Source: Pseudomonadota bacterium
GTDB lineage: Bacteria; Pseudomonadota; Alphaproteobacteria; Caulobacterales; Caulobacteraceae
Direction of reading: 5' to 3'
DNA: 37,955 nucleotides
NCBI GenBank assembly: GCA_018241335.1
Contig: JAFEEA010000014.1
Span: forward strand, 1-37,955
In this document: positions 1 to 37,955 of the stretch, piece after piece
How positions within the stretch are numbered: the first letter of the stretch is position 1
Layout: each line of letters opens with the position of its first letter
Notes under the pieces: model-generated
Seen by the model: the letters and a program-made list of their open reading frames with translations, nothing else
Told to the model about the DNA's origin: nothing
Database searches by the model: none
Translations under genes and position numbers: made by a program

Positions 1-95
1 GAGGGGGATCGCTTCCAGAAGGCCATATGGGTCCGCACCGCGCTGCAGGCGGACAGTCCCAGGGCCAAGGCGATGATGAGGATTCGTCGAGTCAA
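1..95 (-). CDS. Start of a small lipoprotein gene, cut by the window edge
   Basis: The minus strand opens at a TTG (95-93) with a GGAGGGG Shine-Dalgarno eight bases upstream. The first 31 residues read as a lipoprotein signal: Arg-Arg at 3-4, a hydrophobic run IILALALGL, then the lipobox L-S-A-C with the lipidated cysteine at residue 17. A TATATT -10-like hexamer (125-120) lies about 25 bases before the start. The rest of the gene is outside the window, so no function can be given; residues after the cysteine (SAVRTHMAFWKRSP) are not diagnostic. The reading frame and export class are fairly clear, the identity is not. Confidence 0.6.
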   Translation of the reverse strand, partial: MTRRILIIALALGLSACSAVRTHMAFWKRSP

Positions 96-434
96 ACGCT
101 AGACCCCTCCAGCAACAACAATATATCGCCTGTCAGGAGAATTTGCATCCCAGATTATGCGTCACGTTTGTTTTTGCCGCAGGCGCCCCGGCTAGCCGCG
201 GAACACTGTTCTGCGCCTTTTTCGGTTCCGCCTGGCCGGTTCCAACGACGTGGCCTCCTGATCGTACTAGCCCTTCCATGATTCCGCCCCCACTCCGCCA
301 CATCCGGGGCCGCGAGCGCCCGTTTTGTCACGCGGCCAGGTGGAAATCTCGCGACTTCCGTCGCTGCTTCAGGCTATGGTCATTCCAAATGACACCGGTT
401 ACCACACTGCCGGCGCAGAGCACGGAGGACGCCT
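96..434. other. 339-bp intergenic region between divergent lipoprotein and esterase genes
   Basis: No convincing coding sequence is visible; ATG frames here are short and lack ribosome sites. It should hold the promoters of both flanking genes. On the minus strand TATATT (125-120) is a good -10 for the lipoprotein gene but its -35 (ATGCAA) is poor. On the plus strand TTGTCA (325-330) resembles a -35 but has no matching -10 at normal spacing. An 11-bp palindrome GAACA-C-TGTTC lies at 201-211 and could be an operator, possibly for the XRE protein encoded downstream, but nothing else supports this. The esterase ribosome site GGAGG is at 423-427. Confidence 0.5.
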
Positions 435-2042
435 ATGAACCCTGAGCGTGGCGCCCGCCCGTTAGCGCTGACGCGTCGAGACCTCGTCGCCGCCGGCGCG
501 GCGGCGGCGGGCTCGACCCAAGCCTGGGCCGCCCCCCTCGCCGACCCCACCGGCGCCTCCCCCGTGGCGAGCACGCGCGCCGGCCGTGTACGCGGCGGCG
601 TCGACCACGGCGTCCTGGTCTTCAAGGGCATCCCCTACGGCGACGACACCACGGGGCGGCGCTTCCTGCCGCCCCGCCCAGCGCCGTCCTGGGCCGGTGT
701 GCGAGAGGCGACGTCCTTCGGTCCAGCCTCGCCCCAGACCCATCCGCCGGAGCAAACGTCCGAGGACTGCCTCTATCTCAATGTCTGGACCCCGGCCCTC
801 GCCGACGGCGGACGTCGGCCGGTAATGGTCTACATCCATGGCGGCGCCCACTCCCACGGATCCGGATCGGACCCGACCTACGACGGCGTCAACCTCTGCC
901 GGCGGGGCGACGTGGTGGTGGTGACCCTGAACCACCGCCTCAGCGCCTTCGGCTATCTCTATCTCGGCCTGATCGGCGCCCCCGATCTGGCCGCCTCGGG
1001 CAATGTCGGCGGGCTGGACCTCGTGCTGGCCCTGCAATGGGTCAGAGACAACATCGCGGCCTTCGGCGGAGACCCTGGCCGGGTCATGATCTTTGGCCAG
1101 TCCGGCGGAGGCGACAAAGTCGGGACCCTGATGGCGACGCCGGCCGCCGCCGGCCTTTTCCACCGCGCCGCGACCATGAGCGGCCAGGCGATAACCGCCT
1201 CCGGCCCCCTGCACGCCACGGCGCGCGCTAGGGCGATCCTGGCCGCCCTCGACCTGCCCCCGGACCGGGCCGACGCGCTGCGAGCACTGCCCGCCGAACG
1301 TCTGCTGCAGGCCTGCGAGACCACCGACCCGTTGCTGGGCAAGGGCGGAGTCTTCTTCGGCCCGGTGCTCGACCAAGTGGTTCTTCAGCGCCACCCCTTC
1401 TATCCCGACGCCCCGCCGCAGTCGGCCGCCATTCCGATGATCGTGGGCAACACCCACGACGAAACCCGCTACTTCCTGCGCGACCCGAAGAACTTCACCC
1501 TCACCTGGGACGAGCTGCCGTCCCGTCTCGGCCCGGAGATGGTCGTCGACATCGACCCGCGCTACGTCGTCGCCCGCTACCGCCAGATCTACCCGGCCTA
1601 TTCGCCCAGCGACGTCTTCTTCGCCGCCACCACCGCCGGCCGGTCCTGGCGCGGCCACCTGATCGTCGCCGAGCAGCGCGCCCGCCAGCACACGCCCACC
1701 TGGATGTACGAGCTCGATTTCCGTTCCCCGGCAGAGGGGGGGCGGCTCGGCGCCTTCCACACCCTCGACATCCCCCTGGTCTTCGACAACTGCGACAAGC
1801 CTGGCTCCCTCACCGGGACCGGCCCCGAGGCGCGCGCCTGCGCCGCGGCCATGAGCGGCGCCTTCATCGCCCTGGCCCGCCACGGCGATCCGAACGGGGC
1901 GGGACCACCCGCCTGGCCGCGGTACGACCTGACCCGGCGGCCGACGATGCTGTTCGACGCTACATCGCGCGTCGCCGACGATCCCAGAGACGAAGAGCGG
2001 CGCCTGTTCGCCGCCGTGCCCTACATCAAGCCGGGAACCTGA
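435..2042 (+). CDS. Tat-exported type B carboxylesterase
   Basis: A 535-residue alpha/beta hydrolase of the carboxylesterase type B family, which hydrolyses carboxylic esters; the substrate cannot be told. The N-terminus carries a Tat-like signal, L-T-R-R-D-L at 12-17 followed by an alanine-rich segment, so it probably acts in the periplasm. Family landmarks are present: the oxyanion HGG at 135-137, EDCLYLNVW at 110-118, the nucleophile elbow GQSGGG with Ser223, an acidic residue in the NTHDETRYF segment and the catalytic His in GAFHTLDIPLVF. The length matches the family. GGAGG six bases upstream supports this ATG. The XRE gene follows after 11 bp, so the two may be cotranscribed. Confidence 0.9.
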   Translation: MNPERGARPLALTRRDLVAAGAAAAGSTQAWAAPLADPTGASPVASTRAGRVRGGVDHGVLVFKGIPYGDDTTGRRFLPPRPAPSWAGVREATSFGPASPQTHPPEQTSEDCLYLNVWTPALADGGRRPVMVYIHGGAHSHGSGSDPTYDGVNLCRRGDVVVVTLNHRLSAFGYLYLGLIGAPDLAASGNVGGLDLVLALQWVRDNIAAFGGDPGRVMIFGQSGGGDKVGTLMATPAAAGLFHRAATMSGQAITASGPLHATARARAILAALDLPPDRADALRALPAERLLQACETTDPLLGKGGVFFGPVLDQVVLQRHPFYPDAPPQSAAIPMIVGNTHDETRYFLRDPKNFTLTWDELPSRLGPEMVVDIDPRYVVARYRQIYPAYSPSDVFFAATTAGRSWRGHLIVAEQRARQHTPTWMYELDFRSPAEGGRLGAFHTLDIPLVFDNCDKPGSLTGTGPEARACAAAMSGAFIALARHGDPNGAGPPAWPRYDLTRRPTMLFDATSRVADDPRDEERRLFAAVPYIKPGT

Positions 2043-2053
2043 ACCGCGAGACT

Positions 2054-2323
2054 ATGGCCAGCATCATCTTCAGCGACGAGTACGCCATCCTGCCGGCCCT
2101 GATGGTCGAGCATCGCCGCCGCGCGGGCCTGACCCAGCGCGCCCTGGCTGACCGCATCCGCCGCTCGCAGTCCCACGTCTACAAGATGGAGACAGGTCAG
2201 CGCCGCATCGAGCTGATCGAGTTCTGTCGGTACATCGAGGCCGCCGGCGGCGATCCCGTCGACGCCCTGGCAGGCTTGCTGGACCGGTTGCAGCCGGCTC
2301 TGGCGCAAGCGACGGTGGCCTGA
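2054..2323 (+). CDS. XRE-family helix-turn-helix regulator
   Basis: An 89-residue DNA-binding protein that is almost only a Cro/C1-type HTH domain. Residues 13-70 give the five-helix pattern: LMVEHRRRAGLTQRALADRI, then the recognition helix around RRSQSHVYKMETGQRRI, then the final helices LIEFCRYIEAAGGDP. There is no sensor or protease domain, so it may act as a constitutive repressor or need a partner. It starts 11 bp after the esterase stop, which suggests a shared transcript and possible control of the esterase promoter. Its own ribosome site is weak, which fits translation from an operon message. The target site is not known; the palindrome at 201-211 is one candidate. Confidence 0.85.
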   Translation: MASIIFSDEYAILPALMVEHRRRAGLTQRALADRIRRSQSHVYKMETGQRRIELIEFCRYIEAAGGDPVDALAGLLDRLQPALAQATVA

Positions 2324-2331
2324 CGATCGCC

Positions 2332-2380
2332 GGGCGACACGTCGCCCACAAAAACAACGCCAAGCGGCGCTTGGGTTTGT
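2332..2380 (+). terminator. Tandem hairpins ending the esterase/XRE unit
   Basis: Nine bases after the XRE stop there is a perfect hairpin, GGGCGAC at 2332-2338 and GTCGCCC at 2341-2347. A second follows, CCAAGC-ggc-GCTTGG at 2360-2374, with GTTTGT after it and an A-rich stretch before it. The second has the form of an intrinsic terminator with a short U-rich tail. It separates the esterase/XRE unit from bolA, whose promoter must lie just after (TATAC at 2396-2400 is a possible -10). Confidence 0.55.
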
Positions 2381-2431
2381 CAGCCTGTTAATCAATATAC
2401 CGCATCTTCAAAGACGAGACGGGAGCCCCCC

Positions 2432-2671
2432 ATGCCCATGCCGGCCGCGCAGCTGGAAGCCGACCTCCGCGAGGCCTTTCCGGACGCCGATATCTTCATC
2501 GAGGACCTGGCCGGGGACGGCGACCACTACAAGGCGCGCATCGCCTCTCCGTCGTTCAATGGCCTGCCCCGGGTGCGCCAGCACCAGCTCGTCTATGCGG
2601 CGCTGAAGGGCAAGGTGGGCGGCGAGTTGCACGCCCTGGCCCTTGAAACCACCGGCAAGCCGGCGGGCTGA
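2432..2671 (+). CDS. BolA-family protein
   Basis: A 79-residue protein of the short BolA type (YrbA/IbaG-like). BolA proteins bind monothiol CGFS glutaredoxins through a shared [2Fe-2S] cluster and take part in iron sensing and iron-sulfur trafficking in the cytoplasm. Seen here: a variable N-terminus with FPDADIFIEDLAGDGDHYK, the central SPSFNGLPRVRQHQLVY (the conserved F-x-G-x-x-R-V-x-x-H-Q-x-V-Y pattern), and a C-terminal helix ending HALALETTGKPAG. GGGAG upstream of the ATG supports the start; an in-frame ATG two codons later is an alternative. The CGFS glutaredoxin partner is encoded 960 bp downstream, with an aldo/keto reductase-like gene between them, 3 bp from this stop. Confidence 0.92.
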   Translation: MPMPAAQLEADLREAFPDADIFIEDLAGDGDHYKARIASPSFNGLPRVRQHQLVYAALKGKVGGELHALALETTGKPAG

Positions 2672-2674
2672 CCC

Positions 2675-3553
2675 GTGCGTTATCGCCCCCTTGGCAAGGC
2701 CGGAATGGCCATCTCGACCTTGAGCATCGTGCTCAGCGGCGAGCGCTGTGGTGGCGATCCCGATGCGTGGCTGGCGTTCATCCATGGCGCCTTCGAGAGC
2801 GGCGTGAACACCTTCGAACTGATCAGCCCCACCCCGGCCTTGCTGGAGGGCCTGGCCTACGCCGTGCGCTCGGTGGAGCGGAGACTTGTGTTCGTCGCCC
2901 TGCGCCTGCCCGACAACCTCACGCCCGACGAGATTGTCGCCGATGTTGACCGCGTGCTGGCGGCGACCGGTCTGGAAATGCTCGACCTGGCGATCCTGAA
3001 CGGTGAGTCCGACCCACACAATGATTGCGTCTGGGCGCTGGAGGATCTGCGCGCCACTTCTCGCGTGCGCCGCCTCGGAATCGTGGCCGAGAGCGACGAA
3101 GCCATGCGCCATGTCCACGGCGGCGCCTTCGACGTCTTGATCGCGCCCTTCAACCTGCTCTCGGGCTGGCGCGAGCGGCTGCGCGTGCGCACCGCCGCCG
3201 AGAAGGGCATGTCGGTGATCGCCAGCAATCATTTCCCGGACGAGGCCCGCGCCATGGCCGAGCCAAAGGCGCCCAAGCGCCGCTGGTTCTCCAAGCCTTA
3301 TCCCCTGGCCGGCCTCGGGGCCTATAATTTCCTGCACGATACCTACGGCTGGAACGCCGAGGAGATCTGCCTTGGCTACGCCCTCACCGAGACGGCTCTG
3401 GCCTCGGTCACGGTCGAGGTCGCCAGCCTCAAGCACCTGGAGGCCCTGGCCGAGGTCACGGAGCGCGACCTGCCGGCGGCCGTCGCCGCCCAGATCGAAA
3501 TGGCGCGCTTCTCCGCCGAACGGGCCGCCGGGACCGAGCGCCGCAGAGCCTGA
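2675..3553 (+). CDS. Aldo/keto reductase-like protein lacking the catalytic tetrad
   Basis: A 292-residue protein whose N-terminus (RYRPLGKAGMAISTLSI) and overall layout match the aldo/keto reductase barrel. The usual Asp-Tyr-Lys-His tetrad appears lost: the D-T-A-x-x-Y segment reads E48-L-I-S-P-T53, the lysine position in the next strand is R77 (FVALRL), and the histidine of D-L-Y-L-L-H is N109 (DLAILN). The C-terminal NADPH-binding segment is also unlike the family. It is therefore probably not a reductase and may be a binding or scaffold protein. The GTG start lies 3 bp after bolA, so it is translated with bolA; the CGFS glutaredoxin follows. The residue matches are by eye, without a structural alignment. 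Confidence 0.75.
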   Translation: MRYRPLGKAGMAISTLSIVLSGERCGGDPDAWLAFIHGAFESGVNTFELISPTPALLEGLAYAVRSVERRLVFVALRLPDNLTPDEIVADVDRVLAATGLEMLDLAILNGESDPHNDCVWALEDLRATSRVRRLGIVAESDEAMRHVHGGAFDVLIAPFNLLSGWRERLRVRTAAEKGMSVIASNHFPDEARAMAEPKAPKRRWFSKPYPLAGLGAYNFLHDTYGWNAEEICLGYALTETALASVTVEVASLKHLEALAEVTERDLPAAVAAQIEMARFSAERAAGTERRRA

Positions 3554-3561
3554 CGCCGCGC

Positions 3562-3590
3562 TTGACCGGCGGGCCTCGGCTCCCTAGCTC
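3562..3590 (+). promoter_or_regulatory. Candidate housekeeping promoter for the CGFS glutaredoxin
   Basis: TTGACC at 3562-3567 and TAGCTC at 3585-3590 are separated by 17 bp, a good match to the Caulobacter housekeeping pattern (TTGAC and GCTA-type -10). Initiation near 3597 would leave a leader of about 34 bases before the GTG at 3631. The TTG of the -35 box is in frame with the glutaredoxin, which could mislead start calling. Confidence 0.5.
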
Positions 3591-3630
3591 TAGGTCACCG
3601 CGATTTTCCTTTTGCCGAAAGGGCGCCGCC

Positions 3631-3978
3631 GTGAGCGAAGCCACCCTATCCGCCGATCCCGTCCACGAGTTCATCGCCAAGACGGTGGGCGACCACGCCG
3701 TGGTCCTGTTCATGAAGGGCGTGCCCGACGAGCCGCGCTGCGGCTTTTCCTCCATCGCCGTGCAGATCCTGGATCACCTCGGCGTCGATTTCGTCGGCGT
3801 CGACGTGCTGCAGAGCGACGACCTGCGCCAGGGCATCAAGACCTTCTCCGATTGGCCGACCATCCCGCAGCTCTATGTGAAGGGCGAATTCCTGGGCGGG
3901 TCGGACATCGTCCGCGAGATGTTCCAGTCGGGCGAGCTCAAGGGCTTCCTGGCCGAAAAGGGCGTCCTGCCCGCTTGA
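3631..3978 (+). CDS. grxD: Monothiol CGFS glutaredoxin (Grx4/GrxD type)
   Basis: A 115-residue cytoplasmic monothiol glutaredoxin that binds a glutathione-ligated [2Fe-2S] cluster and passes it to targets or to BolA. The active site C37-G-F-S40 is preceded by KGVPDEPR, and the glutathione-contacting WPTIPQLY and GGSDIVREM segments are present. The GTG at 3631 is preferred: it has AAAGGG eight bases upstream and gives the usual length. The upstream in-frame TTG at 3562 lies inside a -35 box. The linkage to bolA upstream is the well-known functional pairing. The thioesterase gene overlaps its stop codon. Confidence 0.93.
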   Translation: MSEATLSADPVHEFIAKTVGDHAVVLFMKGVPDEPRCGFSSIAVQILDHLGVDFVGVDVLQSDDLRQGIKTFSDWPTIPQLYVKGEFLGGSDIVREMFQSGELKGFLAEKGVLPA

Positions 3979-4397
3979 GCCCCCCGGCGATAGAGCCGCC
4001 GCCCGGCCGCCAGGTCTTCCAGCGCACCTTCACGCCCGTTCCCGCCGACATCGACGAGAACGGGCACGTGAACAATGTCGTCTACCTGGGCTGGGTCCAG
4101 GCCATGGCCATCGCCCACTGGGAGGCGCGCCTGCCCCTGGAGGAACAGGCCAAATGGGCCTGGATCGTGTTGCGCCACGAGGTCGACTACCGCCGCCCAC
4201 TCCTCCCCGGCGAAACCGCCACCGCCCGCACCTGGGTGGACGAGCACACCCATGGCGCCAAGTTCGACCGCTTCGTGCGCATCGATGGCCCGGACGGCGC
4301 CATGTGCGCCCAGGCGCGCACGGTCTGGTGCCTGATCGACGCCGAAACTCGCCGCCCCGCGCGCGTGCCCAAGGAAATGGCGGCGGTGTTCCTCTAG
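3975..4397 (+). CDS. Hotdog-fold acyl-CoA thioesterase (4HBT/YbgC-like)
   Basis: A 140-residue protein of the 4-hydroxybenzoyl-CoA thioesterase superfamily, hydrolysing acyl-CoA thioesters in the cytoplasm; the chain-length preference is unknown. The signature D25-I-D27-E-N-G-H-V-N-N-V-V-Y runs to residue 37, with D27 in the catalytic aspartate position, followed by the central helix and strands (VLRHEVDYRRPLLPGE, ARTVWCLID). No ATG or GTG is early enough; a TTG at 3975 overlaps the glutaredoxin stop as TTGA, giving translational coupling. The gene converges with the DUF2239 gene and the two stop codons share CTAG at 4394-4397. A role beside BolA/Grx is not evident. Confidence 0.85.
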   Translation: MSPPAIEPPPGRQVFQRTFTPVPADIDENGHVNNVVYLGWVQAMAIAHWEARLPLEEQAKWAWIVLRHEVDYRRPLLPGETATARTWVDEHTHGAKFDRFVRIDGPDGAMCAQARTVWCLIDAETRRPARVPKEMAAVFL

Positions 4398-4969
4398 CCG
4401 CCCGCCAGCCGGCGGATTTCGTCGGCGATGTCGGCGGGCCACGCCGCCAACAGGCCGTCCAGGCGTTCACGCTGGCCCGCGAACAATGACCGAGCCGCCT
4501 CCTCGAAGCCCGGAAGATCTCCGGCCATGGCCGACATGAAGCGATAGGCGACGTCTGCCCGCGCCCGCGCCGCACCGGCGTCGGATCGGCGCGCCGCCTC
4601 GACCAGCCTGCGAAGCGTGACCGAAGCGCCCCCGGGCTGGCGCGCCAGCCAATCCCAGTGCCGGGGCAGCAGTGTCACCTCGCGAGGCACAACCCCCAGC
4701 TTGGGCCGGCCGCGCCGGGCCGCGCCGCCGTCGGGGCGGGCATAGCGCGCCACCACCTCCGCCTCGCCGCCGCGAAGATCGAGATCGACCACCTCGGCGG
4801 TGTCGCGGTCGAAGACCAGCACCGCGCCATCCATGGCTTCGTCCTGCGCCCGGCGCGCCGCGGCGGCGGCTTGCGAAAGGCTCCCCTCCCCGATCCGCAC
4901 GCCGCCCGCGAAGGCGACGAAGCGCTTCGCGGGCCCTTCCGCCGCAGCCGGTTCGCCTGGAGTCGTCAT
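4394..4969 (-). CDS. DUF2239 family protein
   Basis: A 191-residue protein matching the DUF2239 family as I recall it, whose function is unknown. Landmarks are the N-terminal RFVAFAGGVRIGEGSL strand region, the FDRDTAEVVDLDLRG segment, a basic GRPKLGVVPREVTLLPRHWDWL stretch in the middle (about residues 90-111) and a helical C-terminus. The middle segment plus repeated arginines could contact nucleic acid, but this is inference. It has no signal peptide or membrane segment, so it is cytoplasmic. It is divergent from the GIY-YIG-like gene across 63 bp that hold a 14-bp palindrome, which suggests joint control. Confidence 0.8.
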   Translation of the reverse strand: MTTPGEPAAAEGPAKRFVAFAGGVRIGEGSLSQAAAAARRAQDEAMDGAVLVFDRDTAEVVDLDLRGGEAEVVARYARPDGGAARRGRPKLGVVPREVTLLPRHWDWLARQPGGASVTLRRLVEAARRSDAGAARARADVAYRFMSAMAGDLPGFEEAARSLFAGQRERLDGLLAAWPADIADEIRRLAGG

Positions 4970-4977
4970 TTCTCGTA

Positions 4978-5017
4978 TTTACCCGGGTAAAATTGACGTT
5001 TAAATATAACCCGGATA
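4978..5017. promoter_or_regulatory. Palindromic operator-like site between DUF2239 and GIY-YIG genes
   Basis: TTTACCCGGGTAAA at 4978-4991 is a perfect 14-bp palindrome. A looser copy of its core, AACCCGGATA, is centred 28 bp away at 5008-5017. It occupies the 63-bp gap between two divergent starts, so a dimeric regulator bound here could control both. A TATAAC hexamer (5005-5010) could serve as -10 for the rightward gene, and would overlap the second copy. No regulator gene is adjacent. Confidence 0.55.
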
Positions 5018-5032
5018 GAAATGGAGGTCACC

Positions 5033-5368
5033 ATGGACCGGCAGGACCGCAAGGCCGCCATCGCCGCCTACAAGGAACGCAAGCCGGCCTTTGGCGTCTT
5101 CGCCGTCATCTGCGAGGCCACCCGTCAAGCGTGGGTGGGGCGCAGCCGCCATGTCGACAACCAGCGGAACGGCCTGTGGTTCGGCCTCAGGATGGGCGCC
5201 AGCCCCTACGCCTCGCTGCAGGCCGCCTGGCGCGAGCACGGTGAGGCGCAGTTCCGCTACGAGGAACTCGAACGCCTGCGGGAAGACTACCCCGAGATCG
5301 GCCGCATGGACGAACTGAAAGCCCGCCAGGCGCTGTGGAAGGCGCGTCTGCAGGCCACAGCGCTCTGA
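5033..5368 (+). CDS. GIY-YIG-like domain protein, active-site tyrosines changed
   Basis: A 111-residue protein built around a GIY-YIG-type fold: the first strand reads GVFAVIC (about 25-31) and the second AWVGRS, then an Arg-containing helix NQRNGLWFGLRMG, then LQAAWREHG and FRYEELERL. This resembles the LuxR-like GIY-YIG subgroup. The tyrosines that define the nuclease motif are Phe and Trp here, so nuclease activity is doubtful. The ATG at 5033 is chosen because GGAGG lies five bases before it; the in-frame ATG at 5021 overlaps that ribosome site. It is divergent from the DUF2239 gene and convergent with the VOC gene. Its cellular role is unknown. Confidence 0.75.
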   Translation: MDRQDRKAAIAAYKERKPAFGVFAVICEATRQAWVGRSRHVDNQRNGLWFGLRMGASPYASLQAAWREHGEAQFRYEELERLREDYPEIGRMDELKARQALWKARLQATAL

Positions 5369-5382
5369 CGGGGCCGGCGTCC

Positions 5383-5739
5383 CTATTCCTCGGCCGGCTC
5401 CCAGAGCTCGATGGGGTTGCCCTCAGGGTCATGGATGCGGGCGAAGCGGCCGACCTCGGGGCTGTCCCAGGCGGGATCGGTCTTCACCTCGACGCCGGCT
5501 TGGCGCAGGCGCGCCAGCAGTCCGCCCAGGTCCGTGACCCTGAAATTGATCATCCAGGCCTTGTCAGCGGGCCAGTAGTCGGTCCCAGCGGCAAAGGGCA
5601 TGAACACCGTGGGACCCGCGGCCTGGTCCCAATGCATCTGCCCCTCGACGACCACGCCCAGGTGGTCGCGGTACCAGGCCGACAAGGCGTCCGGATCCCT
5701 GGCCCGGAAAAAGAACCCACCGATCCCGGTCACGGCCAT
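5383..5739 (-). CDS. VOC-family (glyoxalase/dioxygenase fold) protein
   Basis: A 118-residue vicinal-oxygen-chelate protein with two beta-alpha-beta-beta-beta modules. It opens with VTGIGGFFFRARDPDALSAW (first strand and helix, residues 3-22) and closes with ARIHDPEGNPIELWEPAEE, the typical C-terminal metal-site strand with the final glutamate. Members isomerise, cleave or simply bind small ligands, and this one cannot be assigned. The start at 5739 has GGAGGG just upstream; a longer reading upstream would be arginine- and glycine-rich and unlike the family. Convergent with the GIY-YIG-like gene, 14 bp apart. Confidence 0.85.
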   Translation of the reverse strand: MAVTGIGGFFFRARDPDALSAWYRDHLGVVVEGQMHWDQAAGPTVFMPFAAGTDYWPADKAWMINFRVTDLGGLLARLRQAGVEVKTDPAWDSPEVGRFARIHDPEGNPIELWEPAEE

Positions 5740-5765
5740 GTCGCCCTCCAGCCCTTGCGCTTCCA

Positions 5766-5818
5766 GGCTACCGCCTGAAGGGCGAATGCCAAGGGCCGAT
5801 GTAACCGAGACGGTAGCC
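5766..5818. repeat. 8-bp inverted repeat downstream of the GtrA gene
   Basis: GGCTACCG (5766-5773) and CGGTAGCC (5811-5818) form a perfect inverted repeat with a 37-bp spacer, just past the GtrA stop. It could be a weak transcript end or an operator for the VOC gene; there is no U-run, so the role is open. Confidence 0.3.
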
Positions 5819-5822
5819 GGTC

Positions 5823-6248
5823 CTAGTCGTACGCCGCCGCCGCGTCGTCGGCCTCGCCGAACGGGCGCTGGAAGGCCCACAGCTTGGAGACCACGAAGGA
5901 GACCACCGGCACCACCGTCAGGGCCGGAATCAGGGCGAAGCGGTACGGCCAGTGGGCCAGGGCGGTGAACACATAGACGATGGCCTCGTTCAGCCCGAAC
6001 ATCGCCAGGGACACGGTCATGAACCGGGCGAACTGGTTCCAGTCTCGGGCCGGGCGGCCGAACGTCGCCATCGAATTTCCGAAGTACGAGAAGGTGAAGG
6101 CGCTGGCGTAGCCGACCACATTGGCCGTCAGAGGGGCCACCTTCAGCAGGTCGTTCACCGCCAGGCCGACGCCGGCATGGATGATGGTGGCGATGATCCC
6201 GATGACCAGGAAGCCGACCACCTCGCGCTTCAGCGTCGGGGACTTCAC
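5823..6248 (-). CDS. GtrA-family membrane protein
   Basis: A 141-residue inner-membrane protein of the GtrA/DPMS family with four predicted membrane segments (EVVGFLVIGIIATIIHAGVG; ANVVGYASAFTFSYFGNS; ARFMTVSLAMFGLNEAIVYV; the segment ending VPVVSFVVSKLWAF). GtrA proteins act with a GtrB-type GT2 enzyme, most likely moving polyprenyl-phosphate sugar across the membrane. The conserved N-x-x-x-TFGRP and the C-terminal SKLWAFQRPF are visible. The GTG start overlaps the methyltransferase stop as GTGA (6248-6245). It is the last gene of the GT2-methyltransferase-GtrA operon. Confidence 0.88.
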   Translation of the reverse strand: MKSPTLKREVVGFLVIGIIATIIHAGVGLAVNDLLKVAPLTANVVGYASAFTFSYFGNSMATFGRPARDWNQFARFMTVSLAMFGLNEAIVYVFTALAHWPYRFALIPALTVVPVVSFVVSKLWAFQRPFGEADDAAAAYD

Positions 6249-6976
6249 GCCGGCCGCTCCGCGATCAGCAGGATCGAGACCCCGAACGGGAAGGCGCCGC
6301 CGCGCAGCCACAGCCGCTCGCCCGAGAAGAGCCGCCGGAACAAGGCATTGATCGGCGCGGAGGGCATGGAATCCTCGTCGGCGCTCTTCAGCCCCAGGAC
6401 CAGCTTGGCCAGGCGCACCAGGGCGATGGGCGCGAAGAGGGCAGTGTTGAAATAGCTGGCCTTGCGCACCTTCAGCCCGGCTTCGTCGAACAGCCGCCGA
6501 TAGTCGCCCAGGACATAGCGGCGCTTGTGGTGGTGGAGCTCGTCGTGCGGCGACCACATCCACTGGTAGGCCGGCACCGTGGTGACCATGAAACCGCCGG
6601 GCTTCAGCAGCCCGCCCAAAGCCTTCACCGATCCGGCGTCATCGTCCACGTGCTCGATCACGTCCAGGGCGGCCACCAGGTCGAAGGCTCCAGGCTGGAA
6701 GGGAAGACCGTCCGGCAGGAGCCCCGCCTCCACCGGAACGCCGGCCTTCTCGGCGGCGAAACCGCGGGCCTCGTCATCCGGTTCCACACCCGTCACCGCG
6801 CCGAACTGCCCGAGCATGCCGAGGTTGCCGCCGGTGCCGCAGCCGACCTCCAGCACCTTGGCCCCGCCCGGTAGGCCCAGGCGCGAGATCTGGTCGGTCA
6901 GGATTTCGCGACGCGCCTTGAACCACCAGTGGCGGTCTTCGAGGCCGCGCATACGCTCATAGACCTGGCGATCCAT
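6245..6976 (-). CDS. Class I SAM-dependent methyltransferase
   Basis: A 243-residue Rossmann-fold methyltransferase. The SAM-binding motif I is VLEVGCGTGG at 41-50, the acidic end of strand 2 is in VTGVEPD (61-67), and motif IV is in FDLVAALDVIEHVDDD near residue 98. The N-terminus MDRQVYERMRGLEDRHWWF is typical of methyltransferases encoded next to polyprenyl-phosphate glycosyltransferases. The C-terminal third has a hydrophobic patch (FNTALFAPIALVRLAKLVLG) that could associate with the membrane. Its ATG directly abuts the GT2 stop and its TGA overlaps the GtrA GTG. The acceptor is unknown; by context a sugar or lipid-linked sugar. Confidence 0.88.
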   Translation of the reverse strand: MDRQVYERMRGLEDRHWWFKARREILTDQISRLGLPGGAKVLEVGCGTGGNLGMLGQFGAVTGVEPDDEARGFAAEKAGVPVEAGLLPDGLPFQPGAFDLVAALDVIEHVDDDAGSVKALGGLLKPGGFMVTTVPAYQWMWSPHDELHHHKRRYVLGDYRRLFDEAGLKVRKASYFNTALFAPIALVRLAKLVLGLKSADEDSMPSAPINALFRRLFSGERLWLRGGAFPFGVSILLIAERPA

Positions 6977-7978
6977 TCAATCCTCGAACCCGGCCCGGCG
7001 GCTGACGATGTAGATCGGCCGGCCCTTCACTTCCTGATAGAGGCGCCCGACATATTCGCCGAGCACCCCGAACGCTAGCATCTGCACGGCGAACCCCAGC
7101 AGCACCGCCACCATCAGCGAGGCGTAGCCGGGCACGTCGCGGCCCACCACCAGCACCCGGACGATCAGCGTCGCCGCAGCCCCGAAGGCCAGAAGGGCGG
7201 CGCAAAGGCCCAGCACCGTCCACACCCGCAGCGGCACGGTCGAGAACGAGGTGATCCCGTCGAGAGCAAAACGCAGAAGCTTGAGATAGCCGAACGAGGT
7301 CGTTCCGGCCGCTCGCGGCGGACGAACATAGGGCACCCCCACCTGGGAGAAACCGACCCAGGCGAACAGCCCCTTCATGAACCGGTTGCGCTCAGGCAGC
7401 GCCTTCACCGCCTCGACCACGCGCCGGTCCATCAGGCGGAAGTCGCCGGCGCTCATCGGGATATTGAGATCCGAGACGCGGTTGAAGACGCGATAGAACA
7501 GGGTCGCCGTGAAGCGCTTGATAAAGGTGTCGCTGCTGCGATCGGCGCGCACGCCATAGACCACATCGAAACCGCGCTCCCACAGGCGCACGAACTCCTC
7601 GATCAGTTCGGGCGGATCCTGCAGGTCGGCGTCGATGGGCACCACCATGTCGCCGGTGGCAGCGTCCATGCCGGCCGTCATGGCCGCTTCCTTGCCGAAG
7701 TTGCGGGCCAGGCCCACCACCTTGATGCGCGGGTCGTGGCGGGCGCGCTCCAGAAGCTTGGCCAGGGTGTCGTCGCGGCTGCCGTCGTCGACGCAGATGA
7801 TCTCGGCCTCGACGCCCAGGTCGGCGATGGTCTGGCCCATGCGCGTGAAGAAGGCGTCCAGCACCTCCGATTCGTTGTGCATCGGCGCGACGATGCTCAG
7901 CTTGGCGCCGCGCCGGTTGCGCGTGGCGGCCACCGCGGGGTCGGGCGCCACGAAGCTCGCGCCGCTGCTGGTTGGCAT
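6977..7978 (-). CDS. GT2 polyprenyl-phosphate glycosyltransferase (GtrB/DPM1-like)
   Basis: A 333-residue family 2 glycosyltransferase that loads a hexose from a nucleotide sugar onto a polyprenyl phosphate at the inner membrane. The catalytic domain shows SIVAPMHNESEVL (28-40), ICVDDGSRDDT (61-71) and the metal-binding D116-A-D118 in VVPIDADLQDPP. The C-terminus has two membrane segments (WTVLGLCAALLAFGAAAT and VAVLLGFAVQMLAFGVLGEY) followed by GRLYQEVKGRP, as in GtrB and ArnC. The ATG at 7978 has AGAGGCGAG upstream; reading further upstream gives unlike sequence. It heads the operon GT2-methyltransferase-GtrA. Confidence 0.9.
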   Translation of the reverse strand: MPTSSGASFVAPDPAVAATRNRRGAKLSIVAPMHNESEVLDAFFTRMGQTIADLGVEAEIICVDDGSRDDTLAKLLERARHDPRIKVVGLARNFGKEAAMTAGMDAATGDMVVPIDADLQDPPELIEEFVRLWERGFDVVYGVRADRSSDTFIKRFTATLFYRVFNRVSDLNIPMSAGDFRLMDRRVVEAVKALPERNRFMKGLFAWVGFSQVGVPYVRPPRAAGTTSFGYLKLLRFALDGITSFSTVPLRVWTVLGLCAALLAFGAAATLIVRVLVVGRDVPGYASLMVAVLLGFAVQMLAFGVLGEYVGRLYQEVKGRPIYIVSRRAGFED

Positions 7979-8178
7979 GCTCGCCTCTGGCCTTTGAACG
8001 GTCGTCTGCACTCTGTCGTCCCGAAGAGGCCCTGGGCCTGGTCGTCCAAGGTCCCTGGCGCGCGCCGAACTTGTCACTGCATAGTAAACAAATCCGTGCC
8101 TTAAGGGACGCGGCGGCATGTAGCACGCCCGCCCCTTTCCTACCGCCTGGAAATCGATATGGAAGTCACCGCCTCCCA

Positions 8179-9318
8179 ATGAATCCCGGAATTCGTATGA
8201 GTCTGTCGACCTGGCGTGACACCGCGGCGCGGCTGCTCGACACCCCCCGGGCGCGACTTATCACCCGCGTCTGCCTGGTCGTGGCCGGGGTGATCCTGGG
8301 CGCGTCCATCGCCGCCAACCACCACACCGCCGCCGACTTCGATGTCTTCTGGACCGCCGCCAGCCATTGGTGGGACCCGTACGATCCCAAGATCATCGAG
8401 CACATCAAGGCCCAGATGCATATCACCGGGTACTGGCCCTTCGCCTACCCGCCGACCTTCCTCCTGTTCCTCTATCCCTTCGGCCAGATGCCGCTGGAGG
8501 TCGCCTATCCGCTCTGGACAGGCCTCAGCCTCGGCCTCTTCGCCCTTGTCTGCAGCTTCGTGATCCGGCCAATGCTGGCGGCCCTGCTGGTGGTCGCCAC
8601 CCCGGCAGTGGCCTTCGCCATCACCTCGGGCCAGTCGACCCTGCTGATGGGCTCGCTGATCCTCTCGGCCTTCCTCTTCCTGGAAAAACGGCCGGTGCTG
8701 GCCGGCGTCCTCTTCGGCGTGGCCGCCTGCGTCAAGCCCCAGGCCATGGTCATGGCCCCGATCATCCTCTGGGGCCACTGGCGCACGGTCGGCGCGGCCA
8801 TTGTCACCGGCATGCTGATGATCACCGCCAGCTGCGTCTTTGGTCCCGAGCACTGGCTGCAGTGGCCCAAGGAAGTCCTGTTCTTCAACAAGATCATGGT
8901 CACCACCCACCGGGTGAACCCATCGGCCCTGTTCGACGCGGCCTGGTGGAGCATCCCGATGGCCGGCTTCGGCCTGTACCTCGCCTGGACCAACCGCGAC
9001 GTGGTGGGCCTGATGTGCGGCATGCTCTGCGTCACGCCCTACGCCCACGACTACGATCTGGCGGGCCTGGCGCCGGTGATGCTCACCTGGCTCTTCAACC
9101 GCGACAAGGTCGGCTGGGACCACGCCATCCTTGGCGGCGTCTTCATGAGCGGCCTGCTGTCCAAGCCGCTCTACATGCTGATCTTCCTGGTCGCCCTGGC
9201 CGTGGTGCGATCGCCGTTCTGGCCGCTGAAGGGCTTCGGAATGCAGAAGGGGGCTCCGGTCGCCCGGAACCCCCTTCCCAAATTCGTCGTCATGCGCCCG
9301 GAAACGTCCAAGGCGTAG
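8179..9318 (+). CDS. GT87-type (DUF2029) integral membrane mannosyltransferase-like protein
   Basis: A 379-residue multi-spanning membrane protein of the GT-C type, GT87/DUF2029. Such enzymes take sugar from polyprenyl-phosphate mannose on the outer face of the inner membrane. After the first membrane segment (LITRVCLVVAGVILGASIA) comes the external loop ADFDVFWTAASHWWDPYDP, whose aspartate is in the usual catalytic place, then about nine further hydrophobic segments. The ATG at 8179 is used; an ATG at 8197 is an in-frame alternative. It is divergent from the GT2 operon, which could make its donor. Its last 25 codons contain a strong hairpin that may end the opposing rpsD transcript. Confidence 0.78.
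   Translation: MNPGIRMSLSTWRDTAARLLDTPRARLITRVCLVVAGVILGASIAANHHTAADFDVFWTAASHWWDPYDPKIIEHIKAQMHITGYWPFAYPPTFLLFLYPFGQMPLEVAYPLWTGLSLGLFALVCSFVIRPMLAALLVVATPAVAFAITSGQSTLLMGSLILSAFLFLEKRPVLAGVLFGVAACVKPQAMVMAPIILWGHWRTVGAAIVTGMLMITASCVFGPEHWLQWPKEVLFFNKIMVTTHRVNPSALFDAAWWSIPMAGFGLYLAWTNRDVVGLMCGMLCVTPYAHDYDLAGLAPVMLTWLFNRDKVGWDHAILGGVFMSGLLSKPLYMLIFLVALAVVRSPFWPLKGFGMQKGAPVARNPLPKFVVMRPETSKA
9247..9276 (-). terminator. Strong hairpin inside the GT87 3' end, likely ending rpsD transcription
   Basis: AAGGGGG (9247-9253) pairs with CCCCCTT (9270-9276), and TCCGG (9255-9259) pairs with CCGGA (9264-9268) around a TCGC loop, with a single C/A mismatch between the two stems. It lies 50-80 bp beyond the rpsD stop but inside the convergent GT87 coding region. 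Neither strand has a long U-run, so it may block both directions only partly. Confidence 0.45.
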
Positions 9319-9327
9319 GCGCTGGAC

Positions 9328-9945
9328 TTAGGACGCGTAGAACTCGACCACCAGGTTCGGCTCCATCTTCACCGGGTACGGCACTTCGGCCAGTTCCGGG
9401 GTGCGGATGAATTTGGCGCTCATGCCCTTGGGATCGACTTCGATGTAGTCGGGGATGTCGCGCTCGGCCAGCTGCAGGGCTTCCAGCACCAGGGCCATGT
9501 TGCGCGAACGCTCGCGCACCGACACCACGTCGCCGGCCTTCACCCGGTACGAGGCGATGTTCACGCGCTTGCCGTTCACCAGCACGTGGCCGTGGTTCAC
9601 GAACTGACGGGCCGCGAACACGGTCGGCACGAACTTGGCGCGGTAGACGATGGCGTCCAGGCGGCTTTCCAGCAGCGCGATCAGGTTCTCGGAGGTGTTG
9701 CCCTTGCGGCGAGCGGCCTCGGTGTAGGTGCGGCTGAACTGCTTTTCGGTCAGGTTGCCGTAGTAGCCCTTCAGCTTCTGCTTGGCGCGAAGCTGCAGTC
9801 CGAAATCGGAGACCTTGGACTTGCGGCGCTGGCCGTGCTGGCCGGGGCCGTAGGAACGCTGGTTGATCGGGGACTTCGGGCGACCCCAGATGTTCTCGCC
9901 CATCCGCCGGTCGATCTTGTACTTCGCCGAGTGGCGCTTAGACAT
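9328..9945 (-). CDS. rpsD: 30S ribosomal protein S4
   Basis: A 205-residue primary 16S rRNA-binding protein that nucleates 30S assembly and guards decoding fidelity. It matches S4 over its whole length: [39 protein letters not shown], the [12 protein letters not shown] segment, and the S4 RNA-binding domain [12 protein letters not shown] to [15 protein letters not shown] (about 94-130). The N-terminal region has no zinc-binding cysteines, so it is the zinc-free form common in alphaproteobacteria. GGAAG precedes the ATG. It stands alone here, away from the S13-S11-RpoA cluster, with its own promoter and a leader of about 120 bases. Confidence 0.98.
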
Positions 9946-10074
9946 GCGTATTCACTTCCATCTTCGACACGGCCCGGCCCCTTCCCTTTGAAGGCGCGAT
10001 CTCAACGGCGGTCCACGCGTCACCCGTCATGTGCTTTCGCGCCGACCCGGTCTCCCGGCGGCGTGAAGGGGCGG

Positions 10075-10103
10075 CTTATGACGGCGGCGGGGCGGAAAGT
10101 CAA
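10075..10103 (-). promoter_or_regulatory. Promoter of rpsD
   Basis: On the minus strand TTGACT (10103-10098) and CATAAG (10080-10075) are 17 bp apart, a good housekeeping promoter. Initiation near 10068 leaves about 120 bases of leader before the rpsD ATG. The -35 box overlaps the last codons of the ClC gene. Confidence 0.6.
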
Positions 10104-11491
10104 TCGGCGCTGGGCGCCGCGGCCGGCCCGGGCGCTGGCGCCCAGTTGCCGGCCAGGACGTGGTAGATCGGTTGCGGCATGACCAGGCCCGAGGTCCACC
10201 GCCCGACCAGGGCGGCCAGCAGCAGCGGCCCGACCAGGCTGGGTTCGCGGGTCATCTCCATCAGGATCACCGCGCTGGTCAGCGGCGCCTGAACCACTCC
10301 GGCCAGATAGCCGGTCATCCCCAGCACCACCGCGTCGCGGCCGGCGAACGCCAGGCCGGAATGGGCGAAGGCAGCCCCGATCCCCGCCCCTATCGCCAGC
10401 GACGGCGCGAAGATGCCGCCCGGGGCGCCCGACGCCGAGGCTGCCAGGCTGGCGACGAACTTCCAGGCGGCCAGCTTCAGTCCCGCCCCCGGATGGCCCT
10501 GCAGCAGGGCCTTGGCCTGGTCGTAGCCGGCCCCGAAGGTCAGGCCGCCCGAGGCCAGCGCCGCCGCCATCGCCGCCAGGCCGCAGCCGAAGGCGAACAG
10601 CACCGGGTGGCTCCGCCGCCAGCGGCTGACCGGGTTGTCGCGCGGACCCGTCGCCGCCGCCAGGGCGCGCGAAAACAGGCCGCCGCACAGCCCGCCCGTG
10701 GCCCCGATCAGGGGGGCCGCGATCCAGGCGGTGCCCAGCGCCGGGCTGCCGCTCAGCACCCCGAAGTAGGCGTAGTCGCCCTGCAGCGCATAGGCGGCGA
10801 AGCCGGCCACGACCACCACCAGGATGACGATGGTGTGGGTCTTGCGCTCGAAGCTCTTGGCCAGCTCCTCGACCGCGAACACGATGCCGGCGATGGGAGT
10901 GTTAAAGGCCGCCGAGACCCCCGCCGCCCCGCCGGCGATGATGATCGCCCGCCGCCCCGGCCCGCCCTTCAGGCCGCGGGTCAAGGTGCGAAGAATGCCC
11001 GCCACCACCTGTACCGTCGGCCCCTCGCGGCCGATCGAAGCCCCGCAGACGAGCATGGCGGCGGTCAAGGCCACCTTCCAGGCGGCGGTCTTCAAGGTCA
11101 CTCGCTGGCCGCCCCAGCGGCCCCGCCAGCGGGTCTCGGCGGCGGCGATCACCTGCGGAATGCCGCTGCCGGCCGCCTCGGGCGCGAACCGCCGGGTCAA
11201 CCAGGTCCCCGCCGCCAGGCCGAACGGCAACAGCAGCAGGGTCGGCCATCGCGCCAGGGCGAAGAGTTGATCGTGCGCGCGCATGGCCGCATCGCAGAGA
11301 CGGGCGAAGAAGGCGGCGGCCAGGCCGCCCAGCACCGCGACGGTGACGATCAGCAACATGCGCCAGGCCCGCCGCGCATGCAGCCGGCCGGCCAGGACTT
11401 CCCGGCGAGACCGCGGGCGCGAGGGTCGGGCGAGGCGTACGCTGGACATGACGGGGGTATGCCGTCCGCCGTCGCGCGCGGCAATCGTCAT
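10100..11491 (-). CDS. ClC-type H+/Cl- exchange transporter
   Basis: A 463-residue inner-membrane ClC protein. The anion-site motifs are GSGIP (108-112), GREGP with the gating glutamate E156, and GAPGGIFAP in the C-terminal half. The second, proton-transfer glutamate is kept in FNTPIAGIVFAVEEL (E209), and the pore tyrosine in PIYHVLAG. With both glutamates it should be a 2Cl-/1H+ antiporter, as in the E. coli protein. There are no CBS domains. The ATG at 11491 has GAGGG four bases upstream; a GTG five codons earlier and an ATG at 11449 are alternatives. It is divergent from the Na+/H+ antiporter gene 99 bp away. Confidence 0.92.
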   Translation of the reverse strand: MTIAARDGGRHTPVMSSVRLARPSRPRSRREVLAGRLHARRAWRMLLIVTVAVLGGLAAAFFARLCDAAMRAHDQLFALARWPTLLLLPFGLAAGTWLTRRFAPEAAGSGIPQVIAAAETRWRGRWGGQRVTLKTAAWKVALTAAMLVCGASIGREGPTVQVVAGILRTLTRGLKGGPGRRAIIIAGGAAGVSAAFNTPIAGIVFAVEELAKSFERKTHTIVILVVVVAGFAAYALQGDYAYFGVLSGSPALGTAWIAAPLIGATGGLCGGLFSRALAAATGPRDNPVSRWRRSHPVLFAFGCGLAAMAAALASGGLTFGAGYDQAKALLQGHPGAGLKLAAWKFVASLAASASGAPGGIFAPSLAIGAGIGAAFAHSGLAFAGRDAVVLGMTGYLAGVVQAPLTSAVILMEMTREPSLVGPLLLAALVGRWTSGLVMPQPIYHVLAGNWAPAPGPAAAPSAD

Positions 11492-11590
11492 GCCGCCCTC
11501 GGCCACGGGTCGGGCGCCGGTTTCGCTTCACCCCCCGGCCGGGCCATGCCACCTAGGGACGGACAGTTCGCCGGAGCTCCGATCCTGTTG

Positions 11591-12871
11591 ATGTCCGCCC
11601 ACCTCGATGCCTTCGCCATCGCGTCCATCGTGGTCGTGGCGGCCGCCACCGCCGGCTACCTGAACCACCTGACCTTCAAACTGCCGCAGACCATCGCCCT
11701 GACCCTGACCGGGGCGGTGGCGTCCATCGTCGTGGTGGCCGTCGACGCCGCCTTTCCGGGCCTGGCCCTGTCGACCACAATCCGCGGATTCCTGGACGCC
11801 ATCGACTTCAAGACCGCCCTGCTGAACGTCATGCTGTCGTTCCTGCTGTTCGCCGGCGCCCTGCACATCGACCTTCACCAGATGCGGCTCGGCCAGTGGC
11901 CGATCGCCATCCTGTCCACGGTGGGCGTTGTCATCTCCACCGTCGTTGTTGCGCTCGGCTTCGGCCTCATCACGCGGGCGTTCGGGATCGAGGTTCCCTT
12001 CGCCTGGTGTCTGGTGTTCGGCGCCTTGATCAGTCCCACCGATCCGGTGGCCGTGATCGCCCTGCTGCAGCCCTCGGCCGCGCCCAAGCTGCTCAAGACC
12101 ACCGTGGCGGCCGAGAGCCTGTTCAACGACGGCGTCGGCGTGGTCGTCTTCACCATCCTGCTGGCGGCCGCGCTGGGCGGGCCGGGCGCGGCGATCGGGC
12201 CCGTGGAAGGGATCAGGATGTTCGCCCTGGAGGCGTTCGGCGGCGCCGGCCTCGGCCTGGCGCTGGGCCTGGTCGGCTATTGGGCCATGCGCTCCATCGA
12301 GGACTACGTCACCGAAGCCCTGATCACCGTGGCCATCGTCATGGGCGGCTACTCCATCGCCGTGCCGCTGGGGGTGTCCGGTCCCGTGGCCATGGCGGTG
12401 GCGGGCCTGGTGATCGGCAATTTCGCGGTCACCCAGGCCATGACCGAGATCACCCGCGACCACCTGATGAAGTTCTGGGACCTCATCGACCACATCCTCA
12501 ACGCCGCCCTGTTCCTGCTCATCGGCCTGCAGGGGATCGCCCTTCTGGGCGCGCCGGGGCTCTTCCTGGTGGGCGCGGCCTGCGTGCCCCTGGTGCTGAT
12601 CGCCCGGGCGCTGTCGGTGGCCCCGCCCCTGTTGCTCTGGAACCGCCTGCTGGGGTTCGGCCAGGCCTTCCCGCTGCTGACCTGGGGCGGTCTTCGCGGC
12701 GGCATCTGCATCGCCATGGCCCTCGCCCTGCCCCACGGCCCCACACGCGACGTCATCCTGGTGGCGACCTATGTGGTGGTGATGTTCTCGGTCATCGTCC
12801 AGGGCTCGACCATGGAGCGCCTGATCCGCCGCATCGCACCGCCGCCGCCGCCGGTCGCGCCGATCCCCTGA
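11591..12871 (+). CDS. CPA1/NhaP-type Na+/H+ antiporter
   Basis: A 426-residue inner-membrane cation:proton antiporter that exports Na+ (or K+) in exchange for H+. It has about twelve hydrophobic segments. The ion-binding motif S-P-T-D-P-V-A-V lies in GALISPTDPVAVIALL (about 146-161) and the second key motif ESLFNDGVGVV about 20 residues later, both typical of NhaP. LLTWGGLRGGICIAMALALP near the C-terminus is also characteristic. There is no long cytoplasmic regulatory domain. The start is ATG 11591, with a TTG one codon earlier possible; GGAGC lies somewhat far upstream. It is divergent from the ClC exchanger, which suggests joint pH or salt control. Confidence 0.92.
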   Translation: MSAHLDAFAIASIVVVAAATAGYLNHLTFKLPQTIALTLTGAVASIVVVAVDAAFPGLALSTTIRGFLDAIDFKTALLNVMLSFLLFAGALHIDLHQMRLGQWPIAILSTVGVVISTVVVALGFGLITRAFGIEVPFAWCLVFGALISPTDPVAVIALLQPSAAPKLLKTTVAAESLFNDGVGVVVFTILLAAALGGPGAAIGPVEGIRMFALEAFGGAGLGLALGLVGYWAMRSIEDYVTEALITVAIVMGGYSIAVPLGVSGPVAMAVAGLVIGNFAVTQAMTEITRDHLMKFWDLIDHILNAALFLLIGLQGIALLGAPGLFLVGAACVPLVLIARALSVAPPLLLWNRLLGFGQAFPLLTWGGLRGGICIAMALALPHGPTRDVILVATYVVVMFSVIVQGSTMERLIRRIAPPPPPVAPIP

Positions 12872-12877
12872 GCCGCG

Positions 12878-14686
12878 TCAGGCCCGCGCGCGATCTGTCT
12901 CGACCACGGCATCGCCTTCCTCCAGCGCCGTCTCCAGCGCCTCGAACAGCTTGGCCGCCTCCAGGGGCTTGGAGACGTGGCCGTCCATGCCAGCGGCCAT
13001 GCAGGCCTGGATCTGGTGCGACATGGCGTTGGCGGTCAGGGCGATGATCGGGGTGCGCCGCCGCCCAGCGGCGGCCTCACCGGCGCGGATGCGGCGGGTG
13101 GCCTCCAGCCCGTCCATCTCGGGCATCTGCATGTCCATCAGGATCACGTCCCACTCGCCCGCTTCCCAGGCGCCCAGCGCCATGGCGCCGTTCTCGACCA
13201 CCATCGGCTCGACGCCGATCTGGTGCAGCAGGGTCTTAAGCACCAGCTGGTTGACGCTGTTGTCCTCGGCCGCCAGCACCCGCACGCTGAGCCGGGCCGC
13301 CGGACCCGGCGCCTTGACGGGGCCGGCGTCGGCGGCCTCGGCGCGGCTTTCCTCGCGCGGCAGGGGCAGGTCGACGATGAAGGCGGCGCCCTCGCCTTCG
13401 ACGCTCTCGGCCCGGATCGCCCCGCCCATCAGCACCGTCAGTTCGCGGCAGATGGCCAGGCCCAGGCCCGTGCCGCCGTACTTGCGGGTGGTCGAGACGT
13501 CGGCCTGGGTGAAGCGGTCGAACAGGCTCGCCAGCTGGTCGGCGGCGATGCCGACGCCGGTGTCGGCGACCGTGATGCGCAAGGTCGCGTCCATCCGCGC
13601 CACGGTGACGCGCACCTCGCCCTGCTCGGTGAACTTCACGGCGTTGGAGATCAGGTTGTAGAGGATCTGCCGCACCCGTGTCGGGTCGCCCCGATAGACG
13701 CCCAGGGCGTCCGGCTCGATGGTCAGGGCGAAGCTGATGCCCTTCTTGTTGGCCAGGGCCGTGAACGCCGAGTGTGCGCCGCGGGCCAGGTCGTTCAGGT
13801 CGAAGGCGATGCACTCCAGCTCGAAACGCCCCGCCTCGATCTTCGATAGGTCCAGGACGTCGTTCAGGATCGCCAGCAGCGCCTCGCCGGACTGGCGCAC
13901 CACGTCCAGCCGCTCGCGTTGCACGGCCGCCAGGTCATCGGCCGCCATGGCCTGGGCCATGCCCAGCACCCCGTTCAGGGGCGTGCGGATCTCGTGGCTC
14001 ATGATGGCCAGGAAGCTGCTCTTGGCGGCGTTGGCGGACTCCGCCGCCACGCCGCGCAGCTGGGCCTCGGCCCGCGCCGCGCGCAGGGCCTGGCGCGACG
14101 CCGCCAGCTGCTCTCTGGCGGCCCGGAAGAAATAGTAGAGAAAGGCCAGGGACATGCAGACCGTCACCGCCTGCCAGGGCTTGTGCGCCCGGATGACCAT
14201 GGCGATGACGTTGCCCGCCCCGATCGACACGCCGGCCAGATAGGGGGCGGCCGCGATCAGGAAAGTCCTGGGCCGGGCGTAGTACTGCAGCAGCACATAG
14301 AGCAGCGAGGTCGAGATCTGGCAGATGGCGAAGATCCGCGCCGCGCCCGAGCCCGTCAGCCAGAACGCCGTCGCCGCGGCCGCATAGAGCGCGCCCGTGA
14401 CCACCGAAAGGGCTGTCGGCATCGCCAACGCCCCGCGCCAGGACCGCGCCCAGGCGCTGCCCGTCAGCCACCGCGCCAGTCCGTCCTCGACGAAGGCCAG
14501 GGCGGCGACGGTGACGAACCAGGCCACCGGCGCCCACACCGGCATCACCGGCAGCGCCGCCAGCACCACGCCCAGGGCCAGCACCAGCCGCTGCGGCAGG
14601 TTCTTGGCGGAGGCCGCGAACAGGTTGATCGCCGCCGCGATATCGGCCGGCGTCTCGCTCGCCGGCGGGCGGTTGGCCTCAGACAT
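12878..14686 (-). CDS. Membrane hybrid histidine kinase with receiver domain
   Basis: A 602-residue hybrid sensor kinase. Residues about 31-190 form six or so membrane segments with little periplasmic sequence, then a short coiled coil (191-222). The HisKA box is FLAIMSHEIRTPLNG with H231; the ATPase domain shows NLISNAVKFT, ADTGVGI and GGTGLGLAIC (N, G1 and G2 boxes). The receiver domain starts near 467 with E474-D475 and has phospho-acceptor D518 in VILMDMQMPEMDG, and T553-region ALTANA. No HPt or output domain is present, so it needs a separate phosphotransfer partner, and no partner gene is adjacent. The start at 14686 is uncertain; a hairpin overlaps its ribosome site. Confidence 0.88.
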   Translation of the reverse strand: MSEANRPPASETPADIAAAINLFAASAKNLPQRLVLALGVVLAALPVMPVWAPVAWFVTVAALAFVEDGLARWLTGSAWARSWRGALAMPTALSVVTGALYAAAATAFWLTGSGAARIFAICQISTSLLYVLLQYYARPRTFLIAAAPYLAGVSIGAGNVIAMVIRAHKPWQAVTVCMSLAFLYYFFRAAREQLAASRQALRAARAEAQLRGVAAESANAAKSSFLAIMSHEIRTPLNGVLGMAQAMAADDLAAVQRERLDVVRQSGEALLAILNDVLDLSKIEAGRFELECIAFDLNDLARGAHSAFTALANKKGISFALTIEPDALGVYRGDPTRVRQILYNLISNAVKFTEQGEVRVTVARMDATLRITVADTGVGIAADQLASLFDRFTQADVSTTRKYGGTGLGLAICRELTVLMGGAIRAESVEGEGAAFIVDLPLPREESRAEAADAGPVKAPGPAARLSVRVLAAEDNSVNQLVLKTLLHQIGVEPMVVENGAMALGAWEAGEWDVILMDMQMPEMDGLEATRRIRAGEAAAGRRRTPIIALTANAMSHQIQACMAAGMDGHVSKPLEAAKLFEALETALEEGDAVVETDRARA

Positions 14687-14688
14687 TC

Positions 14689-14708
14689 CCGAAAGTCCCC
14701 ACTCTCGG
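14689..14708 (-). promoter_or_regulatory. Hairpin over the hybrid kinase ribosome site
   Basis: On the minus strand CCGAGAGT-GGGG-ACTTTCGG folds with one mismatch, placing GGGGA, the best ribosome-site candidate, at the loop just upstream of the ATG. This could limit translation initiation. It may also be chance in GC-rich DNA. Confidence 0.3.
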
Positions 14709-14809
14709 AATCTGGCATAACGGCGAGATGTGACCATCGCGTTAGCAGACCGGCCCAACTCCCGCTCGGGGTGCTTTTGCGACTTGGTCTGAAATTACAA
14801 TAGCTTGTA

Positions 14810-16243
14810 CTATCGCTTGCGCGGCTTGCGGTGAGGCTTGGCGGTCTTGGCCAGCGCCGGCGCGGCGGGGGGCGCGGCCGGCGGACCTGGCAAGGTCGGC
14901 GCGGCGTCCAGATCCTCCAGCGCCGGCAGGCGATACCGCCCATGCACCAGCGCCGGCTTGGGCAGGTAGGCGCGCAGGATCATGGCGAACGGCCCTTGGG
15001 CGGGCGCGGGCAGCCAGTTTGCCGTCTTGTCGCCGCCAGGATCGGTGCGCTGGATCCAGATCTCCAGCCCGCCGTCCGCGCCACGCGCCAGGCCCGGCGT
15101 ACGATCACCGATGGCGTAGCGGTTCAGGGGATTGTCGGTCAGGAAGAACTGTCCCTGGTCGGTCGCCTCGTACATCGTCAGCGACCAGAAGCCATCCACC
15201 GGCAACGGCCCCGGGAGTCTGAGACGCCAGCGACCACCCTCGAACACCATCCGTCCGTCCGGCGCGGCGGGGCGCATGTACATCGCCTCCACCGGCGGCA
15301 GAGCGGCCAGGCCGCCCAGGGCCACGGCAGCCCTCAACGCATAGTCCTGGCCGTAGTCGCCGATGTCGGCTTGGGGATATGACCATCCGCCCACCACGGC
15401 AGGCCGCGCCATCGCCAGGGCCTGGCGGGCCTCGTTCACCCCCGCCTCCACCTCGCCCATCTCGGTGTCTGCGAAGCGCGCGCGCTCGAAGCCGCCGGTC
15501 ATGCCCAACTGCAGGGCGGCGATGCGGCGGAAGAAGGCGCCGTCCGTCACCGGCGGCGGGTTCTCGGCCAGCAGGGTCTGGGCCCACAGGAAGTAGTCGT
15601 TCCAGGCGGCGCTGCGCCCCACGCTCTGGTCGGGCATGCGTCCCGGCCGGGCCTTGATCGCCAGGCCGTCTTGCACCGCGTGCGCCGCCGCCAGGTCTTC
15701 CGGTCCGTCCACCAAGGTGCGGGCCAGGGCCCACACCCAGGGCGTCGGCGAGCGGATCGCGTCCGGCGGCGCCGGATCGCGCGGCCCGGCGATGACGAAG
15801 GTCCCGCCACCGCTGCCCGTGGTCCGCGTCCCCAGCACCGCGAAGTTGTTGGTGAACATGTCCATCAGGGCCAGGGAGAAATAGCGCTCCCCGGTCGGCG
15901 GGATGGTCACCCGCACCGGCCCGGCGGCCAGGTCGATCCAGGCGCTGGAATAGAGTGTGTCGTTGTTGGGCGTGGTCACCGTGCGCATGGCCGGGCCGGC
16001 CAGGTCGCGCACATGGACGAAGCCGTTCACCCGCGCCTTCATGCCGGTCGGCTCGGGTCCCAGCATGCGGCTGCGCGTGGTGGCCATCTCCACCAGCGGC
16101 AGGCAGTAGAGCCAGGCCTCCCGCGCGGCGCTCTTCAGGTCCAGCGGCTGGTCCAGGGCCGCGGCCGCCGCCCGCCGCACCCACCCGCTACTCGCCAAAG
16201 CCCCGAACGCACCGCCCGCCGCCAACAGCCGCCGCCGATCCAT
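14810..16243 (-). CDS. DUF1254/DUF1214 domain protein, exported
   Basis: A 477-residue protein with the DUF1254 domain in the N-terminal half (YCLPLVEMATTRSRM, then TPNNDTLYSSAWIDL at about 92-106, the most conserved part) and the DUF1214 domain in the C-terminal half (LPVDGFWSLTMYEATDQGQF, NPLNRYAIGDRTPGL). The biochemical role of this family is not established. A Tat-like N-terminus, D-R-R-R-L-L-A-A-G-G, indicates a periplasmic location. The tail is Pro/Ala-rich then very basic (KPHRKPRKR). GGAGG six bases upstream supports the start. Transcribed alone; the hybrid kinase lies 123 bp downstream on the same strand. Confidence 0.88.
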   Translation of the reverse strand: MDRRRLLAAGGAFGALASSGWVRRAAAAALDQPLDLKSAAREAWLYCLPLVEMATTRSRMLGPEPTGMKARVNGFVHVRDLAGPAMRTVTTPNNDTLYSSAWIDLAAGPVRVTIPPTGERYFSLALMDMFTNNFAVLGTRTTGSGGGTFVIAGPRDPAPPDAIRSPTPWVWALARTLVDGPEDLAAAHAVQDGLAIKARPGRMPDQSVGRSAAWNDYFLWAQTLLAENPPPVTDGAFFRRIAALQLGMTGGFERARFADTEMGEVEAGVNEARQALAMARPAVVGGWSYPQADIGDYGQDYALRAAVALGGLAALPPVEAMYMRPAAPDGRMVFEGGRWRLRLPGPLPVDGFWSLTMYEATDQGQFFLTDNPLNRYAIGDRTPGLARGADGGLEIWIQRTDPGGDKTANWLPAPAQGPFAMILRAYLPKPALVHGRYRLPALEDLDAAPTLPGPPAAPPAAPALAKTAKPHRKPRKR

Positions 16244-16415
16244 TCACAGCCTCCATGCACGCCGCGCGGATATTCCGGGGACCCGCCCCGATTGCAAGGC
16301 GTTCCGGCCGCCGTCCCGCCATCGCGCGATCACGAATGGTCGAGGATTCGGGCCGTCGGCTTTCAGGGTGATGTCGGGGCAGAAACCGCGCGCGGAAATC
16401 CCTGGTCACGAAGTG

Positions 16416-17210
16416 TCAGCCTTCGTCGGCCTCGTCGTCCGCCGCCTCGGCCGCCCGGCTCGCCGCCAGCTTGGCCAGCACCCGGCCGCGGCCCTTGGCC
16501 AGGGCCGTCACCACCCCGCGAAGGGTGCGCACCTCCTGTTCCGAGAGCTGCGCCCGACCGAACGCGACCCTCAGATTGCGCACCATCGAGGCCTTCTTCT
16601 CGGCCGGATGGAAGAAGCCCGCCGCCTCCAGTTCGCCCTCGAGCTGCTCGTAGAACCCCAGCACCGCCGCCTGGTCCGCAGGCGGCGCGCCCTCGCGGAA
16701 CCTGGGCGGCGGGGCGTCGCCCTCTGTCAGGCGCCACTCGTAGGCGTTCACCGCCACCGCCTGGGCCAGGTTCAGGGAGTGGAACTTCGGATCGATGGGG
16801 ATGGTGACGATGCCGTGGGTCAGGGCGATGTCGGCCGTCTCCAGCCCCGCCCGCTCGCCGCCGAACAGCAGGCCCACGGCCTGGCCGGACGCCGATGCCG
16901 AGCGCAGCCGGCCCGCGGCCTCGCGTGGGGTCAGCACCGGCAGGGCGGTCTCCCGCGGCCGCGCCGTCGTCGCCAGCACCAGCTGCAGGTCGCCGATCGC
17001 CGACTCCAGGGTCTGGCAGACGCGGGCGTTGTCCAGCGGCCAGTTGGCCCCCGAGGCGCTGGCCCAGGCCCGCTCCTGGGGCCAGCCGTCCCTTGGCCGT
17101 ACCAGGCGAAGGTCGGTCAGGCCAAAATTCCCCATCACCCGGGCCACGGCCCCTATATTTTCGGCAAGCTGGGGCTCATTGAGGATCACGACGGGCGGCG
17201 CGGCGTTCAT
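16416..17210 (-). CDS. TrmJ-like SpoU-family RNA 2'-O-methyltransferase
   Basis: A 264-residue SPOUT methyltransferase that transfers methyl from SAM to a ribose 2'-OH, most likely in tRNA (TrmJ methylates position 32). The three knotted motifs are clear: NIGAVARVMGNFG (18-30), GLLFGGERAGLE in the middle, and PIDPKFHSLNLAQAVAV near residue 150. The C-terminal helical region after residue 185 matches TrmJ. The start at 17210 has a close GAGGG; no signal or membrane segment. It is divergent from the beta-lactamase-like gene with 91 bp between the starts. The exact RNA target is inferred from family resemblance. Confidence 0.88.
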   Translation of the reverse strand: MNAAPPVVILNEPQLAENIGAVARVMGNFGLTDLRLVRPRDGWPQERAWASASGANWPLDNARVCQTLESAIGDLQLVLATTARPRETALPVLTPREAAGRLRSASASGQAVGLLFGGERAGLETADIALTHGIVTIPIDPKFHSLNLAQAVAVNAYEWRLTEGDAPPPRFREGAPPADQAAVLGFYEQLEGELEAAGFFHPAEKKASMVRNLRVAFGRAQLSEQEVRTLRGVVTALAKGRGRVLAKLAASRAAEAADDEADEG

Positions 17211-17301
17211 GCCCTCGCCATAGGCCCGCCTTGGTTGCGCCCGCAACCCACATATGTTCGCCCGTCCGCCAGCCAGGTGTTCACTAGGAGTCCCGTCCGG
17301 C

Positions 17302-18345
17302 ATGTCGCCAGACCGTCGCAAATTCGTCTTCGCCCTGACCACCGCCGTCTCGGCCGCATCCTTGGCCGCCTGCCACAAGTCGATCCTGGGCCCGGGCCAT
17401 TTCGACCCCAAGGTGATGGACAAGGGCTTCCCACCCCTCGCGGGCCGCGCCCGGCCCGGCGACTTCGCCGCGGCGATCATGGACTTCAAGACCCAGGCCA
17501 CCTGGTACTGGAACGTCGACCGCCCGTTCCCGCTCGGGGGACTGGCTGTCCTGCCCATAGCCGCCGCCCTGCTGGCCGAGGTGGACGCCAGACGAGTCTC
17601 CCTGACAGAGAAGATCACCGTCCGCGACGTTGACCTGTCCCCGCCCTACAGCCTGATCGGCCAGTCCTGGCGCTCCAGCCCGGCCAACTTCGCCATGAAC
17701 GTCACCGTCCAGGATCTGCTCGCCCTGGCCGTCCAGTATGGAGACAACACCGCCGCGGACGTGCTGCTGGCGCGCGCCGGCGGGCCTGGTGCGGTCACCG
17801 CCTGGCTTCGGCTCAAGGGGATCGAGAACCTTCGCGTCGACCGCTACGCCCGCGAGATCGGCGTCCAGGCCTCTGGGATGGAGCCCTTCCGCCCCGCCTG
17901 GCGCACCCCACAGGCCTTCCAGGCCGCCCAAAAGGCGGTGCCTGTCACCGATCGGCAGCGCGCCATGGAGGCCTATGTCGCGGACCCGCGCGACACCTCG
18001 TCAGCGCAGGCGCTGATGAGCTTCCTCTTCAAGCTCTCCGGCGGTCAGCTGACGGCCAAGCCCACCAGCGACCTTCTACTGGGCCTGATGACCCCGCCCC
18101 GGGGCTCGCCCGGCCCCATGGGCGCGGCCTGGCCGGGCAAGTCGGCCTGGGCGCACGGCGTCGCGGCTGCGCGCAGCGACCTCGGCTTCACACCGGTCCA
18201 GAACGACGCAGGCCTGGTGACCTTGCCGGACGGCCGGCGATTCGCCGTCTGCGCCCTGCTGGCCGGTTCGACCGCCTCCGAAGCCCAGCGCGCCCAGCTC
18301 TTCGCCGACACCGCGCGCCTGATGGTCAAGGCCTTCGACGCCTGA
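17302..18345 (+). CDS. Class A beta-lactamase-fold lipoprotein, catalytic residues missing
   Basis: A 347-residue protein with a Tat-type signal (D-R-R-K-F-V-F) and lipobox L21-A-A-C24, so probably a membrane-anchored periplasmic lipoprotein. The body follows the class A beta-lactamase fold: VDRPFPLGGLAVLPIAAALL, VQYGDNTAADVLLARAGG, and the closing strands NDAGLVTLPDGRRFAVCALL. The active site is lost: the S-x-x-K serine and lysine are G80 and V83, S-D-N is G147-D-N, the omega-loop E-x-x-x-N segment is VDRYAREIG with A183, and the K-T-G strand reads AHGVA. It cannot be a normal beta-lactamase; a binding role is likely. AGGAG ten bases upstream supports the start. Confidence 0.82.
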   Translation: MSPDRRKFVFALTTAVSAASLAACHKSILGPGHFDPKVMDKGFPPLAGRARPGDFAAAIMDFKTQATWYWNVDRPFPLGGLAVLPIAAALLAEVDARRVSLTEKITVRDVDLSPPYSLIGQSWRSSPANFAMNVTVQDLLALAVQYGDNTAADVLLARAGGPGAVTAWLRLKGIENLRVDRYAREIGVQASGMEPFRPAWRTPQAFQAAQKAVPVTDRQRAMEAYVADPRDTSSAQALMSFLFKLSGGQLTAKPTSDLLLGLMTPPRGSPGPMGAAWPGKSAWAHGVAAARSDLGFTPVQNDAGLVTLPDGRRFAVCALLAGSTASEAQRAQLFADTARLMVKAFDA

Positions 18346-18379
18346 CGCCCCGTCACCGCCGCGGCCGGCTCACAGCCGC

Positions 18380-18408
18380 TTTCCCGGCGCGGATTTAGCC
18401 TCTATAGC
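18380..18408 (+). promoter_or_regulatory. Candidate icd promoter
   Basis: TATAGC at 18403-18408 is a fair -10, with TTTCCC 17 bp upstream at 18380-18385 as a weak -35. It would give a leader of about 70 bases for icd. No other good pair is seen in the 140-bp gap. Confidence 0.35.
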
Positions 18409-18485
18409 CCTGGCCAATCGCAGGCTTCCGGCGGCGCCGGACGCCCTCTCCCAGACCGCCCGCTCAAACGGAGCCGCCCCCGAAC

Positions 18486-19700
18486 ATGACCAAGATCAAG
18501 GTCGCCAATCCGGTCGTCGATCTCGACGGCGACGAGATGACCCGCATCATCTGGAAGCTGATCAAGGACAAGCTGATCCTGCCCTTCCTGGACATCCCGA
18601 TCGACTACTACGACCTGGGCATGGAGCATCGCGACGCCACCGACGACAAGGTCACGGTCGAGGCCGCCGAGGCGATCAAGAAGTGGGGCGTCGGCATCAA
18701 GTGCGCCACCATCACCCCCGACGAGGCGCGGGTGAAGGAGTTCAACCTCAAGAAGATGTGGAAGTCCCCCAACGGGACCATCCGCAACATCCTGGGCGGC
18801 GTCGTCTTCCGCGAACCGATCATCTGCAAGAACGTGCCGCGCCTGATCCCCGGTTGGACCCAGCCGATCATCATCGGCCGCCACGCCTTCGGCGACCAGT
18901 ACCGCGCCACCGACTTCGTGGTTCCCGGCAAGGGCAAGATGACCATCAAGTGGGAGGGCGAGGACGGCCAGGTGCTCGAGCACGAGGTGTTCGACTACCC
19001 GGGCGGCGGCGTCGCCATGGCCATGTACAACCTCGATGAGTCCATCGAGGAGTTCGCCCGGGCCAGCCTGACCTATGGCCTGAACCGCGAGTACCCGGTC
19101 TATCTGTCGACCAAGAACACCATCCTCAAAGCCTACGACGGCCGCTTCAAGGACATCTTCCAGCGCATCTACGAGGAAGAGTTCGCCGACAAGTTCAAGG
19201 CCGCCTCGATCACCTACGAGCATCGCCTGATCGACGACATGGTCGCCTCGGCGCTCAAGTGGTCCGGCGGCTTCGTCTGGGCGTGCAAGAACTACGATGG
19301 CGACGTGCAGTCCGACCAGGTCGCCCAGGGCTTCGGCTCGCTGGGCCTGATGACTTCGGTCCTGATGACCCCGGACGGCAAGATCGTCGAGGCCGAGGCC
19401 GCCCACGGCACCGTTACCCGCCACTTCCGCCAGCACCAGCGCGGCGAGAGCACCTCGACCAACTCCATCGCCTCGATCTTCGCCTGGACCCGCGGCCTCA
19501 AGCATCGCGCCACCCTCGACGGCAACGCCGAGCTCGACCGCTTCGCCGAGACCCTGGAAAAGGTCTGCGTCGACACCGTCGAGGCCGGCTTCATGACCAA
19601 GGACCTGGCCCTGCTGGTCGGCGACTACCAGGGCTGGCTGACCACCGAGGGCTTCCTCGACAAGGTCGCCGAGAACCTGGAGAAGGCCCTGGCGGCCTGA
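18486..19700 (+). CDS. icd: NADP-dependent isocitrate dehydrogenase
   Basis: A 404-residue cytoplasmic TCA-cycle enzyme that oxidatively decarboxylates isocitrate to 2-oxoglutarate with NADP+. It is the homodimeric type shared by alphaproteobacteria and eukaryotes rather than the longer E. coli type. Landmarks: [13 protein letters not shown] (10-22), [20 protein letters not shown] with the substrate serine and arginines (about 93-112), [15 protein letters not shown], the metal-binding aspartates in HRLIDDMVA and [15 protein letters not shown], and [10 protein letters not shown] for NADP. Full length, no anomalies. Downstream the VOC gene has its own likely promoter. Confidence 0.98.
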
Positions 19701-19741
19701 CGGCCCCCGCACGATCCTGTCAGCATCGGCGCGGGATGTTC

Positions 19742-19769
19742 TTGTAACGTTCCGCGCCGCCGCTAGGAT
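19742..19769 (+). promoter_or_regulatory. Candidate promoter of the second VOC gene
   Basis: TTGTAA at 19742-19747 and TAGGAT at 19764-19769 are 16 bp apart, each four of six matches to the housekeeping consensus. Initiation near 19776 would leave about 22 bases of leader with a GGAGG ribosome site, consistent with a VOC-kinase unit separate from icd. Confidence 0.4.
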
Positions 19770-19797
19770 GCTCCCGACCTGAACGGAGGGACATCCC

Positions 19798-20175
19798 ATG
19801 ATCGGCTACGTCACCATCGGCGCGCTCGACACCGCCGCCGCCCTGCCCTTCTACGACGCGGTGCTCGGCGCCATCGGCTATGAGCGGGGCTTCTTCGACA
19901 ACGGCTGGGCCGGCTATGGGCCTAGGGGCGGAGACGCGAACGTCTTCGTCTGCCCGCCGCATGACGGACAGGCGGCCCGCGCAGGCAACGGGATCATGAT
20001 CGCCTTCCTGGCCCCTTCCACGGCGGCCGTGGACGCCGCCCACGCCGCGGGCCTGGCCGCCGGGGGCCAGGACGAAGGCAAGCCCGGCCCCCGCCCCGAG
20101 GACTCCACCAGCTTCTACGGCGCCTATCTGCGCGACCTGACCGGCAACAAGCTGTGCGTCTTCGCCAAACCCTGA
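19798..20175 (+). CDS. VOC-family (glyoxalase-like) protein
   Basis: A 125-residue vicinal-oxygen-chelate protein. It starts MIGYVTIGALDTAAALPFYDAVLG, the standard first strand and helix, carries a His/Asp-rich VFVCPPHDGQAARAGNGIMIAF centre and ends SFYGAYLRDLTGNKLCVFAKP, the usual closing strands. Such small single-domain members are usually dimers binding a metal at the interface; the ligand is not known. GGAGG ten bases upstream fixes the start. A P-loop kinase gene follows after 22 bp, so they are probably cotranscribed. Confidence 0.86.
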   Translation: MIGYVTIGALDTAAALPFYDAVLGAIGYERGFFDNGWAGYGPRGGDANVFVCPPHDGQAARAGNGIMIAFLAPSTAAVDAAHAAGLAAGGQDEGKPGPRPEDSTSFYGAYLRDLTGNKLCVFAKP

Positions 20176-20197
20176 CGAAACTGGGGGGAATGTCGCC

Positions 20198-20701
20198 ATG
20201 GCGACCCTGATCGTCCTCGCCGGCCTTCCCGGAACCGGCAAGTCCACCCTCGCCCGGGAAATGGCCCGGCGGCTCGGCGCCGTATGGCTGCGCATCGACA
20301 GCGTCGAACAGGCCATCGCCCGCTCCGTCGCGGATGAGCGCGACCTGCTCGAGGACGCCGGCTACCAAGCCTGCTACGCCGTGGCGGCCGACAATCTGCG
20401 GCTTGGCCTCGACGTCGTCGGCGACAGCGTCAATCCGTGGCCGCAGACCCGCGACGCCTGGCGGGACGCCGGTCTTGGCGCCGGCGCCCGCGTGGTCGAA
20501 ATCGAGGTGGTCTGCTCGGACCAGGCCGAGCACCGCCGCCGGGTGGAGACGCGCGCCAGCGAGGTCCCGGGCCTCGTCCTGCCCGACTGGGCGGCGGTCG
20601 TCGGCCGCGACTATCGGCCGTGGACGAGGCCGCCCCAGGTGGTCGACACAGCCGGCCGTTCGGCGGATGCGGTCCTGGCCGAAGTCCTGGCCAGGCTCTA
20701 G
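20198..20701 (+). CDS. P-loop ATPase / small-molecule kinase-like protein
   Basis: A 167-residue AAA_33/zeta-toxin-like P-loop protein, probably an ATP-dependent kinase in the cytoplasm. Walker A is GLPGTGKS at 9-16. WLRIDSVEQAI supplies the acidic residue after strand 2, VVEIEVVCSD is the Walker-B-like strand, and HRRRVETR a basic lid. The substrate is unknown: this group includes nucleoside, sugar and antibiotic kinases as well as toxins, but no antitoxin gene is next to it. A GGGGGGA ribosome site precedes the ATG. Its stop shares CTAG (20698-20701) with the convergent MCGCP-motif gene. Confidence 0.8.
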   Translation: MATLIVLAGLPGTGKSTLAREMARRLGAVWLRIDSVEQAIARSVADERDLLEDAGYQACYAVAADNLRLGLDVVGDSVNPWPQTRDAWRDAGLGAGARVVEIEVVCSDQAEHRRRVETRASEVPGLVLPDWAAVVGRDYRPWTRPPQVVDTAGRSADAVLAEVLARL

Positions 20702-21438
20702 CGCGTGGCCAGCGGCCCTTCCCAGACCCCCGCGTTGGGGCTCTTGGCGTCGTAGGCCACCACCCGCAGGCGATAGCGGCCCGACCCCGCCTTCGGCGCG
20801 ATCCCGGCGAATTCGCCGGTCTTGCCGGCATAGGCCAGGGCCGTGCGCGAGACGACCTTGTCACCCTTCAGGACGAAGGCCTCGACCGTGTAGCCGCCGG
20901 CGTCCCACAGCCCCCCCGGCTCGATCGGGCAACCGCACATGGGCGAGATCTTGGCCTCGACCTTCAGGCCGGCGGGATCGGCGCTGACGCGCGCCGGCTC
21001 GACCACCAGCCCCGGAAAGCTGAGCACCCAGCCGTCGCCCGAGATGTCTCGTCCGGGGATCACCCACAGGCTTGAACTCACCGACACCGCCGAGCCAGGC
21101 CGGCCCATTGGCCCGGTGGCCTCGGCCCGCACCAATGTCGGCCGGTCGATGTCGATCACCGCCTCGAAGCCGGCCGTCCCCGCGTCGGCCAGCGCCGCTC
21201 CCCGCGCCACCGGCATCTTCATGATCCGCGGCGTGTCGCCCGTGCCGCCGCGCGTGAGGCCCTCGGCCAGCATCTTGCCGGTCCGCGCATCGCGCAGAAC
21301 CACCTTCACCCCGCCCGTGTGGTCTCCGATGAACTTGGCGTCCAAGGCCAGGGCGCGGACCATCACGTGGGTCGGCTGGGCGGCGGCGGAGCCGGCCGCG
21401 AGGGCGGCGGCGAGGGCGAGCGGAAGGGCGGATTTCAT
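20698..21438 (-). CDS. Exported protein with an MCGCP motif
   Basis: I do not recognise this 246-residue protein. It has a Sec signal peptide (KSALPLALAAALAAGSAAAQ, likely cleaved after residue 20) and then mainly beta-strand sequence that looks like two immunoglobulin-like layers: HVMVRALALDAKFIG to RIMKMP, and WVLSFPGLVVEPARVSAD to the end. The only two cysteines of the mature protein are in MCGCP at 167-171, preceded by VEAKISP, which might bind copper or form a vicinal disulfide. GAGG seven bases upstream supports the ATG. It converges with the kinase gene and is divergent from the APH-type kinase across 154 bp. Confidence 0.72.
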   Translation of the reverse strand: MKSALPLALAAALAAGSAAAQPTHVMVRALALDAKFIGDHTGGVKVVLRDARTGKMLAEGLTRGGTGDTPRIMKMPVARGAALADAGTAGFEAVIDIDRPTLVRAEATGPMGRPGSAVSVSSSLWVIPGRDISGDGWVLSFPGLVVEPARVSADPAGLKVEAKISPMCGCPIEPGGLWDAGGYTVEAFVLKGDKVVSRTALAYAGKTGEFAGIAPKAGSGRYRLRVVAYDAKSPNAGVWEGPLATR

Positions 21439-21592
21439 CGGGCGGCCTCTATGAACGGTCTTGGTCGACGCCTGCATAGCTTGGCCGCGCGCTCCACGCG
21501 CGTGCAATCACGCTCGTAACACCCCCCAGCCGCCGCGGCCTTTGACCGCGTCGGCGGCCTGGTCCAGCATCGGCTCCTGGGCGGAGGGGCGC

Positions 21593-22624
21593 ATGAGCGA
21601 GGCGATCGCCGGGAACGAGACGCTGCGCGCCGTCTATTCCACCGTGGCGGGGGCCGAGATCGCCCGTCGCCTGGCCCAGGCCTACGACCTCGGCGGTCCG
21701 GTCCGCTGCACCCTGATCCGGCGAGGATTCAACGACGTCTATGATGTCGCCGCGGCCGACGGCCGCCGCTTCGTCGCCCGGCTCAGCGGCCCGCACACCG
21801 GAGGCGGCGTCAACGTCGACCACGAGACCGCCCTGCTCGCCCACCTGAAGGCCCGCGGAGCCGCCGTAGCCGCGGCGCTCCCCGCTCGCGACGGTCGTCT
21901 CTGGCGCCAGGCCCTGACCGCCGAAGGGCCCCGCGCCCTCGCGCTGTTCGACTTCCTGGAGGGCGCGCCGCCGATGACCGATCTGGCCGACGTGGCCCTG
22001 ATGGGTGAGTCGCTGGCCGCGATCCACGCCGCCGCCGCCGATTTCGCCGGGCCGCCCAGCCGGGTGCGCCTGGACCTCGACCAGCTGGTGCGCCGACCGG
22101 CCGCCTCCGTGATGGCCGCGCCCCACCTCGGCGCGGACCTCCGCGCCCGCTTCGCCGCCGCGGTGGATGAGACGGCGCGGCGCTTGGACAGCCTTTCCGG
22201 CCTCACGCAGGTCGCCTGCCACGGCGATTGCCACGGGTTCAACACCCTGATCGCCGACGACGCCCAGGGCCGGCGCCGCGCGGCCTTCTTCGACTTCGAC
22301 GACGCCGGTCCCGGCCCGCTCGCCTACGACCTGGGCGTCTACCTGTGGAACATCCTGCAGCGGCTGGGGACCCGCTCGTTCGAGGACCGCCATCGCGCCG
22401 TGTTCGCCGCCTTCCTTGACGGCTATCGGCGCCACACCCCGATCCCTGAGCAGGATCTCGCCGCCATTCCGGCCCATGTCCGGGCGCGGGAGATCTGGTT
22501 CCTCGGTCAGTACGCGGAGCAACTGGACTACTGGGGCTCGGAGAATTTCACCGCTGGTTGGCTCGCCGAGCGCCTGGCCGCCCTCGCGGCGTGGGACGCG
22601 GCTCGCCCGTTCGCGGAGGCCTGA
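21593..22624 (+). CDS. APH-type phosphotransferase
   Basis: A 343-residue aminoglycoside-phosphotransferase-fold kinase of the homoserine kinase II/SrkA type. The ATP-lobe segment is LIRRGFNDVYDVAAADGRRFVARL; the catalytic loop is H210-G-D212-C-H-G-F-N217 and the metal-binding D-F-D is at 234-236. All needed residues are kept, so it should phosphorylate a hydroxyl group of a small molecule or protein; the true substrate is unknown. The ATG at 21593 has GGAGGGG directly upstream. It ends 6 bp from the stop of the convergent DUF1579-like gene. It has no signal peptide or membrane segment. Confidence 0.85.
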   Translation: MSEAIAGNETLRAVYSTVAGAEIARRLAQAYDLGGPVRCTLIRRGFNDVYDVAAADGRRFVARLSGPHTGGGVNVDHETALLAHLKARGAAVAAALPARDGRLWRQALTAEGPRALALFDFLEGAPPMTDLADVALMGESLAAIHAAAADFAGPPSRVRLDLDQLVRRPAASVMAAPHLGADLRARFAAAVDETARRLDSLSGLTQVACHGDCHGFNTLIADDAQGRRRAAFFDFDDAGPGPLAYDLGVYLWNILQRLGTRSFEDRHRAVFAAFLDGYRRHTPIPEQDLAAIPAHVRAREIWFLGQYAEQLDYWGSENFTAGWLAERLAALAAWDAARPFAEA

Positions 22625-22630
22625 CGCCGG

Positions 22631-23143
22631 TCAGGCCCGCACGAAGTCCATCACCCAATTGGTCTCCCAGGCCTGGCCGTCCAAAGAGAAGGCCTGGCTC
22701 CAGCGCGGCCCCCCTTCCGGCCCGCGCTTCAGCCAGTCGAAGCGCACCAGGACGAAGCGGCCGTCGTCCAAGTCCTCGCCGAAGAAGACACCGGCCTCTC
22801 CGTCGAAGCCGCCACACACTGGCGGCTGCAGCACCCCGTCGCGGCTCGAGATCCAGTAGATCGACCATCGCCGCGCCGCCGGGTCGAACAGGCGCACGGT
22901 CATGCCGCTGAACCCCCGGTCCGGAAAGTCGATCTGTTCGATGTTGGACAGCCCGCCCAGCCGTGGTTCGCAACGTGAGCGCCCCTCGAAGGCTTCCCAC
23001 GCCGGGGCGCCGGACCAGCGGGCCTTGAGCCGGCGGTTGCGCACCGTCCAGTCCCCCATCAGGAAGTCGAAATCCTCGGCCGCGCCTGGCGGCGGCTCGA
23101 GGGCCAGCTCCGAACCCGGATACAGATTGAGCACTTCGCTCAT
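22631..23143 (-). CDS. DUF1579-like small beta-barrel protein
   Basis: A 170-residue cytoplasmic protein. The segment AAEDFDFLMGDWTVRNRRLKAR (21-42), with the Phe-Asp-Phe-Leu-x-Gly-x-Trp pattern, followed by alternating strands (SNIEQIDFPDRGFSGMTVRLF, RRWSIYWISSRDG, FVLVRFDWL, WSQAFSLDG) resembles DUF1579 and related lipocalin-like proteins. Function unknown; such barrels often bind small ligands. The ATG at 23143 has GAGGAG five bases upstream. The gene stands between the APH-type kinase (convergent) and alaS (193 bp upstream on the same strand), and the 193-bp gap shows no further gene. Confidence 0.75.
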   Translation of the reverse strand: MSEVLNLYPGSELALEPPPGAAEDFDFLMGDWTVRNRRLKARWSGAPAWEAFEGRSRCEPRLGGLSNIEQIDFPDRGFSGMTVRLFDPAARRWSIYWISSRDGVLQPPVCGGFDGEAGVFFGEDLDDGRFVLVRFDWLKRGPEGGPRWSQAFSLDGQAWETNWVMDFVRA

Positions 23144-23336
23144 GACGCTCTCCTCGCGCGTCGCCCGCATGGGGCCAACGCCCAAGGTCCTACGCCGCGC
23201 GCCAGCGCGTCCGCGTCAGTTGCCGCAGGATGTCAGCAGGCGCGCCGTCGCTGCGGTCCCAATCCACGGCGCCGCTCCCTTCGCCGGGTCGAGCAGGATG
23301 GGCGCTTGGTGGAGCCGGAGAACCGGCCGCCCGCCC

Positions 23337-25991
23337 CTACCCCGCCAGCGCGGCCTTCACCGCCGCCACGCCGTCGGGGGCCTTGGCGCCGTCCGGGGCG
23401 CCGCCCTGGGCGAAGTCGGGCTTGCCGCCGGCGCCCTGGCCGCCCATGGCCGTCACCGCCGCGCGCGCCAGGGTCGCGGCGTCGAAGCGGCCGACCAGGT
23501 CGGGCGTGATGGCGATGGCGATCGAGGCCTTGCCCTCGTTGACGGCGGCGTAGGCCACCACCCCGCCCTGGCCCAGGCGCTTGCGCGCCTCGTCCACCAG
23601 CGGGCGCATGTCCTTGGGACTGACGCCCTCGACCACGCGGCCGTCGAACTTCACCCCGCCGACGTCCTCCACCGTGGAGGCGCCGCCCGCGCCGCCGCCA
23701 CCGCCGAGGGCCAGTTGCTTGCGCGCCTCGGCCAGATCGCGCTCCAGCTTGCGGGCCTGGGCGGTCAGGGCGTCGACGCGGCCGGTCACCTCGGCCACCG
23801 GGACCTTGAACTGGTCGGCCAGCCCCTTGGCCACCGCCGCCTGGTCCAGCAGCCAGCGCCGCGCCGGTTCGCCGGTCAGGGCCTCGATGCGCCGAACGCC
23901 CGCCGCGATGCCTTGCTCCGAGACGATCTTGAAGAGGGCGATGTCGCCCGTGCGCGCCACGTGGGTGCCGCCGCACAGCTCCACCGAATAGGCGCCGTCG
24001 CCGGTCAGGGCCTTGCCCAGGGTCAGCACCCGCACGCTGTCGCCGTACTTCTCGCCGAACAGGGCCACCGCCCCGGCCTCGATGGCCGCCTGGGGCGCCA
24101 TCTCGCGGGTGTCGGCCGGCACGTTCTGGCGGATCACGGCGTTGACCTCGGCCTCGATGCGGTCCAGCTCGTCCGCCGTCAGCGGACCGCCGTGGCTGAA
24201 GTCGAAGCGCATGCGCTCGCCGTCCACCAGCTGGCCCTTCTGCGCCACGTGCGGGCCCAGCACGTGCTTCAGCGCCGCGTGCGCCAGGTGGGCTGCGGAA
24301 TGGTTCAGGCGCGTGCGGGCGCGCCGGTCGGCGTCCACCGCCAGGCGCACCCGCGTCCCCGGCTCCAGGCGGCCCTCGACGACCTTCAGCACATGGGCGA
24401 AGAGGTCCCCGGCTTCCTTCTGGACGTCCAGGACCTCGGCGCGGCCGCCGGTCCATTCCACCTCGCCGCGGTCGCCGGCCTGGCCGCCGCTCTCGGCATA
24501 GAAGGGGGTGCGGTCGAAGAGGGCCTGGACGGTCTCGCCCGCCCCCGCGCCGTCGACCTCGGCGCCGCCGGCGACGATGGCCAGGGTCTCGGCCGTGCCT
24601 TCCACGGAATCGTAGCCCGTGAACACCGTCGGCCCCAGGCGGTCGCGCAAGGCGAACCACACCGCCCCGTCGGCCTTCTGACCCGAGCCGGTCCAGTTCT
24701 CGCGGCCCATCTCACGCTGGCGCTCCATGGCGGCGTCAAAGCCGGCCAGGTCCACGGTCAGGCCCTTGGCGCGCACCGCGTCCTGGGTCAGGTCGATGGG
24801 GAAGCCATAGGTGTCGTAGAGCTTGAAGGCCGTCTCGCCGGACAGCACCTCGCCGGCGACGAGGCCCGCCGTAGCTTCGTCCAGAAGGGCCATGCCGCGG
24901 CCGAGGGTGCGCCGGAAGCGTTCTTCTTCCTGACGCAGGGTCTCGGTGATCACCGGCTCGGCGCGGCGCAGCTCCGGATAGGCCTCGCCCATCTCCGCCA
25001 CCAAGGTCGGGACCAGCCTATGCATCAGCGGGTCCTGCGCGCCCAGGATATGCGCGTGGCGCATGGCGCGGCGCATGATCCGGCGCAGCACATAGCCGCG
25101 GCCTTCGTTTGACGGCGTCACCCCGTCGGCGATCAGGAAACTGGTCGAGCGCAGGTGATCGGCGATGACCCGGTGCGAGGGGCCGTTCGACCCGCCGCCC
25201 GCTCCGCCGACCAGGGCCTTGGACGCCTCGATCAGGGTGCGGAAGAGGTCGATATCGTAGTTGTCGTGCACGCCCTGCATCACCGCGGTCAGGCGCTCGA
25301 TGCCCATGCCGGTGTCGATGGAGGGCTTGGGCAAGGCGACGCGGGTGTCGGCGTCGACCTGATTGTACTGCATGAAGACCAGGTTCCATATCTCCACGAA
25401 CCGGTCGCCGTCCTCATCGGGCGAACCGGGCGGGCCGCCAGCGATATGCGAGCCATGATCGAAGAAGATCTCCGAGCACGGGCCGCAGGGGCCCGTGTCG
25501 CCCATGGACCAGAAATTGTCCGACGAATTGATGCGGATGATCCGCTCGTCCGACAGGCCGGCGATCTTGCGCCACAGGCCCGCGGCCTCCTCGTCGGTGG
25601 CGTGCACCGTCACCAGCAGGCGCGAGGCGTCGAGGCCGTACTCCTTGGTGATCAGCTTCCAGGCCAGCTCGATGGCGCCGTCCTTGAAGTAGTCGCCGAA
25701 GGAGAAGTTCCCCAGCATCTCGAAGAAGGTGTGGTGGCGCGCCGTATAGCCGACGTTGTCGAGGTCGTTGTGCTTGCCGCCGGCGCGGACGCACTTCTGC
25801 GACGAGACGGCGCGCGGCCCGGGCGGCGTTTCCGCGCCCGTGAAGATATTCTTGAACGGCACCATGCCGGCGTTGACGAACAGCAGCGTCGGATCGTTCT
25901 GCGGCACCAGGGGAGCCGACTGCACCACCTGGTGGCCGTTCTGGCCGAAATAGCTCAGGAACTCTTTGCGGATGTCGTTTAGGCTCGGCAT
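23337..25991 (-). CDS. alaS: Alanyl-tRNA synthetase
   Basis: An 884-residue class II synthetase that charges tRNA-Ala and edits mischarged Ser and Gly. The N-terminal catalytic domain begins [21 protein letters not shown] and has [18 protein letters not shown] and the [14 protein letters not shown] region. The editing domain carries the metal-binding N-H-S-A-A-H near residue 563 and C-G-G-T-H near 672. The C-terminal DHHA1 domain is present. The length is normal. Its ribosome site is weak and a nine-bp hairpin lies 21 bases upstream of the ATG, within a 439-bp structured gap after recA. recA-alaS order is common in this group, and readthrough from recA is possible. Confidence 0.98.
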
Positions 25992-26011
25992 CGGACTTCA
26001 CTTGCATCTGG

Positions 26012-26034
26012 CGGCGCGGGCTCATCCCGCGCCG
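26012..26034 (-). promoter_or_regulatory. Nine-bp hairpin in the alaS leader
   Basis: CGGCGCGGG (26012-26020) and CCCGCGCCG (26026-26034) pair perfectly around a five-base loop, about 20 bases upstream of the alaS ATG. It could slow ribosome access or mark the end of an upstream transcript. No T-box-like sequence accompanies it, as expected outside Firmicutes. Confidence 0.45.
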
Positions 26035-26219
26035 GCTTTGGGAACCCCAAGGGGGACTGCGGCGGCGTCTAACATCTCCCCCTTCCGCCACAAAGCAAAA
26101 CGCGGCGCGGGAGCTGCCGGGCGGCCAGGGTGCGCGTGGTTCGGGGATGAATCCTTTGGTCGGCGCGGCGCACTCAGTCCTCCGCCCGCTTGGCGAGCGG
26201 CGACGCTCCGAAACGACGG

Positions 26220-26249
26220 CGGACGCCCGACCGGGGGATCGGGCGTCCG
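26220..26249 (-). terminator. 11-bp hairpin downstream of recA
   Basis: CGGACGCCCGA (26220-26230) and TCGGGCGTCCG (26239-26249) form a perfect 11-bp stem with an eight-base loop, about 180 bp past the recA stop. Read on the minus strand it is followed by CCGTCGTTT, a poor U-tail, so as a terminator it is incomplete; it may instead be a processing or stability element. Confidence 0.4.
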
Positions 26250-26253
26250 GTTC

Positions 26254-26332
26254 GCATGACGCGGCCGGGCGGGGCGGCCGAGGGCGGCGGGTTGGCGGGC
26301 GTCGCCCAGGGCCAATTCCGGCCGCGTCATGC
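26254..26332. repeat. 15-bp perfect inverted repeat with a nested stem
   Basis: GCATGACGCGGCCGG (26254-26268) is repeated exactly inverted at 26318-26332. Inside the 49-bp spacer TTGGC (26292-26296 region) pairs with GCCAA (26311-26315), with GGGC-gtc-GCCC nested within. The whole 79-bp unit can form a long stem with an inner hairpin as RNA, or a cruciform as DNA. Confidence 0.6.
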
Positions 26333-26430
26333 CATGCCGGGATCTGGACCGCGCGGCTTGGGGAAGCGGCGCCCCGGATCTTCGACAAGTCTGAAGTTCG
26401 AAACCTGTCTCGGAGGCTTCGGCTCGACGC

Positions 26431-27504
<1,074 letters not shown>

Positions 27505-27610
27505 CCGCCAACCGCCCTTCTATCCCATGATTCCGCCGACCGGGCGGCGTTCCCGGCGCCCCGCGCCGATTCCCCTCGGCCGATGGCTATGCGTACCGGC
27601 TTTGTTCCAT

Positions 27611-27625
27611 GTTCGCAAGATGTTC
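27611..27625 (-). promoter_or_regulatory. SOS box (LexA site) of recA
   Basis: GTTC-gcaagat-GTTC at 27611-27625 is an exact match to the alphaproteobacterial LexA site GTTC-N7-GTTC (GAAC-N7-GAAC on the recA strand). A further GTTC lies at 27604-27607. TTGCGA (27618-27613), a possible -35 box, overlaps the site, so LexA would block the promoter. GANTC sites at 27529-27533, 27568-27572 and 27653-27657 surround it. Confidence 0.88.
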
Positions 27626-27672
27626 TTTTCGGGCGAACTAGCCCTCCCCTCAGACTCTGCGGTCGTCCGTCG

Positions 27673-28560
27673 CTAGATCGCCGTCGCGGCCTTCGCCCCG
27701 GCGCGGGCCAGCTCCGAGGGCCGCGGGTCCACGGTCACGCGGCGCATGTGCCGCCGCTGGCCGGGATAGTCGTTGAGGGCGAAGTGCCAGACCTGGCGGT
27801 TGTCCCAGAACGCCACCGACCCCGGGGCCCAGGCGAAGCGGCAGGTGAAGGCCTCGTAGCGGGCGTGTTCGAACAGGAAATCCAGCAGCGGCTTGGATTC
27901 GCGCCGGCTCCAGCCCTCGAACCGCATGGTGAAGGCCGGGTTCACATAGAGCGCCTTGCGCCCGCTCTCGGGGTGGGTCAGCACCACGGGGTGGACGAAC
28001 TCGCCCGCCGCCCCCTCGGCCTCGACCACGCTCATCGACTTGCGCTTCTGGGCCGAGTGGCCGCCGGCGCTGTACTCCCGGCCCGCCGAGTGAACGGCCC
28101 GCAGCCCCTCCAGCGTCGCCTTCAGCCCCGGCGACAGGGCGTCATAGGCCGCCGCCTGGCTGGCGAACAGGGTGTCGCCGCCATACTCGGGGATCTCCAG
28201 TCCATAGAGGATCGAGCCGATCGCCGGGGTTTCCAGGAAGCTCATGTCGGAGTGCCAGCCGCCGCCGAAGTTGGTACGGTCCTCCGGCTCCTTGATGATC
28301 TCCATCACCTCGGGATGGCCGGCCATGCCGGCGACGTAGGGGTGGATGTTCAGCGGCCCGAAGCGGGCGCCGAAACGCACCTGCTGGGCCGGGGTCAGGG
28401 CCTGGTCGCGGAAGAAGATCACCTGGTGCTCCACCAGCGCCTGGCGGATCTCGGCGATCACGGCGTCGGAGAGGTCGGCGGAAAGGTCGACGCCGCCGAT
28501 CTCCGCGCCCAGGGCGCCGGCGACGCGGCGAATGGTCAGGCTCTGGGTCTTCACGGCCAT
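27673..28560 (-). CDS. TauD/TfdA-family 2-oxoglutarate-dependent dioxygenase
   Basis: A 295-residue Fe(II)/2-oxoglutarate dioxygenase. The iron ligands are H103-x-D105 in GGGWHSDMSF and H259 in QVWHFALNDY, with arginines that bind 2-oxoglutarate in GQRRHMRRV (about 268-274). The N-terminal ALGAEIGGVDLSADLSDAVI and HQVIFFRDQ are standard. The family acts on taurine, sulfonates, alkyl sulfates, phenoxyacetates and others; nothing nearby (no ABC transporter or sulfur genes) narrows the substrate. GAGGAG upstream supports the start. It lies upstream of recA on the same strand, but recA has its own promoter. Confidence 0.9.
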   Translation of the reverse strand: MAVKTQSLTIRRVAGALGAEIGGVDLSADLSDAVIAEIRQALVEHQVIFFRDQALTPAQQVRFGARFGPLNIHPYVAGMAGHPEVMEIIKEPEDRTNFGGGWHSDMSFLETPAIGSILYGLEIPEYGGDTLFASQAAAYDALSPGLKATLEGLRAVHSAGREYSAGGHSAQKRKSMSVVEAEGAAGEFVHPVVLTHPESGRKALYVNPAFTMRFEGWSRRESKPLLDFLFEHARYEAFTCRFAWAPGSVAFWDNRQVWHFALNDYPGQRRHMRRVTVDPRPSELARAGAKAATAI

Positions 28561-28665
28561 GGCGGCGCTCCTCGAAGGACAGCCGCTTTCGAAGCGCGTT
28601 TGCGTCGCCCTGGCAAGGGCGCCGCTGCTACCGCTCGGCCCAGCTTTACTAGGACGCCCGAACCC

Positions 28666-28914
28666 TCAAGGCTTCTTCAGGGCCTCGCCCCGGGCGGCGG
28701 CGTGGCGGGCGGCTTCCAGATCCTGGCCCTCGGGCCCGTCCAGGGCCTCGCGGGCGGCCTTGGCGCCGGCCTCCACCTTGCCGCTCTCGACGAAGGCGCG
28801 CTCCTCGGCGTCGAACTTGCGCGCGGCGGCGTAGTTTCCCTCGCCCTGCACATCCTTGGCCGCGCCGGCCTTGGCGGGTTGGGCGGAAGGGTCTTGAGGG
28901 GTGGGCTGGGTCAT
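28666..28914 (-). CDS. Small charged hydrophilic protein
   Basis: An 82-residue cytoplasmic protein, unordered Pro/Gln/Ala-rich at the N-terminus (MTQPTPQDPSAQPAKAG) and then charged and helical: EGNYAAARKFDAEERAFVESGKVE, ending in an Ala/Glu/Lys-rich helix. I recall similar small proteins with the GNY-x-AA-x-x-[FY]-D pattern in alphaproteobacteria, with no established function; the composition suits a stress-related protein. GGAGG five bases before the ATG gives a clear start. A hairpin, CAGGGT-ACCCTG with a five-base loop at 28924-28940, lies directly upstream of the ribosome site and may affect translation. Confidence 0.68.
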   Translation of the reverse strand: MTQPTPQDPSAQPAKAGAAKDVQGEGNYAAARKFDAEERAFVESGKVEAGAKAAREALDGPEGQDLEAARHAAARGEALKKP

Positions 28915-28986
28915 GGCGGCCTCCAGGGTTGCGGACCCTGTATCAAGCCGCGTCGCGCCGTCCGGTTCCCGCCGGCGGGCCTGTGA

Positions 28987-30063
28987 TCAGGCGTCGAGGC
29001 GCAGTTGCTCGGCCTCGGCCAGGGCTTCTCGCCGAGCGGCGACGAAGGCCTGGAAGTCGGCGGTCAGCACCCCGCGGCGGTCGGCCAGCTGATGGCGCGC
29101 CAGGTCGGGCGCCTCGTCCACAGCCAGGATCATGGGTCCGGCCGCCGTGGGGATCAGCTCCCAGCCGATCAGCGACAGCGGCGCCAACAGGCGCGAGGCC
29201 TCCAGCGCCATGGCCCGCATCGCCGGCCAGTCGGGCAGGCTCAGCCTTGTCAGATCCGCCCCCGTCCAGGGATGGCGGTCCAGATCCTGGAACTCCAGCC
29301 CGGCGCCACGGCTGGCGCCCGTCACCGCCCCGCTGCGCGGATCGAGGCGCAGCAGCAGCTCGCCGCCGTCCGGGGTCTGGGCGGTGGCGCAAAGGCGGAA
29401 GGGCCGCGCGCCCTGGTCGGTCATCACCGTGATCAGCCGCACCGTCGGCAGCTGGCCGTCCAGCGCCTTGGCCCAGGCGCCGTCCGGCTCCGGCCGCCGT
29501 TCGAACAGATAGCCGCCCGCGTAGTTCTCGGAGATGTGCTCGACGAAACCGTCCAGGTCCGCGCTGGCGCCGGCCCGCGACGTGGTCAGCCGCCCCGCCT
29601 CCAGGTTGACGCCCAACAGTTCCACCTCGCCCGCGCCGGCGACGTGTTGAACCGGCCGCCCGATCAGCGGATAGACCACCGAGTCGCAAAGGAACTCGCG
29701 CAGTTGTTCGCGCGTGCGCAGGAGCGCGCCGCCCGGCGCCGCCAGGTCCTGGGCGAAGATCGCTACCGCCTGCGGCATGGCGAAGCCGAAGGCCGACAGA
29801 TAGGCCTTGGCGGCCAGGCGGTTGGCGGCCAGGCCATGGCCGTCGGCGTGGTTGGCCTGCGCCATGATCTCGGCGGCGCGTCGCCGGCCGGCCACGCCAC
29901 GCTTGTCGGCTCCGGCCCAGAAGGCGTCGTCGAACAGGCGCAGGCGCACATAGTCGCCGAAGGCGATCTTGCCGGGCCCGAAGGACAGGGCGGCGAACTC
30001 CCGCATCATCCGCATCGGCTGGGCGCCGGTCTCGGTGGCGATACGCGCCAGGACACTCATCAT
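28987..30063 (-). CDS. Sugar-transfer-associated ATP-grasp-like protein
   Basis: A 358-residue protein that resembles the sugar-transfer-associated ATP-grasp family. The best evidence is in the C-terminal third: DRHPWTGADLTRLSLPDWP (262-280) and LSLIGWELIPTAAGPMILAVDEAPDL (about 296-321), where active members have a metal-binding Glu-x-Asn; here the place reads D316-E-A, so activity is uncertain. The N-terminus is helical with many aromatic residues. ATG 30063 (or 30060) is chosen; the frame remains open upstream but with low-complexity AGSRL repeats. A direct repeat AGTTGACC lies about 170 bp upstream. No glycan gene is adjacent, so its partner is not known. Confidence 0.68.
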   Translation of the reverse strand: MMSVLARIATETGAQPMRMMREFAALSFGPGKIAFGDYVRLRLFDDAFWAGADKRGVAGRRRAAEIMAQANHADGHGLAANRLAAKAYLSAFGFAMPQAVAIFAQDLAAPGGALLRTREQLREFLCDSVVYPLIGRPVQHVAGAGEVELLGVNLEAGRLTTSRAGASADLDGFVEHISENYAGGYLFERRPEPDGAWAKALDGQLPTVRLITVMTDQGARPFRLCATAQTPDGGELLLRLDPRSGAVTGASRGAGLEFQDLDRHPWTGADLTRLSLPDWPAMRAMALEASRLLAPLSLIGWELIPTAAGPMILAVDEAPDLARHQLADRRGVLTADFQAFVAARREALAEAEQLRLDA

Positions 30064-30230
30064 CGGCTCGTCGGTGAGACGCGAACCGGCCTGACGCGAT
30101 CCCCCCAGGCGTGACCCGGCCGGGGACGCCTCACCGGCCGGCGACGAGGTTCCCTCCCGTCCCGTCCAGGGCAAGCGATCGGCCGCGAAAGCCATCCAGA
30201 TCAATCCGTTCGCCACGAAGCGTTAACTGG

Positions 30231-30252
30231 AGTTGACCCGGCAAAGTTGACC
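30231..30252. promoter_or_regulatory. Direct repeat AGTTGACC upstream of the ATP-grasp gene
   Basis: AGTTGACC occurs at 30231-30238 and 30245-30252, 14 bp start to start. The second copy runs into the palindrome ACCAATTGGT (30250-30259). The group lies in the 291-bp gap upstream of the ATP-grasp gene and looks like a regulator-binding or promoter region; the rest of the gap shows nothing recognisable. Confidence 0.35.
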
Positions 30253-30354
30253 AATTGGTTACGAATCTCGGCCGTGGGGCGGGATCGCCGCCGAGTCGCG
30301 CTCTTGTCGCACCCGGCGCGGCCAGCCCGATCGAGGGGTCGCGCCGGGCCGGCC

Positions 30355-31107
30355 TCAATAGTAGCCGCGGCGATTGTTGCCGCGCAGGTCGCGCAGGCGG
30401 TCGGACAGGCGGTCCAGGCGCGACTGCAGGTACTGGCGGTCGCGGTCACGCATGGTTCCGTCCGGCCGGCGATAGGCCTCTTCGCGGCGACGGATGTCCG
30501 CCAGGTCGCGCCGCACCCAGCGCGCCTCGTCCCGGGTCAGGCTGGCGTCCTGCTCGCCGGCGGCGATCTGCTGGTCCAGCCAGTCCTCGCGCTGGCGAAT
30601 GCCGTAGCGGGGCGCGGTATAGGAAGCGTCCGATCCATAGCCGCCGGCGTAGGGCGGCGCGCCGCCATAGGACGGGGCCGCATCGGCGACCCAGTAGCCG
30701 TCGCTGTCCAGATAGCCCCGCCCCCGCTCATGCCATTGGCCGTGGTTGTCGTAGTAGCCGGCGCCGTTGGCGGCGATCCAGTGGCCGTCGCGGTCGTAGT
30801 AGCCGCTGACGTTGGCATGCCAGGTTCCGCGGCCGTCGTAGTAGCCATAGCCCGAGCAGTCCTTGTTGGACTTCGACAACTGGTTGCCGATGACGCCGCC
30901 GCCGACCGCGCCGATCACCGAACCTTCGGTGCGCGCGCCATGGCCGGCGACCTGGCTGCCCACGATGGCGCCCAGGCCGGCGCCCAGCAGGGTCCCGGCG
31001 ACGCGGTTGTCGGTCTTGCGTTGTTCGCAGGCGTTCTGCGCCGACGCCAGGGCCGGCGTCAGGGCCGCCGCGGCGAGGGCGGCGAACATGAGAGCGTGCC
31101 TTGCCAT
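30355..31107 (-). CDS. Exported glycine-zipper protein with YYD-x3-W repeats
   Basis: A 250-residue exported protein. A Sec signal peptide ends at ALASAQ (about residue 23). Residues 37-78 are a glycine zipper (GTLLGAGLGAIVGSQVAG, then GSVIGAVGGGVIGNQL), as in 2TM-type outer-membrane or periplasmic proteins. Four tandem repeats of about 14 residues follow: YYDGRGTW (89), YYDRDGHW (103), YYDNHGQW (118) and YLDSDGYW (132). The C-terminal third is very charged and helical (RREEAYRR, RLDRLSDRLRDLRGNNRR). GGAG upstream fixes the start. The repeats may bind a carbohydrate or cell wall; this is inference. Confidence 0.82.
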   Translation of the reverse strand: MARHALMFAALAAAALTPALASAQNACEQRKTDNRVAGTLLGAGLGAIVGSQVAGHGARTEGSVIGAVGGGVIGNQLSKSNKDCSGYGYYDGRGTWHANVSGYYDRDGHWIAANGAGYYDNHGQWHERGRGYLDSDGYWVADAAPSYGGAPPYAGGYGSDASYTAPRYGIRQREDWLDQQIAAGEQDASLTRDEARWVRRDLADIRRREEAYRRPDGTMRDRDRQYLQSRLDRLSDRLRDLRGNNRRGYY

Positions 31108-31182
31108 TCTTGTAACTCCAGAAACGTTGTGTCCCTGGCCCTAGGAACGCCGTTACCGGAGTTTGGATGCCTCGCCGTAAGG

Positions 31183-32331
31183 CTAAGGCGCGCCGAGCGC
31201 CGTCCCCTGTCCCGCCGAGAACGCCGGGTCCAGCCGGTCGAGGACGCCGCCCGGCATGGCGACGCTATAGGCGCTGAACCGAGTGTCCGGATGCATGTAG
31301 TCGGTCGACACCACCTGGGCGCCGGAGGCGAAGGCGGCGGCCCGGCGGGCGGTGTCGTTGCTGCGCGCCTCCACGGTATCGGCGTCGGCGCGGGTGCGCA
31401 CGAACAGGCCCGCGGTCACGTCGGCGCGGATCCGGTCAGCCTGGGCGATGGGCTCGTTGAGGGTGATGTAGGCGGAGTTGGGCGAGGCCTCGTCGGCGTT
31501 CGGGAACAGCACCCGCCCGCGCAGGCCCGGATGACCGGCGGCGTAGACCGACAGCTTCGGCTCGTCCTCGTCCATGGCGAAGAACACCTTGCCCCGCGCC
31601 CGGCCCAGGATCGGCCAGCCGTGCGCCCGCACCGCCGCGCGCAGCGAGGCCTGGCGACCGCGCACCATGTCCGGCGTGATCAGCTCGCCCTCCGCAAACA
31701 CCGAACGGATCTCCGCATCGATGGAGTCCATCGCCCTGGCGTCGAACTTCAGCGCGTGCACCGTGCCCGGCGCCTTCACGTCGTCGTCCTTGAGATTCAT
31801 CGTGATCAGGATCGGCAGGTGATCCGGATGGGCCTTCGACCAGGCCCGGATCTCCTTCAGGCAGTCCACGAAGAGGGCGCAGTTCGAGCGATAGTCGATG
31901 TCCTGGACGTGCAGCACCTTCAGGCCCGGCCGGCGCATCGGCTGGGCGTCGTAGGGATCGGTGGCCTGGCCCGACTGGCGCACCACGCGCGGCAGCATCG
32001 GATCGGCGTAGCGCCCGCCCTCGGGGTCATAGAGCACGTCCAGCTCCAACGCCCGCGCGCCGGCGTTCAGCTGGTCGGCCAACGGCGGATGGGCGTAGTC
32101 GAGGCCATAGGCGCTCTTCGGGGCGGCGGCTTTCAGCAGCGCCATCTCGGCTGGCGCGATGGCGCGCTTGTAGCTGTTGTGGGTGCCCAGCACCTGCATC
32201 TGGTTCATCTTCACCGTCCGGTCGATGACGGCGCGCTGGCAGCCCGGGGCCTCGGAGGGCTTCTCCAGGTCGCAGCCGGGCGCGACCTCGGTCGCGGCGA
32301 GCAGGGCGGCGGCGGCGAGGATCGGCGTCAT
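31183..32331 (-). CDS. Ca2+-dependent phosphoinositide phospholipase C-like protein
   Basis: A 382-residue TIM-barrel phosphodiesterase of the PI-PLC-C1 (Ca2+-dependent) type, as described in Streptomyces. The first catalytic histidine is H51 in LGTHNSYK, metal ligands lie in GARALELDVLYDPEGG (91-106) and the second histidine is H141 in LHVQDIDYRSN. A short hydrophobic N-terminus (TPILAAAALLAATEVAPGC) looks like a weak signal peptide or a lipoprotein signal with Cys20, so it is probably exported. The bacterial substrate is not known; inositol lipids are rare in bacteria, and a glycerophosphodiester is possible. Its ATG overlaps the Nudix stop as ATGA (32331-32328), so they are translated together. 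Confidence 0.85.
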   Translation of the reverse strand: MTPILAAAALLAATEVAPGCDLEKPSEAPGCQRAVIDRTVKMNQMQVLGTHNSYKRAIAPAEMALLKAAAPKSAYGLDYAHPPLADQLNAGARALELDVLYDPEGGRYADPMLPRVVRQSGQATDPYDAQPMRRPGLKVLHVQDIDYRSNCALFVDCLKEIRAWSKAHPDHLPILITMNLKDDDVKAPGTVHALKFDARAMDSIDAEIRSVFAEGELITPDMVRGRQASLRAAVRAHGWPILGRARGKVFFAMDEDEPKLSVYAAGHPGLRGRVLFPNADEASPNSAYITLNEPIAQADRIRADVTAGLFVRTRADADTVEARSNDTARRAAAFASGAQVVSTDYMHPDTRFSAYSVAMPGGVLDRLDPAFSAGQGTALGAP

Positions 32332-32840
32332 GTCGTCGGAGTCTCCTGAACCAATGGGTCCCGATAGCGAATGGCCCGCGGCGGGTCGCTGAAGCGCCCG
32401 GCCAGGACGTCGGGCAGCATCTCGACCATATCCAGGGGATAGATGTCCTCGTCGAGCCGCATCAGCTCGTCCAGGGTCCACCACCGGATGTCGTCCACCA
32501 GCTCGCGCTCCAGGGCCTGCCAGCCGTCGCGCGTGATGTCGCCGCCGGCGCAGCGGGCCAGAACATAGCTCTCGCGCACGACAAGCGGACGACGCTTGCG
32601 ATCGTAGTAGACGCCCTCGCCGTACCAGACGACGGGCCCGAGCACGGCGTCGGTGAATCCGGTCTCCTCGACGATCTCGCGCGCGGCGGCCTCCATCACG
32701 CTTTCGCCGGCCTCGACGCCGCCGCCGACCGTGAACCAGGCGCCCGGCGCGGTCGGATCGCTGGGCAGGCGCCCCTTCATCAGCAGGATGCGCTGGGCGG
32801 GGTCCAGCAGGAGCACCCGCGCGGTGACCCGTTCACGCAT
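32328..32840 (-). CDS. Nudix hydrolase
   Basis: A 170-residue Nudix pyrophosphohydrolase, which cleaves a nucleoside diphosphate linked to another group. The Nudix box G40-x5-E46-x7-R54-E-I-V-E-E-T-G-F62 is complete, so it should be active with Mg2+. The C-terminal region has WWTLDELMRLDEDIYPLDMVEMLPDVLAG, similar to other NUDIX proteins with a DUF4743-like or general tail. The specific substrate cannot be told. The start at 32840 is the first good ATG; GGGAGG is 14 bases upstream, further than normal. It overlaps the phospholipase gene by four bases and is divergent from the EAL gene. Confidence 0.86.
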   Translation of the reverse strand: MRERVTARVLLLDPAQRILLMKGRLPSDPTAPGAWFTVGGGVEAGESVMEAAAREIVEETGFTDAVLGPVVWYGEGVYYDRKRRPLVVRESYVLARCAGGDITRDGWQALERELVDDIRWWTLDELMRLDEDIYPLDMVEMLPDVLAGRFSDPPRAIRYRDPLVQETPTT

Positions 32841-32991
32841 GACGCCCAGCTGGTCCTCCCATGACCTTGAACAATCGCTCGGTTTGGCACTCAGTTTGGG
32901 CGCCCGCCGGCCACGCGGCAAGGCCAGGCTTCAAGCCTCATTAAGCCGAACCCGTTATGAATTGCGGTCCAATGGCGCCGGGAGGGCCGCT

Positions 32992-34611
32992 TTGAACGTC
33001 GCGCCGCATCGGTTCCTGGGCTTCGCCTTCGCTTGCGCCGACCTGTTGGTCGAGGTGGATTCGCACGACCGCATCACCTTCGCCGTGGGCGCCGCGGCCA
33101 CCCTGACCGGAACCAGCGAAGTCGCCCTCGTCGGCCGCTCCTGGCGCGACTTCGTGCATCCCGCAGACTGCGCCCTGGTCGAGGCCCTGTTCGCCGGGCT
33201 CGAGGATGGCGCCCGCCAGGGCCCGGTGCTCGCTCGCCTGGCCGACAACGACGGCGCCAGCGCCCGCGCCTTCGCCCTGTCAGCCTGCCGCCTTCCCCAG
33301 AACGGCGGTGTCGTCTCCTGCGCCATGACCCGGGCCGCGCCCGCGGCGGGCGCCGCCACCGACGGGCTCCTGGACCGCGCCGCCTTCGAGACCGTCACCC
33401 GCAGCCTGGTCGAGGCCGCACGCAGCGCCGGCCAGGAGCTTGAGCTGGCCTTCCTCGAGATGGACGGCTTCTCAAAGGCCTCCCGAGGCCTGGCGCCGGA
33501 CACGGCGAAGGCCCTGCAGACGCGCCTGCACGGCGCCCTGCGCGCCCAGTCGCACGGCGGCGCCGCGGCGGCCGACCTGGGCGACGACCGCTTCGCCCTG
33601 GTGCGCAACAGCGGCGAATCGGCCGAGGCCCTGACCACTCGCCTGACCCGCCTCATCGCCCTGACCGCCGAGATCGGCGACGTGCGCATCGCCGCCAGGT
33701 CCCTCGCCCTCGACGGCGAGGTCGCCCCCTCCAAGGTGGTCCGCGCCATCCGCTACGCCATGGACGACTTCCTGCGCGAGGGCATGAACGGCGCGCCCCT
33801 GGCGACCCTCACCGACGCGGTCGAGGAATCGGTGCGCCACACCCTGGAAAAGGCCAACGCCCTGGGCTCCGTGGTGGCCAAGCGCGAGTTCAATCTCGTC
33901 TACCAGCCGGTGGTCGCCCTCGCGACCGGCGAGCTCCACCACCACGAGGTGCTGGTCCGCTTCGGCGACAACGCCAGCCCCTTCCCGATGATCCGCATGG
34001 CCGAGGAACTGGACCTGATCGAGGGCCTGGACCTGGCCATCCTCGACAAGGCCTGCGCCGAGATGACCCGCGACCCGGCGCTTAGCCTGGCCGTCAACGT
34101 CTCAGGCCGCAGCATCGTCAGCCCCACCTTCATGGACGGCGTGCAGCACATCCTGAAGGGCAAGAAGGCCATCAAGCCCAGGCTGATGTTCGAAATCACC
34201 GAGAGCGCCGCCATCGACGACCTCGCCCTCGCCGACCGCAACATCCAGGCGCTGCGTACGGATGGCAGCCAGGTCTGCCTGGACGACTTCGGCGCCGGCG
34301 CGGCCTCCCTCGCCTACCTGCAGCAGCTGCGCCTCGACGTGGTCAAGATTGACGGCCGCTACATCCGCGAGCTGCAGCATGGCGGACGGGAGTCAAACTT
34401 CATCCGTCAGCTGGTGCGCATGTGCCAGGAACTGAGCGTGCGCACCCTGGCCGAGATGGTCGAGACCCACCAGGCCGCCGAAGCCGTCCGCGCCGCCGGC
34501 GTCGACTACGCCCAGGGCTGGCACTACGGCGCCGCCGCCGCCACCCCTCAGCCCCCGGTCAACCACATGGCCGCTGCCCGCCGCGTCGGCGCCAAGGATA
34601 GCTGGGGCTAG
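32992..34611 (+). CDS. PAS / degenerate GGDEF / EAL c-di-GMP protein
   Basis: A 539-residue cytoplasmic signalling protein. Residues 12-60 form a PAS-like domain (ADLLVEVDSHDRITFAVGAA, VHPADCALVEALF). Residues about 125-270 follow the GGDEF fold, but the signature reads G197-D-D-R-F201, so no cyclase activity is expected. The EAL domain (about 285-515) keeps the needed residues: E319 in EVLVRF, N369 in AVNVSGR, E401 in FEITES, D431-D432, K452 in VKIDG and E488 in LAEMVE. It should hydrolyse c-di-GMP, perhaps activated by GTP or PAS input. The start is a TTG at 32992 with GGGAGGG five bases upstream. No membrane segment. Confidence 0.86.
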   Translation: MNVAPHRFLGFAFACADLLVEVDSHDRITFAVGAAATLTGTSEVALVGRSWRDFVHPADCALVEALFAGLEDGARQGPVLARLADNDGASARAFALSACRLPQNGGVVSCAMTRAAPAAGAATDGLLDRAAFETVTRSLVEAARSAGQELELAFLEMDGFSKASRGLAPDTAKALQTRLHGALRAQSHGGAAAADLGDDRFALVRNSGESAEALTTRLTRLIALTAEIGDVRIAARSLALDGEVAPSKVVRAIRYAMDDFLREGMNGAPLATLTDAVEESVRHTLEKANALGSVVAKREFNLVYQPVVALATGELHHHEVLVRFGDNASPFPMIRMAEELDLIEGLDLAILDKACAEMTRDPALSLAVNVSGRSIVSPTFMDGVQHILKGKKAIKPRLMFEITESAAIDDLALADRNIQALRTDGSQVCLDDFGAGAASLAYLQQLRLDVVKIDGRYIRELQHGGRESNFIRQLVRMCQELSVRTLAEMVETHQAAEAVRAAGVDYAQGWHYGAAAATPQPPVNHMAAARRVGAKDSWG

Positions 34612-34659
34612 GGGCCGCCGCCTCCCTCACGCTCGGTTCCAGTAGATTTCCCAAGACAT

Positions 34660-34835
34660 CCGTCATCCTCGGGCGTCAGTCCCGAGGATCCATACGTGCC
34701 GACGCAATTGTCGCGCAGCGGCAGCGAAGCGGCGCAGGCGTCTGGCAGACATCGTCGCCCGGCTCGCCCTTCGGTACGAGCCGCCCCATCGCACGTGTTC
34801 ATGGACCCTCGGCACTGACAGCCGAGGGTGACGGC
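34660..34835. repeat. REP-like inverted doublet (two hairpin arms, 176 bp)
   Basis: Two hairpins sit in inverted orientation. The left arm pairs ATCCTCGGG (34665-34673) with CCCGAGGAT (34681-34689) around CGTCAGT. The right arm pairs ACCCTCGGC (34805-34813) with GCCGAGGGT (34821-34829) around ACTGACA. Read in the same direction the arms match except for two stem positions, both changed with their partners, and one loop base. The 110-bp centre has smaller hairpins (GGCTCG-CGAGCC near 34761-34782). It fills the space after the EAL gene and resembles the dispersed CGTCATCC-TCGGG elements of Caulobacterales as I recall them. Confidence 0.75.
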
Positions 34836-34860
34836 CGGGGGGCAATTCGCCCGGTGAGCC

Positions 34861-36684
34861 TCAAGCGGCCTCGGTCTTGATCCAGGCGTCGATGAGCCCG
34901 TCCAGCACCGTCAGCGGCATGGCGCCCGCCAGCAGGCCCGCGTCATGGAACTTGCGGATGTCGAAGCGCGGGCCGAGCGCCGCCTTGGCCTTGTCGCGCA
35001 GGCGGCTCCAGGTGTTGCGGCCGACCATGTAGCTGCACGCCTGGCCCGGCCAGACGCAGTAGCGCTCAACCTCGGTGGTGGTGGTCGAGACCTGGTCGCC
35101 GTCGGTGTCCGCCATCCACCGGATCGCCTGCTCGCGGCTCCAGCGCTTGTGGTGGATGCCGGTGTCCACGACCAGGCGGCAGGCGCGGAACAGGGCCGAC
35201 TGCAGGTAGCCAACCCGTCCGAACGGGTCGTGCTCATAGACCCCCATCTCGTCGGCGAGTTGCTCGGCGTAGAGCGCCCAGCCTTCGCCGTAGGACGAGA
35301 AGAAGTTCATCTTGCGGATCAGCGGCAGGGCCGCCTCCTGCTGCAGCGACAGCTGCAGGTGATGGCCCGGTATGCCCTCGTGGTAGGTCAGGGTCGGCAA
35401 GGTCCAGGTCGGGACCTCCGCCGTGTCGCGCAGGTTGATCCAGTAGATACCCGGCCGTTTCCCATCCAGGCTACCCTGGTTGTAGTAGCCCCCGGGCGCC
35501 CCGACCTCGATGAACTTGGGCACGCGCTTGATCTGCAGCGGCGCCTTGGGCAGGGCGCCGAAGTACTTGGGCAGGCGCGCCTGCATGGCCTCGACCTGCT
35601 TGTTGAGGTCGGCCAGCAGCTGCTCCTTGGCCGCATCCGTATTGGCGTAGCGGAACTTCGGATCCTCATAGAGGGCGTGGATGCGCGCGCCGACCGGCCC
35701 CTGGGTCATGCCCTGGGCCTTCAGGATCGCATCGATCTCGGCGGTCAGGGACTTGGCCAGGTCGAGGCCAAGCTGGTGCACCGCCTCGGGCTCCACGTCG
35801 GTGGTGGTGCCGTCGCGCAGGGACAGGGCGTAGTAGGCCTCGCCCTTGGGCAGGCGCCAGACCCCGGCGTCGTGGGCCGCCTTCGGCCGCCAGCCTTCCA
35901 GCAAGGCGATCTGGCGGGCCAGGGCCGGCTGAATCTTGGCCTGGAAGACCGCGCCGGCGCGCCCCTGCCAGTCGCCGTCCAGCCCCTTTTCCTTGGCGCG
36001 CCGGACCAGCGACTGGACCAGGCTGGAAGCGTCCGGCGTCACGTCGTGCAGGCCCCGCATCTGCGGCAGGGCCTTGTCGATAACGAAGTCCGGCGGCACG
36101 ACGCCCAGGCCCGCGTCGCGGCGGGCCATCTCGGTCTCCTGGTCCATGACGGCGGCGAAGGCCTCAAGCCGGGCCAGATAGGCCTCAGCGTCCTCGCGGG
36201 TCTCCACCGGATGCTGGTTGTCCAGGAAGTCCGGCGTGCTGCGATACGCCCCCGTCAGCTGCGACAGCACATAGGGCGCGCCGTCACCGCCGGGACCATA
36301 GGCGATCTCCCGGTCGGCCCGCGCCCGTTGGTCGTACATGAACGCCAGGGTGTCGTAGCTCACCTGGACGGCGGGGCTGAGAGCGGCGCGGTCAATGCCC
36401 TTAAGCACCCCCAGGCGGCGGGTGTTCTCGGCAGTGTCCGCGGCCACGGCGGCGATCGAGCGGTCGTACAGCTGGGAGCGCAGGCTCGCCAGTTCGCCCG
36501 TGTCGAGGCCCAGCGCCGACGCCTGTTCGGGCGCGCGAACGAGGTCCCGGCGGGCGAAGTCGTCCATCACCTTGGCGAAGGCGGCGTCGGCCCCTTGCGC
36601 CTCGGCGAAGGCCCGCGGAAGGGCGATGGGAGCCAGGGCGCCCGCGGCGGCGGCGCCCATCAGGAATTCGCGTCGATGGACCAA
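34861..36684 (-). CDS. DUF885 family exported hydrolase
   Basis: A 607-residue DUF885 protein, a family related to zinc metallopeptidases. The likely metal-binding motif H-E-G-I-P-G-H is in LTYHEGIPGHHLQLSL near residue 435, and NFFSSYGEGWALYAEQLADE (about 465-484) is a further conserved block with a candidate ligand glutamate. The start is placed at a TTG (36684-36682) with GGGAG seven bases upstream, because it gives a proper Tat signal: H-R-R-E-F-L-M-G followed by an alanine-rich segment ending RAFAEA. A longer reading upstream adds 22 residues that hide this signal. It is probably periplasmic; the substrate peptide is unknown. Confidence 0.86.
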   Translation of the reverse strand: MVHRREFLMGAAAAGALAPIALPRAFAEAQGADAAFAKVMDDFARRDLVRAPEQASALGLDTGELASLRSQLYDRSIAAVAADTAENTRRLGVLKGIDRAALSPAVQVSYDTLAFMYDQRARADREIAYGPGGDGAPYVLSQLTGAYRSTPDFLDNQHPVETREDAEAYLARLEAFAAVMDQETEMARRDAGLGVVPPDFVIDKALPQMRGLHDVTPDASSLVQSLVRRAKEKGLDGDWQGRAGAVFQAKIQPALARQIALLEGWRPKAAHDAGVWRLPKGEAYYALSLRDGTTTDVEPEAVHQLGLDLAKSLTAEIDAILKAQGMTQGPVGARIHALYEDPKFRYANTDAAKEQLLADLNKQVEAMQARLPKYFGALPKAPLQIKRVPKFIEVGAPGGYYNQGSLDGKRPGIYWINLRDTAEVPTWTLPTLTYHEGIPGHHLQLSLQQEAALPLIRKMNFFSSYGEGWALYAEQLADEMGVYEHDPFGRVGYLQSALFRACRLVVDTGIHHKRWSREQAIRWMADTDGDQVSTTTTEVERYCVWPGQACSYMVGRNTWSRLRDKAKAALGPRFDIRKFHDAGLLAGAMPLTVLDGLIDAWIKTEAA

Positions 36685-36776
36685 GACCGGCTCCCATGGC
36701 GGCGTCAGACGATGTCCGGCAGGGTTAGAAGCCGGGAGATCGACGGGCAACCTGGCCGCGCATTAATTCGCCGTAA

Positions 36777-36819
36777 GATTGCCGGAAAAAAGGCGGTTCA
36801 TGCCCCCGGCAATCCGCCT
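36777..36819 (-). terminator. Intrinsic terminator of cckA with an alternative hairpin
   Basis: On the minus strand AGGCGG (36819-36814) pairs with CCGCCT (36796-36791), with TGCC-GGG-GGCA nested inside, and a T-run of six follows (36791-36786): a good intrinsic terminator 18 bases past the cckA stop. An overlapping perfect 9-bp inverted repeat, GATTGCCGG (36777-36785) with CCGGCAATC (36806-36814), would form a competing stem that encloses the T-run. Confidence 0.7.
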
Positions 36820-36836
36820 GGGCGCAACAGCCTTGC

Positions 36837-37955
36837 TCAGGCCGCGCTCTGCAGTTGCTGCTTCACGCGTTCGGCCAGGGTCTTGATGTCGATGGGCTTG
36901 GGCAGGAACGACACGCCCGGCTCGCCCTCCAGCAGGTCCGAGAACTCGGACTCCGCATAGCCCGAGATGAACATCACCGGGGCCGAGCCCAGGAAGCCGC
37001 GCGCCTTCTTCAGCAAGGTCGGCCCATCGATGCCCGGCATGATCACGTCCGAGATCATCAGGTCGATGGTCCCCGCGTTTTCCTCCGCCAGTTCCAGCGC
37101 CTCCTCGCCGTCACAGGCCTCGATGACTTCATAGCCGCGGGCGCGCAGCAGGCGGGCGGCGATGCCGCGCACGGCCTCCTCGTCCTCGACGAACAGGATG
37201 CGCCCCGAGCCGGCCATGTCACGCGCGGCCACCTTGGGCTTGGCCGCCAGCACCGGCGCCTCGGGCAGGATCGGGGGCACATAGACCGGCAGGAAGATGC
37301 GGAACGCGGCCCCGTGGCCCAGGGTGCTCTCCACCGAGATCCAGCCGTCGGACTGCTTGACGATGCCGTAGACCGTGGCCAGGCCTAGCCCCGTCCCCTC
37401 GCCCACCGCCTTGGTGGTGAAGAACGGCTCGAAGATGTTGCCGATCACCTCAGGCGGAATGCCGGGACCGTCGTCGGCCACCTCGATCATGGCCATCTCG
37501 CCCATCGGCGCGCCGGCGTAGCCCAGGGCCTGGGCCTCGCTCTCGCTGACCCGGGCGGTGCGCAGGCGCACGGCGCCGCCGCCGTTGGCGTGCACGGCGT
37601 CGCGGGCGTTGACCACCAGGTTCATCACCGCATTCTCGAGCTGGGCCTTGTCGGCCCGCACCAGCGGCAGGTTCAGGCCGTAGTCGGTCTCCAGCTTGAC
37701 GTCCTCGCGCAGCAGGCGGCGCAGCAGGACCTGGAAGTTCGAGACCAGTTCGCCGAGGTCCAGGGTCGTGCGCTGGACTGTGGCCTTGCGCGAGAAGGTC
37801 AGCAGCTGGCGCACCAGGTCGGCCGCCCGCACCGCCGTCTGGCGGATCTCGGACAGCCCCTCGTACGACGGGTCGCCCAGGGGGTGGCGCAGCAGCAGCT
37901 CGTCCAGGCGCAGCTGGATGGCGGTCAAGAGGTTGTTGAAGTCGTGGGCGACGCC
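36837..37955 (-). CDS. cckA: Cell-cycle hybrid histidine kinase CckA, 3' part
   Basis: The last 372 codons of a hybrid kinase; the N-terminal membrane and PAS region lies outside the window. The fragment opens exactly in the dimerisation box, [12 protein letters not shown], so the phospho-histidine is its fourth codon (37946-37944). The ATPase domain shows [22 protein letters not shown] and [15 protein letters not shown], and the C-terminal receiver [12 protein letters not shown] and [14 protein letters not shown] with the phospho-aspartate. This arrangement and the [11 protein letters not shown] box match CckA, which phosphorylates ChpT and so controls CtrA and CpdR in the Caulobacter cell cycle. 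An intrinsic terminator follows. Confidence 0.92.

Follow-up and report, generated by a model that had tools for sequence, protein, structure and literature searches.

A conserved stem-loop in the recA 3′ untranslated region of Caulobacteraceae and its complementarity to the recA 5′ untranslated region

Inverted repeats between recA and alaS

The 37,955-nt stretch of Caulobacteraceae DNA that we analyzed (hereafter, the window) carries recA (357 aa; 26431..27504; Pfam RecA, 1.1e-144, and RecA_C, 8e-25) and alaS (884 aa; 23337..25991; Pfam tRNA-synt_2c, 2.1e-213), separated by a gap of 439 bp between the recA end at 26431 and the alaS start at 25991. Since both genes lie on the minus strand, the relevant reading direction runs from high to low coordinates, and in that order a 79-nt stem-loop (26332-26254) starts 98 nt after the recA stop codon, a 13-bp hairpin (26249-26220) follows 4 nt later, and about 230 nt remain before alaS. 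The original prediction had described a perfect 15-bp repeat (26254-26268 with 26318-26332) enclosing a nested stem, together with a perfect 11-bp hairpin (26220-26230 with 26239-26249). The coordinates of both repeats were borne out, the nested stem is present in the predicted fold, and the 11-bp hairpin, when read on the minus strand, reaches 13 bp around a loop of 4 nt. A further "small stem" (26186-26200) amounts to no more than a 4-bp CCGC/GCGG pairing, and we gave it no weight. The assertion that the structure exceeds chance held up against shuffled sequences, with z-scores of -2.88 for a 181-nt fold of the plus strand, -4.55 for a 251-nt fold of the minus strand (0 of 200 shuffles were as good), and -4.94 for the 85 nt preceding the terminator on the recA strand.

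The stem-loop itself (26254..26332, minus strand) consists of a 15-bp outer stem, a nested inner stem, and a C-rich apical loop, CCCGCCAACC (26290..26299, minus strand), that is unpaired in the MFE fold and complementary to the recA 5′UTR. The same architecture is found at the same place in Caulobacteraceae, and searches of Rfam 15 at both gathering and loose thresholds returned no credible family match to the element. A promoter scan, whose consensus does not cover Caulobacter promoters, called none for a 3′UTR RNA. With one copy of the element in the window's genome, we could exclude the proposal that it is a dispersed palindromic repeat.

The 13-bp hairpin (26220..26249, minus strand) is homologous to the stem of the intrinsic terminator that follows recA, aligning by position and sequence with the GGACGC..GCGTCC terminators of relatives. 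Directly after it lies a degenerate U-tract, CCGTCGTTTCGG (26208..26219, minus strand), which aligns with TTTTCGTTTCGG of the relative L034 and falls below the scanner's threshold. The window therefore has the GC-rich stem of at least 8 bp expected of an intrinsic terminator, while the U-rich tail that directly follows this stem in most relatives is lacking in the window, where the tail is CCGTCGTTTCGG. A terminator scan of the window made no call at the recA 3′ end, where the U-tract is weak. In three other species (L049, L050, and L135), the ribosome-binding stretch AAGGACGCC(C), at about -15 in the recA 5′UTR, complements the 3′ arm of the terminator and the start of the U-tract over 9-10 nt, which could possibly represent a second mode of pairing.

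On the alaS side of the gap, downstream of the hairpins, we found a promoter-like element (CTTTGTGGCGG...GATGTTAGAC; 26067..26095, minus strand) that matches CTTTGTCGC...GATAGAG before alaS in sister species such as L016, L018, and L019. Because this conserved element sits between the hairpins and alaS, the hairpins would fall outside the predicted alaS transcript, and an alaS leader or attenuator, as had also been suggested, is unlikely. The presumed alaS 5′UTR has a perfect hairpin of its own, GGCGCGGG-ATGAG-CCCGCGCC (window 26013-26033).

We conclude that the inverted repeats are a single-copy, structured recA 3′UTR made up of a stem-loop and a terminator stem. A structured RNA at the recA 3′ end had been among the identities originally put forward, and that one was right, although the minus strand as the acting strand, the terminator identity of the second hairpin, and the match of the loop to the recA 5′UTR were missing from that description.

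Conservation and covariation of the stem-loop

In the regions downstream of recA in many Caulobacteraceae, a long GC-rich stem-loop is followed by a GGACGC...GCGTCC terminator with a U-tract. The stem sequences diverge strongly between lineages; the C-rich loop is nearly invariant within a genus. An alignment of 17 Brevundimonas-like and allied sequences contained 16 invariant columns, nearly all of them in the loop, and since these rows were chosen by the loop motif, it is the pairing of the stem, rather than the loop, that a covariation test on them probes. A check for covariation across relatives' recA-alaS gaps had been recommended at the outset, and the stems do covary: their score was 0.504 versus 0.215 +/- 0.035 for shuffled alignments (0/500), and sliding the helix gave no more than 0.155, with relatedness handled in this and the later covariation test by dereplication alone. 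An arm-swap test, which involved no choice by folding, gave a similar picture, with a species' own arms at rank 0.05 or below in 24 of 68 species (3.4 expected) and the window's own arms ranking first of 48.

When we ran a model of the element against 249 genomes of the order, its strong matches fell in genus g3, at the 3′ end of recA. Every strong match with recA in its locus was at that end, and one strong match (L206) fell in a locus where the part examined did not include recA. A covariance model built from the Brevundimonas-like set (R1) reached the terminator alone in the window, probably because the window's stem is longer, so that position, terminator, and loop motif are what support homology for the window's element. 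The stem-loop has been lost from most of the sister species in the window's own genus, and the element thus turns over. Among these, the recA-alaS gaps of L012-L020 have no stem-loop, and several hold other GC-rich palindromes (of the GGGGAGGGA type); the gap of L015, at 534 nt, looks as though it holds an inserted coding sequence.

Outside this family, the recA 3′ ends that we inspected by eye in Rhizobiales, Sphingomonadales, and other orders had ordinary terminators and no shared loop. A long GC-rich stem-loop whose interior is C-rich also comes after recA in Sphingopyxis (L149, L154, and L157), where it perhaps arose independently. One genome of genus g31 (G378; one contig, 99% complete) gave no recA match at E<=1e-150, perhaps because recA crosses the contig end.

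Matching sites in the recA 5′UTR

The apical loop of the window's stem-loop has a perfect 9-nt complement, GGTTGGCGG (27505..27513, minus strand), in the translation initiation region of its own transcript, directly abutting the recA ATG. Only 10 of 5000 dinucleotide shuffles of the 5′UTR contained a match as good. A second site, GGTCGGCGG (27533..27541, minus strand), precedes GGAATC with one mismatch to the loop and occupies the position at which Phenylobacterium-like relatives (a label that we inferred for genus g7) have a perfect site. The 9-mer CCGCCAACC from the loop was found in 7 of 62 orthologues, with 0.14 expected. Because automatic picking of the largest loop was unreliable, loops were also chosen by a blind C-rich-window rule; with a 22-nt loop window set in this way, the match in the window species alone was not significant (p 0.159), and support for pairing in the window therefore draws on its relatives. 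Its site is predicted to be mostly paired within the 5′UTR and lies at a different position from the sites of relatives, which are 30-65 nt upstream of the recA start.

In those relatives, perfect matches of 8-13 nt between site and loop occur in both the Phenylobacterium-like and the Brevundimonas-like genera. Phenylobacterium-like species have their site some 35 nt upstream of the start codon, with GGAATC immediately after it, and the site matches the loop over 8-13 nt; species of this genus without the loop motif are missing the site too. Site and loop change together in L023 (GCCGGGTTGGCGG with CCGCCAACCCGGC), L286 (CGGGGTTTGCGG with CCGCAAACCCCG), L025 (GTCGGGTTGGA with TCCAACCCGAC), and L299 (TGTCGGGTTGGA with TCCAACCCGACA). 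Taking the best register where several were possible, we found that 81.8% of alignment cells in the site-loop helix pair versus 74.7 +/- 1.5 when shuffled (0/500), and that the covariation score was 0.193 versus 0.086 +/- 0.020 (0/500). Some of the sequences used to test the pairing hypothesis had also served to form it; the Phenylobacterium-like set was collected after the hypothesis had been written down.

Across 79 dereplicated species, the mean longest match between a 3′UTR and its own 5′UTR was 7.96 versus 7.38 +/- 0.13 for permuted partners (p 0.0002), and the same permutations were negative for two controls, same-strand identity (p 0.19) and mid-CDS sequence (p 0.63). Site and loop also co-occur (CCAACC/GGTTGG; Fisher p 6.6e-8, uncorrected for relatedness). 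In the Brevundimonas-like genus, GACCCGCC faces GGCGGGTC at 50-65 nt upstream of the start, and no site-loop covariation is seen there because site and loop hardly vary. With the blind rule, the signal was weak in the Caulobacter genus (p 0.064 by match length and 0.013 by energy), and L019, a sister species of the window, has kept the 5′UTR site and is missing the loop. To judge from these comparisons, what is new here is a 3′UTR loop complementary to the recA 5′UTR of the same species, with compensatory changes, and the covariation suggests that site and loop pair in the cell.

We also examined the surroundings of the site. Folding of the 5′UTRs revealed no consistent direction of effect on the ribosome-binding region across clades. 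In the Brevundimonas-like L185-L203, a CTCTCCC stretch adjoining the site for the loop is able to pair with GGGAGA in the ribosome-binding region. Farther upstream of the window's recA, by about 110 bp, is a LexA (SOS) box, GAACN7GAAC (27611..27625, minus strand; GTTCN7GTTC on the plus strand), and most relatives have such a box upstream of recA too. Three GTTCN7GTTC boxes occur in the window, where 0.67 are expected; the other two LexA-box-like sites are at 19738-19752 and 37737-37751.

A damage-induced RNA from the same place and candidate roles

Frohlich et al. (2018; PMC6237742) describe CCNA_R0132, a stable 116-nt RNA from the Caulobacter crescentus recA 3′UTR that is induced specifically by mitomycin C (up 4.1-fold), lacks its own promoter, and was set aside by its discoverers as a possible decay intermediate. 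The main text of that paper gives no structure, conservation, target, or function for CCNA_R0132, and our literature search found no paper besides PMC6237742 that names it. The window's element lies directly downstream of recA, on the same strand and before alaS, and consists of a long stem-loop, C-rich in its loop, and then the recA terminator stem. It therefore resembles CCNA_R0132 in its place (recA-alaS, same strand), its size class, and its long C-rich-loop stem plus terminator, a comparison made by position and size, in which the structure of CCNA_R0132 is taken from Caulobacter-genus loci, where stem start to terminator spans 110-118 nt. On these grounds, the window's element is a likely positional and structural counterpart of CCNA_R0132, and the window organism presumably produces a similar RNA. 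The earlier suggestion of a small RNA gene was thus close, in that an RNA has been reported from the same place, but that RNA has no promoter of its own.

The mechanism that we propose is modeled on OppZ and CarZ of Vibrio cholerae, 3′UTR-derived sRNAs that are experimentally proven to repress their own transcripts (PMC7398697). The recA 3′UTR would likewise be an RNA complementary to its own transcript with a terminator at its end, although here the gene is recA, the sequence predicted to pair sits in the loop of a long stem, and release by RNase E cleavage, use of Hfq, and repression are putative. In the icaR mRNA of Staphylococcus aureus, a C-rich 3′UTR motif pairs with the mRNA's own G-rich ribosome-binding region. 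This is again a C-rich 3′UTR motif facing its own 5′ region, although in a Gram-positive bacterium, and we know of no comparable conserved stem-loop presentation and no link to DNA damage for icaR.

We consider it probable that an SOS-induced recA 3′UTR RNA, the counterpart of CCNA_R0132, base-pairs with the leader of its own mRNA and most likely represses translation. The recA 3′UTR, either intact or as a fragment released upon SOS induction, would pair with the recA 5′UTR, in trans by the released fragment or within the same mRNA. Given that the window's target abuts the start codon, the paired loop would cover the start region and block translation initiation, and less RecA would be synthesized, so that RecA would be under negative feedback in the course of the SOS response.

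Alternatively, the RNA may act in trans as an sRNA and use its C-rich loop chiefly to regulate other, G-rich mRNAs, with the recA match being secondary, a possible but rather unlikely account. The loop is better conserved than the stems, and the 9-mer that it targets, GGTTGGCGG, is a common sequence, present 187 times in the genome. GsrN, an sRNA of Caulobacter, has a C-rich loop that is its best-conserved part and acts through it on G-rich leaders (PMC5869019). GsrN thus shares with our element a conserved C-rich loop and the bacterial family, but it is a separate gene not located at recA, and it is under general stress control, acting on katG (PMC5869019). A mainly trans-acting role is at odds with the site-loop covariation inside recA itself, and near-full complements of the 18-nt loop were no commoner than a reversed-pattern control in 12 Brevundimonas-like genomes.

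Somewhat more doubtful is a role purely in cis, with the stem-loop and terminator serving to end the recA mRNA and to protect it, and any pairing with the 5′UTR circularizing it for stability or translation, without repression. Such a role would fit the terminator homology, the position of the paired site in some clades (30-65 nt upstream of the start and away from the ribosome-binding site), and the discoverers' warning that the stable fragment could represent an intermediate of decay (PMC6237742). However, a protective stem needs neither a near-invariant loop nor a covarying 5′UTR partner.

Pairing could also activate recA by opening a 5′UTR structure that hides the ribosome-binding site, as the CTCTCCC adjoining the Brevundimonas-like site might suggest, but we regard this as quite improbable. 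Forcing the window's site to be unpaired in silico freed the ribosome-binding region, although the bound loop would then cover it. Moreover, the 9 nt targeted in the window lie immediately before the ATG, where occupancy would block the ribosome, and occupying the site changed predicted accessibility little in most other species. Finally, that the element is a stray, functionless palindrome in a GC-rich gap is very improbable: sister species do without it and long stems are common at high GC, but the covariation already disfavors this reading, as do the z-scores, the arm-swap test, the loop conservation, and the RNA published from the orthologous place (PMC6237742).

Returning to repression by the recA 3′UTR, we lean towards the broader view that the conserved 3′UTR loop and the co-evolving recA 5′UTR site form an RNA feedback circuit in the central SOS gene, operating via a damage-induced fragment across the Caulobacteraceae. 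What is known of RecA control concerns mainly LexA and protein activity. If our reading is correct, the SOS response would have a post-transcriptional layer located inside the recA mRNA itself, a model bacterium's orphan RNA, induced by damage, would gain a function, and the recA transcript would provide a clear case of co-evolution between the 5′UTR and 3′UTR of a bacterial mRNA.
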